This document shows, piece by piece, positions 1-64,000 of a stretch of DNA of 64,000 nt (position 1 is its first letter; the number at the start of each line of letters is the position of its first letter). The DNA is from Rhodovulum euryhalinum. Its GTDB lineage: Bacteria; Pseudomonadota; Alphaproteobacteria; Rhodobacterales; Rhodobacteraceae. The stretch is from positions 124,001-188,000 of the forward strand of contig NZ_SLWW01000003.1 of NCBI RefSeq assembly GCF_004342445.1, written 5' to 3'. The notes below the pieces were generated by a model, which made no database searches, was not told where the DNA came from, and saw only the letters and a program-made list of their open reading frames with translations. Made by a program: the position numbers and the translations under genes.

Positions 1-766
1 CGGGCAGGGCGCTCAGCGCGGCCGGTGCCTCGACCCCCGGCGCCCAGGACCGCCGCGGCAGGATCAGCGAGACCTCGGCGCCGGCCCCGGCAACATTCGC
101 CACGTGAAGCTGTCCGCGGATGCGCTGTGCCAGGTCGCGGACGATGTGCAGCCCAAGCCCGGTGCCGGGCTGGCTGCTTTCCTCGGGGCGGCCGGCATAG
201 TCGAACAGCCGCGCCATCGCCGCATCCGAGAATCCCGGACCGGTATCGCGCACCCTGAGGCACAGCGCCTCCTGCGGGCCCATCTGGACGCGCAGCCGCA
301 CCTCACCGGCGGGGCTGTACTTCATCGCGTTGCCGATCATGTTCGACAGGATCCGCTCCAGCGCCGCGGGGTCGGTGCCGATCCCGGCCGGCAGGTCGTC
401 GGCGCGGTCCAGCACGAAGCCGAGCCCGCGTTCCTCGGCATGCGCCCGCCAGCGGGCGGCGATCCGGTCGAGGAACGGGCCGAGGCTGGTCAGCACCGGC
501 GCCTCGGCGCGAGGGGAATCGTCCCCCACAACCAGCGCGAGCGTTTCCTCGGTCAGCCGGGCGAGCTGTTCGGCCGAGCTTTGCACACGTTGCAGCTGTA
601 GCCGGGAGTGGGGATCAAGCGAGGACAGGTCGGCAAGCGCCAGCCCGCCGAGGATGTCCGCGATCGCCGCGCGCATGTCATGGCCCAGCATGGCCGCCCG
701 ATTGCGTGGGGATTGCGCGTCACCATCCCCGCGAACGGCGGGCCCGTCAGACTGCTCCCCCGGCAT
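1..766 (-). CDS. sensor histidine kinase, HisKA plus HATPase_c (3' end off the window)
   Basis: Transmitter part of a two-component sensor kinase that autophosphorylates on His and passes phosphate to a response regulator. From the preferred ATG at 766 the visible 255 residues contain an H-box (LGHDMRAAI, His29), an N-box (SNMIGNAMKYSP, 141-152), a G1 box (DTGPGFSD, 174-181) and a G2 box (GTGLGLHIV, 201-209). No membrane segment or sensor domain precedes the H-box, so it looks cytosolic. The frame is still open at base 1, so a receiver or Hpt domain could follow. I prefer ATG 766 because GAGG lies 8 bases upstream. An in-frame ATG at 811 would add 15 residues but has no clear ribosome site. 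Ligand and partner are unknown. Confidence 0.85.
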   Translation of the reverse strand, partial: MPGEQSDGPAVRGDGDAQSPRNRAAMLGHDMRAAIADILGGLALADLSSLDPHSRLQLQRVQSSAEQLARLTEETLALVVGDDSPRAEAPVLTSLGPFLDRIAARWRAHAEERGLGFVLDRADDLPAGIGTDPAALERILSNMIGNAMKYSPAGEVRLRVQMGPQEALCLRVRDTGPGFSDAAMARLFDYAGRPEESSQPGTGLGLHIVRDLAQRIRGQLHVANVAGAGAEVSLILPRRSWAPGVEAPAALSALP

Positions 767-840
767 TTCGGTCACCTCGGGCGCAGTATCGGGGTCCGGA
801 CGGCAAACCATGGAGGCACTCGCAAAGGTTGCATTTGCTC

Positions 841-869
841 CTTGTACCCGTCCCCAGCGGTTCAACCAA
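841..869 (-). promoter_or_regulatory. candidate sigma-70-like promoter of the sensor kinase
   Basis: Read on the minus strand, TTGGTT and TACAAG are separated by 17 bases, and transcription would start just upstream of the kinase gene. This is a motif match only. The -35 is two bases off consensus. Confidence 0.3.
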
Positions 870-903
870 CCTGTATTAAAGTCAGGTCGTGCCCGCGGGC
901 GGT

Positions 904-936
904 CTCCGTGCCTTGGACGTTGTCCCCGGCACGGAG
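904..936 (-). terminator. prpE: hairpin downstream of prpE, no U-tract
   Basis: CTCCGTGCC at 904-912 pairs perfectly with GGCACGGAG at 928-936 around a 15-nt loop, 16 bases beyond the prpE stop. No T-run follows on the minus strand, so it could stabilise a 3' end or work as a weak terminator. Confidence 0.35.
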
Positions 937-951
937 GCGGCCATCGCGCGG

Positions 952-2847
952 TCAGGTGGCCTGGGGATAGCCCAGCGCCTTGAGCGCCACGGCGATCTCG
1001 TCGAGAATCGCCGGGTCGTCGATCGTCGCGGGCATCTTGAACTCTTCGCCGTCGGCGATCTTGCACATCGTGCCGCGCAGGATCTTGCCCGAGCGCGTCT
1101 TGGGCAGTCGGTCGACCACGCAGGCCAGTTTGAACGCCGCCACCGGGCCGATCTGGTCGCGCACCAGGTTGACACATTCCTTGACGATGGTGCCGTGGTC
1201 GCGGGTCACCCCCGAGGTGAGGCAGAGAAAGCCCATCGGCAATTGCCCCTTCAACTCGTCCGCCACGCCGATCACCGCACATTCGGCGACATCCGGGTGG
1301 CTGGCCAGCACCTCTTCCATCGCGCCGGTCGACAGGCGGTGACCCGCCACGTTGATCACGTCGTCGGTGCGCGCCATGATGTAGAGGTATCCGTCCTCGT
1401 CCTTGTAGCCCGCGTCGCCGGTTTCGTAATAGCCGGGGAAGTGGCTCAGGTAGGACTTGTGGAACCGCTCGGGCGCGTTCCACAGCGTTGGCAGCGTGCC
1501 GGGCGGCAGCGGCAGCTTGATCGCGATGGCGCCCAGCGTGCCCGGGCCGACCTCGTGCCCGCCCTCGTCGAGGATGTGAACGTCATAGCCGGGCATCGCC
1601 ACCGACGGGCTGCCGATCTTGACCGGCAGCTTCTCGATCCCCAGCGGGTTCGCGGCGATGGCCCAGCCAGTTTCGGTCTGCCACCAGTGGTCGATCACCG
1701 GCACGCCCAGCATCCGCTGCGCCCACTTGATCGTGTCGGGGTCGGCCCGCTCGCCCGCCAGATACAGCGCCTTGAGATTCGTCAGGTCGTACTTGTTGAC
1801 GAACTCGCCGTTCGGATCGTCCCGCTTGATCGCGCGGAAGGCGGTGGGCGCGGTGAAGAAACTCTTTACCTTGTGCTCGGAGATCACCCGCCAGAACGTG
1901 CCCGCATCCGGCGTGCCGATGGGCTTGCCCTCGAACACGATGGTGGCGTTGCCGTGGATCAGGGGTGCATAGCAGATATAGCTGTGGCCCACGACCCAGC
2001 CCACGTCGGACGCCGCCCAGAACACGTCGCCCGGATCGACGTTGTAGATGTTCTTCATCGTCCAGTTCAGTGCCACGAGGTGCCCCGCGGTGGGCCGCAC
2101 CACGCCCTTGGGCTGGCCGGTGGTTCCTGAGGTGTAGAGGATATAGGCCGGGTGGTTGCCCTCGACGGGGACACATTCGGCGGGCTGAACGCCATACTGG
2201 AACCCGTGCCAGTTGACATCGCGGCCTTCTTTCAGTTGCGCCACCTCCTGCTCGCGCTGGAAGATCACGCAGAAATCGGGCTGGTGGGTGGACTGGTCCA
2301 GCGCGCCGTCCAGAAGCGGCTTGTAATGCACGATCCGGCCGGGTTCGATCCCGCAGCTTGCCGCGATGATGCATTTCGGTTTCGCGTCGTCGATCCGCAC
2401 GGCCAGTTCATGCGCGGCGAACCCGCCGAAGACCACCGAATGGATCGCGCCGAGCCGGGAACAGGCCAGCATCGCTTCCAGCGCCTCGGGGATCATCGGC
2501 ATGTAGATGATGACCCGGTCGCCCTTTTCCACGCCCTTGGCGCGCAGCGCCCCGGCCAGTTGGGCGACGCGGTTGCGCAGCATGACGTAAGAGATCGATT
2601 TCCGGGTTCCGGTCACCGGGCTGTCGTAGATGATCGCGACCTGATCGCCGCGCCCGGCCTCGACATGGCGGTCCACCGCGTTCCAGCAGGTGTTCACCAT
2701 CCCGTCCACGAACCACTCGTATTCCGGCGCGTTCTCGTCGAACAGCGCCTTCGAGGGTTTCCTGACCCAGTCGATCGCTTCGGCGGCCTGCATCCAGAAT
2801 GCGTCCGGATCGGCCTTCCAGCGGTCATAGAGATCGGCATAGCCCAT
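952..2847 (-). CDS. prpE: propionyl-CoA synthetase (propionate--CoA ligase, AMP-forming)
   Basis: Activates propionate, and probably other short acids including acetate, to the acyl-CoA in the cytosol through an acyl-adenylate. The product is 631 residues, the usual PrpE length. Visible ANL-superfamily motifs are the P-loop YTSGTTGQPKG (238-248), WWQTETG (388-394), YETGDAG (474-480), the hinge region around GHRLSTG (502-508), and PKTRSGKILR (582-591), whose Lys588 is the adenylation lysine commonly controlled by acetylation. The ATG at 2847 is preceded by GAGGAGGGA, a strong ribosome site. The start MGYADLYDRWKADP fits PrpE better than AcsA. The gene is monocistronic and divergent from cdd. 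PrpE versus a broad short-chain acyl-CoA synthetase is family-level inference. Confidence 0.93.
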   Translation of the reverse strand: MGYADLYDRWKADPDAFWMQAAEAIDWVRKPSKALFDENAPEYEWFVDGMVNTCWNAVDRHVEAGRGDQVAIIYDSPVTGTRKSISYVMLRNRVAQLAGALRAKGVEKGDRVIIYMPMIPEALEAMLACSRLGAIHSVVFGGFAAHELAVRIDDAKPKCIIAASCGIEPGRIVHYKPLLDGALDQSTHQPDFCVIFQREQEVAQLKEGRDVNWHGFQYGVQPAECVPVEGNHPAYILYTSGTTGQPKGVVRPTAGHLVALNWTMKNIYNVDPGDVFWAASDVGWVVGHSYICYAPLIHGNATIVFEGKPIGTPDAGTFWRVISEHKVKSFFTAPTAFRAIKRDDPNGEFVNKYDLTNLKALYLAGERADPDTIKWAQRMLGVPVIDHWWQTETGWAIAANPLGIEKLPVKIGSPSVAMPGYDVHILDEGGHEVGPGTLGAIAIKLPLPPGTLPTLWNAPERFHKSYLSHFPGYYETGDAGYKDEDGYLYIMARTDDVINVAGHRLSTGAMEEVLASHPDVAECAVIGVADELKGQLPMGFLCLTSGVTRDHGTIVKECVNLVRDQIGPVAAFKLACVVDRLPKTRSGKILRGTMCKIADGEEFKMPATIDDPAILDEIAVALKALGYPQAT

Positions 2848-3034
2848 GGTCTTGGTCCCTCCTCGTGGTCTGCGCAATTCTGTTACGCAGGGGAATTGCC
2901 GGACGCAAGATCGAAACCCGGACACCGTGTCGCTGTTAGCGCTAATCCCTGCCGGGGTGGCGGCAGGATGCCCGGCCATACGCTCTTGCATCCCCGGCGG
3001 GGGCGCCGCAGATTGGCGGCAAATGGAGAACCCC

Positions 3035-3427
3035 ATGCCGCTGATATCCGCTGCCCGCGCGGTGCGCGAGAACGCCCACGCCCCCTATTCGCGATTCAAG
3101 GTGGGCGCGGCGGTCCGGGGGGCGGACGGCGCGATCTATGCGGGCTGCAACGTCGAAAACATCGCCTCGCCCGAGGGCACCTGCGCCGAGGCGGGCGCGA
3201 TTGCGGCGATGGTGGCGGCGGGCTGCCGCGAGATCGCCGAGGTCGCGGTGATCGCGGACGGGCCTGCACCGGTGACCCCCTGCGGCGGCTGCCGCCAGAA
3301 ACTGGCCGAGTTCGCCGCGCCCGATGTCAAGGTGACCATGGCGACGCTGTCCGGCGCAACGCTGGTGATGAGCGTGGGCGAGCTGTTGCCCGGTGCGTTC
3401 TCGGCCGCCCATATGCGGGAGCTCTGA
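3035..3427 (+). CDS. cdd: cytidine deaminase
   Basis: Zinc enzyme that deaminates cytidine and deoxycytidine to uridine and deoxyuridine; first gene of a nucleoside salvage operon. The 130 residues match the small homotetrameric class. The zinc site is Cys50-Ala-Glu52, where Glu is the proton shuttle, plus PCGGC with Cys83 and Cys86. The ATG at 3035 is chosen because GGAG (3025-3028) lies 6 bases upstream and the N-terminus MPLISAARAVRENAHAPYS is family-typical. An ATG at 3023 would overlap that ribosome site. It is followed after one base by the deoA GTG start. Confidence 0.95.
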   Translation: MPLISAARAVRENAHAPYSRFKVGAAVRGADGAIYAGCNVENIASPEGTCAEAGAIAAMVAAGCREIAEVAVIADGPAPVTPCGGCRQKLAEFAAPDVKVTMATLSGATLVMSVGELLPGAFSAAHMREL

Positions 3428-3428
3428 G

Positions 3429-4739
3429 GTGGACGCGCGCGGCATCATCGCCCGGGTGCGCGACGGCGAGCCCCTGTCCGAGGCAGAGCTTTCGTGGTTT
3501 GCCAAGGGTCTGGCCAGCGGCGCCGTGACCGATGCGCAGGCTGGTGCGTTCGCGATGGCGGTGCTGCTGAACGGTGTCACCACGCCCGAACGGGTGGGGC
3601 TGACACGCGCGATGCGCGACAGCGGCAAGGTGCTGACATGGGACCTGCCCGGTCCGGTGCTGGACAAACATTCCTCGGGCGGGATCGGCGATTGCGTCTC
3701 GCTGGTGCTGGCGCCAGCATTGGCCGCCTGCGGCGCCTATGTGCCGATGATCTCGGGGCGGGGGCTCGGGCATACCGGCGGGACGCTCGACAAGCTGGAA
3801 TCGATTCCCGGCTACCGTACCCAGGTGGGCATCTCGGAACTCAAGGCCATCACCGCGCAGATCGGTTGCGCCATCGTCGGCGCCTCGGCCGACATCGCGC
3901 CTGCCGACCGGCGGCTTTACGCGGTGCGCGACGTGTCGGGCACGGTGGAAAGCGTCGATCTCATCACCGCCTCGATCCTGTCCAAGAAACTGGCCGCCGG
4001 GCTCGAGGCGCTGGTGCTCGACGTCAAGGTGGGCTCGGGTGCGTTCATGAAGACGCTGGACGAGGCCGAGGATCTGGCCCGCGCGCTGGTGGAAACCGCG
4101 CAGGGGGCGGGCTGCATGACCACGGCGCTGATCACCGACATGTCGCAGCCTTTGGTGGGGGCGGCGGGCAACGCGCTGGAAGTGATCGAGGTGATGGAGA
4201 CCCTGACCGGCACCGGTGTAACCCCCGCGCTGTGGGACATCACCTGCGCGCTGGGTGGCGAGGTGCTGGCGCTGGGCGGGCTTGCCGATGATGCGGGCGA
4301 TGGTGCGCGGCGCATCGCGCGGGCGCTGGAACGGGGGGATGCGGCGCTGAAATTCGGCGAGATGCTGGCCGAGCTTGGCGGACCGCTGGATTTCGTCGAA
4401 CGCTGGCCCGACCGTCTGCCCGCCGCCCCGGTGATCCAGGAGGTGGTGGACGACGAGGGCGGCATCGTGCAGGCGATCGACGGCGAGGCGCTGGGACTGG
4501 CGATCGTGGCGCTCGGTGGCGGGCGGCGGCGCGAGGGTGACCGGATCAACCCTTCGGTCGGGCTGTCCGAGATCGCGGGTCTGGGCGAGGATATCGGCGC
4601 GGGCCAGCCGCTGGCGCTGGTCCATGCCGCCAGCGAGGAGGACGCCGAGGCGGCCGCAGCGGCGGTTCTGGCAGCGTTCCGGCTGGGCGACAGCGTGCCC
4701 GAGATCCCGCCGCTGGTGCACCAGAGGATCCTGCGATGA
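3429..4739 (+). CDS. deoA: thymidine phosphorylase
   Basis: Phosphorolyses thymidine and deoxyuridine to the base plus 2-deoxyribose-1-phosphate. 436 residues, normal for the family. The phosphate-binding stretch [10 protein letters not shown] is at 79-88 and the family signature [16 protein letters not shown] at 109-124. The C-terminal pyrimidine-phosphorylase domain occupies roughly 335-425. The start is GTG at 3429, one base after the cdd stop, and the 3' end overlaps deoB as ATGA, so translation is probably coupled. The deoxyribose-1-phosphate produced is the substrate of the next gene. Confidence 0.96.
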
Positions 4740-5947
4740 CGCGTGCCTTTCTGGTGGTGATCGACTCGGTCGGCTGCGGCGGGGCGCCCGATGCGGCCGG
4801 TTTCTTCAATGAGGGCGTGCCCGATACCGGGGCGAACACGCTTGCCCATATCGCGCAGGCCTGTGCCGGCGGACGCGCCGAGTCGGGCCGGTCGGGGCCC
4901 CTGAACCTGCCCAATCTCGACAATCTGGGCCTTGGCGCCGCGATCCGGCTGGCCTCGGGCGAGACCGCGCCGGGGCTGGGGGCCGCGCCGCAGGGCCTGT
5001 GGGGCGCGGCGACCGAAATCTCTCCCGGCAAGGACACGCCGTCCGGCCATTGGGAACTGGCGGGCGTGCCGGTGCCCTGGGACTGGACCTATTTTCCGCG
5101 CGAGGTGCCCGCCTTTCCCGAAGCCCTGCTCGCCGAGGTGCGCCGGCTGGCGGGAACCGGCGGCACGCTGGGCAATTGCCACGCCTCGGGCACCGAGATC
5201 GTGGACCGCCTGGGTGCCGAGCACCTGGCCACCGGCTGGCCGATCCTCTACACCTCGGCTGACAGCGTGTTCCAGATCGCCGCCCATGAAGAGGCGTTCG
5301 GGCTCGACCGCCTGCTTGCGCTGTGCGCGGGGATTGCACCGCTCCTGCACGCGATGAAGGTCGGCCGGGTGATCGCGCGCCCCTTTACCGGCAGCCCCGA
5401 AACCGGCTTCACCCGCACGCAGAACCGGCACGACTACGCCATCGCCCCGCCCGCCCCGACGCTGTGCGACCGGGTGCAGGGCGCGGGGCGCCGCGTGCAG
5501 GCCATCGGCAAGATCGGTGACATCTTTTCCATGCGCGGCATCGACGAGGTGCGCAAGGGGACGGATGCCGAGTTGATGGGCCATTGGCTGGACCTGATGG
5601 ACGAGGCCCCCGAAGGCAGCCTGACCTTCGCCAATTTCGTCGAGTTCGACAGCCTTTACGGGCATCGCCGCGATGTCGCGGGCTATGCAGGCGCGCTGGA
5701 ATGGTTCGATGCGCAGCTGCCCCGCGTGCTTGGCCGGATGCGGCCGGGCGATCTGATCCTGATCACCGCCGACCACGGCAACGACCCGACCTGGCCCGGC
5801 ACCGACCACACGCGCGAACGGGTGCCGGTTCTGGGCGCGGGAGTTGGCACCCGGGCGGTCGGCCTGTGCGCCTTCGCCGACGTGGGCGCCAGCGTCGCAG
5901 CGCATCTTGGCGTGCCCGCCGAGGGCCCCGGAAGGAGTTTCCTGTGA
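4736..5947 (+). CDS. deoB: phosphopentomutase
   Basis: Interconverts (deoxy)ribose-1-phosphate and 5-phosphate, linking nucleoside phosphorolysis to central carbon metabolism. The 403-residue alkaline-phosphatase-fold enzyme shows the N-terminal metal site VVIDSVG (Asp10), the catalytic-Thr loop [10 protein letters not shown] (98-107, Thr101) and a C-terminal second metal site ADHGND...GTDHTRE. It starts with ATG overlapping the deoA stop by 4 bases and ends in a GTGA overlap with add. The tight packing supports a single operon from cdd to upp. Confidence 0.96.
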
Positions 5948-6936
5948 CCCTGAAGGCCCTTCCCAAGGTCGAGTTGCATCACCACCTGGAAGGCGCAGCG
6001 CCCCCGGCCTTGATCCGCGACATTGCGCGGGCCCGTCACGTCGACATCTCGGGTATCTTTGATCCGCAGGGCGGCTATGCCTACCGGGATTTCCCGCAGT
6101 TCCTGAACGTCTACGAGGCTGCGACCTCGGTGCTGCAAAGCCCCGGGGACTATGCCCGCCTGACCGCGGCCGTGCTGGAAGAGGCGGCGGCGGAGGGCGT
6201 GGTCTACCTGGAAAGCTTCCTGTCGCCGGATTTCTGCGGTGGCCGGGATCTCGCCGCCTGGCGCGAGTACCTGCATGCCATCGAGGAAGCCGCCGCCGCG
6301 GCCGAGGCCGCCCATGGCATCACGCTGCGCGGCACGATCACCTGCATCCGCCATTTCGGCCCCGACAAGGCGTGCGAAACTGCCCTGTGTGCGGCGGAAA
6401 CGGCAGGCGATTTCATCGTCGGTTTCGGAATCGCGGGCGACGAGACCGCAGGCCGCCCGCGCGATTTCGCCTATGCCTTCGACATGGCGCGCGAGGCGCG
6501 GCTGGGGCTGACGGCGCATGCGGGCGAGTGGGGCGGGCCGCAATCGGTGCGCGACGCGCTGGCCGATCTGCGGGTGGACCGCATCGGCCACGGCGTCCGC
6601 GCGATCGAGGATCCGCGCCTTGTCGAGCACCTGGCCGAGACCGGCATCGTGCTCGAGGTCTGTCCGGGGTCGAACGTGGCGCTCGGGCTTTATCCCGACT
6701 GGCGCGCGCATCCGATCGAGCGGTTGCGCGCGGCGGGCGTGCGGGTAACCGTCTCGACCGACGATCCGCCATTCTTCCACACAAGCATGACCCGCGAATA
6801 CGACCGCCTGGCCGATGCCTTCGGCTGGGACGAGGGCGTTTTCGCGGACCTCAACCGGGTGGCGCTGGACGCCGCCTTCTGCGACGCGGACACCCGCGCC
6901 GCGATCGCCAAGAGACTGGAGCCCGCCGATGTATGA
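5944..6936 (+). CDS. add: adenosine deaminase
   Basis: Zinc hydrolase converting adenosine and deoxyadenosine to inosine and deoxyinosine. 330 residues, with the expected metal and catalytic residues: HHHLEG at 12-17 (His12/His14 ligands), HAGE at 192-195, IGHG with His216, and STDDP with Asp273/Asp274. The start is GTG, overlapping the deoB stop as GTGA. The 3' end overlaps the upp start by 8 bases. Some deaminases of this family act on adenine instead; the HAGE and GHG context and the operon favour adenosine. Confidence 0.93.
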
Positions 6937-7561
6937 ACACCTGACCGTCGTCAAGCACCCGCTGGTGCAGCACAAGCTGACGCTGATGCGCGACAAGGAC
7001 ACGCCCACGGCGGTGTTCCGCCAGCTTCTGCGCGAGATAAGCCAGCTTCTGGCCTACGAGATCACCCGCGAACTGGAGATGACCACCCGGCGGATCGAGA
7101 CGCCGCTCTGCGAGATGGACGCCCCCGTTCTGGCCGGCAAGAAACTGGCGCTGGTCTCGATCCTGCGGGCGGGCAATGGTCTGCTCGACGGCGTGCTAGA
7201 ACTGGTGCCGTCCGCGCGCGTCGGCTATGTCGGGCTCTACCGCGACGAAAAGACCCTGCAGCCCGTGCAATACTATTACAAGGTGCCGCCCGATCTGGAG
7301 GACCGGCTGGTGATCGTGCTGGATCCGATGCTGGCCACCGGCAATTCCTCGGCCGCGGCGGTTGATCTGCTCAAGGCGTCGGGGGCGAACAACATCCGCT
7401 TCATGTGCCTGCTGGCCGCGCCCGAAGGGGTTCGGCGGATGGAAGAGGCTCACCCGGACGTGCCGATCGTCACAGCGGCGGTGGACGAATGTCTGAACGA
7501 GCATGGATATATCATGCCGGGCCTAGGGGATGCGGGCGACCGGATGTTCGGCACAAGATAA
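6929..7561 (+). CDS. upp: uracil phosphoribosyltransferase
   Basis: Makes UMP from uracil and PRPP, the last step that captures the uracil released by the operon's other enzymes. 210 residues, the normal length. It shows the SILRAGNGL substrate loop, the PRPP-binding stretch [10 protein letters not shown] near residues 130-140, and the C-terminal uracil-binding [13 protein letters not shown]. The ATG at 6929 lies inside the end of add, an 8-base overlap that suggests translational coupling. No terminator is visible directly after it; the next gene starts 66 bases on. Confidence 0.96.
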
Positions 7562-7627
7562 CGGGATTCCGCCTTTACTCGTTGTATGCGATCGGGCATC
7601 CTCCACCAACATCTTGTGGGGGATGAC

Positions 7628-8410
7628 ATGGGACTCCGCGCTTGGCTCTGCACAGGGCTGGTGATCGCAGGATTGGGCGCGGGCGCGGCCCGGGCCCAGG
7701 GTCTGGTGGTCGAGGGGCCGTCGGAAACGCCGCCGCCGGGCTATGCCGGGGCGCAATATGTCGACAGCCGCGGCTGCGCCTTCATGCGGGCGGGGGTCGA
7801 CGGGCAGGTGGCCTGGGTGCCGCGTCTCTCGCGCGATCGCACGGCGCATTGCGGGCTGGAGCCGACACTTCCCGGTGTCCGGCCGGCCGCCGCCCCGGCC
7901 GTGCCGAAGGCGGTCAGGCAAGCGCCCCGGTCCGGAACGGCCGCGGCGGCGCGGCAAGACGCGGCCGTGGCCCGCGCGGCAGGTCTGCATGCCGCCACCC
8001 CGGCCGGGGGGCTGCGTGCGATCCCGGTCCGGGTTCCCCGCGGATATCGCGCGATCTGGACGGATGACCGTCTGAACCCGCATCGCGGGCCGCGGACCGC
8101 GCTCGGCGATGCGCAGATGGCACTGATCTGGACGGATACCGTTCCCAGCCGGCTGGTTGACCCCGCGCCTGCCCGCGCCACCGCCCCGCACTACCTGAGG
8201 GTTGGAATCTACGATGCGCCCGAAGCGGCCCGCCCGACCGTTCACCGGATCAGGGCGCTGGGCCTGCCGGCCAGCCGCGCCACGGGCCAGCGCGGCACGC
8301 GGTCCGTCGAGGTGATCTATGCCGGGCCCTTCGCCGATGCCCGGGCGATGGCCCGCGCCGAAGTGCGGCTGGAGCGCGCCGGCTTTCGCGATGTCGTTCC
8401 GCGCAGGTAA
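7628..8410 (+). CDS. secreted SPOR-domain protein
   Basis: Exported protein of 260 residues. A signal peptide (residues 1-23, cut after ARA) precedes a low-complexity Ala/Pro-rich linker at about 90-140. A C-terminal SPOR-like repeat runs from about 183 to 260 (HYLRVGIYDAPEAARPTV ... VIYAGPFADARAMARAEVRLERAGF). SPOR domains bind denuded septal glycans, so a periplasmic division-related role is likely but not shown. Two cysteine-containing stretches (RGCAFM, HCGLEP) lie near 50-80. ATG 7628 has GGGGGA 5 bases upstream. It is followed by a strong terminator. Confidence 0.75.
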   Translation: MGLRAWLCTGLVIAGLGAGAARAQGLVVEGPSETPPPGYAGAQYVDSRGCAFMRAGVDGQVAWVPRLSRDRTAHCGLEPTLPGVRPAAAPAVPKAVRQAPRSGTAAAARQDAAVARAAGLHAATPAGGLRAIPVRVPRGYRAIWTDDRLNPHRGPRTALGDAQMALIWTDTVPSRLVDPAPARATAPHYLRVGIYDAPEAARPTVHRIRALGLPASRATGQRGTRSVEVIYAGPFADARAMARAEVRLERAGFRDVVPRR

Positions 8411-8436
8411 TCCGATCGAGCAGCAGCAAGACTGAA

Positions 8437-8467
8437 ACGCCCCGTTCCCGGACGGGGCGTCTTTTTG
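8437..8467. terminator. Rho-independent terminator between convergent genes
   Basis: ACGCCCCGT (8437-8445) pairs perfectly with ACGGGGCGT (8452-8460) around a 6-nt loop, followed by CTTTTTG. It serves the SPOR gene on the plus strand. A shorter T-run on the other strand may also serve the convergent gene ending at 8484. Confidence 0.9.
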
Positions 8468-8483
8468 TCCGCCGGGGCAGGGG

Positions 8484-9500
8484 TCAACTGCCGCAGATCG
8501 CCTGAAGCTGCACCCAGTCGCCATCGGACAGCAGCGGCACCGCACTCTGCCCGCGCATCGGGTCCGCCTCGATCAGCCCCAGGACGCCCTCGCCCGACAC
8601 GTCGAGCGCATAGGCATAGGGCGTCGAGGGCACGCCCGCCGCGGCGAACCGGGCAAGCAGCGTTGGCTCGGGCAGCGGTGCGGCGGGGGCTGCCAGCACG
8701 GTGCGGGCATGGGCTTCGAGCGCCCGTTCGGGCAGGTGGCCGCTGGTCAACAGCTTGAACGTGGCCAGAACGCCCGCCGTGTCGAGCAGTACGGCCAGGG
8801 GGTCGGTCCGGTCCGCGCGGGCCGCCTCGGCCAGGATGAAGCCCGCGACGGCGCTGGCATCCTCGTGATCCTCGACCAGGGCGCGGTTCAACAGGATCAG
8901 CCCGCCCGGCAGATGCGCCGCCCGCGGCATCCCCGAGGGCAGCACGACAACCCGCGCGCCCTGGCCCGGCAACAGCCGCGCGGCCAGCCGGTCCAGCGCG
9001 CGGGCGCCCCCGGTCCGGGCGCAGGGCTGGCCCGCGACGCGCGTCACGCGGGCCAGCAGATCCTGTCCGATCTCGGCGCGGACCTGCGGTGGCACCACCG
9101 AGACCGTGTGCCGGACCAGCGCCCCCGGCAGCCAGAACACCCCGAGCGCCGCAACCCCGGCGGCGATGGCCGCGAACAGCGCGAGGCGCAACCGGCCGGG
9201 ATTCGGGCGAATTTTCGCGACCGCATCGCGCACGGTCTCCAGCGCCTCGATCATCAGCGGATCGTCGACCTCGAGCACCTCGTCGCTGTCGGCATCGGGG
9301 GCGTAGAGCGCGGGCACCGCGCCCGGATTCAGCCTGTCAAGCGCGGCCAGCGACCAGTGGGTCAGAACCCGCTCGGCGGTGTCGGTGATCACCAGCGAAG
9401 CATCCCCGAAGGACAGGATCACGTTCTTGCGCTGGGCGTCCGCATGTTCGCGCCAGACGCCCGGGCTTTCCAGCCGTTGATACCGTTTGAGCGCCGTCAT
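8484..9500 (-). CDS. membrane protein with a degenerate M48-like peptidase domain
   Basis: 338-residue protein with an N-terminal beta-rich region (1-100), one membrane helix at about 104-124 and a C-terminal domain. At 197-230 the segment LPGGLILLNRALVEDHEDAS...FILAEAARAD lines up with the M48 zinc-peptidase core (LPGG...HEIAH). The two zinc histidines are replaced: the HExxH position reads A224-E225-A-A-R228. The M48 peptidase at 24.4-25.5 kb in this window has the same overall architecture with HEIAH intact, so this looks like a catalytically dead paralogue. The end CGS and Cys160 could pair. Function unknown; pseudo-enzyme is my inference. Confidence 0.6.
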   Translation of the reverse strand: MTALKRYQRLESPGVWREHADAQRKNVILSFGDASLVITDTAERVLTHWSLAALDRLNPGAVPALYAPDADSDEVLEVDDPLMIEALETVRDAVAKIRPNPGRLRLALFAAIAAGVAALGVFWLPGALVRHTVSVVPPQVRAEIGQDLLARVTRVAGQPCARTGGARALDRLAARLLPGQGARVVVLPSGMPRAAHLPGGLILLNRALVEDHEDASAVAGFILAEAARADRTDPLAVLLDTAGVLATFKLLTSGHLPERALEAHARTVLAAPAAPLPEPTLLARFAAAGVPSTPYAYALDVSGEGVLGLIEADPMRGQSAVPLLSDGDWVQLQAICGS

Positions 9501-9573
9501 GGGCGGCCGACCGTGCCTGCTCTGTCGTTTTCCCGGGCGTCAACGATAGCCGAGCGTCCCGCCGCCCACAATC

Positions 9574-11199
9574 TCACAGCTCTTTCGCAAGCTTGCGCAG
9601 CTCGAACTTCTGGATCTTGCCGGTCGAGGTCTTGGGCAGGTCCTGGAACACCACCTTCTTGGGGGTCTTGAATCCGGCTAGCCGCTCGCGCGCAAAGGCG
9701 ATCAGTGCGGCCTCGTCGACCGTGTGGCCGTCCTTGAGTTCGACGAAGGCACAGGGCACCTCGCCCCATTTCTCGTCCGGTTTCGCCACGACCGCGCAGA
9801 GCAGAACGTCGGGATGGCGCATCAGGATGCCCTCGACCTCGACCGAGCTGACATTCTCGCCGCCCGAGATGATGATGTCCTTGGCCCGGTCGGCGATCTG
9901 CAGGTAGCTGTCGGGGTGGTGCATCGCCAGGTCGCCCGAGTGGAAATAGCCGCCCTGGAACGCCTCGCGCGTGGCGCGCGGGTTCTTCAGATAGCCCTTC
10001 ATCACACCGTTGCCGCGGAACACGATCTCGCCCTGCGTCTGGCCGTCCCTTTGCACCGGCTGGTGCTTTTCGTCCCAGACCTGCACCGGCTCCATGAAGG
10101 GCATGGCCACGCCCTGGCGTGCCTTGACCGCGGCGCGGTCGTCGCCCTGCAGGTGGTCCCATTTCGCGTCCCAAGTGCACTCGGTCGCGGGCCCGTAGGT
10201 TTCCGTCAGCCCGTAGACATGGGTGATGTTGAAGCCCATCGGCTCGATCCGGGCCAGCGTGACCGGGGCAGGGGGCGCGCCTGCGGTGAACACCTCGACG
10301 ACATGGCCGAAGTCGCGCCGGTCCTCGTCCTTCGCGTTCACGATCATGTTCAGTACGATCGGCGCACCGCCGAAATGGGTCACGCCCTCGTCGGCGATGG
10401 CCTCGAAGATGGCGCGCGCGGTGATGTCGCGGCAGCACACGACCGTCCCGCCCACCAGCGGCATCATCCAAGTGTGGCACCAGCCGTTGCAGTGGAACAG
10501 CGGCACGATGGTGAGATACTTCGGGAACAGCGTCATCCGCCAGGAAATCACCTGCCCCATCGCGTTCAGGTATGCCCCGCGATGGTGATAGACCACGCCC
10601 TTGGGCCGCCCGGTGGTGCCCGAAGTGTAGTTCAGCGCAAGGCTTTCCCATTCGTCCTCGGGCAGGATCCAGTCGAAGGCCGGGTCCGCCTTGGCGAGGA
10701 TGTCCTCGTATTCGGGATAGTCGCCGAAATCGTGCACGCCCGCTGCATCGTCGGCCACCTCGATGATGACGGGGGGCTCGCCCTCCATGTCCTCGATCGC
10801 GGCGGCGGCCAGCGGGATGAACTGCGGGTCGCATAGCAGCACCTTGGCGCCGCCGTGATCCAGGATGTAGCTGACCGTGTTGGCATCCAGCCGGATGTTG
10901 ATCGCGTTCAGGATCGCCCCGCAGGCCGGCACGCCGAAATGCGCCTCGGCGTGCGCGGGCACGTTGGGCAGCAGCGTCGCCACCACGTCGCCCGGCTTGA
11001 CCCCCATCGCCGCCAGCGCCGAGGCCAGCCGGGTGATGCGATCGTGATACTGCCGGTAGGTGTAGCGGCGGCCGCCGTAGACGACGGCCTCGCGGTCGGG
11101 CCAGACCTGCACAGCGCGGGCGAGAAACGACAGCGGCGTCAGCGGCACGTGGTTCGCCGCGCATTTTTCCAGACCCGTTTCGTCGGACATCCAGCCCAT
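9574..11199 (-). CDS. acyl-CoA synthetase (AMP-forming), short/medium-chain type
   Basis: ANL-superfamily ligase, 541 residues, converting a carboxylic acid to its CoA thioester. Motifs: P-loop YTSGTTGRPKG (191-201), FHCNGW (235-240), YGLTETYG (329-336), SGD (421-423), DRAKD then SGGENVSS (437-452) and PKTSTGKIQK with Lys528. The FHCNGW...GVTHFGGAP pattern is typical of the branch containing plant acyl-activating enzymes for short acids, so short- to medium-chain or aromatic acids are likelier than long-chain ones. ATG 11199 (MGWMSDETG) gives the normal family length. It is divergent from the Hint gene. The true substrate cannot be read from sequence. Confidence 0.88.
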   Translation of the reverse strand: MGWMSDETGLEKCAANHVPLTPLSFLARAVQVWPDREAVVYGGRRYTYRQYHDRITRLASALAAMGVKPGDVVATLLPNVPAHAEAHFGVPACGAILNAINIRLDANTVSYILDHGGAKVLLCDPQFIPLAAAAIEDMEGEPPVIIEVADDAAGVHDFGDYPEYEDILAKADPAFDWILPEDEWESLALNYTSGTTGRPKGVVYHHRGAYLNAMGQVISWRMTLFPKYLTIVPLFHCNGWCHTWMMPLVGGTVVCCRDITARAIFEAIADEGVTHFGGAPIVLNMIVNAKDEDRRDFGHVVEVFTAGAPPAPVTLARIEPMGFNITHVYGLTETYGPATECTWDAKWDHLQGDDRAAVKARQGVAMPFMEPVQVWDEKHQPVQRDGQTQGEIVFRGNGVMKGYLKNPRATREAFQGGYFHSGDLAMHHPDSYLQIADRAKDIIISGGENVSSVEVEGILMRHPDVLLCAVVAKPDEKWGEVPCAFVELKDGHTVDEAALIAFARERLAGFKTPKKVVFQDLPKTSTGKIQKFELRKLAKEL

Positions 11200-11639
11200 G
11201 GTTCGTTTCCCTCGCGGTGGTTCGTGGTCGGGGCAGAGTTTGGCCGCAGCGCGCGGCTTTGAAAAGGGGGGGGGCGGCGGTCGGCGTCCGGCGCGCGGGA
11301 AATCCGGGCGATGTGTCGCTCCGGTATCGGCGGCGAATCGGTCCGTCGGGGCGGTGCGCCTGCGGTCGCGGACAGTGCGCGCCGCCGGCCATCCCCGACC
11401 GGTACATGGTAAACTGTTCCTTGATGCGTCCCAGTCGCCGGTTTGCGGCCTGCATTGCGCGCGCTTGGGACCGGGCTGCCCCAAAGCGAGCGCGATCCGG
11501 CCGAACTGGCGTCCCCAGTCCGAAGGTATCCGGACGTCAGCGGATGTGCGGGGCCGGCCCAGGTCGCCTGTACGCCACCACGAACGACTGCGGTCCACGA
11601 TCGGACAGGAGCCGCGGCAGCGTATTGGGGAACGAAGAG
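11200..11639. other. 440-bp divergent intergenic region
   Basis: Lies between the acyl-CoA synthetase (minus) and the Hint-domain gene (plus) and must hold both promoters. It contains an eight-G run near 11268-11275 and is otherwise GC-rich. Frames crossing it have no recognisable domain, and I see no RNA gene. Confidence 0.5.
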
Positions 11640-12356
11640 ATGGATTTCAGGATCGACTTTGCGGGGTATGACGCCGCTTCGTGCTATGACGACGCCTCGG
11701 CCATCAGCGGCGACTGGTCCGCGCCGGGGATCGCAGGGCTTGCCTCCGGCTTTGCCGCCGGGACCGAGATTGCGACCACGACAGGCTGGCGGACGGTCGA
11801 GGCGCTTGCCCCCGGTGACCGGATCCTGACCTTCGACCACGGCTCGCAACCGGTGCGCGCGGTCCAGCGCGGGGTCCTGTGGCGCGGGCGTGCGCCCTGT
11901 CCCGAACCGCTCTGGCCCCTTCTGGTGCCCGAAGGCGTTCTGGGAAACTCGACCCCGCTGACCCTGCTGGCCGAGCAGAGCGTGCTGGTCGAATCCGACC
12001 TCGCCGAAGACATGTACGGGGATCCCTTCGTGCTGTTGCCTGCCCGCTATCTCGAGGGCGCGCTGGGCATCCGGCGCATCGCGCCGCCGCATGGCGCGCC
12101 CGTCGAGGTGATCGTGCCGCTGTTCGACCGGCCCGAAGTCGCCTTTGCGAACGGTGCTGCGCTGGTGTTCTGCCCGGCCCGGGGCGAGGGCGAGACGGTG
12201 CCGCTGAACCGTCTTGCCGAGCTGCAGATCCCGTCGGATTGCAACTATCTTCGCCCCTGCACCCCGCGCGAGGCGCGCCGCCTGGCCGAGGCGCTGGAGA
12301 ACCAGCGCCCGTTGCAGGAGGACCGCGCCTGCGCCATCGGGCTTCAGGCCGCCTGA
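11640..12356 (+). CDS. Hint-domain (hedgehog/intein-like) protein
   Basis: 238-residue stand-alone protein whose residues about 38-175 match the Hint_2 type: GFAAGTEIATTTGWRTVEAL followed by PGDRILTFDHG (58-68) and QPVRAV (70-75). Intein-type Hint domains start with a nucleophilic Cys or Ser; here the equivalent position is Gly37, so classical N-S acyl shift looks impossible. Proteins of this type are frequent in Rhodobacteraceae and their role is unclear. No signal peptide is seen. ATG 11640 is supported by a purine-rich GGGGAACGAAGAG just upstream. The last 13 bases overlap the convergent fadJ gene. Confidence 0.75.
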   Translation: MDFRIDFAGYDAASCYDDASAISGDWSAPGIAGLASGFAAGTEIATTTGWRTVEALAPGDRILTFDHGSQPVRAVQRGVLWRGRAPCPEPLWPLLVPEGVLGNSTPLTLLAEQSVLVESDLAEDMYGDPFVLLPARYLEGALGIRRIAPPHGAPVEVIVPLFDRPEVAFANGAALVFCPARGEGETVPLNRLAELQIPSDCNYLRPCTPREARRLAEALENQRPLQEDRACAIGLQAA

Positions 12357-14533
12357 GCCGCCGGGCCGAAGCGGCCGTAGAAGGTTTCGCCTCGCGCGGC
12401 CATCTCCGTCAGCAGGCCGGGGGGGGCAAAGCGGTCGCCATGGCGCGCGGCCAGCCCCTTGCACAGGTCCACCGCCCGTGCCGCCCCGATCATGTCGAGC
12501 CACGAGAACGGCCCGCCCGACCAGGGCGCAAAGCCCCAGCCGAGAATCGCGCCCACATCGCCCTCGCGGATGTCGGTCAGCACGCCCCCCTCCAGCGCCC
12601 GCACCGCTTCCAGCACCTGCGCGAAAAGCAGGCGATGCTGTACCTCGGTCAACTCGGGCTGGTCCGCGGCGGGTGGGTATTCCGCCGCCAGCCCGTCCCA
12701 CAGCCCGGTCCGCTTGCCTGCCGCGTCATAGGCGTAGAAGCCGGCGGCTGCCTTGCGGCCCAGCCGGCCCTGATCGGCCATCCAGAAGATGACGTCATCC
12801 ACCGCGCCATCCGGGTAGGCATCGCCCATCGCGGCCTTCGTCGCCCGGGCGATCTTGACGCCCAGGTCGATCGAGGTCTCGTCCACCAGTTGCAGGGGCC
12901 CCAGCGGCATGCCCACCAGCTTGGCTGCGTTTTCCACCAGCGCGGGCGCCACGCCCTCGCCGACCATGCGGATCCCTTCGTTGATATAGGGGATGATGCA
13001 GCGGTTGGCGTAGAAGAAGCGGGCGTCGTTCACCACGATCGGCGTCTTGCGGATCTGGCGCACGAAATCCAGCGCCTTGGCCACGGCGCGGTCGCCGGTC
13101 TCGCGGCCCTTGATGATCTCGACCAGCATCATCTTCTCGACGGGGCTGAAGAAATGGATGCCGATGAAGTCGCCGGGCCGGTCGGCGGCGCGGGCCAGAT
13201 CGGTGATCGGCAGGGTCGAGGTGTTTGTCGCGATGATGCACGTCTCGCCGACCGCCTGCTGCACCCGTTTCGTGACCTCGGCCTTGATGGCCGTATCCTC
13301 GAACACCGCCTCGATGACCAGGTCCGCGCCGGAAAGGGCGGAATAGTCGGTGGTTGCGGTGATCCGGGACAGCAGGTCCTGTTTCTTCTCCGCCGTCGCC
13401 TTGCCGCGCTTGATCCCCTTGTCCATGTAGGATTCCGTATAGGCGCGGCCCTTGTCTGCGGCCTCTTGCGCCTGGTCGATCAGCACCACCTCGATGCCCG
13501 CCTGCGCGGCCACCAGTGCGATGCCCGCGCCCATCATGCCTGCGCCGATCACGCCGAGTTTCCTGACGCTCTGGTCCGCCACCTCCGCAGGGCGCACCGC
13601 GCCCTTTTCCAGCGCCTCCTTGTTGATGAAGAGCGAGCGGATCATCGCCGTGGACGACGGGTTCATCAGCACATGGGTGAACCAGCGCGCCTCGATCCGG
13701 ATCGCGGTGTCGAAGGGCACCAGCGCGCCCTCGTAGACCGCACTCAGCAATGCCTTCGCGGCCGGGTAGACGCCCTTGGTCTTGCCGTTCACCATCGCGC
13801 TGGCGCCCACGAAGGTCATGAAGCCCGCCGGGTGATAGGGCGCGCCGCCGGGCATCTTGTAGCCCTTCTCGTCCCAGGGTTTCACGATGCTGGGCCCCGA
13901 CAGGACCCATGCCTTCGCGGCCGCCACCGGGTCTTCGGCCACCTCGTCGATGATCCCGGCCGCCTTGGCCTTTTTCGGATCGCTCAGCTTGCCCTCCAGC
14001 AGGAAGGGGGCCGCCGCCATCGCGCCCAGCTTGCGCACCAGCCGCGTGGTGCCGCCGCCGCCGGGGAAGATGCCGACCATGATCTCGGGCAGGCCGATCT
14101 TCGCCTTCGGATTGTCCGCGGCAAAGATCCGGTGGCAGGCCAGCGGCAGTTCCAGCCCGATCCCCAGCGCGGTGCCGGGCAGGGCAGCGGCGATCGGCTT
14201 GCCGCCCTTGTTCCGGTCATCCATCCCCGCGCGTTCGATCTTCCTGAGAACGCCGTGCATCCCCATCACGCCCTCGAAGAGGCCGCGCGCCGGGTCGTCA
14301 CCGGCCTCGTCTTTCATGCGGGCGATGACGTTCAGGTCCATCCCCCCCGCGAAATCCTTCTTGCCAGAGGTGATGACCACGCCTTTCACCGCCGGGTCGG
14401 CCAGCGCCGTGTCGATATGGGCGTCAAGTTCCCCGAAGCCTTGCAGGCTCATCACGTTCATGCTGCGCCCCGGCACGTCCCAGGTGATGGTGGCGACGCC
14501 GTCCGCATCCACCGCGTAATGAAATTCGGCCAT
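12344..14533 (-). CDS. fadJ: fatty-acid oxidation complex subunit alpha (enoyl-CoA hydratase / 3-hydroxyacyl-CoA dehydrogenase)
   Basis: Two-step beta-oxidation enzyme of 729 residues. The N-terminal crotonase domain (about 1-190) carries both catalytic glutamates, Glu128 in GLELPLACH and Glu150 in GLPEIMVG. The NAD-binding dehydrogenase domain starts near 323 with GVIGAGMMGAG and contains HFFSPV with the catalytic His. A C-terminal 3HCDH domain follows. It pairs with the thiolase gene 11 bases upstream, the usual alpha/beta arrangement. ATG 14533 follows a GGAGG-like site. Whether it belongs to the aerobic FadB-like or the FadJ-like subgroup is not decided by sequence alone. Confidence 0.94.
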   Translation of the reverse strand: MAEFHYAVDADGVATITWDVPGRSMNVMSLQGFGELDAHIDTALADPAVKGVVITSGKKDFAGGMDLNVIARMKDEAGDDPARGLFEGVMGMHGVLRKIERAGMDDRNKGGKPIAAALPGTALGIGLELPLACHRIFAADNPKAKIGLPEIMVGIFPGGGGTTRLVRKLGAMAAAPFLLEGKLSDPKKAKAAGIIDEVAEDPVAAAKAWVLSGPSIVKPWDEKGYKMPGGAPYHPAGFMTFVGASAMVNGKTKGVYPAAKALLSAVYEGALVPFDTAIRIEARWFTHVLMNPSSTAMIRSLFINKEALEKGAVRPAEVADQSVRKLGVIGAGMMGAGIALVAAQAGIEVVLIDQAQEAADKGRAYTESYMDKGIKRGKATAEKKQDLLSRITATTDYSALSGADLVIEAVFEDTAIKAEVTKRVQQAVGETCIIATNTSTLPITDLARAADRPGDFIGIHFFSPVEKMMLVEIIKGRETGDRAVAKALDFVRQIRKTPIVVNDARFFYANRCIIPYINEGIRMVGEGVAPALVENAAKLVGMPLGPLQLVDETSIDLGVKIARATKAAMGDAYPDGAVDDVIFWMADQGRLGRKAAAGFYAYDAAGKRTGLWDGLAAEYPPAADQPELTEVQHRLLFAQVLEAVRALEGGVLTDIREGDVGAILGWGFAPWSGGPFSWLDMIGAARAVDLCKGLAARHGDRFAPPGLLTEMAARGETFYGRFGPAAQAA

Positions 14534-14544
14534 TCTTTCCTCCC

Positions 14545-15756
14545 TCACACGCGTTCGATGATCGTTGCGGCGCCCATGCCGCTGGCCACGCAAAGCGTCG
14601 CGAGGCCGGTTTCCCTGTCGGTGCGCTCCATCTCGTCCAGCAGCGTGCCGAGGATGATCGCCCCGGTCGCCCCCAGCGGATGGCCCAGCGCGATGGCCCC
14701 GCCGCAGGGGTTGACCCGCGCCGGGTCCACCTCGAACGCCTGGATGAAGCGCAGCACGACGGCCGCGAAGGCCTCGTTCACCTCGAAAAGGTCGATGTCG
14801 GAAATCGCCATGCCCGCGTCGCGCAGAACCTTTTCGGTCGCGGGCACGGGGCCGGTCAGCATGATCGTCGGATCGGTGCCGATCTTGCAGGTGCCCCGGA
14901 TGCGCGCGCGCGGTTTCAGCCCATGCGCCTGCCCGAATTCTGCGCTGCCGACCAGCACGCCTGCCGCCCCGTCGACGATGCCCGAGGAATTGCCCGCGTG
15001 GTGAACATGGTCGATCCGCTCGAGATGGGGGTATTTCATCAAGGCCACCTGGTCGAAGCCCGGCATCACCTCGCCCATCTCCTTGAAGGACGGCTTCAGC
15101 GCCCCCAGCGTCTGCATGTCGGTCTCGGGGCGCATGTATTCGTCGCGGTCGAGGATCGTCAGGCCGTTGACATCCCGGACCGGCAGGATGGACTTCGCGA
15201 ACCGGCCCTCCGCCCAGGCCCGGGCGGCACGGCGCTGGCTTTCCACGGCGAACGTGTCGGCCTGGTCGCGGCTAAAGCCATATTCGGTGGCGATGATGTC
15301 GGCGGAAATGCCCTGCGGCACGAAATAGGTCTTCATCGCCAGGCTGGGGTCCACCGCGATCGCCGCCCCATCGCTGCCCATCGCGACGCGGCCCATCATC
15401 TCGACACCGCCCGCGATATAGGCCGCGCCCGCGCCTGCGCGCACCTGGTTCGCGGCCAGGTTCACCGCCTCGAGCCCGCTTGCGCAGAACCGGTTGATGG
15501 AAAGGCCGGGGATGCGTTCGTCGAGGGACGAGGCCAGAACCGCGCTGCGCGCGAGGCAGCCGCCCTGTTCGCCCACCTGGGTAGCGTTGCCCCAGATCAC
15601 GTCCTCGACCGCGTGGCCCGACAGGCCGTTTCTTTCGGCCAGGGCATCCAGCACAACCGCCGACAGGCGCAGCGACGTCACCTCGTGCAGGCTGCCATCC
15701 TTGCGGCCCTTGCCGCGGGGGGTGCGGATCGCGTCGTAGATATAGGCCTCGGTCAT
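14545..15756 (-). CDS. fadA: acetyl-CoA C-acyltransferase (3-ketoacyl-CoA thiolase)
   Basis: Thiolytic last step of beta-oxidation, releasing acetyl-CoA. 403 residues. The nucleophile is Cys91 in NRFCASGLEAV. The C-terminal half has NEAFA, GGAIALGHPLGATGA (catalytic His) and CVASGMGAA (second catalytic Cys). It lies 20 bases downstream of the GST gene and 11 bases upstream of fadJ, so the three are cotranscribed. FadA-like versus acetoacetyl-CoA thiolase is inferred from pairing with fadJ. Confidence 0.93.
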   Translation of the reverse strand: MTEAYIYDAIRTPRGKGRKDGSLHEVTSLRLSAVVLDALAERNGLSGHAVEDVIWGNATQVGEQGGCLARSAVLASSLDERIPGLSINRFCASGLEAVNLAANQVRAGAGAAYIAGGVEMMGRVAMGSDGAAIAVDPSLAMKTYFVPQGISADIIATEYGFSRDQADTFAVESQRRAARAWAEGRFAKSILPVRDVNGLTILDRDEYMRPETDMQTLGALKPSFKEMGEVMPGFDQVALMKYPHLERIDHVHHAGNSSGIVDGAAGVLVGSAEFGQAHGLKPRARIRGTCKIGTDPTIMLTGPVPATEKVLRDAGMAISDIDLFEVNEAFAAVVLRFIQAFEVDPARVNPCGGAIALGHPLGATGAIILGTLLDEMERTDRETGLATLCVASGMGAATIIERV

Positions 15757-15776
15757 GTCTGCCTCTCGTTCAGGAA

Positions 15777-16412
15777 TCAGGCCCGGTCGGCGGGCGAGCC
15801 GGGCATCAGGTCGTAGGGGTGTTTCCAGCCCGGCAGCGCCGCGATCCGGTCAAGCCAGGCGTCGATGTTCGGCCAGTCCGCGCGGTCAAAGCCGAAGGGT
15901 TCGGGGTAATAGAGATAGCCGCAGCAGGAGAAGTCGGCGGTGGTGGGCCCGTCGCCCACCAGCCAGGCGCGCCCGTCAAGCCCGCGCTCCAGCGTGGCCA
16001 GTGCCGCCTGCACCCGGCCCGAGAGCCAGCCAATGACCGGCTCCGGGCGTTTCTGCTCGGGCAGGAAGTTCATCAGGAACCGCAGCGCACCCGCCTGGCC
16101 CGACATCTTGTGGTTGTCCCAGAACATCCAGCGCAGCACTTCGCGGTCCTCGTCCGCATCGCGCCCGCCGAAGCGGCCGGTCCTCTCGGTGACATGGCGC
16201 TGGATCGCGCCCGACTGGCTGAGGATCAACCTGCCGTCCACCATCACCGGAACCTCGCCCATCGGGTTCAGCGCCAGAAACTCGGCGCTGCGGGCTGCGC
16301 CGTTGAAGAAATCGACATAGACCGGTGCCCAGTCCATCTCCGCCAGTTCCAATGCCAGCGCCGCCTTGTAGGCATTGCCGCTTTCGCCGAAGCAGTAGAG
16401 CCGGATGGTCAT
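15777..16412 (-). CDS. glutathione S-transferase family protein
   Basis: 211 residues. An N-terminal thioredoxin-like domain (1-78) has the GSH-binding elements NPMGEVPVMVDG and a SQSGAI turn. An all-alpha C-terminal domain carries GDGPTTADFS, the conserved GST helix-cap motif. It sits at the head of the thiolase-fadJ unit, so a role with an electrophilic acyl-CoA or aldehyde intermediate is possible, but this is guilt by association. ATG 16412 has GGAGG 8 bases upstream. An earlier in-frame ATG lacks a site. Confidence 0.88.
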   Translation of the reverse strand: MTIRLYCFGESGNAYKAALALELAEMDWAPVYVDFFNGAARSAEFLALNPMGEVPVMVDGRLILSQSGAIQRHVTERTGRFGGRDADEDREVLRWMFWDNHKMSGQAGALRFLMNFLPEQKRPEPVIGWLSGRVQAALATLERGLDGRAWLVGDGPTTADFSCCGYLYYPEPFGFDRADWPNIDAWLDRIAALPGWKHPYDLMPGSPADRA

Positions 16413-16454
16413 ATCCCGTCCTCCATCCATGCGCTGCGCCCGGCCGATCGGGTG

Positions 16455-16674
16455 CGCCATGAGTATTTGGACCAAGAAGAAGACCGGAACCTCGTCCCGT
16501 AACCGTCCGTTAACGTTAACGCGCCAGTCTCCGACTCGCGGTACAGGCTGGAGAGCCGATGACCGCCCAAGGAGAAGGTCCCCCGCCCGGCGCCTCCACC
16601 CCGGTAACGACCGGGGGCGCCGTCCGGGTGGGGGGCTAACCCGTGGCCTTCTTCTTGGCAAAAATACTCATGGC
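16455..16674 (+). repeat. intergenic module, copy 1: inverted flanks, conserved core, GC hairpin
   Basis: Between the RHH-like gene and the GST gene. The left flank at 16455-16483 reads CATGAGTATTTGGACCAAG then AAGAAG; the right flank at 16648-16674 is nearly the same sequence inverted. Between them are a perfect GTTAACGTTAAC palindrome (16509-16520), a 41-nt core (16538-16578) matching copy 2 at 35 of 41 positions, and a GC hairpin (16581-16594 with 16616-16633). The core contains GGAG, then ATG ACC GC. From that ATG (16559) a 26-codon ORF runs to 16639. It may be a small RNA, leader peptide or passive repeat; function unknown. Confidence 0.6.
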
Positions 16675-16707
16675 TCTGTTGCCAGCCATGGCGCGCGCGG
16701 CCGGGGG

Positions 16708-16920
16708 TCATCGCTTGCGCTCCTCGAGTTCGGCGTTGAAGATCCGCAGACGGTGGGGCAGCACCTCGGCGTCGGTCACGCTGTCGAAATGCTCGAACAG
16801 GAAGGACAGCGCCTCGCCCTCGTCCAGTCCCGCCTCGCGGGCAAAGCGCCGCAGGCGGCGATAAGCGTCCTCGGTCATCGCGACCGGGAAGCGGCGGGTC
16901 AGGCGCAGGCGCTTGGGCAT
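16708..16920 (-). CDS. small ribbon-helix-helix-like protein
   Basis: 70 residues, basic at the N-terminus. The layout resembles an RHH DNA-binding fold: a short strand (RRFPVAM) then two helices (TEDAYRRLRRFAREAG and DEGEALSFLFEHFD). I do not recognise a named family. The ATG is at 16920. The gene begins 31 bases after the acyl-CoA dehydrogenase stop, so it is cotranscribed and could be a small regulator of the beta-oxidation cluster. The alternative is a non-DNA-binding accessory protein. The fold is inferred from pattern only. Confidence 0.55.
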   Translation of the reverse strand: MPKRLRLTRRFPVAMTEDAYRRLRRFAREAGLDEGEALSFLFEHFDSVTDAEVLPHRLRIFNAELEERKR

Positions 16921-16951
16921 TCTCTCCTCCGCGGACGGGTTCCGCCCGAGC

Positions 16952-18730
16952 CTAGAAGCTCTCGTCCGGCAGCGCCATGACCGTGTCCGCCCCGCTGGTG
17001 ATCCGCGCGAGGTGCAGCGCGGTCGCGGGCAACTGGCGCGCCATGTAATAGCGCCCGGTGGCCAGCCGCGCCGCGTGGCGCGCGGCGTCGCCGGTGCCCG
17101 CGTTCAGGCCCGCGCGGGCGGCCTTGGCGATCCGCGCCCACATCAGCCCCAGGCAGACATGGCCGAAGAGGTGCATGAAGTCGTAGGACCCCGCCAGCGC
17201 ATTGGCCGGGTTCTTCATCCCCTGTTCGACGAAGTACATCGTTGCCGCCTGCAGGTCCTTTGACGCGGCCTTCAGCGGATCGAGGAAGCCCGCCTTCACC
17301 TCGGCATCGTCCTCGTTCTCGCGGATGACACCCTTCACGATCTCGAAGAAGGCCCGCATGGCCTTGCCACCGTCCTGCGGCAGCTTGCGGCCGACGAGGT
17401 CCAGCGACTGGATGCCGTTGGTGCCCTCGTAGATCATGGTGATGCGGGCGTCGCGGACGAACTGTTCCAGCCCCGCGGCGCGGGTGAACCCGGTGCCGCC
17501 CAGCGTCTGCTGCGCCAGAACCGTGGTCTCGAAGCCCTTGTCGGTCAGGAACCCCTTGATGACCGGGGTCAGCAGCGAGATCAGGGCCTCGGCCTCCGCA
17601 TCGCCGCCCCGGTGCGACCGGTCGATCAGCTGCGCCCCCCAGAAGGTGAAGGCGCGCGCGCCCTCGACGAAGCTTTTCTGGTGCATCAGGTTGCGGCGCA
17701 CATCGGGGTGGACCATGATCGGGTCTGCGGGGCCTTGCGGGTTGGCGGGCGCGCCGACGGCGCGGCCCTGCAGCCGGTCCCGCGCCCAGGCCAGCGCGTT
17801 CTGGTAGGCCACGACGCCTTGGGCATAGCCCTGCAGGCCCACGCCCAGGCGGGCCTCGTTCATCATGGTGAACATCGCGCGCATGCCCTTGTGTTCCTCG
17901 CCCACCAGGAACCCGGTCGCTCCCTCGTAGCTCATCACGCAGGTGGCGTTGGCGTGGATGCCCATCTTGTGTTCCAGCCCGACGCAGTGCAGCGCGTTGC
18001 GCGGACCCGGATTGCCGTCGGCATCGGGCAGGAATTTCGGCACGATGAACAGCGAGATGCCCTTGGTCCCCTCGGGGCCACCGGGGATCTTGGCCAGCAC
18101 CAGATGGATGATGTTCTCGGTCAGGTCATGTTCGCCCGCCGAGATCCAGATCTTGGTGCCGGTGATCCGGTAGGTGCCGTCGCCCTGCGGCTCGGCGCGG
18201 GTCTTGATCAGGCCCAGATCGGTCCCGCATTGCGGTTCGGTCAGGTTCATCGTGCCCGACCATTCCCCCGAGATCATCTTCGGCAGGTAGAGCGCTTTCT
18301 GCGCCTCCGAGCCGTGGACATGGATTGCCGACATCGCGCCGTGGGTCAGGCCCCAGTACATGTTGAACGCCATGTTGGCCGAGACGAACATCTCGCCCAC
18401 CGCGGTGTTCAGCAGATAGGGCATGCCCTGGCCACCATAGGCCGGGTCAGCGTCCAGCCCGATCCAGCCGCCCTCGCTGACCTGCCGGTAGGCGTCGCGA
18501 TAGCCTTCGGGCGTGCGCACCACGCCGTTTTCCAGCCGGCAGCCCTCGGCGTCGCCCGTCGCGTTCAGGGGCGCCAGCACCTCGGCCGCGATCTTGCCCG
18601 CCTCGTCCAGGACGGCGGCGGTGAAATCGCGGTCAAGCTCGTCATAGCCGGGGATGTCGGCGGCGCTGGCCTCAAGCACGTCATGCAGGAGGAACTGGAT
18701 CTCCTCGGTTGGCGGTATGTAGCTCGGCAT
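16952..18730 (-). CDS. acyl-CoA dehydrogenase (FadE/DmdC-like long form)
   Basis: FAD enzyme of 592 residues introducing the alpha-beta double bond of an acyl-CoA. It has the extended C-terminal domain of the branch that includes 3-methylmercaptopropionyl-CoA dehydrogenase DmdC. Visible: [11 protein letters not shown] (FAD/substrate loop), [18 protein letters not shown] and [14 protein letters not shown], which holds the catalytic Glu region. GGGAGAGAGAG precedes ATG 18730. Context (MerR upstream, thiolase and fadJ downstream) argues for general fatty-acid oxidation rather than DMSP breakdown, but both are possible within this family. Confidence 0.9.
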
Positions 18731-18780
18731 CTCTCTCTCCCTGGAACGTCACCCTTCTGCGGGGCGTGGTCGGTTGCGGG

Positions 18781-19182
18781 CTATTGGCGGCCCTGGGCGG
18801 CGCTGGCGAACTGGGCCAGCTTTTCCTCGCACCAGGCCAGTTGCTGTTCCAGTTCGGCGATCGCCTCGTCGAGGTCGGCGCGCTGGCGGCGCATGTCGGC
18901 CAGCCGCTCGCGGCCGATCACATAGGCTTCGCGGTGCTGCTGTTCCTTGCCGTCATCGGTGTCGTAGAGCGACAGCAACTGGCGGATCTGTTCCAGGCTG
19001 AAGCCGAACCGCTTGGCGCGCAGGATCAGGGTCAGACGACCGCGGTCGCGGCGGGTGTAAAGCCGGCGCTGGCCCTCGCGCTTCGGGTCCAGCAATTCCT
19101 TGGATTCATAAAAGCGCAGGGTGCGCGGCGTGACCCCGAAGGCGTCGCACATCTGGCGGATTGTCAGCAGTTCGTCGTTCAT
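18781..19182 (-). CDS. MerR-family regulator (LiuR/acyl-degradation type)
   Basis: 133 residues. The N-terminal winged HTH (LLTIRQMCDAFGVTPRTLRFYESKEL) is followed by the second wing and a coiled-coil dimerisation helix (about 80-125) with repeated R/E/Q heptads. It has no metal-binding cysteine cluster, as in the LiuR-like group that senses acyl-CoA. It is located 50 bases upstream of the acyl-CoA dehydrogenase gene on the same strand, so it probably controls the cluster and itself. A candidate palindromic operator lies at 19255-19270. The effector is unknown. Confidence 0.85.
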   Translation of the reverse strand: MNDELLTIRQMCDAFGVTPRTLRFYESKELLDPKREGQRRLYTRRDRGRLTLILRAKRFGFSLEQIRQLLSLYDTDDGKEQQHREAYVIGRERLADMRRQRADLDEAIAELEQQLAWCEEKLAQFASAAQGRQ

Positions 19183-19254
19183 GTTCCGTCTTCGTACCGT
19201 TTGCCTTCCCCAGCCCCTGAGATGAAGACTGCCGTGGCTCTAGACAATACGGAT

Positions 19255-19270
19255 TGACGTTGACGTAAAC
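19255..19270 (-). promoter_or_regulatory. candidate MerR/LiuR-type operator
   Basis: TTGACGTTGACGTAAA is an imperfect 7-2-7 palindrome (TTGACGT / rc TTTACGT). It resembles the published LiuR-type consensus built on TTTACGT half-sites. It sits 73-88 bases upstream of the first MerR gene start and between the two MerR genes, the expected place for autoregulation. Confidence 0.5.
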
Positions 19271-19298
19271 ATAACGCTGCGTCACAAGGCCGCTGCGG

Positions 19299-19697
19299 CT
19301 AACGGGCCTTGCTGCCCGCGGCGTCCTGTTGCGCCAGGCTCTCGGCCACCTCGTCGCGCAGCGCCTTCAGGTCGGCGATCGAGCGATCGAGATCCTCGCG
19401 CTGATCGCCCAGCGCCTTGAGCTGGCGGTCCGACATGTCGACCATCGCCTCGAGTTGCGCGCGGCTGCCCTGCTCGTCGTAGATCGACAGCCACTGCCGG
19501 ATTTCCTCGAGGCTGAAGCCGAAGCGGCGGCCGCGCAGGATCAGGGTCATCCGGGCGACATCGCGCGGCGAATAGTACCGCGCGCGGCCCGACTTTTCGG
19601 GGCTCAGCAGCTCGATATACTCGTAATAGCGCAGCGTGCGCGGTGTCACGTCGAACCGCGCGCACATTTCCTTGAACGTCAGCCGGTCGTCGGACAT
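19299..19697 (-). CDS. MerR-family regulator, second tandem copy
   Basis: 132 residues, closely parallel to the downstream MerR protein: MCARFDVTPRTLRYYEYIELL against MCDAFGVTPRTLRFYESKELL, then the same FGFSLEEIRQ(W/L)LSIYD motif and a coiled coil. This looks like a tandem duplication that has diverged in the effector helix. ATG 19697 starts at the conserved MSDDRLTFKEM; an in-frame ATG at 19745 would add 16 residues without family support. Targets are probably the acyl-CoA genes downstream or a paralogous set elsewhere. Confidence 0.83.
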   Translation of the reverse strand: MSDDRLTFKEMCARFDVTPRTLRYYEYIELLSPEKSGRARYYSPRDVARMTLILRGRRFGFSLEEIRQWLSIYDEQGSRAQLEAMVDMSDRQLKALGDQREDLDRSIADLKALRDEVAESLAQQDAAGSKAR

Positions 19698-19749
19698 CGG
19701 GTCTTTCGTTTTCCCTGCGTTCGCGCGGGCAACACGATGAACCATCAGT

Positions 19750-20901
19750 CTAGTTCATGAAGCCCGGTGCGAAAAGGTAAAACCCATAGGCGACGAGAAG
19801 GGCCGGAATCGCCGAATAGACCGTGGCGAGCAGGGCCGCGCGCGGGTTGATCGCGATGGCCGGGAACAGCGCGTCGCCATCGTTCGAGATCGCGTTGCCG
19901 ATCAGCGCCGCGAAGGGCAGCGCGCCGTTGACGTAAAGCGTGGTCACCAGCACCTGCGGCCCGCAGCCGGGCACGAAGCCCACCGCAATGGCGATCAGCG
20001 GCAACAGCGGCGCAATGGTCTGGAACCAGGCGGCAAGGTCGAGCCCGCCGAACACTGCGGCATAGTCGTAGGCGAGGTAGGCGGCGATCACCCAGACCGA
20101 GATGAAGCTGGTTTCCTCGGCCACGCGGGTCAGCGGCGCGTCCTTGGCGTTGGTCATCGCGGTGACCGGCGAACTTGCCCAGATGAACAGCCCCAGTGCG
20201 GTGCCGGTCAGGGCGATGGCCGCCACGGGCAGCCCGATGACCGTCTCGATCTCGACCTGGCCGAGCTGTGCCACGCCGACGGCCAGACCCGGCAGGGCGG
20301 GCAGCACATAGGCGATGTCGCGCGGCCGCAGGCGCCCGATCCGCGGCGCAAGCTCGCACGAAGCGCCCTTAAGGCGGGGCAGGTCCGAGCGGTCGAACCG
20401 GTCGACCAGCCATCCGGTGGCCACGCCCACCGCGAAGGACAGCGGCAGAAGCACTGCCGCCGCGTCGGGCCGCGTCGCGATCAGCAGGAAGGCCGCATCG
20501 CCCATCGTCGCTGTCAGCGCCGCGACCACCGCGCCCATCCCGACATTGCCCGAGGTATAGGCCGCCACCACGATCACCGCACCGCCGCAGCCCGGCGTCG
20601 CGCCCAGAAGGGCGGCCATCGGCACCTGCCACCCGCGCGCGTGGCGCAGCACCGTGCCCATGTCGAACCGGAACAGCCGTTCCGACCCGTAGAACAGCAA
20701 CAGCGTTGCCGCGACAAAGACGCTGACCTGGACATAGGCATCCGTCATCAGCTCGCGGGTCAGCGCGCCAAGCTCACCCGGCGCCAGAGCCAGCGCCAGA
20801 AGCGTCAGCGCCACCAGCAGCCGCCGCCCGCGCCACGGACCCAGGAAAGCGGTGCCCGGGCGGGGCAGGCCCTGCCGCCTGTCGAGTGTGTCGGTCGTCA
20901 T
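19750..20901 (-). CDS. putative manganese/heavy-metal transporter (10-TM ArsP_2-like)
   Basis: 383-residue polytopic inner-membrane protein with about ten hydrophobic helices in two halves. Each half carries a related signature: GATPGCGGAVIVVAAYTSGN early and VGFVPGCGPQVLVTTLYVNG late, with MGDAAFLL and NDGDALFPAI as polar partners. This inverted-repeat GCG motif pair is typical of the family annotated as putative Mn transporter or heavy-metal exporter. The start is ATG 20901 (MTTDTLD). A Fur/Mur-like box lies in the leader, which fits metal control. Direction and ion are not proven. Confidence 0.72.
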   Translation of the reverse strand: MTTDTLDRRQGLPRPGTAFLGPWRGRRLLVALTLLALALAPGELGALTRELMTDAYVQVSVFVAATLLLFYGSERLFRFDMGTVLRHARGWQVPMAALLGATPGCGGAVIVVAAYTSGNVGMGAVVAALTATMGDAAFLLIATRPDAAAVLLPLSFAVGVATGWLVDRFDRSDLPRLKGASCELAPRIGRLRPRDIAYVLPALPGLAVGVAQLGQVEIETVIGLPVAAIALTGTALGLFIWASSPVTAMTNAKDAPLTRVAEETSFISVWVIAAYLAYDYAAVFGGLDLAAWFQTIAPLLPLIAIAVGFVPGCGPQVLVTTLYVNGALPFAALIGNAISNDGDALFPAIAINPRAALLATVYSAIPALLVAYGFYLFAPGFMN

Positions 20902-20923
20902 GCCGGTTGTCCGATCCTGAAGA

Positions 20924-20938
20924 TGCGAATGGTTCTCA
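20924..20938 (-). promoter_or_regulatory. Fur/Mur-like box
   Basis: Read on the minus strand, TGAGAACCATTCGCA matches 13 of 15 positions of the Fur-family 7-1-7 palindrome TGAGAATCATTCTCA. It lies 23-37 bases upstream of the permease ATG. In alphaproteobacteria Fur-family proteins often act as the manganese regulator Mur, which fits the gene. Motif match only. Confidence 0.4.
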
Positions 20939-21006
20939 ATTGCAGAAGTTAGCACTTGCGGGGCATCTGGCAAGGGCCAATAACTCGGGCGGAAGAGGAG
21001 CGCCCG

Positions 21007-21447
21007 ATGCAGGAAGACAACGCGCGGATCGCGCGGCAATTCATCGAGATGATTCCCCATTCGCGCGCGCTGAACATGCGCGTGGACGAGATCGGCAACG
21101 GCGTGGCCGAGATCTCGATGCCCTATGACCCGCGGCTGATCGGCGATCCGCAAAGCGGCGTGATCCATGGCGGCGCGGTCTCGGCGCTTCTGGACACCTG
21201 CGGCGGCGCGGCGGTGATGAGCCATCCCGACGCGCCCGCGGGCACCGCCACCATTGATCTGCGCATCGACTACATGCGGGCGGCCACGCCCGGCCAGCGG
21301 ATCACCGCACGGGCCGAATGTTATCATGTCACCCGCTCGGTCGCCTTCGTGCGCGCCACCGCGACCGACGAGGACCACGAGAACCCGGTCGCCACCGCCT
21401 CGGGGGCCTTCACCGTGGAACGCGGCGGGGCAGGGGCAAAGCCATGA
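21007..21447 (+). CDS. PaaI-family hotdog thioesterase (1)
   Basis: 146 residues of hotdog fold. [22 protein letters not shown] is the central helix with the catalytic HGG motif, then [17 protein letters not shown]. It hydrolyses acyl- or aroyl-CoA thioesters; the substrate is not readable. ATG 21007 follows GAGGAG. The stop overlaps the next gene as ATGA. Two adjacent hotdog genes of this kind plus a MATE exporter form a tight three-gene unit. Confidence 0.85.
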
Positions 21448-21953
21448 CCCGCAAGGCCCCCGAGCCCGTCCAGGTCATCAAGCAGCGGCGCGATGCGGCG
21501 CTGTCGGCATTGGTCCATGGCGTGCCCTACATCAACTTTCTCGGCATCGAGTTCGAGCGCCGCGGCGACGAGTTGACCGCCATCCTGGCCTTCGACGACA
21601 AGCTGATCGGCAACCCGATGCTGCCCGCGCTGCATGGTGGTGTGACCGCGGCCTTTCTGGAAGTGACGGCGATCATCGGCCTGAGCTGGGCGATCATCTG
21701 GGAGGACATGGAATCGGGCGCGCTGGACCCGCTGGCGCTGACCCCCGACACCCTGCCGCGGCTGCCGAAGACCATCGACTTCACCGTCGACTACCTGCGG
21801 ACCGGCCTGCCGCGCGACGCCTATGCGCGGGCGCGCGTCAACCGCTCGGGGCGGCGCTATGCCTCGGTCCATGTCGAGGCTTGGCAGGACAACCGCGCGC
21901 GGCTTTACGCGCAGGCTACCGGCCATTTCCTGATGCCGCCCCGCAATGGCTGA
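21444..21953 (+). CDS. PaaI-family hotdog thioesterase (2)
   Basis: 169 residues, a divergent second hotdog protein. The helix motif reads [21 protein letters not shown], with HGG retained, and the strand pair [22 protein letters not shown] resembles its neighbour. An insertion at about 85-105 ([20 protein letters not shown]) distinguishes it. The two probably arose by duplication and could form a heteromer, an inference from adjacency. It overlaps the upstream gene by 4 bases and the MATE gene by 8. Confidence 0.82.
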
Positions 21954-23307
21954 CATTGCCGCCGGGGCCGCGGCCCCTGCCGCGCCGCCCCTGACCCACC
22001 GCCAAGTTCTGGCCATCGCGCTGCCCATCGTGCTGTCGAACGCGACCGTGCCGATCCTGGGCGCGGTCGATACAGCCGTCGTCGGCCAGATGGGCGAGGC
22101 CGCGCCGATCGGGGCGGTGGGCATCGGCGCGATCATCCTTGCCGCGATCTACTGGATCTTCGGCTTCCTGCGCATGGGCACGACCGGGTTGACCGCCCAG
22201 GCCTGGGGCGCCCGCGACCACGCCGAAGTCGACGCGATGCTGACCCGCGCGCTGCTGGTGGGCGTGGGTGCCGGCCTTGCGCTGATCGCGGGCCAGACGC
22301 TGCTTTTCGCCGGGGCCTTCCAGCTTGCACCTGCCTCGGCAGAGGTCGAGTCGATGGCGCGCGACTATCTGGAGATCCGCATCTGGGGGGCGCCGGCGGC
22401 GATCGGGTTGTTCGGGATCACCGGCTGGCTGATCGCGCAGGGGCGCACGCGGGCGGTGCTGGTGCTGCAACTGTGGATGAACGCGATCAACATCGTGCTC
22501 GATCTGTGGTTCGTGCTCGGGCTTGGCTGGGGCGTGCCGGGGGTGGCGGTCGCGACCCTGATCGCCGAAGGGTCGGGCGCCGCGATGGGGCTGTGGCTGT
22601 GCCGGGGCGCGTTCCGCGGTGCGGCCTGGCGCGACCGGGCGCGGGTGTTCGACCGGGTGCGCATCAGGCGCATGGCGGGCGTGAACGCCGATATCCTGAT
22701 CCGGTCGCTCCTGTTACAGGGGATCTTCGTGTCGTTCCTGTTCGTGGCCGCGGGGTTCGGCGACGTGCCGCTTGCGGCCAACCAGGTGCTGCTGCAATTC
22801 CTGGAGATCACCGCCTATGCGCTGGATGGCTTTGCCTTTGCCGCCGAGGCGCTGGTGGGGCAGGCGATGGGCGCCCGCGCGCGGGCGGCGCTGCGGCGGG
22901 CGGCGTTGATGACCAGCCTCTGGGGGGTCGTGACCGTTGCGGGCCTGGCCGTGGTCTTCGGGCTGTTCGGAGGCGCGGTCATCGACCTGATGACCACCGC
23001 GCCCGAGGTGCGCGCCGCGGCGCGGGATTACCTGCCCTGGATGGTGGCGGCGCCGGTGTTCGGCCTTGCCTCCTACATGCTGGACGGCATCTTCATCGGC
23101 GCGACGCGCACGCGCGACATGCGCAACATGATGGGGATCACGGCGGCGGTCTATGCTGTGGCGGCTGCCCTGCTGGTGCCGGCTTTCGGCAATCACGGGC
23201 TCTGGGCGGCGTTGTTGATCTCGTTCGTGGTTCGGGCGGCGACTCTGGGGGCCCGCTATCCTGCGCTTGAGGCCGCGGCCGACAGCGCGGCGGGCGCCCA
23301 TCGCTAG
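21946..23307 (+). CDS. MATE-family efflux transporter (DinF-like)
   Basis: 453-residue inner-membrane protein with about twelve helices in two homologous halves. IALPIVLSNATVPILGAVDTAVVG at 17-40 is the MATE N-lobe signature, and NADILIRSLLLQG opens the second lobe. It exports organic cations or drugs using H+ or Na+; the substrate is unknown. The DinF subgroup is suggested by the short N-terminus and the DTAVVGQMG motif. It starts inside the thioesterase gene. Its TAG stop shares bases (CTAG) with the stop of the convergent gene. Confidence 0.9.
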   Translation: MADIAAGAAAPAAPPLTHRQVLAIALPIVLSNATVPILGAVDTAVVGQMGEAAPIGAVGIGAIILAAIYWIFGFLRMGTTGLTAQAWGARDHAEVDAMLTRALLVGVGAGLALIAGQTLLFAGAFQLAPASAEVESMARDYLEIRIWGAPAAIGLFGITGWLIAQGRTRAVLVLQLWMNAINIVLDLWFVLGLGWGVPGVAVATLIAEGSGAAMGLWLCRGAFRGAAWRDRARVFDRVRIRRMAGVNADILIRSLLLQGIFVSFLFVAAGFGDVPLAANQVLLQFLEITAYALDGFAFAAEALVGQAMGARARAALRRAALMTSLWGVVTVAGLAVVFGLFGGAVIDLMTTAPEVRAAARDYLPWMVAAPVFGLASYMLDGIFIGATRTRDMRNMMGITAAVYAVAAALLVPAFGNHGLWAALLISFVVRAATLGARYPALEAAADSAAGAHR

Positions 23308-24347
23308 AGGATCTCGTCCTCGTCGAACAGCTTTTCGGCCCCGAGCTCGGCGGTCCACGCGCCCATCCGGTCGCCCGCGCGGTCCGAGGGCGTGATCGCC
23401 GCCAGGTGGAAGACCGCGTTGCCCTCGTTCACCACCGGGAGCACCGCGCGGCCCAGGATGATGCCGTGCTCGGGGGCGCGGATCTCGGCCTCGACCTCGC
23501 CGAACGGGTCCGAGACGACGGCCAGAACATCGCCCTTGTCCACCACCTCGCCCTCGGACCGGTAGGTGCGCAACAGCCCGCCCTGCGGCGCGCGCAACCA
23601 GCGCGAGGCGCGGCACACCAGGGGCGCGCGCCGCGCACGCGGCACGCCCTTGGCCCCGACCATGCCGCGGTCGTGCAGCACCCGAAGGATGCCCGCGACC
23701 CCCGCCCGGACGGCGGTCTCGTCAAAGCGCAGCCCCTCGCCCGCCTCGTACAGCAGCATCCCGACGCCAAGCGCGCGCGCGGTCTGCCGGAGCGAGCCCT
23801 CGCGCAGGTCCGAGCGCAGCACGACAGGCGCGGCAAAGACCCCGGCCAGGCGCATCAGCTCGTCATCGCCCGGTGCCACGCGGACCTGCGGCAGGTTGGT
23901 GCGGTGGATCGAGGCCGAGTGCAGGTCGATCCCCAGATCGGCGCGGGCCACGACCTCGCTGGTCAGCAGATGCGCAAGCCGCGCGGCCATCGAGCCCTCG
24001 GCGGTGCCCGGAAAGCAGCGGTTCAGGTCGCGCCGGTCGGGCAGGTAGCGCGACAGGTTGAGAAAGCCGAAGGCGTTGACGATGGGAATGGCGATCAGCG
24101 TTCCGGCAAGGCCGCCGAGCACGGGCAGGTTCAGCAGGCGCCGCACGATCTCGACCCCGATGACCTCGTCGCCGTGGATGCCGGCGGTCACGAAAACCAC
24201 CGGGCCGGGGCGGCGGCCGTGGATCACATGGGCCGACATCGTGACGGGGGTGTGGTCGGACAGGACCGAGACCGGCAGGTCGACCGTCCGCCGGGTGCCT
24301 GCGGGCACCAGCGTATCGCCAAGCTCGAAGCCCGGGCGCGGGGTCAT
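23304..24347 (-). CDS. succinylglutamate desuccinylase/aspartoacylase-family protein
   Basis: Zinc carboxypeptidase-like amidohydrolase of 347 residues. The metal site is visible: TAGIHGDEVIG (His and Glu ligands, about 67-77), then RDLNRCFPG and DLHSAS with the third His (about 155). A C-terminal beta domain about 260-340 (APQGGLLRTYRSEGEVVDKGD) resembles a biotinyl/HlyD-like hammerhead, common in this subgroup. It probably removes an acyl group from an N-acyl amino acid; the exact substrate is unknown. ATG 24347. The convergent MATE stop overlaps its own by 4 bases. Confidence 0.85.
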   Translation of the reverse strand: MTPRPGFELGDTLVPAGTRRTVDLPVSVLSDHTPVTMSAHVIHGRRPGPVVFVTAGIHGDEVIGVEIVRRLLNLPVLGGLAGTLIAIPIVNAFGFLNLSRYLPDRRDLNRCFPGTAEGSMAARLAHLLTSEVVARADLGIDLHSASIHRTNLPQVRVAPGDDELMRLAGVFAAPVVLRSDLREGSLRQTARALGVGMLLYEAGEGLRFDETAVRAGVAGILRVLHDRGMVGAKGVPRARRAPLVCRASRWLRAPQGGLLRTYRSEGEVVDKGDVLAVVSDPFGEVEAEIRAPEHGIILGRAVLPVVNEGNAVFHLAAITPSDRAGDRMGAWTAELGAEKLFDEDEIL

Positions 24348-24436
24348 GGGGTGGGCAAGGCGTTGATCCGCATGAACAAGCGATACGACCGGCGGAACCG
24401 GCTGGCAAGGGGTGTGCCCGAACCCGCCGGCGCGGG

Positions 24437-25465
24437 TCAGTCCCGCTCCGAAAGCATCTCTTCGACCGCCCGGGCACGGTCTGCCGACAGGGGATGGGTG
24501 GACCGCCACGCCGGCCCTTGCGGGGCGGCGATCCGGTCCAAAGCCTCGAAGAAGGTGATGAGTGCGGCGGGGTCATAGCCCGCCCGCGCCGCGATCTCGA
24601 TGCCCAGCGCGTCGGCATCGCGTTCATGGGCGCGCGAATAGGCCAGCGAAAGCAGCAGGTTGCCTTCGAGCAACACGTCCTCGAGGACCGGGCCCACGTC
24701 GCCTGCGATCAGCGCGACCAGCATGTAGATCGACAGCGACCGGTAAAGCTGGCGCAAGCTGTGGCGTTCGCTGACATGGGCGATCTCGTGGCCGAGCACC
24801 GCGGCGATCACGTCGTCGTCGGGGAACCGCTCGGCCAGGTCGTCGGTAAGTACCAGCGTGCCGCCCGGCAGCGCGAAGGCGTTGGGTCCAAGTCCCGGCA
24901 CATCGCGCAGCACCAGGCGGTACTCGCCATAGGGCGGGGGCGGGGCGGCCGCCGCGATGGCATCAAAGATCGCGCGGATCCCGGCCTGCCGGTCCGGGGG
25001 CAGTCCGGTTTCCTCGGCGAACATCCGGTCGACCGCGGCGAGATTGCCGCGGTCGATCGCCTCGACCAGCGTGGGCGGGGTCAGCGCGATCGCCGCGGCC
25101 ACCAGCAGGTCGAGCCCGTGGCGCCAGATCAGCCAAACACCCAGCAGGCAGCCCGCCACCACCGCGATCAGCCGTGGGTGCCACGCCTCGGCCCGGATCA
25201 GCCAGTCGCCGCGCGCGGGGCCAAGGGCGGCGTCCAGCGCGCCGTGGTCGCGACATTCGAACACCCACTCGCCTGGCAGCACGACGCGCGATGGCCCACC
25301 CGCGATCCGCGCCTCGCGCCGCGCGCGCCCCTCGGCCAGCGTCGCGCCGGTCTCGTCCACCAGCCGCGCGCTGTCCGCCGCGATGATCAACGCGGCGCGG
25401 TGGCGGCGGGACGATCCGGGGCCGTAGGCCTCTCCGGCCAGGCCGTCAAACGGGAAGACCGACAT
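24437..25465 (-). CDS. M48-family zinc metalloprotease, membrane-anchored
   Basis: 342 residues. An N-terminal soluble beta region (1-95) is followed by one or two membrane segments about 98-130. The peptidase domain carries LPGGTLVLTDDLAERFPDDD and the active site GHEIAHVSERH, with the third zinc Glu in SRAHERDADALG. Short hydrophobic stretches around SLSIYMLVALIAG follow. It resembles BepA/Oma1-type quality-control proteases. ATG 25465 is chosen over TTG 25468. Its start overlaps the YjgN gene by 20 bases, so the two are coexpressed. It is the active counterpart of the degenerate protein at 8.5-9.5 kb. Confidence 0.87.
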   Translation of the reverse strand: MSVFPFDGLAGEAYGPGSSRRHRAALIIAADSARLVDETGATLAEGRARREARIAGGPSRVVLPGEWVFECRDHGALDAALGPARGDWLIRAEAWHPRLIAVVAGCLLGVWLIWRHGLDLLVAAAIALTPPTLVEAIDRGNLAAVDRMFAEETGLPPDRQAGIRAIFDAIAAAAPPPPYGEYRLVLRDVPGLGPNAFALPGGTLVLTDDLAERFPDDDVIAAVLGHEIAHVSERHSLRQLYRSLSIYMLVALIAGDVGPVLEDVLLEGNLLLSLAYSRAHERDADALGIEIAARAGYDPAALITFFEALDRIAAPQGPAWRSTHPLSADRARAVEEMLSERD

Positions 25466-26501
25466 CAAACCCTTCGATATCCGTATAGGCCTGTCCGATG
25501 GCCCCCACCTTTTCCGCCTCGGCGGCGGTGAAGGTATCGAGACTGCCGTTCACCGTGACATGGGTATGGGCGGCCTGATAGGCAATCATCCGGATCCGCG
25601 CCCAAGGCAGCAAAAGCCCCAGCGAAAAGACCACCGCCACCGCGTTGCTGACCCCGATCCACACCAGCCGCAGCGGCGCGATGTCCGAGGTGAAGGCATG
25701 GCCGCCCTCCAGCGTGGTGGCCGCGAAGACCGCGTTGCGGATGAAGGCCTGGTAGATGAAGCCCGCCGGCAGGATCGCAAGGACGATGATGGCCGCCGGG
25801 ACCAGCGCGGCAAGCACCTGGCGCGGGTCCGGGTCGCCGGTTCCGGTCCGGAAGGCCGAGGGGTCGAACCCCGCAAGGAGCGGCGCGAAAAGCGCCAGCA
25901 GCAGAAGCCCGGTGCCGACGGCCCAGAGCCCGGCCATGAGAAAGGCCTTGTAGAACGGGCCGATCCCGCTTTCGAAGCGGAACCGCGCCGTGCCGAAGCG
26001 GTGGCCGTTCACGACATGGCTGCGTACCGCGCGGGCGACGAAGGGGAAGGCAAGGTACAGCGTGAAGACCGCGAGGACCGGGTAGAGGATGTAGACCCGG
26101 AACGCCCGCCAGTAACTGCCGTCAAAGCCGAAGCGCAGCCCCGAGAAACTGGTCACCCGGGCGTTGAAGGCGAGGCTGCGGTTCAGAAGCCAAGGGATCA
26201 GGAAGATCAGCCCGATGGGAAGGACGACCGCGAACAGCGGAATCGCCGCGAGCAGCGAATAGGCGACGAAGGCCGCCACCACGATGATCCGCCCGATCAG
26301 GATTTGCAGCCCCGTCGCGTGATAGTCGAAGGCGCGCCCGTCGATCGTGAGGTTCTGGTTGAGGTAGCGCTGGGTCCGGACCTTGGCCCAGGCCGAGTAG
26401 ATGCCGATGGTCAGGATCGACAGCAACAGGTTGACGATCCAGATGCCGAAATAGGTTCCGGCCCGCCCGGAGAATTCCACCCTGTGGGTCGTGAGGCTCA
26501 T
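25446..26501 (-). CDS. YjgN/DUF898-family membrane protein
   Basis: 351 residues, about eight hydrophobic helices. The N-terminal signature VEFSGRAGTYFGIWIVNLLL...GIYSAWAKVRTQRYLNQN is diagnostic of DUF898, and a second repeat begins near RFRFESGIGPFYKAF. Role unknown. The frequent neighbouring M48 peptidase, here overlapping by 20 bases, suggests an envelope function as a pair. ATG 26501 is the first start giving the conserved N-terminus. It is divergent from the SMR gene with 97 bases between. Confidence 0.85.
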   Translation of the reverse strand: MSLTTHRVEFSGRAGTYFGIWIVNLLLSILTIGIYSAWAKVRTQRYLNQNLTIDGRAFDYHATGLQILIGRIIVVAAFVAYSLLAAIPLFAVVLPIGLIFLIPWLLNRSLAFNARVTSFSGLRFGFDGSYWRAFRVYILYPVLAVFTLYLAFPFVARAVRSHVVNGHRFGTARFRFESGIGPFYKAFLMAGLWAVGTGLLLLALFAPLLAGFDPSAFRTGTGDPDPRQVLAALVPAAIIVLAILPAGFIYQAFIRNAVFAATTLEGGHAFTSDIAPLRLVWIGVSNAVAVVFSLGLLLPWARIRMIAYQAAHTHVTVNGSLDTFTAAEAEKVGAIGQAYTDIEGFDVGLPV

Positions 26502-26598
26502 CCGCCCGTCCTTTCGTCCCGTCCGCCGCTTGCGCTGACCTGCACGCGGCGCGACTGTTGTCGGGAATTGTGTACTTTCCAAGACGGGAGCGCGACCA

Positions 26599-26934
26599 GT
26601 GCCGAAATCCTACCTTTTCCTGATCCTGGCGATCCTGGCCGAGACCATCGGCACCTCTGCCCTGCAGGCCAGCCAGCAATTCACCCGGCTGCTGCCCTCG
26701 GTCGTGGTGGTGGTCGCCTATGCGCTGTCCTTCTATCTGCTGGCGCTGGTGCTCAGGACCATCCCGGTGGGCATCGCCTATGCGATCTGGTCCGGGCTGG
26801 GGATCGTTTTCATCGCGCTCATCGGCTGGTGGGTGTTCGGCCAGCGGATCGACCTGCCCGCGGTTCTGGGAATGGGAATGATCGTTCTGGGCATCCTGGT
26901 GATCCACCTGTTCTCGAAAAGCGCCGCGCATTGA
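26599..26934 (+). CDS. small multidrug resistance (SMR) transporter
   Basis: 111-residue, four-helix inner-membrane protein exchanging protons for a cationic compound. The essential membrane Glu is Glu15 in LAILAETIGTSALQ, and GIAYAIWSGLG is the conserved GxxYAxWxGxG motif. It works as a dual-topology dimer. The GTG start at 26599 fits the family N-terminus. EmrE/QacE-like versus guanidinium exporter (Gdx/SugE) is open; ALQASQQFTRLLP favours the drug-type branch. Confidence 0.88.
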   Translation: MPKSYLFLILAILAETIGTSALQASQQFTRLLPSVVVVVAYALSFYLLALVLRTIPVGIAYAIWSGLGIVFIALIGWWVFGQRIDLPAVLGMGMIVLGILVIHLFSKSAAH

Positions 26935-27001
26935 GCATTGGGACTCGCCTTTTCGCGGAAAAGCCTCTATCGGCAGCGCAACTCCCCCAGAGGCAAGACA
27001 C

Positions 27002-28822
<1,821 letters not shown>

Positions 28823-28976
28823 CGCCGCCCCGGACGGCAAAGGGTTTTGCCGTGGCGGGCGCCGGTGCGGCCGGTGTGCGGGCCACGTACCCCCATCCGT
28901 GTCGCGCGACGCAAAAGGCCCCTCTGGACAATCCGGTCCGGACGACAGGTGCTGTTCACATTCCAACGTCAAGTGG

Positions 28977-29013
28977 GGGCGCATGGCGCGTCTTGCGCCG
29001 CCATGCGCCCTTT
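28977..29013. terminator. hairpin terminator between typA and the 5'-nucleotidase gene
   Basis: GGGCGCATGGCG (28977-28988) pairs perfectly with CGCCATGCGCCC (28999-29010), followed by TTT on the plus strand. It lies in the 283-bp gap between two convergent genes, so it may serve both. The rest of the gap (28823-28976, 29014-29105) shows nothing coding. Confidence 0.6.
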
Positions 29014-29105
29014 CCGGCGGGGCCTGCGTCCGCGAAACGCGCCGTTGGGTCACGTCTCGCGGTGGTTCGGGCCGGGCGGCCTTTGCGGTCTCGGATGCCG
29101 CCGGC

Positions 29106-30680
29106 CTATTCGGCCTTGGCAATCCGCCCGTCGGTATAGGGTGTGTAGGGCGCGTTGGCGGCCAGGAACTCGGCGGTGACATCCGCGAGGTCAGGGCCGA
29201 AATCATAGACGTTGTCGGCGTTCTGGAACACCTTGTAGCCGTCGCCCCCGTTCCGGACATAGTTGTTTGACACCAGACCATAGGTCCGGGCCGGGTCGAT
29301 CGGTGCCCAGGCGCCGTTTTCCGCCACCTCGACCGACGTCACCCGGGCCCCCGGTGCGGCTGCGGGATCCCAGGCAAAGCGCAGGCCCGCGACCTGCGGG
29401 AAGCGGCCCGCGCCCTCCTCGACCTGGGACAGACCGTTTTCCAGCGCGTCGATCACCGTCTGGCCGGAGACGAAGAAGGTGGACAGCGTGTTCTGGAACG
29501 GCAGCACGGTCAGCACCTCGCCCATCGTCACCGGGCCTGCGTCGATCGACGCGCGCAGCCCGCCACCGTTCTGGATCGCGATGCTGATCCCCTGGTCGCG
29601 GACCCGGTCAAGCATCGCGTCGGCGACAAGGTTGCCCATCGGACATTCCATCGCCCGGCAAACGCTGCGGTCCCCCTCGATCGCCGCGGTGGCCTCGGCG
29701 ACGACCCGCTGGCGGATTTCCTCCAGTGGCTGGGCCAGTTCGGTGACCCGCGCCCTGGTGTCGGCGTCCTCGGCCACGGTTGCATCCAGCAGGATCGGCG
29801 CGCCCGCGGCCGCGGTCACCACGCCCGCGTCGTCGAAGGTGACGTTCAGTTCGCCCAGATACTTGCCATAGGCATAGGCGTGCACGATGGCAGTGTCGCC
29901 GACCATGGTCGGATAGGGACCTGCCGCGCCCTCGTCGGTGGAGGAGAGCAGCGTATGTGAATGGCCGCCCACGATCACGTCGACGCCGGTGGTCTGGGCC
30001 GCGATCGCCTTGTCGAGCTCATAGCCCGAATGGCTGAGCAGGATGATCTTGGTCACGCCCTCGGCGGTCAGCCGGTCCACCTCGGCCTGCACCGCGCCAA
30101 CCGCTTCGGTAAAGACGATGTTGGGCCCGGGGCTGGCGAGGTCGGGGTTGTCTTCGGGCGTCAGGCCGATCAGGCCCAGCCTTTCGCCGCCGCGCTCGAT
30201 CACCACCGATTTCCGGATGATGTCCTTGAGCAGGGGTTCGCCCGAGAGATCGGCATTCGCCATCAGCACCGGGAAATCCACTGCGCCGGCAAAGCGGGCC
30301 AGAACCTCGGGGCCGTCGTCGAATTCGTGGTTGCCCACGGCCATCGCGTCATAGCCCATCGCGGTCATCATCTCGGCCGCTGCCATGCCCTTGTAATGGG
30401 TGTAGAACAGCGTGCCCTGGAACGGGTCGCCCGCATCGACGAGGACGGCGTTGCCGGTCCGCGCCCTGGCCGCCGCCAGCGCGGTCACAAGCCGCGCCGA
30501 ACCGCCAAAGCACGCGCCCGCCTGGTTGTCCTCTTCCGGACAGCTCGAGTCGTATTTCGAGATCGGTTCGAAGCGGGCGTGGAAATCGTTGGTGTGCAGG
30601 ATGGTCAGCGAATACTCGGCCTCGGCCAGACTGGCCGAAAGCGCGAACACTGCCGCCGCGGACAGGAAGCGCGTTGTCAT
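29106..30680 (-). CDS. 5'-nucleotidase/2',3'-cyclic phosphodiesterase family, periplasmic
   Basis: 524 residues with a signal peptide (1-21, cut after AEA). The metallophosphatase domain carries ILHTNDFHARF, VLVDAGDPFQG, AVGNHEFDDG and GGHSHT with the dinuclear metal ligands. The C-terminal nucleotide-binding domain begins near 330 and contains IQNGGGLRASID and YGLVSNNYVRNGGDGY. It hydrolyses extracellular nucleotides to nucleosides, which would feed the salvage operon at 3-7.5 kb; that link is my inference. Internal cysteines (CPEEDNQAGAC, CRAMEC) suggest disulfides. Confidence 0.9.
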   Translation of the reverse strand: MTTRFLSAAAVFALSASLAEAEYSLTILHTNDFHARFEPISKYDSSCPEEDNQAGACFGGSARLVTALAAARARTGNAVLVDAGDPFQGTLFYTHYKGMAAAEMMTAMGYDAMAVGNHEFDDGPEVLARFAGAVDFPVLMANADLSGEPLLKDIIRKSVVIERGGERLGLIGLTPEDNPDLASPGPNIVFTEAVGAVQAEVDRLTAEGVTKIILLSHSGYELDKAIAAQTTGVDVIVGGHSHTLLSSTDEGAAGPYPTMVGDTAIVHAYAYGKYLGELNVTFDDAGVVTAAAGAPILLDATVAEDADTRARVTELAQPLEEIRQRVVAEATAAIEGDRSVCRAMECPMGNLVADAMLDRVRDQGISIAIQNGGGLRASIDAGPVTMGEVLTVLPFQNTLSTFFVSGQTVIDALENGLSQVEEGAGRFPQVAGLRFAWDPAAAPGARVTSVEVAENGAWAPIDPARTYGLVSNNYVRNGGDGYKVFQNADNVYDFGPDLADVTAEFLAANAPYTPYTDGRIAKAE

Positions 30681-30785
30681 GGTGAATCCCCTGTTGGTCG
30701 ATGACACGAGATTGGCCCGCCTGCCGAGGCCTGTCAAAGCCTCTCGCGCTTGACCGGCGCCGCGCCAGCGGGCATGTGGGCGGAC

Positions 30786-31124
30786 ATGCTGATCTACAAG
30801 ATCTTCCGCAGGGCCGAATGGGACGCCTTCCGCGCGGCGGGCCGCAGCGCGGGCGCGCCTGTGGACCTTGCCGATGGATTCATCCACCTGTCCACGGCCG
30901 AACAGGTGACCGTCACCGCCGAACGCCACTTCGCCGGGGAAAGCGACCTGGTGCTGGTGGCGGTTGACGCTGCCCGGCTGGGCGCCGCGCTGAAATGGGA
31001 ACCCTCGCGGGGCGGCGCGCTGTTTCCCCATCTCTACCGCGATCTGACCGCGGCCGACGTGGTCTGGGACAAGTCGCTGCCGCTGGGGGCCACCGGCCAC
31101 ATCTTTCCCGAGGGCGTGGTATGA
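30786..31124 (+). CDS. DUF952 family protein
   Basis: 112 residues matching DUF952: [54 protein letters not shown]. The conserved E, H and R residues are present. Biochemical role unknown; the fold is thought to be related to ADP-ribosyl-binding small proteins. An ATG at 30774 is an alternative start. Its stop overlaps pyrD as ATGA, an arrangement suggesting cotranslation with that gene. Confidence 0.82.
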
Positions 31125-32179
31125 CGCCGCTCGAACGGGCGGGGCTGGCGCTGCTGCACCGGATGGACCCCGAGCGGGCGCATGGCCTGTCGCTGATCGC
31201 GCTCAAGGCGGGGCTGGTACCGCTGCCGGGGCCGATCACCTCGGCCCGGCTGGCGACCGAACTGGCGGGGCTGAGGCTGCCGAACCCGGTGGGTCTGGCG
31301 GCGGGCTATGACAAGAACGCCGAGGCGTTGGGGCCGCTGTCGCGCGCGGGCTTCGGCTTTGTCGAGGTGGGCGCTGCGACGCCCCGGCCGCAGCCGGGCA
31401 ACCCGCGCCCGCGGCTGTTCCGGCTGAGCGAGGACCGCGCCGCGATCAACCGGTTCGGCTTCAACAACGAGGGTATGGTGGCGATCGGGGCGCGGCTGGC
31501 GGCGCGGCCCGCGGGCACGGTGATCGGGCTGAACCTCGGCGCGAACAAGGACAGCGCGGACCGCGCGGCCGATTTCGCCGCGGTGCTGGCCCATTGCGGG
31601 CGGCATGTGGATTTCGTCACCGTCAACGTCTCGTCGCCCAATACCGAGCGGCTGCGCGAGTTGCAGGGGCGCGAGGCGCTTTCGGCGCTTCTGGCGGGCG
31701 TGATGGCGGCGCGGGCTGGGCTGGCGCGGCCGATCCCGGTCTTTCTCAAGATCGCGCCGGACCTCACGGATGCCGAGATCGACGAGATTGCCGAGGTGGC
31801 GCTGGACAGCGGCCTGTCGGGCATTGTCGCGACCAACACGACGCTGGCGCGCGGCGAGTTGCGAAGCCGCCATGCGGCCGAGGCGGGCGGGTTGTCGGGC
31901 GCGCCGCTTTTCGTACGCTCGACCCGGGTTCTGGCGCGGCTGTCGGTGGCGACGGGGGGGCAGTTGCCGCTGATCGGGGTGGGGGGCATCGGTTCGGCCG
32001 AGGAGGCCTACGCCAAGATCCGCGCGGGCGCCTCGGTGGTGCAGATTTACACCGCGCTGGTCTATGGCGGCCTGAGCCTGGCGGCCGAGATCGTGCGGGG
32101 GCTCGACCGGTTGCTCGCCCGCGACGGGTTCGCCCATGTGGCGGACGCGGTCGGAACGGGCCGCGACGACTGGTGCTGA
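31121..32179 (+). CDS. pyrD: dihydroorotate dehydrogenase (quinone), class 2
   Basis: Oxidises dihydroorotate to orotate with FMN and passes electrons to membrane ubiquinone in pyrimidine synthesis. 352 residues. An N-terminal amphipathic extension (1-40) marks the membrane-bound class 2. FMN/substrate motifs: [25 protein letters not shown] with the catalytic Ser, ATNTT and GVGGIGSAE. It begins in an ATGA overlap with the DUF952 gene. No clear terminator was found in the 243 bases that follow, only GC-rich inverted patches near 32352-32395. Confidence 0.95.
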
Positions 32180-32422
32180 CCAAACGGTGCGGCCGGGCGC
32201 GCAGGATCCTGGCGGCGGTACTGGCCGTGTCCGGCTTCTGCCAGGGCGGGGATGGGGCATGAACGCCACCTTTCCGACTGCGTGAGCGCGTTCGCCCTTT
32301 TGCTCGAACCGATGGCGCATCAAAGGCTCACGTCAGGCTGAACCGTTGCTGGTCTTGCAGGCCGGGGGGGCGGTCGATCCGCAAGACCCCCGGACCGGCG
32401 CGTGCGAGGTGCCCCCGGCGTG

Positions 32423-33160
32423 CTAGATCGACAGCTTCTTGAAGATCGGTTCCGGAATCGCCCGGATGATCGACATGATCGCCAGCCAGAAAATCGGTGT
32501 GTAGATCACGTTCCGCTTCTTTTCGACCGCCTTCAGGATGTCGGCGGCGACCTTGTCGGGCGGCGCGACGAGGAACATGCCCTCGATCCCCCAGGTCATC
32601 GCGGTGTCGGTGAAGCCGGGTTTCACGGTGACCACGTGGCCGCCCGCGCGCGTCAGCCGGTTCCTGAGCCCCGAGAGGTAGGTGGCGAAGCCCGCCTTGG
32701 CCGCGCCGTAGACATAGTTGCCGATCCGGCCCCGGTCACCCGCGACCGAACCCACGCCGACCACCGTGCCGCCGCCGCGCGCCTCCATCAGGGGGACAAG
32801 CATCTGCAGCAGCCGGGCGGGGCCGGTAAAATTGTCGATCACGACGGCGTCGATCAGCGCGGGGTCGGCGTCGATCTCGGTCTGGGACGGCATCGAGCCC
32901 ACGAAGACCGCGGCCGAGACCGGCCCCTCGCAGGCGGCCATCCGCGCGACGATCGGGCCGAAGCTGGCCGCATCGCGCGCATCGAAGCGGATGGTTTCGG
33001 CCAGCGCCGCGCCGCGCACGCGGGCATCCGCGGCGTCCCGTTCCAGGTCGGCCGTGTCGCGCCCGGCGAGGATCACGCCGTCGCCGCGTTCGGCAAGCTT
33101 GCGGGCAAAGGCGCGGGCCATCGAGGAGGACGCGCCAAGGATGATCCAGGTTTCGGTCAT
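32423..33160 (-). CDS. SDR oxidoreductase, DprE2-like (2'-keto-ribose reductase type)
   Basis: 245-residue short-chain dehydrogenase. The cofactor loop is ILGASSSMARAFARKLAERG (7-26), where the SSS replaces the usual GxxxGIG, as in DprE2. The catalytic set is Ser138 with Tyr151 and Lys155 (YGAAK). The tail (about 205-245) is hydrophobic and may contact membrane. The gene overlaps the upstream FAD oxidase by 4 bases. In mycobacteria DprE1 and DprE2 jointly epimerise decaprenylphosphoryl ribose to arabinose. Here the pair and the flippase-like gene suggest an analogous lipid-linked sugar step; the substrate is inference. Confidence 0.75.
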   Translation of the reverse strand: MTETWIILGASSSMARAFARKLAERGDGVILAGRDTADLERDAADARVRGAALAETIRFDARDAASFGPIVARMAACEGPVSAAVFVGSMPSQTEIDADPALIDAVVIDNFTGPARLLQMLVPLMEARGGGTVVGVGSVAGDRGRIGNYVYGAAKAGFATYLSGLRNRLTRAGGHVVTVKPGFTDTAMTWGIEGMFLVAPPDKVAADILKAVEKKRNVIYTPIFWLAIMSIIRAIPEPIFKKLSI

Positions 33161-34473
33161 GCGGCACTCCTGAGGTGAAGCCGACGCACGAGGTCGGTGG
33201 TCATTTGGCCATCGGGGTCGGCCTTGGCGATCTCGGCGCGCCAGGCGTCAAGCTCGGGATACATCGCGGCAACCGTCTCGGGCCCGGCAAGACCGTCCTT
33301 GGCAAGGTAGAGCCGCCCGCCCGCGTCGCGCACCATATCCTGCAGCCGGGCGTGCAGCGCGGGCAGTTTCCGTCGCTGCGCGGGAACGTCGACGGCCAGC
33401 GTGTAGCCCTCCATCGGGAAGGACAGGTGGCCTGCGCGACCCGGCCCCATGCGTTTCAGCACCGCCAGCGGCGAGGCGACCCCGGATTTCGCGATGGCGG
33501 CAAGGATCTCCTTCAGCGCCGGGGCCGCGTCCTTCGGCACGATGCACTGGAACTGGTGGAAGCCACGCTTGCCGTAGAGCCGGTTCCAGTCGTGGAGCGC
33601 GTCGAGCGGAAAGAAGAACTCTTCCAGCGGGCGGGTGCGCTTGCGCCCCGTATCGGGCACGCGCCAGCGGTACCAGCGGTTGAAAAGCTTGACCACCGGC
33701 GCTGACAGCAGCAGCCCGGGCGCGTCGAAGGGGATGGATTTCGCCCGACGTGCGGGGCCGGGGCGGCCGCCCTCGGCCAGCGTGCCTTCTTCGAGGATGC
33801 CGCGGCCCAGCCGCTTGCGTTTCGCGGTCGCGTCGACCCAGCCCACGGCGAATTCGGCCTCGGAGGCGTCGAGCGCGGCGATGAAGGCGTCGAAATGCGG
33901 GATCCGGGTCTCGACCACGCGCATCCGCTGGCCGGGGGTCGGCCTGAGTTGCAGCCGGGCCGACAGGATCGCCCCGGTCTGGCCGAGCCCGCCCATGGTG
34001 GCGCGGAACAGCGCCGGGTCGCGTTCGGGCGTCACCTCGCGCGGGCCGCTGTCGGTCATCAGGGTGACGGCCTGCACATGCTGGCCAAAGCTGCCCGCAT
34101 TGTGGTGGTTCTTGCCATGGACATCGTTGGCGATGGCGCCGCCGACGGTGGCGAACCCGGTGCCGGGCAGCACCGCGGGCATCCAGCCGCGGGGCGCGAA
34201 GAGGCGCAGGATCTCGCCCAGCGTGGCGCCGGCTTCGACCTCTAGCCCGCCGGTGTCGGGGTCGAAGGACAACAGCCGGTCCATCCGCGTCATCTCGACC
34301 GCCGCGCCGCCCGAGTTGAGGGCCGCATCGCCATAGGAGCGGCGGTTGCCGATGGCGGGGCCGCGCGCCGTCAGCGCGTCGGCAAGCGCGGGCACGCGCT
34401 CGGGCCGGGCCAGGGTGCCGCGCGCCCTCAGCGCCCGGCCCCAGCCCGTGTAATCAGCGGTTTTCCACTGCAT
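33157..34473 (-). CDS. FAD-binding oxidoreductase, DprE1-like
   Basis: 438 residues of the vanillyl-alcohol-oxidase fold. The FAD domain includes NRRSYGDAALN, LEVEAGATLGEILR, LPGTGFATVGGAIANDVHGK (about 115-135) and HHNAGSFGQHV, all DprE1-like. The C-terminal cap has FFFPLDALHDWNRLYG and FHQFQCIVP. DprE1 oxidises the 2'-hydroxyl of a polyprenyl-phosphate ribose. The CDS overlaps the flippase-like gene by 20 bases and the DprE2-like gene by 4, giving the order flippase-E1-E2. No phosphoribosyl-transferase that would make the substrate is in this window. Confidence 0.8.
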   Translation of the reverse strand: MQWKTADYTGWGRALRARGTLARPERVPALADALTARGPAIGNRRSYGDAALNSGGAAVEMTRMDRLLSFDPDTGGLEVEAGATLGEILRLFAPRGWMPAVLPGTGFATVGGAIANDVHGKNHHNAGSFGQHVQAVTLMTDSGPREVTPERDPALFRATMGGLGQTGAILSARLQLRPTPGQRMRVVETRIPHFDAFIAALDASEAEFAVGWVDATAKRKRLGRGILEEGTLAEGGRPGPARRAKSIPFDAPGLLLSAPVVKLFNRWYRWRVPDTGRKRTRPLEEFFFPLDALHDWNRLYGKRGFHQFQCIVPKDAAPALKEILAAIAKSGVASPLAVLKRMGPGRAGHLSFPMEGYTLAVDVPAQRRKLPALHARLQDMVRDAGGRLYLAKDGLAGPETVAAMYPELDAWRAEIAKADPDGQMTTDLVRRLHLRSAA

Positions 34474-35458
34474 GCCTTTTCCTTTTCGAAAGACGTTCCG
34501 CGACCGGGAAGACCGCCGCGCCGATCCCGACGGCGAACCACAGCGTGGTCACCCGGATCACCGCGGTCGCCGCGATCGAGGTTTCAAGGGGAAGCCCCTC
34601 GAGGGTGAGAAGTGCGACCATCGCCGCCTCGGCGCCGCCCAGGCCCCCGGGCGCGCCGGTCAGCCCGCCCGCGAGCGTCGCGAAGACGAAGATCGCCATG
34701 GCGGTTGCGGCCGGCGTGTCGGCGCCGAGCCAGACGAGCAGCAGGTAGAACGCATAGCCTTCTGCCAGCCAGCCGATCAGCCCCAGCGCCACCGCCGCGG
34801 CCAGCACGCCGGAATGGGAGAAATGCGCCAGCGTCCGCGCCATGCCGCGCAGCCGCCCGAACAGGCGGGGCCAGCGGCCGAGCACCCGGTAGGTGCGCGT
34901 GATGACCGCCGACAACAGCCGCGAATGGGTCGCGACCACGGCCGTGCCCAGCGCCAGCGCGGCCAGTGGCACGGCGCCCGCGATGCCGCTGGTGGACAGC
35001 GCAAGCGCGGCCCCGAGGATCAGCGCCATCGCCACCAGATCGGCCGCCCGGTCCATCAGGAACAGCGGCGCGGTGCGTTCCAGTGTCATCCCCGTCTCGC
35101 GCCGGATCCAGCGCACGCGTACCAGTTCGCCAACCCGGCCGGGCGTCACGCTCATCAGGAAACCGCCCAGATAGTGGCGCATGTCCCGCAGGAAGCCGGG
35201 CGGCAGGCCGACCCTGCGGGCGAAGACATGCCAGCGCAGCCCCCGCATCAGGTAGTTGACCAGCGACAGGCCCAGCAGGGCCGCAAGCTGCCAGGGGCCC
35301 AGGCGCAGCAACTGGGCGCGCGTCTCGTCCCAGCCGGTGGCGGCGGCAAGCCCGGCAAGCCCTGCCACCACCAGCGCCAGAAGCCCCGCCATCAGCAGCG
35401 GGTCACGCCAGCCGCGGATCGGGCTGGCCTCGGTCGAGGGGGAAATGCGGCTCATCAT
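34454..35458 (-). CDS. flippase-like membrane protein (lysylphosphatidylglycerol-synthase TM region family)
   Basis: 334 residues with about eight membrane helices. SLVNYLMRGLRWHVFARRVG and SVTPGRVGELVRVRWIRRETG are the recognisable UPF0104/AglD motifs, and AGGLTGAPGGLGGAEAAMVALL is the conserved glycine-rich C-terminal loop. Members move or modify lipid-linked sugars. Here it heads the operon with the DprE1/DprE2-like pair, so flipping of their lipid-linked product is a reasonable guess. Two adjacent ATGs (35458, 35455) are possible starts. Confidence 0.75.
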   Translation of the reverse strand: MMSRISPSTEASPIRGWRDPLLMAGLLALVVAGLAGLAAATGWDETRAQLLRLGPWQLAALLGLSLVNYLMRGLRWHVFARRVGLPPGFLRDMRHYLGGFLMSVTPGRVGELVRVRWIRRETGMTLERTAPLFLMDRAADLVAMALILGAALALSTSGIAGAVPLAALALGTAVVATHSRLLSAVITRTYRVLGRWPRLFGRLRGMARTLAHFSHSGVLAAAVALGLIGWLAEGYAFYLLLVWLGADTPAATAMAIFVFATLAGGLTGAPGGLGGAEAAMVALLTLEGLPLETSIAATAVIRVTTLWFAVGIGAAVFPVAERLSKRKRHAVENR

Positions 35459-35751
35459 GTCACCGCGCGCATAGCAACAGATTGGGGCGGATTTATGAAG
35501 CCGTTTCCGCATTGGCAACAGCGCGGCCGGGCGGGTTTCCGCAGGGCCGGGCGGCCGATCACGAACCGGTCGCGGGGGCTCTCGGAAAAGCGGAACAGGT
35601 TATGTGCGCCTGCGCACTCACGCAACCTTGAGCGCACGCATCTGTGCGTTGATGTGATGCCGAACCAAGCCCATTCTCGGGACAGGATGCGAGGCAGCGT
35701 CCGCGAGACCAGAAACCGGACCACGGTCCGACACCGACAATGGAGACCACG

Positions 35752-36141
35752 ATGAAACGCCTTGCCCTGACCACCGCCCTGATCCTGTCCGCCGCCGCCC
35801 CCGCGCTGGCGCAGAGCCAGCTTGAACGCCAGCTCGGCGTCCCGGCCGGGGCGTATACGCTGCCGCAACTGGTGGAACTGAAATCGGCCGCCGAGCAGAC
35901 CGGCAACGATGCCGCCGTCCGGCTCACCAAGGCGCCGGAGATGACCGCGTCGAGTTCGAACACCGTGAACGAGCGCGCCGCCGGGATCATCCGCGCTCAG
36001 GCACTGGCCAGCGATGACGGCAACACGCGGCTGTTCGCCGACAACCTTGGCAACGCGGTGGGGGGGCCGATCGTGAACGACCGCGCCCGCGCGATCATCA
36101 CCGAGCTGACCGCCGCGGGCGACGAAAGCAGCGCGAACTGA
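35752..36141 (+). CDS. small secreted protein of unknown function
   Basis: 129 residues. A signal peptide at 1-20 (MKRLALTTALILSAAAPALA|Q) precedes a soluble, Ala-rich, mostly helical mature part with no cysteine. Repeated short patterns (ERAAGIIRAQALASDDGNTR, NDRARAIITELTAAGD) give no family match I recognise. ATG 35752 has GGAG 8 bases upstream. The 293-bp upstream region, shared with the divergent flippase gene, holds no other ORF I can support. A strong terminator follows. Confidence 0.7.
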   Translation: MKRLALTTALILSAAAPALAQSQLERQLGVPAGAYTLPQLVELKSAAEQTGNDAAVRLTKAPEMTASSSNTVNERAAGIIRAQALASDDGNTRLFADNLGNAVGGPIVNDRARAIITELTAAGDESSAN

Positions 36142-36163
36142 TCGCAGGCGGTAACGGCGCGGG

Positions 36164-36189
36164 AAACGGGGGCCGAGGGCCCCCGTTTT
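36164..36189. terminator. Rho-independent terminator, probably bidirectional
   Basis: Eleven base pairs (AAACGGGGGCC at 36164-36174 with GGCCCCCGTTT at 36178-36188), loop GAG, T-run on the plus strand and T3 on the minus. It closes the secreted-protein gene and the convergent scoB. Confidence 0.88.
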
Positions 36190-36197
36190 CATGCGCA

Positions 36198-36827
36198 TCA
36201 CCCGACGATGGTCGCTTCGGTCGCGGCGCGGATCTCGTCCTCGGTGACGCCATCGGCACATTCGACGATCTTCAATCCGCCCTCGACCACGTCCAGCACG
36301 CCCAGATTGGTGATGATCCGGTTCACCACGCCCGTGCCGGTCAGCGGCAGGGTGCAGTCCTTCAGCACCTTGGACTCGCCGTGCTTGTTGGTGTGGTCCA
36401 TCACGACCACCACCCGCTTGACACCTGCCACCAGATCCATCGCGCCGCCCATTCCCTTGACCAGCTTGCCGGGGATCATCCAGTTCGCCAGGTCGCCGTT
36501 TTCGCTGACCTCCATCGCGCCCAGGATCGCCATGGCGATCTTGCCGCCGCGGATCATGCCAAAACTCTGCGCGCTGTCGAAATAGGCCGAATGGGGCAGT
36601 TCGGTGATCGTCTGCTTGCCGGCGTTGATGAGGTCGGGATCGACCTCGTCCTCGGTCGGGAAGGGGCCAAGCCCCAGCATCCCGTTTTCCGATTGCAGCG
36701 TGACCGTCACGCCCTCGGGGATGAAGTTGGCCACCAGCGTCGGGATGCCGATCCCGAGATTGACGTACATCCCGTCCTTGAGTTCCTTGGCTGCGCGCTG
36801 CGCGATCTGGTTGCGGTCCCAGGGCAT
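36198..36827 (-). CDS. scoB: 3-oxoacid CoA-transferase subunit B
   Basis: Beta subunit, 209 residues, of succinyl-CoA:3-ketoacid CoA-transferase, which activates acetoacetate with succinyl-CoA for ketone-body or polyhydroxybutyrate use. The catalytic Glu is Glu47 in [10 protein letters not shown], and the CoA/oxyanion region includes [26 protein letters not shown] in front of ATG 36827 is a good ribosome site and contains the stop of the small ORF upstream. It is separated from scoA by that 60-codon ORF, which is unusual because the two subunits are normally adjacent. Confidence 0.95.
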
Positions 36828-36829
36828 GA

Positions 36830-37012
36830 CTAACCTCCGAAAAGGGGACGGAGAACCAGCCAGTAGATGGGCCAGATTTCTCCGAGGAAGATGTTGATTG
36901 GAATGACAATTAGCCAATTCCAAGCGTTGTAGATGTAGCCATCGAAGAAGGTCAGATACACAAATGTTGCGATTGATCCGATCTGCCAGACAGCAAACAG
37001 CAACCACTGCAT
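36830..37012 (-). CDS. 60-aa Trp-rich membrane protein between scoA and scoB
   Basis: Unrecognised small protein. Two hydrophobic helices (about 4-22 and 32-55) flank the polar turn [12 protein letters not shown]. Six tryptophans occur at 3, 9, 31, 33, 47 and 51, and there is almost no charge. Direct count gives 87 G+C in 183 bases (47.5%) against about 67% around it, with A/T-ending codons such as TTT, GCT, GGA and ATT that neighbouring genes avoid. It starts 13 bases after scoA and ends 2 bases before the scoB ATG, so it is cotranscribed and possibly coupled. A two-helix inner-membrane protein of recent or foreign origin is my inference. Confidence 0.65.
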
Positions 37013-37025
37013 ATCATTTTGACCC

Positions 37026-37721
37026 TTATGCCGCGCGGGTGGTGCGCTGTTCGATGCGCTTTTCGTGGCTGCCCTGGATCAGGCGGTGCACGTAGATGCC
37101 GGGCAGGTGGATCTTGTCGGGGTCGAGCGTGCCGGGTTCGACGATTTCCTCGACTTCCATCACGCAGACCTTGCCGCACATCGCCGCGGGCGGGTTGAAG
37201 TTGCGGGCGGTCTTGCGGAACACCGCGTTGCCGGTGGTGTCCGCCTTCCACGCCTTGACGATGGACAGGTCCGCCACGATCCCGCGTTCCAGGATGTAGG
37301 TCTGGCCGTCGAAGTCCTTGTGTTCCTTGCCCTCGGCGATGACGGTGCCGACGCCCGTCTTGGTGTAGAAGCCGGGGATGCCGCAGCCGCCCGCGCGCAT
37401 GCGTTCGGCCAACGTGCCCTGCGGGTTGAATTCCAGCTCCAGTTCGCCCGACAGGTATTGCCGCATGAACTCGGCATTCTCGCCGACATAGGACGAGATC
37501 ATCTTCTTTACCTGCCGGGTCTGCAGCAGGATGCCGATGCCGAAATCGTCCACGCCGGCATTGTTCGAGGCGAAGGTCAGGTCCTTCGTGCCCGCCGCCT
37601 TGATCGCGTCGATCAGCAGTTCCGGGATGCCGCAGAGGCCAAAGCCGCCCGCGGCGATGAACATGCCGTCGAACAGAAGCCCGTCGAGGGCCTCGGCGGC
37701 GCTGCCGTAAACCTTGTTCAT
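37026..37721 (-). CDS. scoA: 3-oxoacid CoA-transferase subunit A
   Basis: Alpha subunit, 231 residues, of the same CoA-transferase as scoB. The glycine-rich CoA site GGFGLCGIPE is at 25-34. YVGENAEF, GGCGIPGFYTKTGVGT and RGIVADLSIVKAWKAD are family motifs. ATG 37721. It is first in the operon scoA, small ORF, scoB. The C-terminus RTTRAA ends 13 bases before the small ORF. Confidence 0.95.
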   Translation of the reverse strand: MNKVYGSAAEALDGLLFDGMFIAAGGFGLCGIPELLIDAIKAAGTKDLTFASNNAGVDDFGIGILLQTRQVKKMISSYVGENAEFMRQYLSGELELEFNPQGTLAERMRAGGCGIPGFYTKTGVGTVIAEGKEHKDFDGQTYILERGIVADLSIVKAWKADTTGNAVFRKTARNFNPPAAMCGKVCVMEVEEIVEPGTLDPDKIHLPGIYVHRLIQGSHEKRIEQRTTRAA

Positions 37722-37801
37722 GGATCACTCCCCGTCTGAACCTTCGCGCCCCGAGTAGTGGCGAAGCGTCCGGCCGGAGTCAACGCAAGGCGCGGGCCGA
37801 T

Positions 37802-37840
37802 GCGGCACATCCGGCGCGATGTCCGGTCCGGGTGTGCCGC
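37802..37840 (-). terminator. topA: hairpin after topA, no U-tract
   Basis: GCGGCACATCCGG (37802-37814) pairs with CCGGGTGTGCCGC (37828-37840) through 13 positions, one of them G-T. It lies just beyond the topA stop. No T-run follows on the minus strand. Confidence 0.4.
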
Positions 37841-37847
37841 GGAGCGA

Positions 37848-40466
37848 TCAGCCCGCGGCCTTCTTCGCGGGGGCCTTTTTCGCCGCGGGTTTCCTGGCGG
37901 CCGCCTTCTTCGGGTCGGCCTTGGGCTTGGCCGCGGGCTTTTTCGCCGGTTTCTTCGCCGCGGCTTTCTTGCTGCCGGTCTTGCCCGCCTTCTCGGTAAT
38001 GATCTGCACCGCCATTTCCAGCGTCACATCGGCCGGGTCCATGTCCTTGGGCAGCGTCGCGTTCACCTTGTTCCACTTGACGTAGGGCCCGTAGCGGCCG
38101 GCCATCACGTTGACCGGTCCGCCCTGGTCGGGATGCTCGCCCAACTCGCGCAGCGGTGCGGCCGATGTTGCCGCGCCGCGGCCGCGGGTCTTCTTCTGCG
38201 CCAGAACCTCGACCGCGCGGTTCATGCCGACGGTGAAGACCTCGTCCACCTCGGGCAGGTTGGCGTAGACGCGGCCGTGCCGGACATAGGGGCCATAGCG
38301 GCCGATTCCGGCCTCGACCGGTTCGCCATCCTCGGGATGGGGGCCGATCGGGCGGGGCAGGGACAGCAGCATCAGCGCCTTTTCCAGATCCATCGCCTCG
38401 GGCGCCCAACCCTTGGGCAGGCTGGCGCGGGGCGGCTTGGGGATTTCCTCGGTCGCCTCGCCGCGCTGGACATAGGGACCGAAGCGGCCGTTTCTCAGCG
38501 TGATCTCGTCGCCCTCGTCAAGGCCCAGCACCTTGCCGTCCAGCTCGGCCGCGCCGTCCTCGCCATTGGGGGCGGAAATCGGGCGCGTATAGCGACATTC
38601 GGGGTAGTTGGCGCAGCCGATGAAGGCGCCGCCCGAGCGCGCGGTCTTGAGATTCAGCCGTCCCGTCCCGCATTTCGGGCAGATGCGCGGATCGGAGCCG
38701 TCCTCGCGCGGGGGGTAAAGGTGGGGGGCCAGAACCTCGTCGATCTTTTCCAGCACCTCGGAGATCCGCAGATCGGCGGTTTCGGCCAGCGCCGCAGAGA
38801 AATCGCGCCAGAACCGCGCCAGCACGTCGCGGTATTCGCGCGTGCCGGCCGAGACGTCGTCCAACTCGTCCTCGAGGTTGGCGGTGAACTCGTAGCCCAC
38901 GTAGCGGCTGAAATAGTTCGACAGGAAGGCCGTCACCAGCCGCCCCTTGTCCTCGGGGATCAGGCGGTTCTTGTCCTTGGTGACATAACCTCGGTCCTGG
39001 ATCGTGGTCACGATCGAGGCATAGGTGGACGGGCGCCCGATGCCCAGTTCCTCCATCCGCTTGACCAGCGTCGCCTCGGTATAGCGGGGCGGGGGCTGGG
39101 TGAAGTGCTGTTCGGGCGTGACGCTTTCCTTGCGGGCGGGCTCGTCCTGCATGATCTGGGGCAGGCGGCCGTCATCCTCGTCGTCCAGAACGACATCGTC
39201 GCGCCCTTCCTCGTAGATCCGCAAAAAGCCGTCGAACAGCACGACCTGGCCCGTGGCGCGCAGGCCCACCTGGGCATCGGCGCTTTCCACCTCGATCGTG
39301 GTGCGTTCGAGGCGGGCGGCCTCCATCTGGCTGGCGAGCGTGCGCTTCCAGATCAGGTCGTAAAGCTTGCGCTGGTCGTCATCGGTGAGTTTCAGCGCGG
39401 CGGGATCGCGGGTCATCTCGGTCGGCCGGATACATTCATGCGCCTCCTGCGCGTTCTTGGCCTTGTTCTTGTACATCCGCGGGCTTTTCGGGACGTAATC
39501 GGCGCCGAAGCGGTCCCTGATGGCATCGCGCGCGGCCATCACCGCCTCGGGTGCCATGTCGATGCCGTCGGTCCGCATGTAGGTGATGTGGCCCGCTTCA
39601 TAGAGCCGCTGCGCCGCCTGCATTGTCTGGCGCGCGCCGAAGCCGAACTTGCGGCTGGCCTCTTGCTGAAGGGTCGAGGTCATGAAGGGCGGCGCGGGGT
39701 TGCGTTGGGCGGGCTTGGCCTCGACCGAGGAAACGGTGAAGTCGCGCGAATGGATCGCCTGCACGGCCAGTTCCGCCGCCGTCCCGTTGGCGATGTCGAA
39801 CTTGTCGAGCTTCTTGCCGCCCAGCGTGACCAGGCGGGCCTCGTAGGTCTGGCCGCGGGGGGTGGAAAGGATGGCAGAGACGGTCCAGTATTCGCGGGCG
39901 CGGAACGCCTCGATCTCCATCTCGCGCTCGACGATCAGGCGCAGGCAGACCGATTGCACCCGGCCCGCGGATTTCGCGCCGGGCAGCTTGCGCCACAGCA
40001 CGGGCGACAGGTTGAAGCCCACGAGGTAATCCAGCGCCCGGCGCGCGAGATAGGCATGCACCAGCGGCTCGTCCACCTGGCGGGGATTCTTCATCGCCTC
40101 GGTCACGGCGGACTTGGTGATCGCGTTGAACACGACGCGGCTGACCTTGGTGTCCTTGCCGATCGCCTTGCGGCCGCGCAGGGCCTCTTCGAGATGCCAG
40201 GAAATCGCCTCGCCTTCGCGGTCGGGGTCGGTGGCGAGGATCAGCGCATTGTCGTCTTTCAGCGCGTCGGCGATGGCCTTTATGTGCTTGCGGCTGTCGG
40301 CGGCGACCTCCCAGGTCATCTCGAACCCGTGGTCGGGATCGACCGAACCATCCTTTGGCGGCAGGTCGCGGACATGTCCGTAAGAGGCCAGAACCGTGTA
40401 GTCGGAGCCCAGATACTTGTTGATTGTCTTGGCCTTGGCCGGCGACTCGACGACAACGACGGGCAT
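37848..40466 (-). CDS. topA: DNA topoisomerase I
   Basis: Type IA enzyme relaxing negative supercoils, 872 residues. The Toprim domain opens with VVVESPAKAKTI (Glu7) and has the DPDREGE acidic triad (about 79-85). The active-site tyrosine is Tyr296 in TYMRTDG. A Cys4 zinc ribbon CPKCG...CANYPEC is near 590-620, followed by degenerate topo-C repeats. The last 55 or so residues are almost only Lys, Ala and Pro, a DNA-binding tail typical of alphaproteobacteria. ATG 40466. It is downstream of dprA on the same strand with a 137-base gap. Confidence 0.97.
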   Translation of the reverse strand: MPVVVVESPAKAKTINKYLGSDYTVLASYGHVRDLPPKDGSVDPDHGFEMTWEVAADSRKHIKAIADALKDDNALILATDPDREGEAISWHLEEALRGRKAIGKDTKVSRVVFNAITKSAVTEAMKNPRQVDEPLVHAYLARRALDYLVGFNLSPVLWRKLPGAKSAGRVQSVCLRLIVEREMEIEAFRAREYWTVSAILSTPRGQTYEARLVTLGGKKLDKFDIANGTAAELAVQAIHSRDFTVSSVEAKPAQRNPAPPFMTSTLQQEASRKFGFGARQTMQAAQRLYEAGHITYMRTDGIDMAPEAVMAARDAIRDRFGADYVPKSPRMYKNKAKNAQEAHECIRPTEMTRDPAALKLTDDDQRKLYDLIWKRTLASQMEAARLERTTIEVESADAQVGLRATGQVVLFDGFLRIYEEGRDDVVLDDEDDGRLPQIMQDEPARKESVTPEQHFTQPPPRYTEATLVKRMEELGIGRPSTYASIVTTIQDRGYVTKDKNRLIPEDKGRLVTAFLSNYFSRYVGYEFTANLEDELDDVSAGTREYRDVLARFWRDFSAALAETADLRISEVLEKIDEVLAPHLYPPREDGSDPRICPKCGTGRLNLKTARSGGAFIGCANYPECRYTRPISAPNGEDGAAELDGKVLGLDEGDEITLRNGRFGPYVQRGEATEEIPKPPRASLPKGWAPEAMDLEKALMLLSLPRPIGPHPEDGEPVEAGIGRYGPYVRHGRVYANLPEVDEVFTVGMNRAVEVLAQKKTRGRGAATSAAPLRELGEHPDQGGPVNVMAGRYGPYVKWNKVNATLPKDMDPADVTLEMAVQIITEKAGKTGSKKAAAKKPAKKPAAKPKADPKKAAARKPAAKKAPAKKAAG

Positions 40467-40603
40467 GAAATTCCTTTCGACTCGGGGCGCATGCGGGGGC
40501 GGACAGCCTTGGCGGCCTGCAATGTGGGCGGCAACGGGGGAATGTCAATGCGCGGGGCAGGTGCCCCGCGTCGCACCGCAGGGTGGATCGAGTTGTGGAA
40601 AAT

Positions 40604-41776
40604 TCAATCCATGCGCGAAATCAGCCCGCCCGGCGCCCGCGCGATCCGCCCCTCCAGTTCCAGCATCAGCAGTTCGGGCGCGACGTGGCCGGCGGGCAGG
40701 TTCAGGTCGCGGATAAGCTGATCCTCGGCCAGCGGCGAGGGGCCCAGGCGCGACAGGATCTCGGCATGCAGCACGGCGCAATCCGCAGCGACGGGACGGC
40801 GGGCATGGGCCGGGGTATCGGGCACCTCGGTGATGCGCGGGCGGCGCGGCGCCTCGGCGGCGGCGGCCCGGGTGAGGGGCGGCGCGGGGGGCGCGGCCAG
40901 CGCGTCGAGCACGTCTTCGACGCCGCGTACCAGCGTCGCGCCGTCGCGCAGCAGCATGTTGCAGCCCGCCGCGCGGGCGTCGAACGGGTGGCCCGGCACC
41001 GCCAGTACGTCGCGGCCCTGGTCGAGCGCAGTGCGCGCGGTGATCAGGCTGCCCGAGCGCGCCGCCGCCTCGACCACCACCACGGCGCGGGCGAGGCCCG
41101 AGATGATGCGGTTGCGCTGGGGAAAGTGGCGCGCCTGGGGCTGAAGACCCGCGGGATGTTCCGACAGGCGCAGCCCCTGGCCGCCGATCGCGTTGAAAAG
41201 CGACTCGTTCTCGGTCGGGTAGACCACGTTGACGCCGCCCGCCATCACGGCGATGGTTCCGGTGTCCAGCGCGGCCAGATGGGCGGCGCGGTCGATGCCG
41301 CGGGCCAGCCCCGACACGACGACATGGCCCGCCTCGGCCAGCCCCTCGGCCAGTTTCCGCGCCATGCGCACGCCCAGCGACGAGGCGTTCCGCGCCCCCA
41401 CCAGCGCCACCATCGGCCGGTTCAGCAGGTCGGTCCGGCCGACCGCCCAGAGCACCGGCGGCGCGTCGGGCAATTCGGCCAGTGCCTCGGGATAGCCGGA
41501 CGTGCCATGGACCAGCGGCACAGCGCCAAGCGCGCGTGCCTTGGACAGTTCCGCCCGCGCGACGCCTTCGGGGCAGGCCTCGTAGCCGTCGACGCCCGCG
41601 GCGCGCGCCACGCCGGGCAGCGCGTCCAGCGCGGCCTCGGCGCTGCCATGTTCGTCGATCAGCCGGAAGAAGGTCGTGGCGCCCACCCGCCGCGAACGGA
41701 TCAGCCGCAGACGCGCGACAAGCTCGGCCTCGGCGAGGGGGGCGGTGCGCGGGGAATCGGCGGCAAGGGTCGGCAC
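40604..41776 (-). CDS. dprA: DNA-processing protein DprA
   Basis: Loads RecA on incoming single-stranded DNA in transformation or gene-transfer-agent uptake. 390 residues from GTG 41776, which has GGAG 9 bases upstream; frames further upstream are not coding-like. An N-terminal SAM-like region (LIRSRRVGATTFFRLI) is followed by the Rossmann DprA core with VALVGARNAS, SGLARGIDRAAH and PQRNRIISGLA, and a C-terminal winged helix about 330-388. A CtrA-like box sits 47 bases upstream. This fits published data that CtrA controls dprA in Rhodobacter GTA recipients; that it does so here is inference. Confidence 0.9.
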   Translation of the reverse strand: MPTLAADSPRTAPLAEAELVARLRLIRSRRVGATTFFRLIDEHGSAEAALDALPGVARAAGVDGYEACPEGVARAELSKARALGAVPLVHGTSGYPEALAELPDAPPVLWAVGRTDLLNRPMVALVGARNASSLGVRMARKLAEGLAEAGHVVVSGLARGIDRAAHLAALDTGTIAVMAGGVNVVYPTENESLFNAIGGQGLRLSEHPAGLQPQARHFPQRNRIISGLARAVVVVEAAARSGSLITARTALDQGRDVLAVPGHPFDARAAGCNMLLRDGATLVRGVEDVLDALAAPPAPPLTRAAAAEAPRRPRITEVPDTPAHARRPVAADCAVLHAEILSRLGPSPLAEDQLIRDLNLPAGHVAPELLMLELEGRIARAPGGLISRMD

Positions 41777-41822
41777 GTCGGATACTCCGGTCGATGACCG
41801 GGGGACAGTGCCGCAGGCGAGG

Positions 41823-41837
41823 TTAACGGAAGGTGAA
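41823..41837 (-). promoter_or_regulatory. dprA: CtrA-like box upstream of dprA (copy 1)
   Basis: TTAACGGAAGGTGAA is TTAA-N7-TGAA, one mismatch from the CtrA consensus TTAA-N7-TTAA. The similarity to copy 2 extends over about 25 bases (41817-41844). It is 47 bases from the dprA GTG, a plausible promoter position. Confidence 0.5.
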
Positions 41838-41939
41838 CAGATCCATGGCCTGCCCGAATCCCATGCGGCGCTGCCACGCAAAGATGTACAGGCGGCTCCG
41901 GGCGCGGCGTTAGCCTTGGTGGAATGATCTGGATCGACG

Positions 41940-42076
41940 GGCTGAAAGGACCGGTCGCGCCCGAGGGGCGCGACCGGATGAGACGAAGCTACGATGCCTG
42001 GGAGTCTTCCCGGGTGGGTGGTGCGAGGGGGTGGTAGGAAGAGATAATCTCCACGTTCTCGCAACTTCGCTCATCC
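41940..42076 (-). ncRNA. candidate structured small RNA upstream of dprA
   Basis: Read leftward, 42076-42065 pairs with 41988-41976 (GGATGAGCGAAG with CTTCG-T-CTCATCC, 12 pairs, one bulge). Inside are a stem TGCGAG/CTCGCA enclosing a GAGA/TCTC hairpin, and a hairpin GGGA/TCCC extended by outer CC/GG pairs. A 12-bp GC hairpin follows at 41951-41977 with TCCTTTC after it, terminator-like. No start or codon pattern supports a protein. A CtrA-like box lies about 27 bases upstream. Family unknown to me; expression is not shown. Confidence 0.45.
41944..41977 (-). terminator. GC hairpin with short U-rich tail
   Basis: CCGGTCGCGCCC (41951-41962) and GGGCGCGACCGG (41966-41977) form a perfect 12-bp stem with a 3-nt loop. 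On the minus strand TCCTTTC follows. It would end the candidate RNA before dprA. Confidence 0.5.
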
Positions 42077-42102
42077 GTGAGGCCAGATTTGACCGGAGAG
42101 GG

Positions 42103-42117
42103 TTAACAGAAGGTGAA
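42103..42117 (-). promoter_or_regulatory. CtrA-like box (copy 2) before the candidate RNA
   Basis: TTAACAGAAGGTGAA, again TTAA-N7-TGAA, within a roughly 25-bp segment (42097-42124) nearly identical to copy 1. It lies directly upstream of the structured region. Confidence 0.45.
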
Positions 42118-42142
42118 CGGATTAAAAAAATTCGCGTTATGG

Positions 42143-42171
42143 ATGAAATTTTCCCGGTATAAGTGTGTCAA
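42143..42171 (-). promoter_or_regulatory. candidate sigma-70 promoter reading toward dprA
   Basis: On the minus strand a perfect TTGACA (42171-42166) is 17 bases from TTTCAT (42148-42143; 4 of 6 with TATAAT). Transcripts would start near 42136 and run through copy 2 of the CtrA-like box. Confidence 0.4.
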
Positions 42172-42172
42172 T

Positions 42173-42192
42173 ATCGGCGGAAATCCGCCGAT
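42173..42192 (-). terminator. tldD: short hairpin just past tldD
   Basis: ATCGGCGG (42173-42180) pairs with CCGCCGAT (42185-42192) around AAAT. It lies 21 bases beyond the tldD stop. No T-run follows immediately. Confidence 0.35.
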
Positions 42193-42212
42193 CTGCACCC
42201 GTGGCGTGCCGG

Positions 42213-43634
42213 TCAGGTGCCCGCGCCACCCACCGTCAGCCCGCCGATCATCAGGGTCGGCTGGCCCACGCCCACCGGCACCCACTGGCCCTGCTTGCCG
42301 CAGTTCCCGATGCCGGGGTCCAGCGCCATGTCGTTGCCGATGGCCCGGATCTTCTGCAGCGCGGTCGGTCCGTCGCCGATCAGCGTCGCGCCCTTGACCG
42401 GCGTGCCCACCTTGCCGTCCTTTACCCGGTAGGCCTCGGTGCAGGAAAAGACGAACTTGCCGTTGGTGATGTCGACCTGGCCGCCGCCGAAGCCCACGGC
42501 ATAGATGCCGTCCTTGAGGTCGGCCACGATATCGGCTGGGTCGGCCGCGCCGGACAGCATGTAGGTGTTGGTCATCCGGGGCATCGGCGGGTGGGCAAAG
42601 CTTTCGCGCCGGCCGTTGCCGGTGGGGGCCACGCCCATCAGGCGGGCGTTCTGCCGGTCCTGCATGAGGCCCACCAGGATACCGTCCTCGATCAGGACCG
42701 TCCGGCCCGATTGCGTGCCCTCGTCATCGAAGGTGATCGAGCCGCGGCGGTCGGGGATCGTGCCGTCGTCGACCACCGTGACGCCGGGCGCGGCGATCCG
42801 CTGGCCCATCAGCCCGGCAAAGGCCGAACTGCCCTTTCGGTTGAAGTCGCCCTCAAGCCCGTGGCCCACGGCCTCGTGCAGCAGCACCCCCGGCCAGCCG
42901 GGGCCAAGGACCACGTCCATCACGCCCGCGGGGGCGGGTTCTGCGTTCAGGTTGACCAGCGCGATCCGCAACGCTTCGCTCGCGGTGGCTTCCCAGTCGG
43001 TGCGGTCGATCAGGCCCGCAAGGCCTCTGCGCCCGCCGCCGCCATGGCTGCCCGATTCGCGGCGGCCGTTCTCCTCGACGATCACGGCGACGTTCAGGCG
43101 CGTCATCGGGCGGATGTCGGACAGCAGCATCCCATCGGGGCGCAGGATGAACACCTCTTGCAGGGACGCAGCCAGCGTCGCGGTCACCTGCACCACGCGG
43201 GGGTCGAGCCCGCGGGCGAAGGCGTCGATCTCGCGCAGCGTGTCGAGCTTCACGCCGAACGTGGCCTCGGCCATCGGGTCGGCGTCAGTATAGAGGCGCC
43301 GGTTGGTCGCCTGCGGCGGATCGGCCAGCACTCCCCCGCCATCGGCGACGGCAAGCCGCGCCGTCTCGGCCGCGCGTTTCAGTGCCGCCTCGGAAATCTC
43401 GGTGGAATGGGCATAGCCCGCGGCCTCACCGCGGACCGCGCGCAGGCCGAATCCCTCGGAGGCGTCGTAACTGGCGGTGCGCACCCTTCCATCGTCGAAG
43501 CTGAGAACCTCGGAGCGGGTGCGTTCGAGGAACAGCTCGCCGTCATCGGCCCCCGCCGTCGCCTGTTGCAGCACCGCCAGTGCGCGATCACGGTCGATCA
43601 GCGTCTCGAAGGGACGGAAGGGGGCCTGGGTCAT
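42213..43634 (-). CDS. tldD: metalloprotease TldD
   Basis: 473 residues of the TldD/PmbA family, which with TldE cleaves unfolded peptides (microcin B17 and CcdA in E. coli). The zinc motif HExxxH is His253-Glu254...His258 in LLHEAVGHGLEGDFN. Other family motifs are GSSAFAGLMGQRIA, SCTEAYRVKDGK and NCGKQGQ near the end (third ligand region). ATG 43634. The partner tldE/pmbA is not in the window. It is divergent from thrC. Confidence 0.95.
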   Translation of the reverse strand: MTQAPFRPFETLIDRDRALAVLQQATAGADDGELFLERTRSEVLSFDDGRVRTASYDASEGFGLRAVRGEAAGYAHSTEISEAALKRAAETARLAVADGGGVLADPPQATNRRLYTDADPMAEATFGVKLDTLREIDAFARGLDPRVVQVTATLAASLQEVFILRPDGMLLSDIRPMTRLNVAVIVEENGRRESGSHGGGGRRGLAGLIDRTDWEATASEALRIALVNLNAEPAPAGVMDVVLGPGWPGVLLHEAVGHGLEGDFNRKGSSAFAGLMGQRIAAPGVTVVDDGTIPDRRGSITFDDEGTQSGRTVLIEDGILVGLMQDRQNARLMGVAPTGNGRRESFAHPPMPRMTNTYMLSGAADPADIVADLKDGIYAVGFGGGQVDITNGKFVFSCTEAYRVKDGKVGTPVKGATLIGDGPTALQKIRAIGNDMALDPGIGNCGKQGQWVPVGVGQPTLMIGGLTVGGAGT

Positions 43635-43953
43635 GCGCGTCCTCGGGATAAAGAAAGGCGGCAGAATGTCGCAGCTTTCGCTTGTGTCCTCCCGCTCAAT
43701 ATGTTTCCTTGGTCAAGCGATGCAACTGTCTCCGCAGATATCGCGAAGAATGGCGGTCAACGCCAGCCAAGGGAACCGGGGAACTGCGCTTGGCGCGAGG
43801 TCCGGGCTTCGACTGCCGGGCTTTCCCTGATTACGTCCGGTGCCGCGCGCTCCCGCGGCCCGGACGCACCCCCTCTGCCAATCTCAGTTCCGTCCGGGGT
43901 GACACCGCCCCGCGTCTGGCGTATCAGGCGGCAGACTGAGAGAAGGCTGCCAG
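43635..43953. other. 319-bp divergent gap between tldD and thrC
   Basis: It should contain promoters for both genes. Short frames here have no recognisable domain and poor codon pattern. On the tldD strand TTGACC and TTGCAT occur near 43707-43725, but no convincing -10 is paired with them. In other Rhodobacteraceae this position usually holds cytochrome aa3 oxidase genes; I see no remnant of them. Confidence 0.5.
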
Positions 43954-45345
43954 ATGCGCTATGTGTCCACGCGGGGTCAGGCCCCGGTCCTGACATTCGA
44001 AGAGGCGATGCTGACCGGGCTGGCGCGCGATGGCGGGCTTTATGTGCCCGAGACCGTGCCGGAAATGGCGCCCGCGGAGATTGCGGGGCTGGCCGGGCTG
44101 ACCTATGAGGAGGCCGCATTCCGGGTGATGCGTCCCTTCATCGGCGACACCTTTGCCGATGCCGAGTTCGAGTCGATCATTGCGCGGGCCTATGCGGGCT
44201 TTGGCCATACGGCGCGCGCACCCTTGGTGCAGATCGGGGCCAACCATTTCCTGCTGGAGCTGTTCCACGGGCCGACGCTGGCCTTCAAGGATTTCGCGAT
44301 GCAGCTGATCGGCCAGCTGTTCCAGGCGGCACTGGAACGGTCGGGCAACCGGGTGACCATCGTGGGGGCGACCAGCGGAGATACCGGGTCGGCGGCGATC
44401 GAGGCGTTCCGGGGGCTGGACAATGTCGATGTCTTCATCCTGTTCCCCGAGGGGCGCGTATCCGAGGTGCAGCGCCGGCAGATGACCACGCCCGCCGAGG
44501 CCAACGTGCACGCGCTGGCGGTGCGGGGCGATTTCGATGATTGCCAGGCCCGCGTGAAGGACATGTTCAACCATTTCGAGTTCCGCGACCGGGTGGCATT
44601 GGCCGGCGTCAACTCGATCAACTGGGCGCGGGTGCTGGCGCAGGTGGTGTATTACTTCACCTCGGCCATATCGCTGGGCGCGCCGCACCGGTCGGTGGGG
44701 TTCACCGTGCCCACGGGCAATTTCGGCGACATCTTCGCGGGCTACATCGCGCGGCGGATGGGGTTGCCGGTGGAAAGGCTGGTGATCGCGACCAACCAGA
44801 ACGACATCCTGCACCGGGCTTTGAGCGGCGGGGCCTACGAAACCCACGGCGTGACCCCCTCGATCAGCCCGTCGATGGATATCCAGGTCAGCTCGAATTT
44901 CGAGCGCGCGCTGTTCGAGGCCTATGGCCGCGACGGCGCCGCGGTCGCCCAGCAGATGCAGGCGCTGAAGGAGCAGGGGGGCTTCACCATCAGCCAGGGC
45001 GCGTTGCAGGCCCTGCGCGAGGTCTTTGCCTCGGGCCGCGCGTCCGAGGAGGAGACATCGGCCACGATCCGGGCCACCCATGCGGCCACGGGCGAGATCC
45101 TTTGCCCCCATTCGGCGGTCGGCGTGAAGGTCGCGATGGACCAACCCGCAAGCGCCACGCCGATGATCACGCTGGCCACCGCGCATCCAGCGAAATTCCC
45201 CGACGCGGTCGAGGCCGCCACGGGGCTCAGGCCAGCCCTTCCCAATCGGATGGCGGACCTGTATGAGCGAGCCGAGCGTGTCACCGTCGTCGACAACGAC
45301 CTTGGTGCCATCGAGTCCCTCATCGAAGAAAGGCGCGCGTCTTGA
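43954..45345 (+). CDS. thrC: threonine synthase
   Basis: PLP enzyme converting O-phosphohomoserine to threonine. 463 residues, the long (class 2, fungal/gamma-alpha type) form. The N-terminal Thr_synth_N motif YVSTRGQAP is present. The PLP lysine is Lys112 in LAFKDFAMQ, with TSGDTGSAAI binding the phosphate and TGNFGDIFAGY later. ATG 43954 follows GAGAGAAGG. Its stop overlaps the TTG start of the peptidase gene. Confidence 0.96.
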   Translation: MRYVSTRGQAPVLTFEEAMLTGLARDGGLYVPETVPEMAPAEIAGLAGLTYEEAAFRVMRPFIGDTFADAEFESIIARAYAGFGHTARAPLVQIGANHFLLELFHGPTLAFKDFAMQLIGQLFQAALERSGNRVTIVGATSGDTGSAAIEAFRGLDNVDVFILFPEGRVSEVQRRQMTTPAEANVHALAVRGDFDDCQARVKDMFNHFEFRDRVALAGVNSINWARVLAQVVYYFTSAISLGAPHRSVGFTVPTGNFGDIFAGYIARRMGLPVERLVIATNQNDILHRALSGGAYETHGVTPSISPSMDIQVSSNFERALFEAYGRDGAAVAQQMQALKEQGGFTISQGALQALREVFASGRASEEETSATIRATHAATGEILCPHSAVGVKVAMDQPASATPMITLATAHPAKFPDAVEAATGLRPALPNRMADLYERAERVTVVDNDLGAIESLIEERRAS

Positions 45346-46604
45346 GCGTAGACCTGCACAGGCTGCCCAACGGGTTCCGCATCGTCACCGAGCGGATGCC
45401 GGGTCTGAAATCGGCCTCTATCGGCATCTGGATCATGGCCGGTGGACGTAACGAGCGCCCCGAGGAAAACGGCATCGCCCATTTCCTGGAACACATGGCG
45501 TTCAAGGGCACCGAAAAGCGCACGACCCTGCAGATCGCCGAGGCGATCGAGGATGTGGGCGGTTATATCAACGCCTATACGGGCCGCGAGATGACCGCCT
45601 ATTACGCCCGGGTGCTGGAGGCCGACGTGCCGCTGGCGCTGGACGTGCTGGCCGACATCCTGCTGAACCCGCTGTTCGAGCCCGCCGAGATCGAGGTCGA
45701 GCGCGGCGTGATCCTGCAGGAGATCGGGCAGGTGCTGGACACCCCCGATGACGTGATCTTCGACTGGCTGCAGGAGGTATCCTATCCCGGCCAGGCGATC
45801 GGGCGTTCGCTGCTGGGCCCGGCCGAGCGGGTGAGCGCGTTTGCGCGGGACGATTTCTTTTCGTTCGTGGCGCGGCACTATACCCCCGACCGGATGATCC
45901 TGTCGGCGGCCGGTGCCGTCGACCATGACGAGATCGTGCGGCTGGCCGAGACGCTGTTCGGCCATCTTTCGTCCAGCCCGCACGAAGCGCCGCAACCCGC
46001 GCAGTTCACCGGGGGCGAGCGGCGCGAGGTCAAGCGGCTGGAACAGGCGCACATGGCGCTGGCCTTCGAAGGGCCGGGCTACCGCGATCCCGCGATCTAC
46101 ACCGCGCAGATCTTCTCGACCGCGCTGGGGGGCGGGATGTCGTCCCGGTTGTTCCAGGAACTGCGGGAAAAGCGCGGGTTGTGCTACACCGTCTTCGCCC
46201 AGACCGGCGCCTATGCCGATACCGGGCTCATCACCCTTTACGCGGGCACCAGCGCCGCGCAGATCGGCGAACTGGCGGATCTGACCATGGCCGAGATCGC
46301 GCGCTCGGCCCAGGACATGACGCCCGCCGAGGTGGCGCGGGCGCGCGTCCAGATGAAGGCGGGGCTGCTGATGGGGCTGGAAAGCCCGTCGAACCGGGCC
46401 GAGCGGCTGGCGCGGCTGGTGGCGATCTGGGATCGGGTGCCCGTCGTCGAAGAGACCATCGCCCATATCGACGCGGTGACCACGGGCGACGTGCGCGATT
46501 TTGCGGGCCATCTGGCCGAGGCTGGCCGCGCCGCGCTTGCGCTTTACGGACCCGTGGCCAAGGCGCCGGCGCTGGATGCGCTGCAGGGCAGGCTTGCCGC
46601 CTGA
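45342..46604 (+). CDS. M16-family zinc peptidase (mitochondrial-processing-peptidase-like)
   Basis: 420 residues, two M16 domains. The inverted zinc motif HxxEH is His47-F-L-Glu50-His51 in IAHFLEHMAFKGT, with the distal Glu in VERGVILQEIG. The C-terminal domain has the FxxALGGGMSSRLFQELREKRGLCY substrate motif. It processes or degrades peptides; the bacterial substrate is unknown. TTG at 45342 is the start in an overlapping TTGA, with no ATG or GTG near enough. Lies between thrC and a GNAT gene. Confidence 0.92.
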   Translation: MSVDLHRLPNGFRIVTERMPGLKSASIGIWIMAGGRNERPEENGIAHFLEHMAFKGTEKRTTLQIAEAIEDVGGYINAYTGREMTAYYARVLEADVPLALDVLADILLNPLFEPAEIEVERGVILQEIGQVLDTPDDVIFDWLQEVSYPGQAIGRSLLGPAERVSAFARDDFFSFVARHYTPDRMILSAAGAVDHDEIVRLAETLFGHLSSSPHEAPQPAQFTGGERREVKRLEQAHMALAFEGPGYRDPAIYTAQIFSTALGGGMSSRLFQELREKRGLCYTVFAQTGAYADTGLITLYAGTSAAQIGELADLTMAEIARSAQDMTPAEVARARVQMKAGLLMGLESPSNRAERLARLVAIWDRVPVVEETIAHIDAVTTGDVRDFAGHLAEAGRAALALYGPVAKAPALDALQGRLAA

Positions 46605-47194
46605 TGCTGGGCCTGAGGCGCAAGGTCCGCATCGAGACCGAGCGGATGACCCTGCGCCCCCCCGCCCATTCCGACTGGCGCGACTGGGCGGCGTTGCGAT
46701 CGGCCAGCGCCGGGTTCCTGATCCCCTGGGAACCCGCCTGGGCGCCCGACCACCTGAGCCGCAAGGCCTTTACCAACCGCGTCTACTGGGCGCAGCGGGC
46801 GCTGGGCACGGGATCGGCTATTCCGCTGTTCCTGGTCCGCCGCGCCGACGATGTGCTGCTGGGCGCGATCACGCTGGACAACATCCGGCGCGGGCCGTCG
46901 CAATCGGGCACGCTCGGCTACTGGATCGGCCAGCCCTTCGCCCGCCAGGGCTATATGCGCGAGGCGATCGAGGCGCTGGTCCACCATGCCTTTACCCTGC
47001 GCGATCTCAGCCGGATCGAGGCCGCCTGCCTGCCTGAAAACGTGGCCTCGCGCGGGGTGCTGGAAAAGAGCGGCTTCAAGTACGAGGGCGTGGCGCAAAG
47101 CTATCTGCAGATCAACAACCGCTGGCGCAACCACGTGCTTTACGCCAACCTCCGCAGCGACCGGCGCGGGCGCACCGAGACAGGGCTGGCCTGA
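46604..47194 (+). CDS. GNAT N-acetyltransferase (RimJ/RimL-like)
   Basis: 196 residues. Acetyl-CoA motif region LGYWIGQPFARQGYMREAIEALVHHAF (motif A, with Q/R-x-x-G-x-G/A) and the C-terminal NVASRGVLEKSGFKYEG (motif B) are typical of ribosomal-protein or peptide N-terminal acetyltransferases. The start overlaps the M16 stop by one base (TGATG). Substrate unknown. It ends the thrC operon; no terminator is obvious, but the following 236 bases hold a structured leader. Confidence 0.87.
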   Translation: MLGLRRKVRIETERMTLRPPAHSDWRDWAALRSASAGFLIPWEPAWAPDHLSRKAFTNRVYWAQRALGTGSAIPLFLVRRADDVLLGAITLDNIRRGPSQSGTLGYWIGQPFARQGYMREAIEALVHHAFTLRDLSRIEAACLPENVASRGVLEKSGFKYEGVAQSYLQINNRWRNHVLYANLRSDRRGRTETGLA

Positions 47195-47289
47195 CCGGCA
47201 GCCTTCGCCGGATCGCTCCTTGGTTGCATTGCGATCACGATTTCACGTGAGAAGACCGAATTCTTTGGCGAGCCGGGAATTTCTGTTGC

Positions 47290-47420
47290 ACCGACTCAGG
47301 CGAAACCCTATGTGCCCCCGCACGGACGCCAACGCACGCGCCTCTGTCCCGGCCCCCGGGGTACGTAGCGACGGTAACGTCTCCCTTGGAACTGAGCGGT
47401 CATAGCTGGCCGGGTCTATT
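47290..47420 (+). promoter_or_regulatory. speF-type leader RNA upstream of ornithine decarboxylase
   Basis: Position and structure fit the alphaproteobacterial speF leader. CCCGGCC (47348-47354) pairs with GGCCGGG (47408-47414). A GACG-GTAA-CGTC tetraloop hairpin and other paired segments lie between, and the ribosome site GGAG (47421) follows directly. It probably tunes decarboxylase synthesis to polyamine or ornithine level. No covariance search could be run here. Confidence 0.55.
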
Positions 47421-47430
47421 GGAGATGACC

Positions 47431-48603
47431 ATGTACGCTACGCAAACCGACTTCGTCGGCCGATCCCCTGTCGCTGCGCCCTCCCGCGCCGAAACCTTCA
47501 TCCACGCGCATCGCTTCGAGCGGCCGACCCTGGTGCTTGACACCGAGGCGGTGGCCGAGCGCTATGCCGCGCTGTCCTCGGGGCTAGGCCGCGCGGCGAT
47601 CCACTATGCCGTCAAGGCCAACCCCGCGCCCCAGATCGTGGCGCGCCTCGCCGCGCTGGGGTCGGGCTTCGACGCCGCCTCGCGCGCCGAGATCGAGTTG
47701 TGCCTGGCCCAGGGCGCGGCGCCGTCGGCGATTTCCTTCGGCAACACGGTCAAGCGCGCCGCGGACATCGCCTTTGCGCATGAGGCGGGGATCACGCTGT
47801 TCGCGGCGGACGCCGAGGAAGAGATCGACAAGATCGCCGAACACGCCCCCGGCGCGCAGGTCTATATCCGCGTGCTGGTCACCGCGACCGAGGCCGACTG
47901 GCCGCTGTCGCGCAAGTTCGGCTGTGCGCCGGGCAAGGTGCAGCCGCTGCTGGCGCGCGCCCTTGCGGCGGGGTTGCGGCCGGTGGGCCTCTCGTTCCAT
48001 GTCGGCAGCCAGACGCGGGCGGCGCGGATGTGGCTGTCGGTGCTCGACGAGGTGGCAGGCGTCTGGCATGCCGCGCGCGGTGCCGGGTTCGATCTGGACC
48101 TGTTGAACATCGGCGGCGGCTTTCCGGCCTTCTACGGCGAGGAGGTCGAGGCGCCCGAAATCTATGCCGCGCAGGTGATGCGCCTTGTGACCGATCTGTT
48201 CGGGGCGGTGCCGCGCGTGATGGCGGAACCCGGCCGCGGCATGGTGGCCGAGGCGGGTGCGATCGCGGCCGAGGTGATGCTGGTCTCGCGCAAATGCGAC
48301 ACCGATGCCTATCGCTGGGTCTATCTCGACATCGGCAAGTTCTCGGGTCTGGCCGAGACCATGGACGAGGCGATCCGCTACCAGTTCGCGACCGACCGCG
48401 ACCACGAGGCGATGGGACCCTGCATCCTGGCCGGGCCGTCCTGCGACAGCGCCGATGTGCTGTATGAAAAGCGCCCCGTGCTGCTGCCGCTGGGGCTGAA
48501 GGCCGGGGACCGGGTCATCATCCGCAACGCGGGCGCCTATACGTCGAGCTATGCCTCGGTCGGCTTCAATGGCTTTCCGCCGCTCGATGTCGTGGTGATC
48601 TGA
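47431..48603 (+). CDS. ornithine/lysine decarboxylase, alanine-racemase fold
   Basis: PLP enzyme making putrescine (or cadaverine), 390 residues. The PLP lysine is Lys62 in [22 protein letters not shown] and EPGR bind phosphate and pyridine nitrogen. CDSADVLYE with Cys338 is the partner-subunit active-site segment. ATG 47431 is chosen because GGAG lies 6 bases upstream; ATG 47425 overlaps that spacer. The single gene sits behind a structured leader. Ornithine is favoured over lysine by the leader type, not by a specific residue. Confidence 0.92.
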
Positions 48604-48686
48604 CGGGGCAGCCGCGCCGCGCCGCGGCATTGCGGCGGGGCGCGCGCCGGGCTATCGCTGGGCGCGCAGCTACAGGATCCGCGCCC

Positions 48687-49835
48687 ATGACCCAGCCCAC
48701 CGACCCCGTCGCCCTGACCGCAGATCTGATCCGGTGCCCCTCGGTCACGCCCAGCGAGGCCGGCGCGCTTCGGCTGCTGGAAACCCGGCTGGCCGCGGCG
48801 GGATTCGAGTGCAGGCGGGTGGACCGGGGGGGTGTTGCCAACCTCTTTGCCCGCTGGGGGGGCAAGGGGCACCGCCGGACCTTCGGTTTCAACGGCCATA
48901 CCGACGTGGTGCCTGCGGGCGATACGGCGGCCTGGACCCATGACCCGTTCGGGGCCGAGTTGCGCGATGGCATCCTGTGGGGGCGTGGCGCGACCGACAT
49001 GAAATCGGGCGTTGCGGCTTTCGTCGCCGCCGCCATCGACTTCGTGACCCAAACGCCGCCCGATGGCGCGATCGTGCTGATGATTACCGGGGACGAGGAG
49101 GGCGATGCCACCGACGGCACGGTCGCTCTGCTGGACTGGGTGGCGACCGAGGGCGAGCACATGGATGTCTGCCTGGTGGGCGAGCCGACCTCGCGCGAAC
49201 GGCTGGGCGACATGATGAAGATCGGGCGGCGGGGGTCGATGACGGCGTGGTTTACGGCGCACGGTGTGCAGGGCCATTCGGCCTATCCGCAGCGCGCGCA
49301 GAACCCGATTCCGGCGCTGGCGCGGCTGATCGAGCGGCTCTCGGTCTATCCGCTGGACGAGGGCACGCGCCATTTCGATCCCTCGACGCTGGCGGTCACC
49401 ACCTTCGATACCGGCAATCCCGCGACAAACGTGATCCCGGGCATCTGCCGGGCGACCGTCAACATCCGTTTCAACGAGGCGCACGGATCCGACAGCCTGA
49501 CCGAGTGGCTGCGCGCCGAGGCTGACAAGGTGACCGACGAGACCGGCATCCGCTTCGACATGGAGGTGAAGGTCTCGGGCGAAAGCTTCCTGACGCCGCC
49601 GGGCGCCCTGTCCGATCTGGTGGCGGATGCGGTCGAGGCCGAAACCGGGCGTCGTCCCGAGCCGTCGACCTCGGGCGGCACATCGGACGCGCGCTTTGTC
49701 AAGGAGTTCTGCCCGGTGGTGGAATTCGGCCTTGTCGGCACGACCATGCACCAGGTGGACGAGCGGGTGGAGGCCGGCCAGATCGAGGCGCTGAAGCGCA
49801 TCTATACCCGCATCCTTGCCGCCTATTTCGCCTGA
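48687..49835 (+). CDS. dapE: succinyl-diaminopimelate desuccinylase
   Basis: Dinuclear zinc hydrolase of the lysine/meso-diaminopimelate pathway, supplying the peptidoglycan cross-linking residue. 382 residues. Metal and catalytic residues: His71 in NGHTDVVP, bridging Asp104 in GATDMKSG, Glu137/Glu138 in TGDEEGD, and a C-terminal His in [12 protein letters not shown] 48687; the 83-bp gap upstream is GC-rich with no clear promoter. Confidence 0.95.
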
Positions 49836-49889
49836 TCCGGCCCCGCTTTCCGGCTGACGGAGGCGGGCGCGCATGCTACCTCTGACCGC

Positions 49890-52145
49890 ATGAGCCAGAT
49901 CCCTTCCAAGACCCAGATCCTCGACTGGATCGCCGCGCATCCCGGCGAGACCTCGAAGCGCGACATTGCCAAGGCGTTCGGCATCAAGGGCGCCGACCGG
50001 ATCGACCTCAAGCGCGTGCTCAAGGAACTGGAGGACGAGGGCCACCTGGAAAAGCGGCGCAAGACCTACCGCGACGCCGACCGGTTGCCGCCGGTGAGTG
50101 TGTTGCAGGTGCTGGCGCCGAACCGTGATGGCGATCTGTTCGCCAGACCGCTGGAATGGCATGGCGAGGGGCCCGAGCCGCGCGTGCTGTTCATCGCGCG
50201 CAAGTCGGAACCCGCGCTGGGCGAGGGCGACCGCATCCTCGCCCGCCTGCAGGAGGTGCGCGGCGAGGATCACCAGTACGAAGCGCGGCTGATCCGCAAG
50301 ATCGGCGCCAACCCGAAACGGGTTCTCGGCATCTTCCGCAAGGGCGCCGAGGGCGGGCGGATCGTGCCGATCGACAAGGGCGCGGACCTCGAATGGATGG
50401 TGGCGCGCGACGCGACCCACGGGGCGAAGGACGGCGAACTGGTCGAGGCCGAGCAGATCGGCCCGCGCGCCCGGATGGGTCTGCCGCGGGCGCGGGTGGT
50501 GGACCGGCTGGGCGATCCCACCGCGCCCAGGGCCGTCAGCCTGATCGCGATCCACCAGCACGGCATCCCCGACGAGTTTCCCGACGACGCCATCTTCGAG
50601 GCCGACCGCGCGAAACCCGCGGGCCTGGGCAGCCGCGAGGATCTGCGCCACCTGCCGCTGGTCACCATCGACCCGCCCGACGCGCGCGACCGCGACGACG
50701 CGGTGCTGGCGATGCCCGACGACGACCCCAGGAACGAGGGCGGGCATATCCTGTGGGTCGCCATCGCCGACGTGGCGCATTACGTGACGCCCGGCTCGGC
50801 GCTCGACCGCGAGGCGCGCAGGCGCGGCAATTCCACCTATTTCCCCGACCGGGTGGTGCCGATGCTGCCCGACCGGCTGTCGGGCGATCTGTGTTCGCTG
50901 CACGAGGGCGTGCCGAGGGCCTGCATCGCGGTCGCGATGAAGATCGACGCCCATGGCACCAAGCTGTCGCACCGCTTTACCCGCGGGCTGATGGCGTCGG
51001 CCGGCGCGCTGAGCTATGCCGAGGTGCAGGAAGCGCAGGACGGCCGGCCGAGCGAAAAGACCGCGGCGCTGATGGGTGACGTGATCACCCCGCTTTACGC
51101 GGCCTACGCGGCGCTGACCCGGGCGCGGGCGGCGCGCCAGCCGCTGGACCTGGACCTGCCGGAACGGAGGATCGAGCTGTCCGAGGACGGCCACGTCACC
51201 TCGGTGAAATTCCGCGACCGGCTGGACGCGCACAGGCTGATCGAGGAGTTCATGGTGCTGGCCAATGTCGCCGCCGCCGAGGAACTGACCCGCCTGCGCC
51301 GCCCGCTGATCTTTCGCGTGCACGAGGAACCGAGCCCCGAGAAGCTGGATGCGCTGCGCGAGGTGGCGGCAGCCTCGGGCTTCACGCTGGCCAAGGGGCA
51401 GGTGCTGCAGACCCGCCACCTGAACGACCTGCTGGATCAGGCGATGGGCACCGAGTTTTCCGAACTCATCAACCTGTCCACTCTGCGCTCGATGACGCAA
51501 GCCTATTACACGCCGGAACATTTCGGCCATTTCGGGCTGGCGCTGCGATCCTATGCGCATTTCACCTCGCCGATCCGGCGCTATGCCGACCTGATCGTGC
51601 ACCGCGCGCTGATCACCGCCCACGGCTGGGGCAAGGACGGCCTGTCGCCCGACGACATCGACACGCTGGAGGCCACGGCCCAGCACATCAGCGAGACCGA
51701 GCGCCGCTCGATGGATGCCGAGCGTGACACCACCGACCGTTACCTCGCCGCCTACCTGTCGGAACGGGTGGGCAACGAGTTCACGGGGCGCGTGTCGGGG
51801 ATCGCGCGGTTCGGGGTGTTCGTGAAGCTGGACGAGACCGGCGCCGACGGCCTGATCCCGATCCGCGAGCTGGGGCAGGAGTATTTCCACCACGACCGCG
51901 AGGCGCAGACCCTGATGGGCGCCGATACCGGCCTGACCATCGGCATCGGCCAGCGGGTCACCGTGCGGCTGTCCGAAGCGGTGCCGGTGACCGGGGGCCT
52001 GACGCTGGACCTGTTGTCGATCGAGGGCAAGGCGATCGGGGCGGGCCCGCGCAAGATGCGCGGCAAGGCCCCGCAGCGGAACCTTGGCCGGTCCAGGGCC
52101 AAGGCCGCCAAGGTCGGGCGCAAGACGACACGCAAACGCCGCTAG
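49890..52145 (+). CDS. rnr: ribonuclease R
   Basis: Processive 3'-to-5' exoribonuclease that unwinds structured RNA. 751 residues. An N-terminal winged helix (1-75; RDIAKAFGIKGADRIDL) and a cold-shock domain precede the RNB catalytic domain (about 250-590) with TIDPPDARDRDDAV, the acidic metal cluster, and FTSPIRRYADLIVHRAL. An S1 domain is at about 635-715. The tail is Lys/Arg-rich (GRSRAKAAKVGRKTTRKRR). ATG 49890. A short gap to dapE allows cotranscription. Confidence 0.96.
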   Translation: MSQIPSKTQILDWIAAHPGETSKRDIAKAFGIKGADRIDLKRVLKELEDEGHLEKRRKTYRDADRLPPVSVLQVLAPNRDGDLFARPLEWHGEGPEPRVLFIARKSEPALGEGDRILARLQEVRGEDHQYEARLIRKIGANPKRVLGIFRKGAEGGRIVPIDKGADLEWMVARDATHGAKDGELVEAEQIGPRARMGLPRARVVDRLGDPTAPRAVSLIAIHQHGIPDEFPDDAIFEADRAKPAGLGSREDLRHLPLVTIDPPDARDRDDAVLAMPDDDPRNEGGHILWVAIADVAHYVTPGSALDREARRRGNSTYFPDRVVPMLPDRLSGDLCSLHEGVPRACIAVAMKIDAHGTKLSHRFTRGLMASAGALSYAEVQEAQDGRPSEKTAALMGDVITPLYAAYAALTRARAARQPLDLDLPERRIELSEDGHVTSVKFRDRLDAHRLIEEFMVLANVAAAEELTRLRRPLIFRVHEEPSPEKLDALREVAAASGFTLAKGQVLQTRHLNDLLDQAMGTEFSELINLSTLRSMTQAYYTPEHFGHFGLALRSYAHFTSPIRRYADLIVHRALITAHGWGKDGLSPDDIDTLEATAQHISETERRSMDAERDTTDRYLAAYLSERVGNEFTGRVSGIARFGVFVKLDETGADGLIPIRELGQEYFHHDREAQTLMGADTGLTIGIGQRVTVRLSEAVPVTGGLTLDLLSIEGKAIGAGPRKMRGKAPQRNLGRSRAKAAKVGRKTTRKRR

Positions 52146-52177
52146 GCGGAAACCGGCGGGAAACGGGGATTGGGCGC

Positions 52178-52206
52178 TTTGCGATCCCGGCGCAGAACGC
52201 TACACT
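52178..52206 (+). promoter_or_regulatory. candidate promoter of the lytic transglycosylase gene
   Basis: TTTGCG and TACACT are separated by 17 bases, 29 bases before the ATG at 52235. The ftsW upstream region carries the same GCTACACT -10. Pattern match only. Confidence 0.35.
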
Positions 52207-52234
52207 CGTGCCAAAGCCGGAAAGGTACGAGCAG

Positions 52235-53521
52235 ATGATTTCCAGACCCGCCAGCGCGGGGGCCGCCATGGCCCTTGCAGCCATTATAGCCAGTGTCGCG
52301 CCGCTGCAGGGGGCCGAGGTTCTTGAAAAATCGCCCCGTCCGGCGCCGCGGCCGGCAACCGGGATGGAGGCGCCCTTGAACGCCCTCCAGGTCTCGACCG
52401 CGAACCAGGGGTTCCAGCGCTGGATCGAGGACTTTCGCTCCCGCGCGCTGTCGCACGGCATCGCGGCCGGGGTCTTCGACACGGCCTTTCAGGGAGTGCG
52501 CTACAACGCCGACGTGATCGAGCGCGACCGCAACCAGTCGGAATTCACCAAGACGATCTGGGACTATCTCGACAGCGCGGCGTCCGAAACGCGGATCGGG
52601 AACGGGCGCGAGGCGCTGACGCGCCATCGCGGCCTGCTGGACCGGATCGAGGCGCGCTATGGCGTCGACAAGGAGGTCGTGGTCGCAATCTGGGGGCTGG
52701 AAAGCGCCTATGGCGAATATCGCGGCAGGACCCCGATCGTCGAGGCGCTGGCGACGCTGGCCTATGACGGGCGCCGCGGCGCCTTCTTCGAGGACCAGCT
52801 GATCGCGGCGCTGAAAATCGTGCAGTCGGGCGACACGGATGCGCGGCACATGACCGGCAGCTGGGCGGGTGCGATGGGGCACACGCAGTTCATCCCGACC
52901 TCGTACCTGGCCTATGCGGTCGATTTCACCGGCGACGGGCGGCGCGACATCTGGAGCGACGACCCGGCGGATGCGCTGGCCTCGACCGCGGCCTATCTGG
53001 CGCGGTTCGGCTGGAAGACCGGCCAGCCCTGGGGCGTCGAGGTGCAGCTCCCGCGCGCGTTCGATCACCGGCTGGCGGATCGAGGCGTGATGCGGATGCC
53101 CTCGGACTGGGCGGCGCTGGGCGTGCGCGACATGGATGGCCGTCCAGTGCCCGATCACGGCCGCGCCTCGATCCTGCTGCCCGCGGGGGCCCGCGGGGCG
53201 GCCTTCATGATCTTCGACAATTTCGCCGTGATCGAGCGCTACAACACGGCGGATGCCTATGTGATCGGGGTCGGCCACCTGTCGGATCGCATCAGGGGCG
53301 GCGGGCCAATCCGTGCCTCCTGGCCGCGGGGCGACCGGGCGCTGTTGTTTGCCGAGCGCAAGGAAATGCAGGAACGGCTGACGCATGCGGGATTCGACAC
53401 CCGGGGCGTCGATGGCAAGATCGGGCCGAATACCATCGCCGCGGTGCGTGCGTTCCAGCGTTCGGTAGGCATGATCCCGGACGGCTATGCAAGCCTGGAG
53501 ATCCTCAGGCGCCTGAGATAG
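52235..53521 (+). CDS. lytic murein transglycosylase (MltB/GH103) with peptidoglycan-binding domain
   Basis: Cleaves glycan strands to 1,6-anhydromuropeptides in the periplasm. 428 residues. Signal peptide about 1-28, without a lipobox Cys, so soluble. The GH103 domain (about 60-345) holds the catalytic Glu in IWGLESAYGEYRG and MTGSWAGAMGHTQFIPTSY. A PG_binding_1 domain lies at about 360-428 (TRGVDGKIGPNTIAAVRAFQ). ATG 52235 gives a good signal peptide; GTG 52208 is an alternative. It lies near the dcw genes but is separated by 1.3 kb of non-coding DNA. Confidence 0.93.
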   Translation: MISRPASAGAAMALAAIIASVAPLQGAEVLEKSPRPAPRPATGMEAPLNALQVSTANQGFQRWIEDFRSRALSHGIAAGVFDTAFQGVRYNADVIERDRNQSEFTKTIWDYLDSAASETRIGNGREALTRHRGLLDRIEARYGVDKEVVVAIWGLESAYGEYRGRTPIVEALATLAYDGRRGAFFEDQLIAALKIVQSGDTDARHMTGSWAGAMGHTQFIPTSYLAYAVDFTGDGRRDIWSDDPADALASTAAYLARFGWKTGQPWGVEVQLPRAFDHRLADRGVMRMPSDWAALGVRDMDGRPVPDHGRASILLPAGARGAAFMIFDNFAVIERYNTADAYVIGVGHLSDRIRGGGPIRASWPRGDRALLFAERKEMQERLTHAGFDTRGVDGKIGPNTIAAVRAFQRSVGMIPDGYASLEILRRLR

Positions 53522-53547
53522 CTTGCGCGGCATGGGCGTCGGCTGCC

Positions 53548-53737
53548 TTCGGCGAGGATATTTCGGGCCAGAAGAAGGACAAGCGGACCCCCTGTCCGGG
53601 CCTTCCTGGGGGAAGGGGGGACAGGGGGCCTTCTCCTGGCGCGGTCATCGGCGTCCCCGCCTGTACCGCTCCGTCAGGGTGACGCATCGAGGTTAATGGT
53701 CCGTTGCTTCTTCTGGCTTCAAGTATCCCCGCCGGAG
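53548..53737 (-). repeat. intergenic module, copy 2
   Basis: Minus-strand orientation of the same design as 16455-16674. Flanks at 53705-53737 and 53548-53579 are inverted copies of a GGCGGGGATACTTGAAG- / GGCGAGGATATTTCGG-type motif ending CCAGAAGAAG. The 41-nt core is at 53629-53669. Next comes the composite hairpin 53588-53628 (CCCCCTGTCC/GGACAGGGGG around CCTTCC/GGAAGG). TTAACC stands upstream of the core where copy 1 has its GTTAACGTTAAC palindrome. The ATG-ACC-GC of the core opens a frame without an early stop here. Confidence 0.6.
53588..53628. terminator. composite GC hairpin after the transglycosylase gene
   Basis: The outer stem is 10 perfect pairs (53588-53597/53619-53628) and the inner stem 6 pairs (53601-53606/53611-53616) with loop TGGG. 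It may end transcripts from either side. It is also the hairpin of module copy 2. Confidence 0.5.
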
Positions 53738-53889
53738 GCAGCGGGCCTCATGGCACCGCGCCGGGGGTGGGCGGTGGTGCGGCGGGACAGGCCGGGCGCC
53801 GCGAAGGCATCCGCCTTTGCCTGCCCCCCGATCGGCGCGGGGCTGGCTCGCGCGCATCGCGCGGGCAGATATGGCCGGGGCGGCGCTTG

Positions 53890-54470
53890 AACAAGGCCGA
53901 GGCGTGAGCCAGCCGCGCGAACGGGCCGCTTGGCTTTCGGGCAAGTCCTGGATTTCCGTTGTCAGATCCGGCGTGCGGCCCAGGCGCAGGCCGGCGGGGT
54001 CAAGGCCGATCTCGGCGAGGCGGTGGTCCTCGATCCGGCCCAAGCCCCAGCCCCCGGCGTGGCTGGACATTGCCGCCAGCATATCCGCGGAAAGGCCCAT
54101 GGTACGGCCCGCCTCGCGCAGCGCACGCTTGCCGCGACATCGGATGAATTTGGCGCAACGCCCGGCGCGGCGGCGGCAGCAACGGTTGGAGATCTACTGG
54201 ATTCCCCCCTCGCGGCGCTTGCGCCCGAAATCGACGTCGATATCGGGAGGGGGGCTCGCCGCGGGCCTCGGAGACGAAGCGATCGAAGATCATGGCGCGG
54301 GGGCGGCCCTGATGATGCCGGGGCAGCAGCAGAGCGCCGAATTCGGTGCAGCGCCGCGGCCCCGGAAGAGGATGCCGCGGGCGCGCGGAGACATGGGAGC
54401 CTTTGGCGGACGGAGCGGGACTTCGAGACCATCACCTCATTTGAGGCAGTCGTCGTGCGTGATCGTGCAG
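53890..54470 (-). pseudogene. dnaE2: dnaE2/imuC (error-prone DNA polymerase III alpha) remnant
   Basis: Minus-strand translation gives consecutive DnaE2 segments in different frames: RARGILFRGRGAAPNSALCC (like FARSRGILCQGRGSAANS), then MIFDRFVSEARGEPP, then PDIDVDFGRKRREGGIQ-stop-I, then CRGKRALREAGRTMGLSADM and HRLAEIGLDPAGL. The order matches the catalytic core of DnaE2 including the PDIDVDF metal motif. At least two frameshifts and one in-frame TAG interrupt it. Both ends are missing. DnaE2 rather than DnaE1 is supported by the RREEVIQ-like and ALREVGKAMGLSED-like stretches. Confidence 0.75.
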
Positions 54471-54774
54471 GCTTCCCTTGCCGCCGGACGTTTGCCGATT
54501 GACTGCGTCCGGCAGAGCCGCCCCCGGACGGTTCGGGTGAGCCCATCGGTCAGCTCCAGCCGAGTGGCGGGGATCAAGACGCGGGGCGGGGTGCGGCTTC
54601 GGGCGGGTTTGTGCGGCGACGGAAGGTCGGATCGGCCCCGGTGCGACGGGTGGTGCGTTGGCAGATCCTGCCCGGGCGGATGCGCGCGCGATCCGCGGTC
54701 AAACGAGGGCGCGGCGCCGAGCGTGGCTTCGGCCATCGGCCATCGCGGGCGGCGGCGCGGTAACCTTTCCAGAC

Positions 54775-54803
54775 TGGCGTCAGGCCCGCTTTGGCGCTAC
54801 ACT
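54775..54803 (+). promoter_or_regulatory. ftsW: candidate ftsW promoter
   Basis: TGGCGT and TACACT (within GCGCTACACT) are 17 bases apart, ending 55 bases before the ftsW ATG. It would be needed because the usual upstream dcw genes are absent. Pattern match only. Confidence 0.4.
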
Positions 54804-54857
54804 TCCTTTCAGACCCGGAAAACGGGCAAGGGCAGAGGCAATCGAGGCAGTGCGCCC

Positions 54858-56027
54858 ATGACGGAAATGGTCTACGGGACCGCGCCGATCCGCGCGGGCG
54901 AGCCGGTCTTGCCGCGCTGGTGGCGGACGGTCGACAAATGGGCGATGTCCTGCATCCTGATGCTGTTCGGGGTGGGGTTGCTGCTGGGGCTGGCCGCCTC
55001 GCCGCCGCTGGCCGCCAAGAACGGGTTCGATGCCTTCCACTATGTCGAGCGGCAGGTGGTGTTCGGCACGATGGCGCTGGCCACCATGCTGGTGTTCTCG
55101 ATGATGTCGCCCGACCTCGTGCGCCGGCTGGGGGTTCTGGGCTTCTTCGCGGCCTTTGCGGCGCTGGCGCTTCTGCCGGTTTTCGGGACCGATTTCGGCA
55201 AGGGCGCGGTCAGGTGGTATTCGCTGGGATTCGCCAGCGTGCAGCCCTCGGAATTCCTCAAGCCCGGCTTCATCGTGCTGGCCGCCTGGATGATGGCGGC
55301 CGCGCAGGAACTGAACGGGCCACCGGGGCGGGCGATGTCGCTGGGGGTGGCGCTGACGGTTGTGCTGTTTCTCGCGTTCCAGCCGGATTTCGGGCAGGCG
55401 GCGCTGATCCTGTTCGCCTGGGGCGTGATGTATTTCGTGGCGGGCGCACCGTTCCTGCTGCTGGTCGGCATGGCGGGTGCGGTCGTGGCCGGGGGGACGC
55501 TCGCCTACGAACATTCCGAGCATTTCGCCCGGCGGATCGACGGCTTCCTGACCCCCGAGATCGACCCGCGCACGCAGCTTGGCTATGCGGTGAACGCGAT
55601 CCAGGAGGGCGGCTTCTTCGGCGTCGGTGTCGGCGAAGGCCAGGTGAAATGGTCGCTGCCCGATGCGCATACCGATTTCATCATCGCGGTGGCCGCCGAG
55701 GAATACGGCCTTGTGCTGGTCGCGGCCATCATCCTGCTTTACGCGGTGATCGTCATCCGCTCGCTGTTCCGGCTGCTGCGCGAGCGCGACACCTTCATCC
55801 GGCTGGCCGGCACCGGTCTGGCCTGCACCTTTGCCGTTCAGGCACTGATCAACATGGGCGTCGCAGTGAAACTCCTGCCCGCCAAGGGCATGACGCTGCC
55901 CTTCGTCAGCTATGGCGGCTCGTCGCTGATCGCGGGGGGGATCACCGTGGGGATGCTGCTGGCGCTGACCCGAACCCGGCCGCAGGGCGAGATCGGCGAC
56001 ATCCTGCGCCTTCGGGGGCGGGCATGA
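54858..56027 (+). CDS. ftsW: septal peptidoglycan glycosyltransferase FtsW
   Basis: SEDS-family polymerase, 389 residues, about ten membrane helices, building septal glycan from lipid II with FtsI. Signatures: [20 protein letters not shown] (about 116-135, SEDS catalytic loop entry), FQPDFGQAA with the essential Asp, [17 protein letters not shown] and [15 protein letters not shown] near the C-terminus. ATG 54858 follows a weak ribosome site. Its stop overlaps murG as ATGA. The open frame extends upstream through the non-coding region, but that part has no FtsW homology. Confidence 0.95.
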
Positions 56028-57115
56028 GCGCGCCGCTTCTGGTGATCGCCGCGGGCGGCACGGGGGGGCACATGTTCCCCGCCCAGGCGCTGGCCGAGAC
56101 GATGCTGGCGCGCGGCTGGCGGGTGAAATTGTCGACCGACGCGCGGGGCGCGCGCTATGCGGGCGGTTTCCCCCGCGAGGTGGAGATCATGCGCGTCGCG
56201 GCCGACAGTCTGGCGCGCGGCGGGGCCGCCGAACGGATTGCCGCGCCCTTCCGTCTGGGTCTCGGGGTGCTGGCGACGCTGGTGAACATGCTGCGCGACC
56301 GGCCCAGCGTCGTGGCGGGCTTCGGCGGTTATCCATCCTTCCCGGCGCTGACCGCGGCCATCGCGCTGAAGCTGCCGCGGATGATCCACGAGCAGAACGG
56401 GGTGCTCGGCCGCGTCAACCAGCTTTATGCCAGACGCGTGCACGCGGTCGCCTGCGGCACCTGGCCCACCGACCTGCCGGACGGCGTCGAGGGCTGGCAC
56501 ACCGGCAACCCGGTGCGCGCGGCGGTGATGGACCGCGCGGGCGCCCCCTACATCCCGCCCGGCGATTACCCGATGAGCATCGTCGCGATCGGCGGCAGCC
56601 AGGGCGCGCGGGCGCTGTCGGACACTGTCCCCGCCGCCGTCGCCGCGCTGCCCGATGGGCTGCGCCGCCATGTCCGCGTCGCCCATCAGGCCCGCGAAGA
56701 AGACGTGGCGCGTGTCGTCGAGGCCTATGCGCGGGCGGGCGTCGAGGCCGAGGTGCGGCCCTTCTTCGACGATATCCCCAAGCGGCTGGCCGAGGCGCAG
56801 CTGGTGATTTCCCGCGCGGGCGCCTCGTCGATCGCGGATATCTCGGTGATCGGGCGGCCCGCGATCCTGATCCCGTACCCTTACGCGACGGGCGACCACC
56901 AGACTGCCAATGCCCGCGGGCTGGTCGAGGCGGGGGGCGCGATCCTTATCCCGGAATCGGCCCTTGACCCGGCCAGCCTGGCGGCGCAGATCGCCACGGT
57001 TCTAGACCAGCCCGAGGGGGCGTCGCAGATGTCGCGCGCCGCGCTGTCCTGCGGGCGGCCGGATGCGGCCGACCGGCTGGCCGAGATCGTCGAGGCGCTG
57101 GGCGGAAAGGGGTAA
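56024..57115 (+). CDS. murG: UDP-N-acetylglucosamine--undecaprenyl-pyrophosphoryl-muramoylpentapeptide transferase
   Basis: Converts lipid I to lipid II at the inner face of the membrane, 363 residues. GT-B fold: N-terminal [10 protein letters not shown] (11-20), the acceptor loop [11 protein letters not shown] and [11 protein letters not shown]. The C-terminal half has [10 protein letters not shown] for the UDP-GlcNAc pocket, and [10 protein letters not shown] and [14 protein letters not shown]. Starts in the ATGA overlap with ftsW and is followed by murC. Confidence 0.97.
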
Positions 57116-57145
57116 GGCATGACTCTGGCACGAAGGATCGAGTGG

Positions 57146-58543
57146 ATGAACGCGGCGACCAAGCTTCCGACCGATGTCGGCCCGATCCATTTCGTGGGCA
57201 TCGGCGGCATCGGCATGTCGGGGATCGCCGAGGTGCTGTTGAACCTCGGCTACCGGGTGCAGGGATCGGACCTTAAGGCGTCGAAGATCACCGACCGGCT
57301 CAAGGCCCTGGGCGCGACGATCTTCGAGGGGCAGCGCGCCGAGAACCTGGACGGCGCCGCGGTCGTGGTGATCTCCTCCGCGATCAAGTCCGGCAACCCG
57401 GAGCTTGACGCCGCCCGCCTGCGCGGTCTGCCGGTGGTGCGCCGGGCCGACATGCTGGCCGAGCTGATGCGGCTGAAATCGAATGTCGCGGTCGCGGGCA
57501 CCCATGGCAAGACCACAACCACCACCATGGTCGCCACGCTGCTGGATGCGGGCGGGCTCGATCCGACCGTCATCAATGGCGGCATCATCCACGCCTATGG
57601 CTCGAACGCCCGGCTGGGCGCGGGCGAATGGATGGTGGTCGAGGCCGACGAATCCGACGGCACCTTCACCCGCCTGCCCGCCACCATCGCCATCGTCACC
57701 AACATCGACCCCGAGCACATGGAGCATTGGGGCGATTTCGACCGGCTGCGCCAGGGGTTCCTGGATTTCGTCTCGAACATCCCGTTCTACGGGCTCGCGG
57801 TCTGCTGCACCGACCATCCCGAGGTGCAGGCGCTGGTGGGCCGCGTCACCGACCGCAGGGTGGTGACCTTCGGCTTCAATTCGCAGGCGGATGTGCGCGC
57901 GGTGAACCTGACCTACAAGGCGGGCGTGGCGCAGTTCGACATCGCGCTGCAGGCCGAGGATATCCTGATCGAGGGCTGCACCCTGCCGATGCCGGGCGAT
58001 CACAACGTGTCGAACGCGCTGGCGGCCGTTGCCGTGGCCCGCCACCTCGGCATGAAGGGCGACGAGATCCGCGCGGCGCTGGCGCAGTTCAAGGGCGTGA
58101 ACCGGCGCTTCACCAGGGTCGGAGAGGTCGGCGGCGTCACCATCATCGACGATTACGGCCACCATCCGGTGGAGATCGCCGCCGTGCTGAGGGCCGCGCG
58201 GCAGGCCACCACGGGGCGCGTGATCGCGGTGCACCAGCCGCATCGCTACACCCGGCTTCATTCGCTGTTCGAGGAGTTCTGCACCTGTTTCAACGACGCC
58301 GACGTGGTCGGCATCGCCGAGGTCTATGCCGCGGGCGAGGACCCGATCCCCGGCATCAGCCGCGACGATCTGGTGGCGGGCCTGATCCGCCACGGCCACC
58401 GCCACGCCCACGCGATCCTGTGCGAGGACGATCTGGAACGCCTGGTGCGCGCCGAGGCCCGCCCGGGCGACATGGTGGTCTGCCTCGGCGCCGGCACGAT
58501 CAGCGCCTGGGCCAACGCCCTGCCGAAACGGCTGGAGGGCTAG
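57146..58543 (+). CDS. murC: UDP-N-acetylmuramate--L-alanine ligase
   Basis: ATP-dependent ligase adding the first peptide residue to UDP-MurNAc. Numbering from ATG 57146 (MNAATKLP, the usual family start with GAAGGA 9 bases upstream), 465 residues. GIGGIGMSG (UDP binding) is near residue 15, the P-loop GTHGKTT at 118-124 (Lys122), DESDGTF near 171, and DDYGHHP later. An ATG at 57119 would add nine residues. The gene after it is not the expected DUF2484 but an inserted pair. Confidence 0.96.
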
Positions 58544-58555
58544 GGGCGGAGGTCG

Positions 58556-60142
58556 ATGGTCGAGATCGCGGAGATTAGGGACGGAAAGACGTTCCGGGCC
58601 TGGCTCGACCAGGAAGATCTGCCGCGAGAGGCGATGGTGGCGCTGGCGCATCGCGCGGCGATGCGGGTTTTGCCGGTTTGGTGGTCCGAGGTTGAGACTG
58701 CGGACTGGGCGCGCAAACGTGAGTTGACAGCGCTTCCGGTCTGCCGCACGCTCTTGACATCGGGATCCTCTGCGTGCGCAGAGGATCCCGATGTCAAAGG
58801 TCGGCTCGCCGCCGCCTCCTCCTCCGCCGCCGCCGCCGCCTCCTCCGCCTTCGCCGACGCCTCCTCCTCCGCCGCCGCCGCCGCCTCCTCCTCCGCCGCC
58901 GCCGCCGCCTCCTCCGCCTTCGCCTTCGCCGACGCCGCCGACGCCGACGCCTTCGCCGCCGCCGCCGCCGCCTCCTCCTCCGCCGCCGACGCCGCCGACG
59001 CCGTCTGGGCTGCGCTGCGCGAGGATTGCGCCGCAGGTGCCGACGTTCCGCAGCTCGTGGCCGCCCCCCTGTGGCACGCGGCCGAACGGCCCTTCGACGC
59101 GCCATGGCAAAGCCTGCGCGCCACATACCCGCCCGACGGCGACCATCCCTGGGCCTTCTGGATCGACTGGTATCAACGCGCCCTCGACGGCACCGAGACC
59201 CGCTGGGACCTGCTGCGCCGCATCGCGCTGATCGACGACGCCATCTGGGAGGCCGGCCCCGACGCCGTCGCCGCCGAAATCGCGCGGTTGCAGGGACAGG
59301 AGCGGGCGCAGGAGATCATCGACCAGACGCCCTACGGCCTGCGCGTGGTGGCCCGGCCGCGCAAGGGCGTTCTGGTCTCGGAACCGGCCGAAGTGGTTGA
59401 CCTGTCCGAGATCGTCGAGCGTATCCGGCAGGCGCTGAAGGATTTCACCGCCCGCTGCCGCCGCGACAAGTCGGCGAACCGGCTGGGTCCGCAGATGAAG
59501 ACGGCGCTCGATCCCGCCATTTCGGATCTGCGCCGCGACCTGCGCCGCCATGCCACCGACCCGCACCAGTTGTTCGATGCCCTGCGCCACGCCCAGAACG
59601 AGCTTGCGCGCACCGCCCATCGCGAGGGCTTCCCGAACGAGGGCGCCGTCGAGCGGCTGACGGACGAGTTGCAGACCCTGCGCGAGGACATCGCCGTCGC
59701 CGCGCCCTCGGTGGTGGAGGTCGAACGCAAGCGGCTCGACGTCCGGCTCAGGCTGGTGTCGCAGGACCACAAGCTTGCCGCCCTTCGCCTGCTTGCCGGG
59801 CTGGGCGCGGACAGCGAAGGCTTCCTGCGCATCGCCACGCAACAGGCGCTTCTGACCGTTCTCGATGAGGGCGCCGATGACGAGGCGCGCCGCAACGCGT
59901 GGTATTTCATGCTGGCGATCGTGCCGCGCGGTGCCCGCGAGATGACCCGCGCCGAACTTGAGCCAGCCACCCCGAAGAAGGCGAAGGACTTTCTGGACGG
60001 GGTAGCACAGACCGGCGACAAGCTTGCGAAGATCGACAAGGGCGTCGACGCCTTGCAGGAGATGGTGCCCGAGGGGGTCGACTGGGTGACCGAGGCATGG
60101 ACCCAGATCGGGTCCGGAAACCTCTGGGGGTTGCTCGGATGA
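58556..60142 (+). CDS. 528-aa protein with an Ala/Ser/Asp codon-repeat tract
   Basis: Unrecognised soluble protein. An N-terminal 80 residues (EIRDGKTFRAWL...HRAAMRVLPVWW) precedes a low-complexity tract about 85-152 made only of Ala, Ser, Phe and Asp. Then come WAALREDC, a Trp-rich block (WAFWIDWYQRALDGTETRWDLL, near 198-220) and a helical C-terminal half with possible coiled coil (275-400). Proteins with this head, an Ala-rich repeat and a WxxWYxxRL-type block occur in other alphaproteobacteria as hypothetical proteins. A 44-bp palindrome lies in codons 67-81. The stop overlaps the permease start as ATGA. It sits 12 bases after murC, inside the dcw cluster. Confidence 0.7.
   Translation: MVEIAEIRDGKTFRAWLDQEDLPREAMVALAHRAAMRVLPVWWSEVETADWARKRELTALPVCRTLLTSGSSACAEDPDVKGRLAAASSSAAAAASSAFADASSSAAAAASSSAAAAASSAFAFADAADADAFAAAAAASSSAADAADAVWAALREDCAAGADVPQLVAAPLWHAAERPFDAPWQSLRATYPPDGDHPWAFWIDWYQRALDGTETRWDLLRRIALIDDAIWEAGPDAVAAEIARLQGQERAQEIIDQTPYGLRVVARPRKGVLVSEPAEVVDLSEIVERIRQALKDFTARCRRDKSANRLGPQMKTALDPAISDLRRDLRRHATDPHQLFDALRHAQNELARTAHREGFPNEGAVERLTDELQTLREDIAVAAPSVVEVERKRLDVRLRLVSQDHKLAALRLLAGLGADSEGFLRIATQQALLTVLDEGADDEARRNAWYFMLAIVPRGAREMTRAELEPATPKKAKDFLDGVAQTGDKLAKIDKGVDALQEMVPEGVDWVTEAWTQIGSGNLWGLLG
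58754..58797. repeat. 44-bp perfect-arm palindrome
   Basis: Two 21-nt arms (58754-58774 and 58777-58797) are exact reverse complements around TG. The outer ends read TTGACA on both strands and each arm contains GGATCC. It lies inside the coding sequence, 2 codons before the repeat tract. Confidence 0.95.
58804..59007 (+). repeat. triplet-repeat tract of GCC/TCC/TTC/GAC codons
   Basis: About 200 bases in which every codon of the 528-aa frame is GCC, TCC, TTC or GAC, with internal near-duplicate blocks. All six frames stay open, producing spurious poly-Pro, poly-Arg and poly-Gly frames. Such tracts are slippage-prone, so length may vary between strains. Confidence 0.9.
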
Positions 60143-61326
60143 CCGAAACCCTCAAGCGGCGCATCGGCCTTCCGCTTCTGACCGCCTACGGGATCGGCGT
60201 CATCGTGGGCGCGGGCATTTATGTGCTGGTGGGGGCGGTCGCGGGCGTGGTGGGGGTGTGGACGCCGCTGGCCTTCCTGCTGGCGGGGCTTGTCGCGGCG
60301 CCCTCGGCCCTGTCCTACGCAGAGCTTTCCGCCCGCATCCCCGAGGCCGCGGGCGAGGCGGCCTATGTCGAGCAGGGGCTGGGGCTGCACGGGCTGGCGG
60401 TCTTTGCGGGACTGGCCATTGTCGTTGCGGGCACGGTCTCGGCCGCCGCGGTGCTGCGGGGCGGCACCGGGTATCTGGTCGCGGCCACGGGCCTGCCCTT
60501 TGCGCCGCTTCTGGTGGCGCTGGGGGCGGGGCTGGTGCTTGTCGCCGTTGTCGGCGTACTGGAAAGCATGGCCTTTGCGGCGGTGCTGACGGCGGTGGAA
60601 CTGATCGGCCTTGGGCTTGTCCTCTACGCGGGCGTGCAGGCCGAGCCGGTGGCGGACTGGCCCGCGCCCGGGCCGCTGCCGCTTGCGGGGATGGGGCTGG
60701 CCACGGTGCTGGCCTTCTACGCCTTCATCGGCTTCGAGGACATGGTGAACATGGCCGAAGAGGTGGCCGACCCCGCCCGAACCGTGCCACGCGCGATCAT
60801 GCTGGCGCTCGCCGTCACGACGCTGATCTATGTCGTGGTCTCCCTGGTCACCGTGCGCGCGGTGCCCGTGGCGGATCTGGCCGCAAGCGATCGTCCGCTG
60901 GCGCTGGTGTGGGAAAAGGGGGTCGGCGGGTCGGCGGTGTTCCTGTCGGTGATCGCGGGGCTGGCCGCGCTCAACGGCGTGCTGGCGCAGGTGGTGATGG
61001 CGGCGCGGGTCCTGTTCGGCCTGGGAAGGGGCGAGCCGCGCCTTGCCGCCTTTCACCACGCCCATCCGCGGTTCGGCACGCCGGTCCTGGGAACGCTGAT
61101 GGTGGGCGGCGTCGTGGTCGCCACGGCGCTGGCGCTGCCGGTGGCGGCGCTGGCGGGCGCGACCTCGGTGGTGCTGTTGATGGTGTTCGCGCTGGTCAAC
61201 CTGTCGCTGATCGCGCTGAAGCGCCGCGCGCCAGATGCGCCGTTCAGGGTGCCGGTCTGGGTGCCCTGGGCCGGGCTGGTCACCGCGCTTGCCGCGCTTG
61301 CGCTGTCGTTCGGGGGGATCGCATGA
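60139..61326 (+). CDS. APC-superfamily amino-acid permease
   Basis: 395 residues, about twelve membrane helices. The N-terminal GIGVIVGAGIYVLVGAVAG is the unwound TM1 substrate motif, SYAELSARIPEAAGEAAYVE follows in TM2, and GFEDMVNMAEEVADPARTVPRAI is the TM6-7 consensus. It imports an amino acid or polyamine, which one is unknown. It begins in an ATGA overlap with the 528-aa gene, so the two form an inserted, translation-coupled pair in the dcw cluster. Confidence 0.87.
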   Translation: MTETLKRRIGLPLLTAYGIGVIVGAGIYVLVGAVAGVVGVWTPLAFLLAGLVAAPSALSYAELSARIPEAAGEAAYVEQGLGLHGLAVFAGLAIVVAGTVSAAAVLRGGTGYLVAATGLPFAPLLVALGAGLVLVAVVGVLESMAFAAVLTAVELIGLGLVLYAGVQAEPVADWPAPGPLPLAGMGLATVLAFYAFIGFEDMVNMAEEVADPARTVPRAIMLALAVTTLIYVVVSLVTVRAVPVADLAASDRPLALVWEKGVGGSAVFLSVIAGLAALNGVLAQVVMAARVLFGLGRGEPRLAAFHHAHPRFGTPVLGTLMVGGVVVATALALPVAALAGATSVVLLMVFALVNLSLIALKRRAPDAPFRVPVWVPWAGLVTALAALALSFGGIA

Positions 61327-61394
61327 CCGACAGGAAGGGTGCCGTCCGCGCCGCCAGTGCCGCGACGGGAACAGGTTCGGAGGGAAGGGAATGA
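61323..61394 (+). CDS. possible 23-codon ORF bridging the permease and DUF2484 genes
   Basis: ATG at 61323 overlaps the permease stop (ATGA), and its TGA at 61392 overlaps the DUF2484 start (ATGA). GGGGGA lies 4 bases upstream. The peptide (MTDRKGAVRAASAATG...) is basic and unremarkable. It could be a coupling leader or chance; codon use is uninformative at this length. Confidence 0.3.
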   Translation: MTDRKGAVRAASAATGTGSEGRE

Positions 61395-61651
61395 ACGCCT
61401 CGCTGGTTCTGGCCTGTCTCTGGGTCATCGTCGCGGCTGCGCTCGGCGGCCTGCCCGAGCGGTTCCACTGGCCCGCGGCCTACGGGCTCATCGCGGTCGG
61501 CATCCCGATCCTCGGCTTCGTCACCTACCAGAACGGCCCGTTCCTGGGGCTGGTCGCGCTGGCGGCGGGCTGTTCGGTGCTGCGCTGGCCGCTGCTCTAT
61601 TTCGGCCGCTGGATGATGCGCCCCCTGCGCCGCCGGCAGCGGGAGGAATGA
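61391..61651 (+). CDS. DUF2484 family small membrane protein
   Basis: 86 residues, three hydrophobic helices: [39 protein letters not shown] and [23 protein letters not shown]2484 proteins are almost always encoded next to murB in Rhodobacteraceae, hinting at a cell-wall role, but no activity is known. GGAGGGAAGGGA precedes the ATG. It overlaps the next gene by 4 bases. Confidence 0.85.
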
Positions 61652-61926
61652 CGGGCCTGTCCGTTCTTCTGGCCTATGCCGGTTGGGCCGCGGCGCCCCT
61701 GGTGGCCTATGCCGCGCTGTCGCATGGTCTGCGGCGGGCAGGGCGGGGGTTCCTTGTGCTGCTTGCTGGCTATTCCGCCCTCGTCTGGCTGACCTGGGCC
61801 GCGCTGAGGGCCGGGACCGCCGCCGCCAGCGTGGCGCCCGTGGCGGTTCTGGTTCCCTGGGCGGGCGTTGCGGTGCTGTCGCTGCTGCTTTATGCGCTCG
61901 GCGCATGGATCGGAGGCGGCGAATGA
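61648..61926 (+). CDS. small membrane protein between DUF2484 and murB
   Basis: 92 residues with three hydrophobic helices (about 5-22, 33-53, 62-86). No family recognised. GGGAGG lies immediately before the ATG, and both ends overlap their neighbours by ATGA, so it is cotranslated with DUF2484 and murB. A structural or accessory envelope protein is likely, with no direct evidence. Confidence 0.7.
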
Positions 61927-62855
61927 CCGAGATGCCCGCGGTGCGCGGCACCCTGACCGAGAACCGGCCGCTGGCCGATCTGACATGGCTGCGCGTCGGC
62001 GGCCCGGCGGACTGGCTGTTCCAGCCTGCGGATGCCGAGGATCTGGCCGCGTTCCTGGCCGCTTTGCCCGCCGATGTGCCGGTGTTCCCGATGGGCGTGG
62101 GGTCGAACCTGATCGTGCGCGATGGCGGCATCCGCGGCGTGGTGATCCGGCTGGGGCGCGCGTTCAACGGCATTGCGGTCGAGGGCTGCCGCGTCACCGC
62201 CGGTGCGGCCGCGCTGGATGCCCATGTGGCGCGCCGGGCCGCCGAGGCGGGGGTTGACCTGACCTTCCTGCGCACGATCCCCGGCGCCGTGGGTGGCGCT
62301 GTGCGGATGAACGCGGGCTGCTATGGACGCTATGTGGCTGATATCTTCGTTTCGGCGCGGGCGGTGACGCGGGATGGGAAGATCGTGACGCTGGGTGCCG
62401 GGGATCTGGATTTTCGCTATCGCCAGACCGACCTGCCAGAGGGCTGGGTGCTGATCGAGGCCACCTTCGAGGGGCCGCCGGGCGATCCCGCGGCGCTTGC
62501 GGCGGCAATGGAAGACCAGCTTGCGAAGCGCGACGCGACCCAGCCGACGAAGGAGCGCAGCGCGGGGTCGACCTTCCGCAATCCCGCCGGGTTCAGCTCG
62601 ACGGGGCGGGCCGACGATACCCATGACCTGAAGGCCTGGGCGGTGATCGACGCGGCGGGGATGCGGGGCGCGCGCCGGGGTGGGGCGCAGATGTCCGCGA
62701 AGCACTCGAACTTCCTGATAAATACCGGCGGCGCCTCTGCGGCCGACCTCGAGGGCCTTGGCGAGGAGGTCCGAAAAAGGGTTTTTCAAAACTGTGGAAT
62801 ACAGTTAGAGTGGGAAATCATGAGGGTCGGCGAACCGGCCCCGGAAAACGACTGA
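61923..62855 (+). CDS. murB: UDP-N-acetylenolpyruvoylglucosamine reductase
   Basis: FAD/NADPH enzyme producing UDP-MurNAc, 310 residues. [13 protein letters not shown] and [20 protein letters not shown] bind [18 protein letters not shown] follows. GSTFRNP carries the catalytic Ser proton donor, and AKHSNFLIN and IQLEWEI near the end carry the active-site Glu (type I). Starts in an ATGA overlap with the small membrane gene. Confidence 0.96.
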
Positions 62856-62889
62856 AGGGGCCGCAAGACGCCCCGGGAAAGAGGCAGAG

Positions 62890-63813
62890 TTGGCGGGCAA
62901 GTCGAGCGGGACAGCCCTCCGCGTGGCGGTATTGTTGGGCGGCCCCTCGGCCGAGCGAGAGGTGTCGCTGTCCTCCGGGCGCGAATGCGCCGCAGCCCTG
63001 CGCGGGGAAGGCTTTGACGTGGTCGAGATTGATGCGGGGCAGGATCTGCCTGCGCGTCTTGCCGCCTGTGCCCCCGACGTTGCCTTCAACGCGCTGCATG
63101 GCCGCTGGGGCGAGGATGGGTGCGTCCAGGGCCTGCTGGAATGGCTGCGGATCCCCTATACCCATTCGGGCGTGCTGGCCTCGGCGCTGGCGATGGACAA
63201 GCAGCGGTCCAAGGACGCGTTCCGCGCCGCGGGCCTGCCCGTGGTCGACAGCGTTCTGGCCACCCGCGACGAGGTGTCGGCGCGTCACGTGATGGCGCCG
63301 CCCTATGTGGTCAAGCCCAACAACGAGGGATCGTCGGTCGGCATCCACATCGTGCATGCCGACGCCAATACGCCGCCGCGGCTTGGCCCCGAGATGCCCG
63401 ATGTGGTGATGGTCGAGACCTATGCCCCGGGGCGTGAACTGACCACCACCGTCATGGGCGACCGGGCGCTGACCGTCACCGACATCCTGACCGATGGCTG
63501 GTACGACTATCACGCCAAGTACGCGCAGGGCGGCTCGCGCCATGTCGTTCCGGCGGATCTGCCCGGCGACGTGTTCGACGCCTGCCTCGACTACGCGGTC
63601 CGCGCTCATCGGGCGCTGGGCTGCCGGGGCCTGAGCCGCACCGATTTCCGCTGGGACGAGGCCCGCGGCCTGGACGGGCTGATCCTGCTGGAAACCAACA
63701 CCCAGCCCGGCATGACCCCCACCTCGCTGTCCCCCGAACAGGCCCGCCATTGCGGCATCCCGTTCGGCGCGCTCTGCCGCTGGATCGTGGAGGACGCATC
63801 ATGTGCGCGGTGA
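62890..63813 (+). CDS. ddl: D-alanine--D-alanine ligase
   Basis: ATP-grasp ligase making the D-Ala-D-Ala terminus of the peptidoglycan peptide, 307 residues (DdlB type). [14 protein letters not shown] (17-30), [27 protein letters not shown] (ATP-grasp loop), and the C-terminal [13 protein letters not shown] with metal ligands. TTG 62890 is the start, with GAGGCAGAG upstream; a GTG about 12 codons later would cut into the first strand. It overlaps ftsQ by 13 bases. Confidence 0.95.
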
Positions 63814-64000
63814 TCCTGCCCCCGCGCGATCCGGCGCCGTCGCGCTGGGCCTACCGGCTGCAACGCCTGTGGTTGACACCGCTGTTCCGGACCGCGGTGC
63901 TGAAGGGGCTGCCGCTGGCCGTCCTGCTGGCGATCCCGGCCGGATGGCTGGCCGATGCCGACCGGCGCGAGGCCCTGCGGGCCGAGGTGGCCGACATTCG
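63801..64000 (+). CDS. ftsQ: cell division protein FtsQ (5' part)
   Basis: First 66 residues only; the frame runs off the window. [21 protein letters not shown] and a single membrane helix (about 37-52, [15 protein letters not shown]) match the FtsQ N-terminus of this family, with the POTRA domain expected beyond. The position after ddl is the standard dcw order. ATG 63801 lies within the end of ddl. It links peptidoglycan synthesis to the divisome in the inner membrane. Confidence 0.88.

Follow-up and report, generated by a model that had tools for sequence, protein, structure and literature searches.

A putative split-guide RNA gene and its matching dispersed sites in Rhodovulum euryhalinum and other Rhodobacteraceae

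Two intergenic modules of the same build lie 37 kb apart on opposite strands of a 64,000-nucleotide stretch of the Rhodovulum euryhalinum genome (positions 124,001 to 188,000 of NZ_SLWW01000003.1; hereafter the window, which belongs to contig C3 of the 3.79-Mb genome). The question raised by this locus is what the module encodes and why its two flanks resemble each other; a small RNA, a leader-peptide attenuator and a MITE-like repeat had been proposed by a model that saw the letters alone (the sequence-only reading).

Layout of the two modules

Sequence comparison confirmed the modules at 16455-16674 and 53548-53737, in the order that had been described for both copies (left flank, TTAAC boxes, core, GC-rich hairpin, inverted flank) and with cores identical at 35 of 41 positions. 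The core has two parts: a hairpin that hardly varies, and a variable segment of about 11 nt, which equals the flanks of its own copy and thus accounts for flanks that are alike within each copy. The parts are as follows.

16461..16482, plus strand: copy 1, left site, GAG-TATTT-GGA-CCAAGAAGAAG (from the sequence; matched by the dispersed-motif pattern)
16510..16521, plus strand: copy 1, TTAA boxes TTAACGTTAACG, 28 and 22 nt before the hairpin
16538..16566, plus strand: copy 1, conserved 29-nt hairpin (folding, alignment of copies)
16550-16553, plus strand: copy 1, apical loop GGAG, of which GAG is the candidate 3-nt guide part
16567..16577, plus strand: copy 1, candidate 11-nt guide segment CCAAGGAGAAG (corresponding site, CCAAGAAGAAG)
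16577..16637, plus strand: copy 1, GC-rich hairpin 3' of the guide, possible terminator (folding)
16648..16669, minus strand: copy 1, right site, inverted, GAG-TATTT-TTG-CCAAGAAGAAG (sequence and motif pattern)
53707..53728, minus strand: copy 2, left site, GGA-TACTT-GAA-GCCAGAAGAAG, TACTT replacing TATTT
53694..53697, minus strand: copy 2, TTAA box, 28 nt before the hairpin
53641..53669, minus strand: copy 2, conserved 29-nt hairpin with apical loop GGGA, whose GGA is the candidate 3-nt guide part
53630..53640, minus strand: copy 2, candidate 11-nt guide segment GCCAGGAGAAG (corresponding site, GCCAGAAGAAG)
53587..53630, minus strand: copy 2, GC-rich hairpin 3' of the guide, possible terminator (folding)
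53556..53577, plus strand: copy 2, right site, inverted, GGA-TATTT-CGG-GCCAGAAGAAG (sequence and motif pattern)

The hairpins after the core gave folding z-scores of -3.67 (copy 1) and -4.62 (copy 2; 200 shuffles each), and the whole modules gave -3.78 and -4.96, both beating all 200 shuffles. Pfam assigns the neighbouring genes to GST and acyl-CoA dehydrogenase, with a 70-aa ORF, and to transglycosylase and FtsW/RodA. A leader peptide starting at the ATG ACC GC of the core, and with it an attenuator, is not supported: the ATG belongs to the 3' strand of the conserved hairpin, and in both copies the gene that follows the core lies on the opposite strand.

Conservation and spread of the candidate RNA gene

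Further copies, which the sequence-only reading had proposed to look for in related genomes, are present. The pattern CCGATGACCGCNNNAGGAGAAGG, composed of the second half of the hairpin and the guide type of the window, was found with up to two mismatches in 25 of 61 genomes including the own genome (reversed control, 0); the hairpin GCGGTACAGGC-N-GNNN-N-GCCGATGACCGC occurred in at least 117 stretches of the GTDB collection, and the 29-nt hairpin in nine of 385 class-wide alphaproteobacterial genomes, again including the own one, at up to one mismatch. The same RNA is widespread in Rhodobacteraceae (records named Rhodovulum strictum and R. bhavnagarense among them) and is found on plasmids of other Alphaproteobacteria and in a few Gammaproteobacteria; DNA similar to the RNA gene was seen on plasmids of Azospirillum, Rhizobium, Shinella, Thiothrix and Nitrosococcus. 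A hairpin search of 21 records gave matches with up to one mismatch in 15, and with up to three mismatches in 20, but at that setting the control also matched twice. One bearer of a Rhodobacteraceae-type module, JAFKDC010000024.1, is titled Enemella evansiae (an actinobacterium), and this record looks mislabelled or contaminated.

The sequences of 192 distinct copies, among which 124 distinct 11-mers were counted, indicate that pairing in the hairpin is retained through changes, since the loop-closing pair (T-A 141, G-C 37, A-T 7) and the outermost pair (G-C 146, G-T 29, A-T 14) vary in compensating fashion. TTAA lies within -42 to -20 of the hairpin in 139 of 184 copies (shuffles: mean 10.8, maximum 20), at -28/-27 in 110 instances and at -39/-38 in 35, a spacing which we take to be that of a CtrA-type box. 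In the window the TTAA boxes are at 16498-16521 and 53694-53697, and an 11-bp spacing is seen in many relatives; these boxes in the relatives suggest CtrA-type control of the RNA gene. A copy in Thiothrix has TATAGT, a -10-like box, 7 nt before the hairpin, and a copy in a Granulosicoccaceae MAG has a hairpin with a T-run 3' of the guide segment. The small RNA among the original proposals is supported, as a prediction, by the compensatory hairpin changes, the TTAA at fixed distance and these distant promoter- and terminator-like features.

Searches of Rfam 15 gave no match above a family's gathering threshold in the window or in nine loci with distant or related copies, and nothing up to E = 5 for window positions 16440-16700. 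The hairpin pattern found no exact match in the viral collection, for which reason a phage origin was rejected; one Thiothrix query gave three weak phage matches. In the titles and abstracts that searches of the open literature brought up, neither the RNA nor the motif is described. For P. denitrificans, 16 sRNAs are tabulated out of a list of 167 (PMC5107571), and none of these 16 could be equated with the element (762743 in the record of another strain; the numberings may differ).

Agreement of RNAs and sites, and location and turnover of the sites

The sequence-only reading had taken the within-copy likeness of the flanks as a sign that they pair with, or convert, each other. The likeness stands; each flank belongs to a motif dispersed between genes, and the agreement of the core with its flanks and with dozens of further sites had escaped that reading. 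The motif is NNN-TATTT-NNN-N11 (22 bp); it stands on either side of the RNA gene, and about 70 occurrences are spread between genes of the own genome. The pattern RTATTTNNNNNNNRAAGAA, which fixes part of the motif and detects only guide types ending in RAAGAA, gave 68 matches in the own genome (reversed control, 0), of which 67 loci were examined (C4:261933 was left out), three of them flanks of the RNA genes in the window.

The N11 of an RNA's own flanks reappears in the segment that follows the hairpin, and the last three nucleotides of the loop equal the three before TATTT. In 154 RNAs tested, excluding those with no usable TATTT side (29 left, 31 right), the guide matched the left flank at 9.54 of 11 positions (125 RNAs) and the right flank at 9.48 (123 RNAs); shuffled guides reached no more than 6.76 and 6.81. 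The three loop nucleotides were identical to the site in 113/125 (left) and 118/123 (right), against a maximum of 41 with shuffled loops; as the sequences are related and not independent, the outcomes of these permutations are not strict probabilities. Some guides match their own flanks poorly (e.g. L375). Loop and guide segment thus covary with the sites between species. Among 244 RNA-flank pairs, pairs with fewer than eight matches being dropped, position 6 was A in the site and G in the RNA in 200 and agreed in 39; of the mismatches listed at the other positions 1-10, 45 were A to G (site to guide) and five G to A; pairing of the RNA with the motif's opposite strand, wobble being tolerated, would bias them in this direction.

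The agreement holds genome by genome. Two RNAs are present in the own genome, whose sites fall into two types, of 52 and 15 loci; the three nucleotides fit in 51 and 14 of them. The 55 sites listed in genome G025 are of the types of two of its RNAs (CAACGAAGAA, 47; AACAGAAGAA, 8); this genome carries two further RNAs, with guides CACGGTGAAAG and CACAGTGAAAG, whose sites are invisible to RTATTTNNNNNNNRAAGAA. Other site types matched resident RNAs at 33/35 sites in G036, 33/34 in G020 and 12/16 in G026 (types in these four genomes were counted by hand). In G028 and G022, RNA matches appeared only at three mismatches, and the site pattern gave 3 and 10 matches. Two predictions were borne out: between two inverted sites of G020 (C3:228576/228709) lies an RNA whose loop is GGGA and whose guide, AACAGTAGAAG, has T and not G at position 6, and on pFER4, a Paracoccus replicon, the GAACGAAGAAG sites led to an RNA at 1037199 with guide GAACGGAGAAG and loop GGGG. 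A third site type on pFER4 (CP038202.1; 13 sites, e.g. 95053-95071) has CACGAAAGAA or CACGGAAGAA after ATATTTNNN; a trusted RNA match for it is absent from the pFER4 replicon, and its RNA may be on the chromosome. A site search in distant genomes found two in a Thiothrix genome and none in five other records, the pattern misfitting the spelling in Azospirillum and Nitrosococcus.

None of the 67 sites overlaps a predicted gene (gene model trained on the own genome), and they lie in 37 convergent, 29 tandem and one divergent gaps; a small comparison sample, the 27 window gaps longer than 60 nt, comprised 3, 17 and 7. At 48 of the 67 sites the downstream gene is antisense, with its end a median 18.5 nt away. 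In G025, 4/41 sites were within predicted genes, and gene-based counts for this genome are weaker than those for the own one. GC-rich inverted repeats, partly in shared modules, stand 5' of the motif, and nothing shared was seen 3' of it among the sites inspected. The folding test of the hairpin 5' of the sites was not discriminating (67/67 real, 66/67 shuffled). A module of about 110 bp (GGGGC..GCCCCGCTTGTCCGGCGTTGGGC...), itself a dispersed repeat, precedes 14 sites (L178, L179, L180, L182, L197, L205, L206, L221, L223, L226, L227, L241, L243, L246).

This location bears on a rather unlikely alternative, in which an antisense sRNA of Hfq or ProQ type pairs with transcripts of the opposite strand, chiefly convergent-gene 3' UTRs (CUUCUUCUUGG-NNN-AAAUA-CUC), and alters the ends or stability of mRNAs. 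The layout of promoter, hairpin, segment and terminator, the abundance and closeness of opposite-strand genes downstream of the sites, and site-guide differences that are mostly A to G, compatible with G.U pairing, are what such an sRNA would lead one to expect. Against it, 18 of the 67 sites lie in tandem gaps with no adjoining opposite-strand gene and are as often complete (15/18) as those in convergent gaps (30/37); in tandem gaps no strand is preferred (18 vs 11 in the own genome, 7 vs 11 in G025), and TATTT is retained with no counterpart in the RNA, though the search pattern itself fixes TATTT.

Comparison between genomes separates the RNA gene from its sites. Copy 1 adjoins matching sequence in relatives within the genus and in seven genomes of other genera, despite different guides; its neighbours in pFER4 are annotated as GST and acyl-CoA dehydrogenase, the same as in the own genome by Pfam. 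Because matching sequence adjoins it across genera, copy 1 is a resident gene and not a recently moved repeat, and of the MITE-like proposal there remains the part concerning the flanks, which are a dispersed REP-like motif. The neighbours of copy 2 were matched in only four loci, all of the genus. The sites themselves are less often shared: when 40 G025 loci were compared with the own genome, a shared site was seen in three gaps that match on both sides and in one that matches on one side, and in shared gaps the site carries each genome's own type.

Within the genus, 17 of 53 site records of G013 (those in the stretches fetched) share a gap with one of 64 own sites. In 14 of these 17 pairs the type was kept, and identity across the 3-nt part and guide positions 1-4 is 96/98, against 21/42 in the NNN spacer (Fisher p = 2e-11, positions taken as independent); the positions judged were those left free by the pattern, save for a half-fixed third base in the 3-nt part. 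The other three pairs switched type, both parts together. The matched positions of the sites are thus under constraint, and the same-gap comparison supports the view that individual sites are functional and that both parts of the guide are in use.

With these results, ordinary repeats or terminators whose resemblance to the core reflects coincidence, or shared ancestry with no pairing, are very improbable: the sites are intergenic and follow GC-rich sequence, as such repeats would, and the permutation tests, the two predictions and the same-gap comparison all speak against this reading.

A REP-like mobile system, in which the sites are ends of small elements that are spread or converted with the RNA and a putative enzyme, would account for the two inverted sites that usually flank RNA genes, the upstream modules shared by some sites (such as the 14 loci above), the few gaps shared between genera, and the whole-type switches. 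A further point in its favour comes from plasmid-like loci: of 11 inspected, 7 have a replication initiator gene at a distance of 0.3-0.9 kb from the RNA. We nevertheless consider it unlikely, given the synteny of the copy-1 RNA gene across genera, the matched site bases that are kept while the spacer drifts, which suggests function in place, and the absence of RAYT from the own genome; the sole indel seen between close replicons is also explicable as a deletion between repeats.

This indel concerns a 45-bp unit of hairpin and site, present in pFER4 (W01:C1:1005046-1005110) directly 3' of a terminator-like T-run and absent in pTAV4 (W02:C1:1230938-1230956), where insertion and deletion between repeats are indistinguishable. 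The initiator genes near the RNA (RepA, TrfA and Rep_3 types) are on small plasmids and one unnamed contig (L208, L211, L339, L340, L342, L344, L385), several with a toxin-antitoxin pair nearby, and several plasmid-like loci have sites of the same build. Proximity to initiators on plasmids is a possible lead to the origin of the RNA.

Candidate function and comparison with known systems

The reading that we prefer, at a probability of about 0.45, is that the RNA is a guide which addresses a putative protein to the dispersed sites as DNA, with the protein reading TATTT. Each copy would encode a short, folded RNA whose guide is split into three nucleotides in the apical loop and about 11 directly after the hairpin. 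Having the sense of the motif, the guide is complementary to the other DNA strand, or to RNA of that strand's sequence; a DNA target is favoured because tandem gaps show no preferred orientation and tandem sites are as complete as convergent ones. The guide would pair with the opposite strand on either side of an unpaired TATTT-NNN, usually with a G.T or G.U wobble at position 6, and the RNA would direct a separately encoded protein. A complex bound at gene 3' ends would most likely act on DNA topology or on a transcription boundary, effects also proposed for REPs. Counting against this reading and its generality are the few sites, or none, seen in distant genomes, the copies that lack a usable flank and the guides that fit their flanks poorly. 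Base pairing as the basis of the match, the DNA target, the protein partner and the effect are what we infer from these sequence patterns.

The RNA looks like a guide RNA and yet lacks tested features of the guide and repeat systems with which it was compared. In RAYT systems the transposase gene is flanked by inverted copies of the repeat. The present elements resemble REP/RAYT in their short dispersed repeats with apparent GC-rich hairpins at gene 3' ends and in a trans-acting gene between inverted copies, and differ in that the gene between the repeats encodes a guide-bearing RNA and not a transposase. TnpB and TldR guide RNAs have a scaffold followed by a 3' guide, and a T-rich motif 5' of the target; this order recurs here, whereas the scaffold is a single 29-nt hairpin. 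RAYT and TnpB were rejected as partners, since neither family was found in the own genome: Y1_Tnp (RAYT) had no match there and one among the 25 core-pattern genomes (G012), and the TnpB zinc ribbon (PF07282) had none there and was over the cut-off in two of the 25 (G012, G026). The accessible part of a study of GTAG- and CGTC-tagged repeats does not name Rhodobacter, Paracoccus or Roseobacter.

The bridge RNAs or seekRNAs of IS110/IS1111 are likewise short RNAs with two separate target-matching parts. The parts of a seekRNA are reported to match different strands, and the IS that encodes it also encodes its transposase, whereas here both guide parts carry the sense of the same strand; no DEDD transposase gene was found among the genes adjoining the window copies. 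TIGR-Tas also uses one small RNA with two short guide parts. TIGRs are reported to form arrays with 9-nt spacers, to address opposite strands and to have no adjacent motif, in contrast to single genes with 3 + 11 nt on the same strand and a constant TATTT. Trans-acting sRNAs of the Hfq type are similar in size and in the order of promoter, hairpin, seed and terminator, and differ in that the sequences matched here are a dispersed repeat that coevolves with the RNA, with no Rfam match. More tentatively, these features may define a new class of RNA-guided DNA recognition in Proteobacteria, with a 29-nt scaffold, a split guide of 3 + 11 nt, TATTT as adjacent motif, tens of self sites at gene ends, coevolving guide and sites, and several guide types per genome.

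If the preferred reading is true, bacteria hold a short RNA that addresses dozens of places in their own genome and fits none of the guide systems compared, and its 29-nt scaffold would be of interest to builders of RNA-guided tools. The variety of 11-mers among the distinct copies constitutes a natural experiment on the joint change of RNA and site. Even as an antisense sRNA, a single RNA coevolving with a family of gene-end repeats would be unusual.
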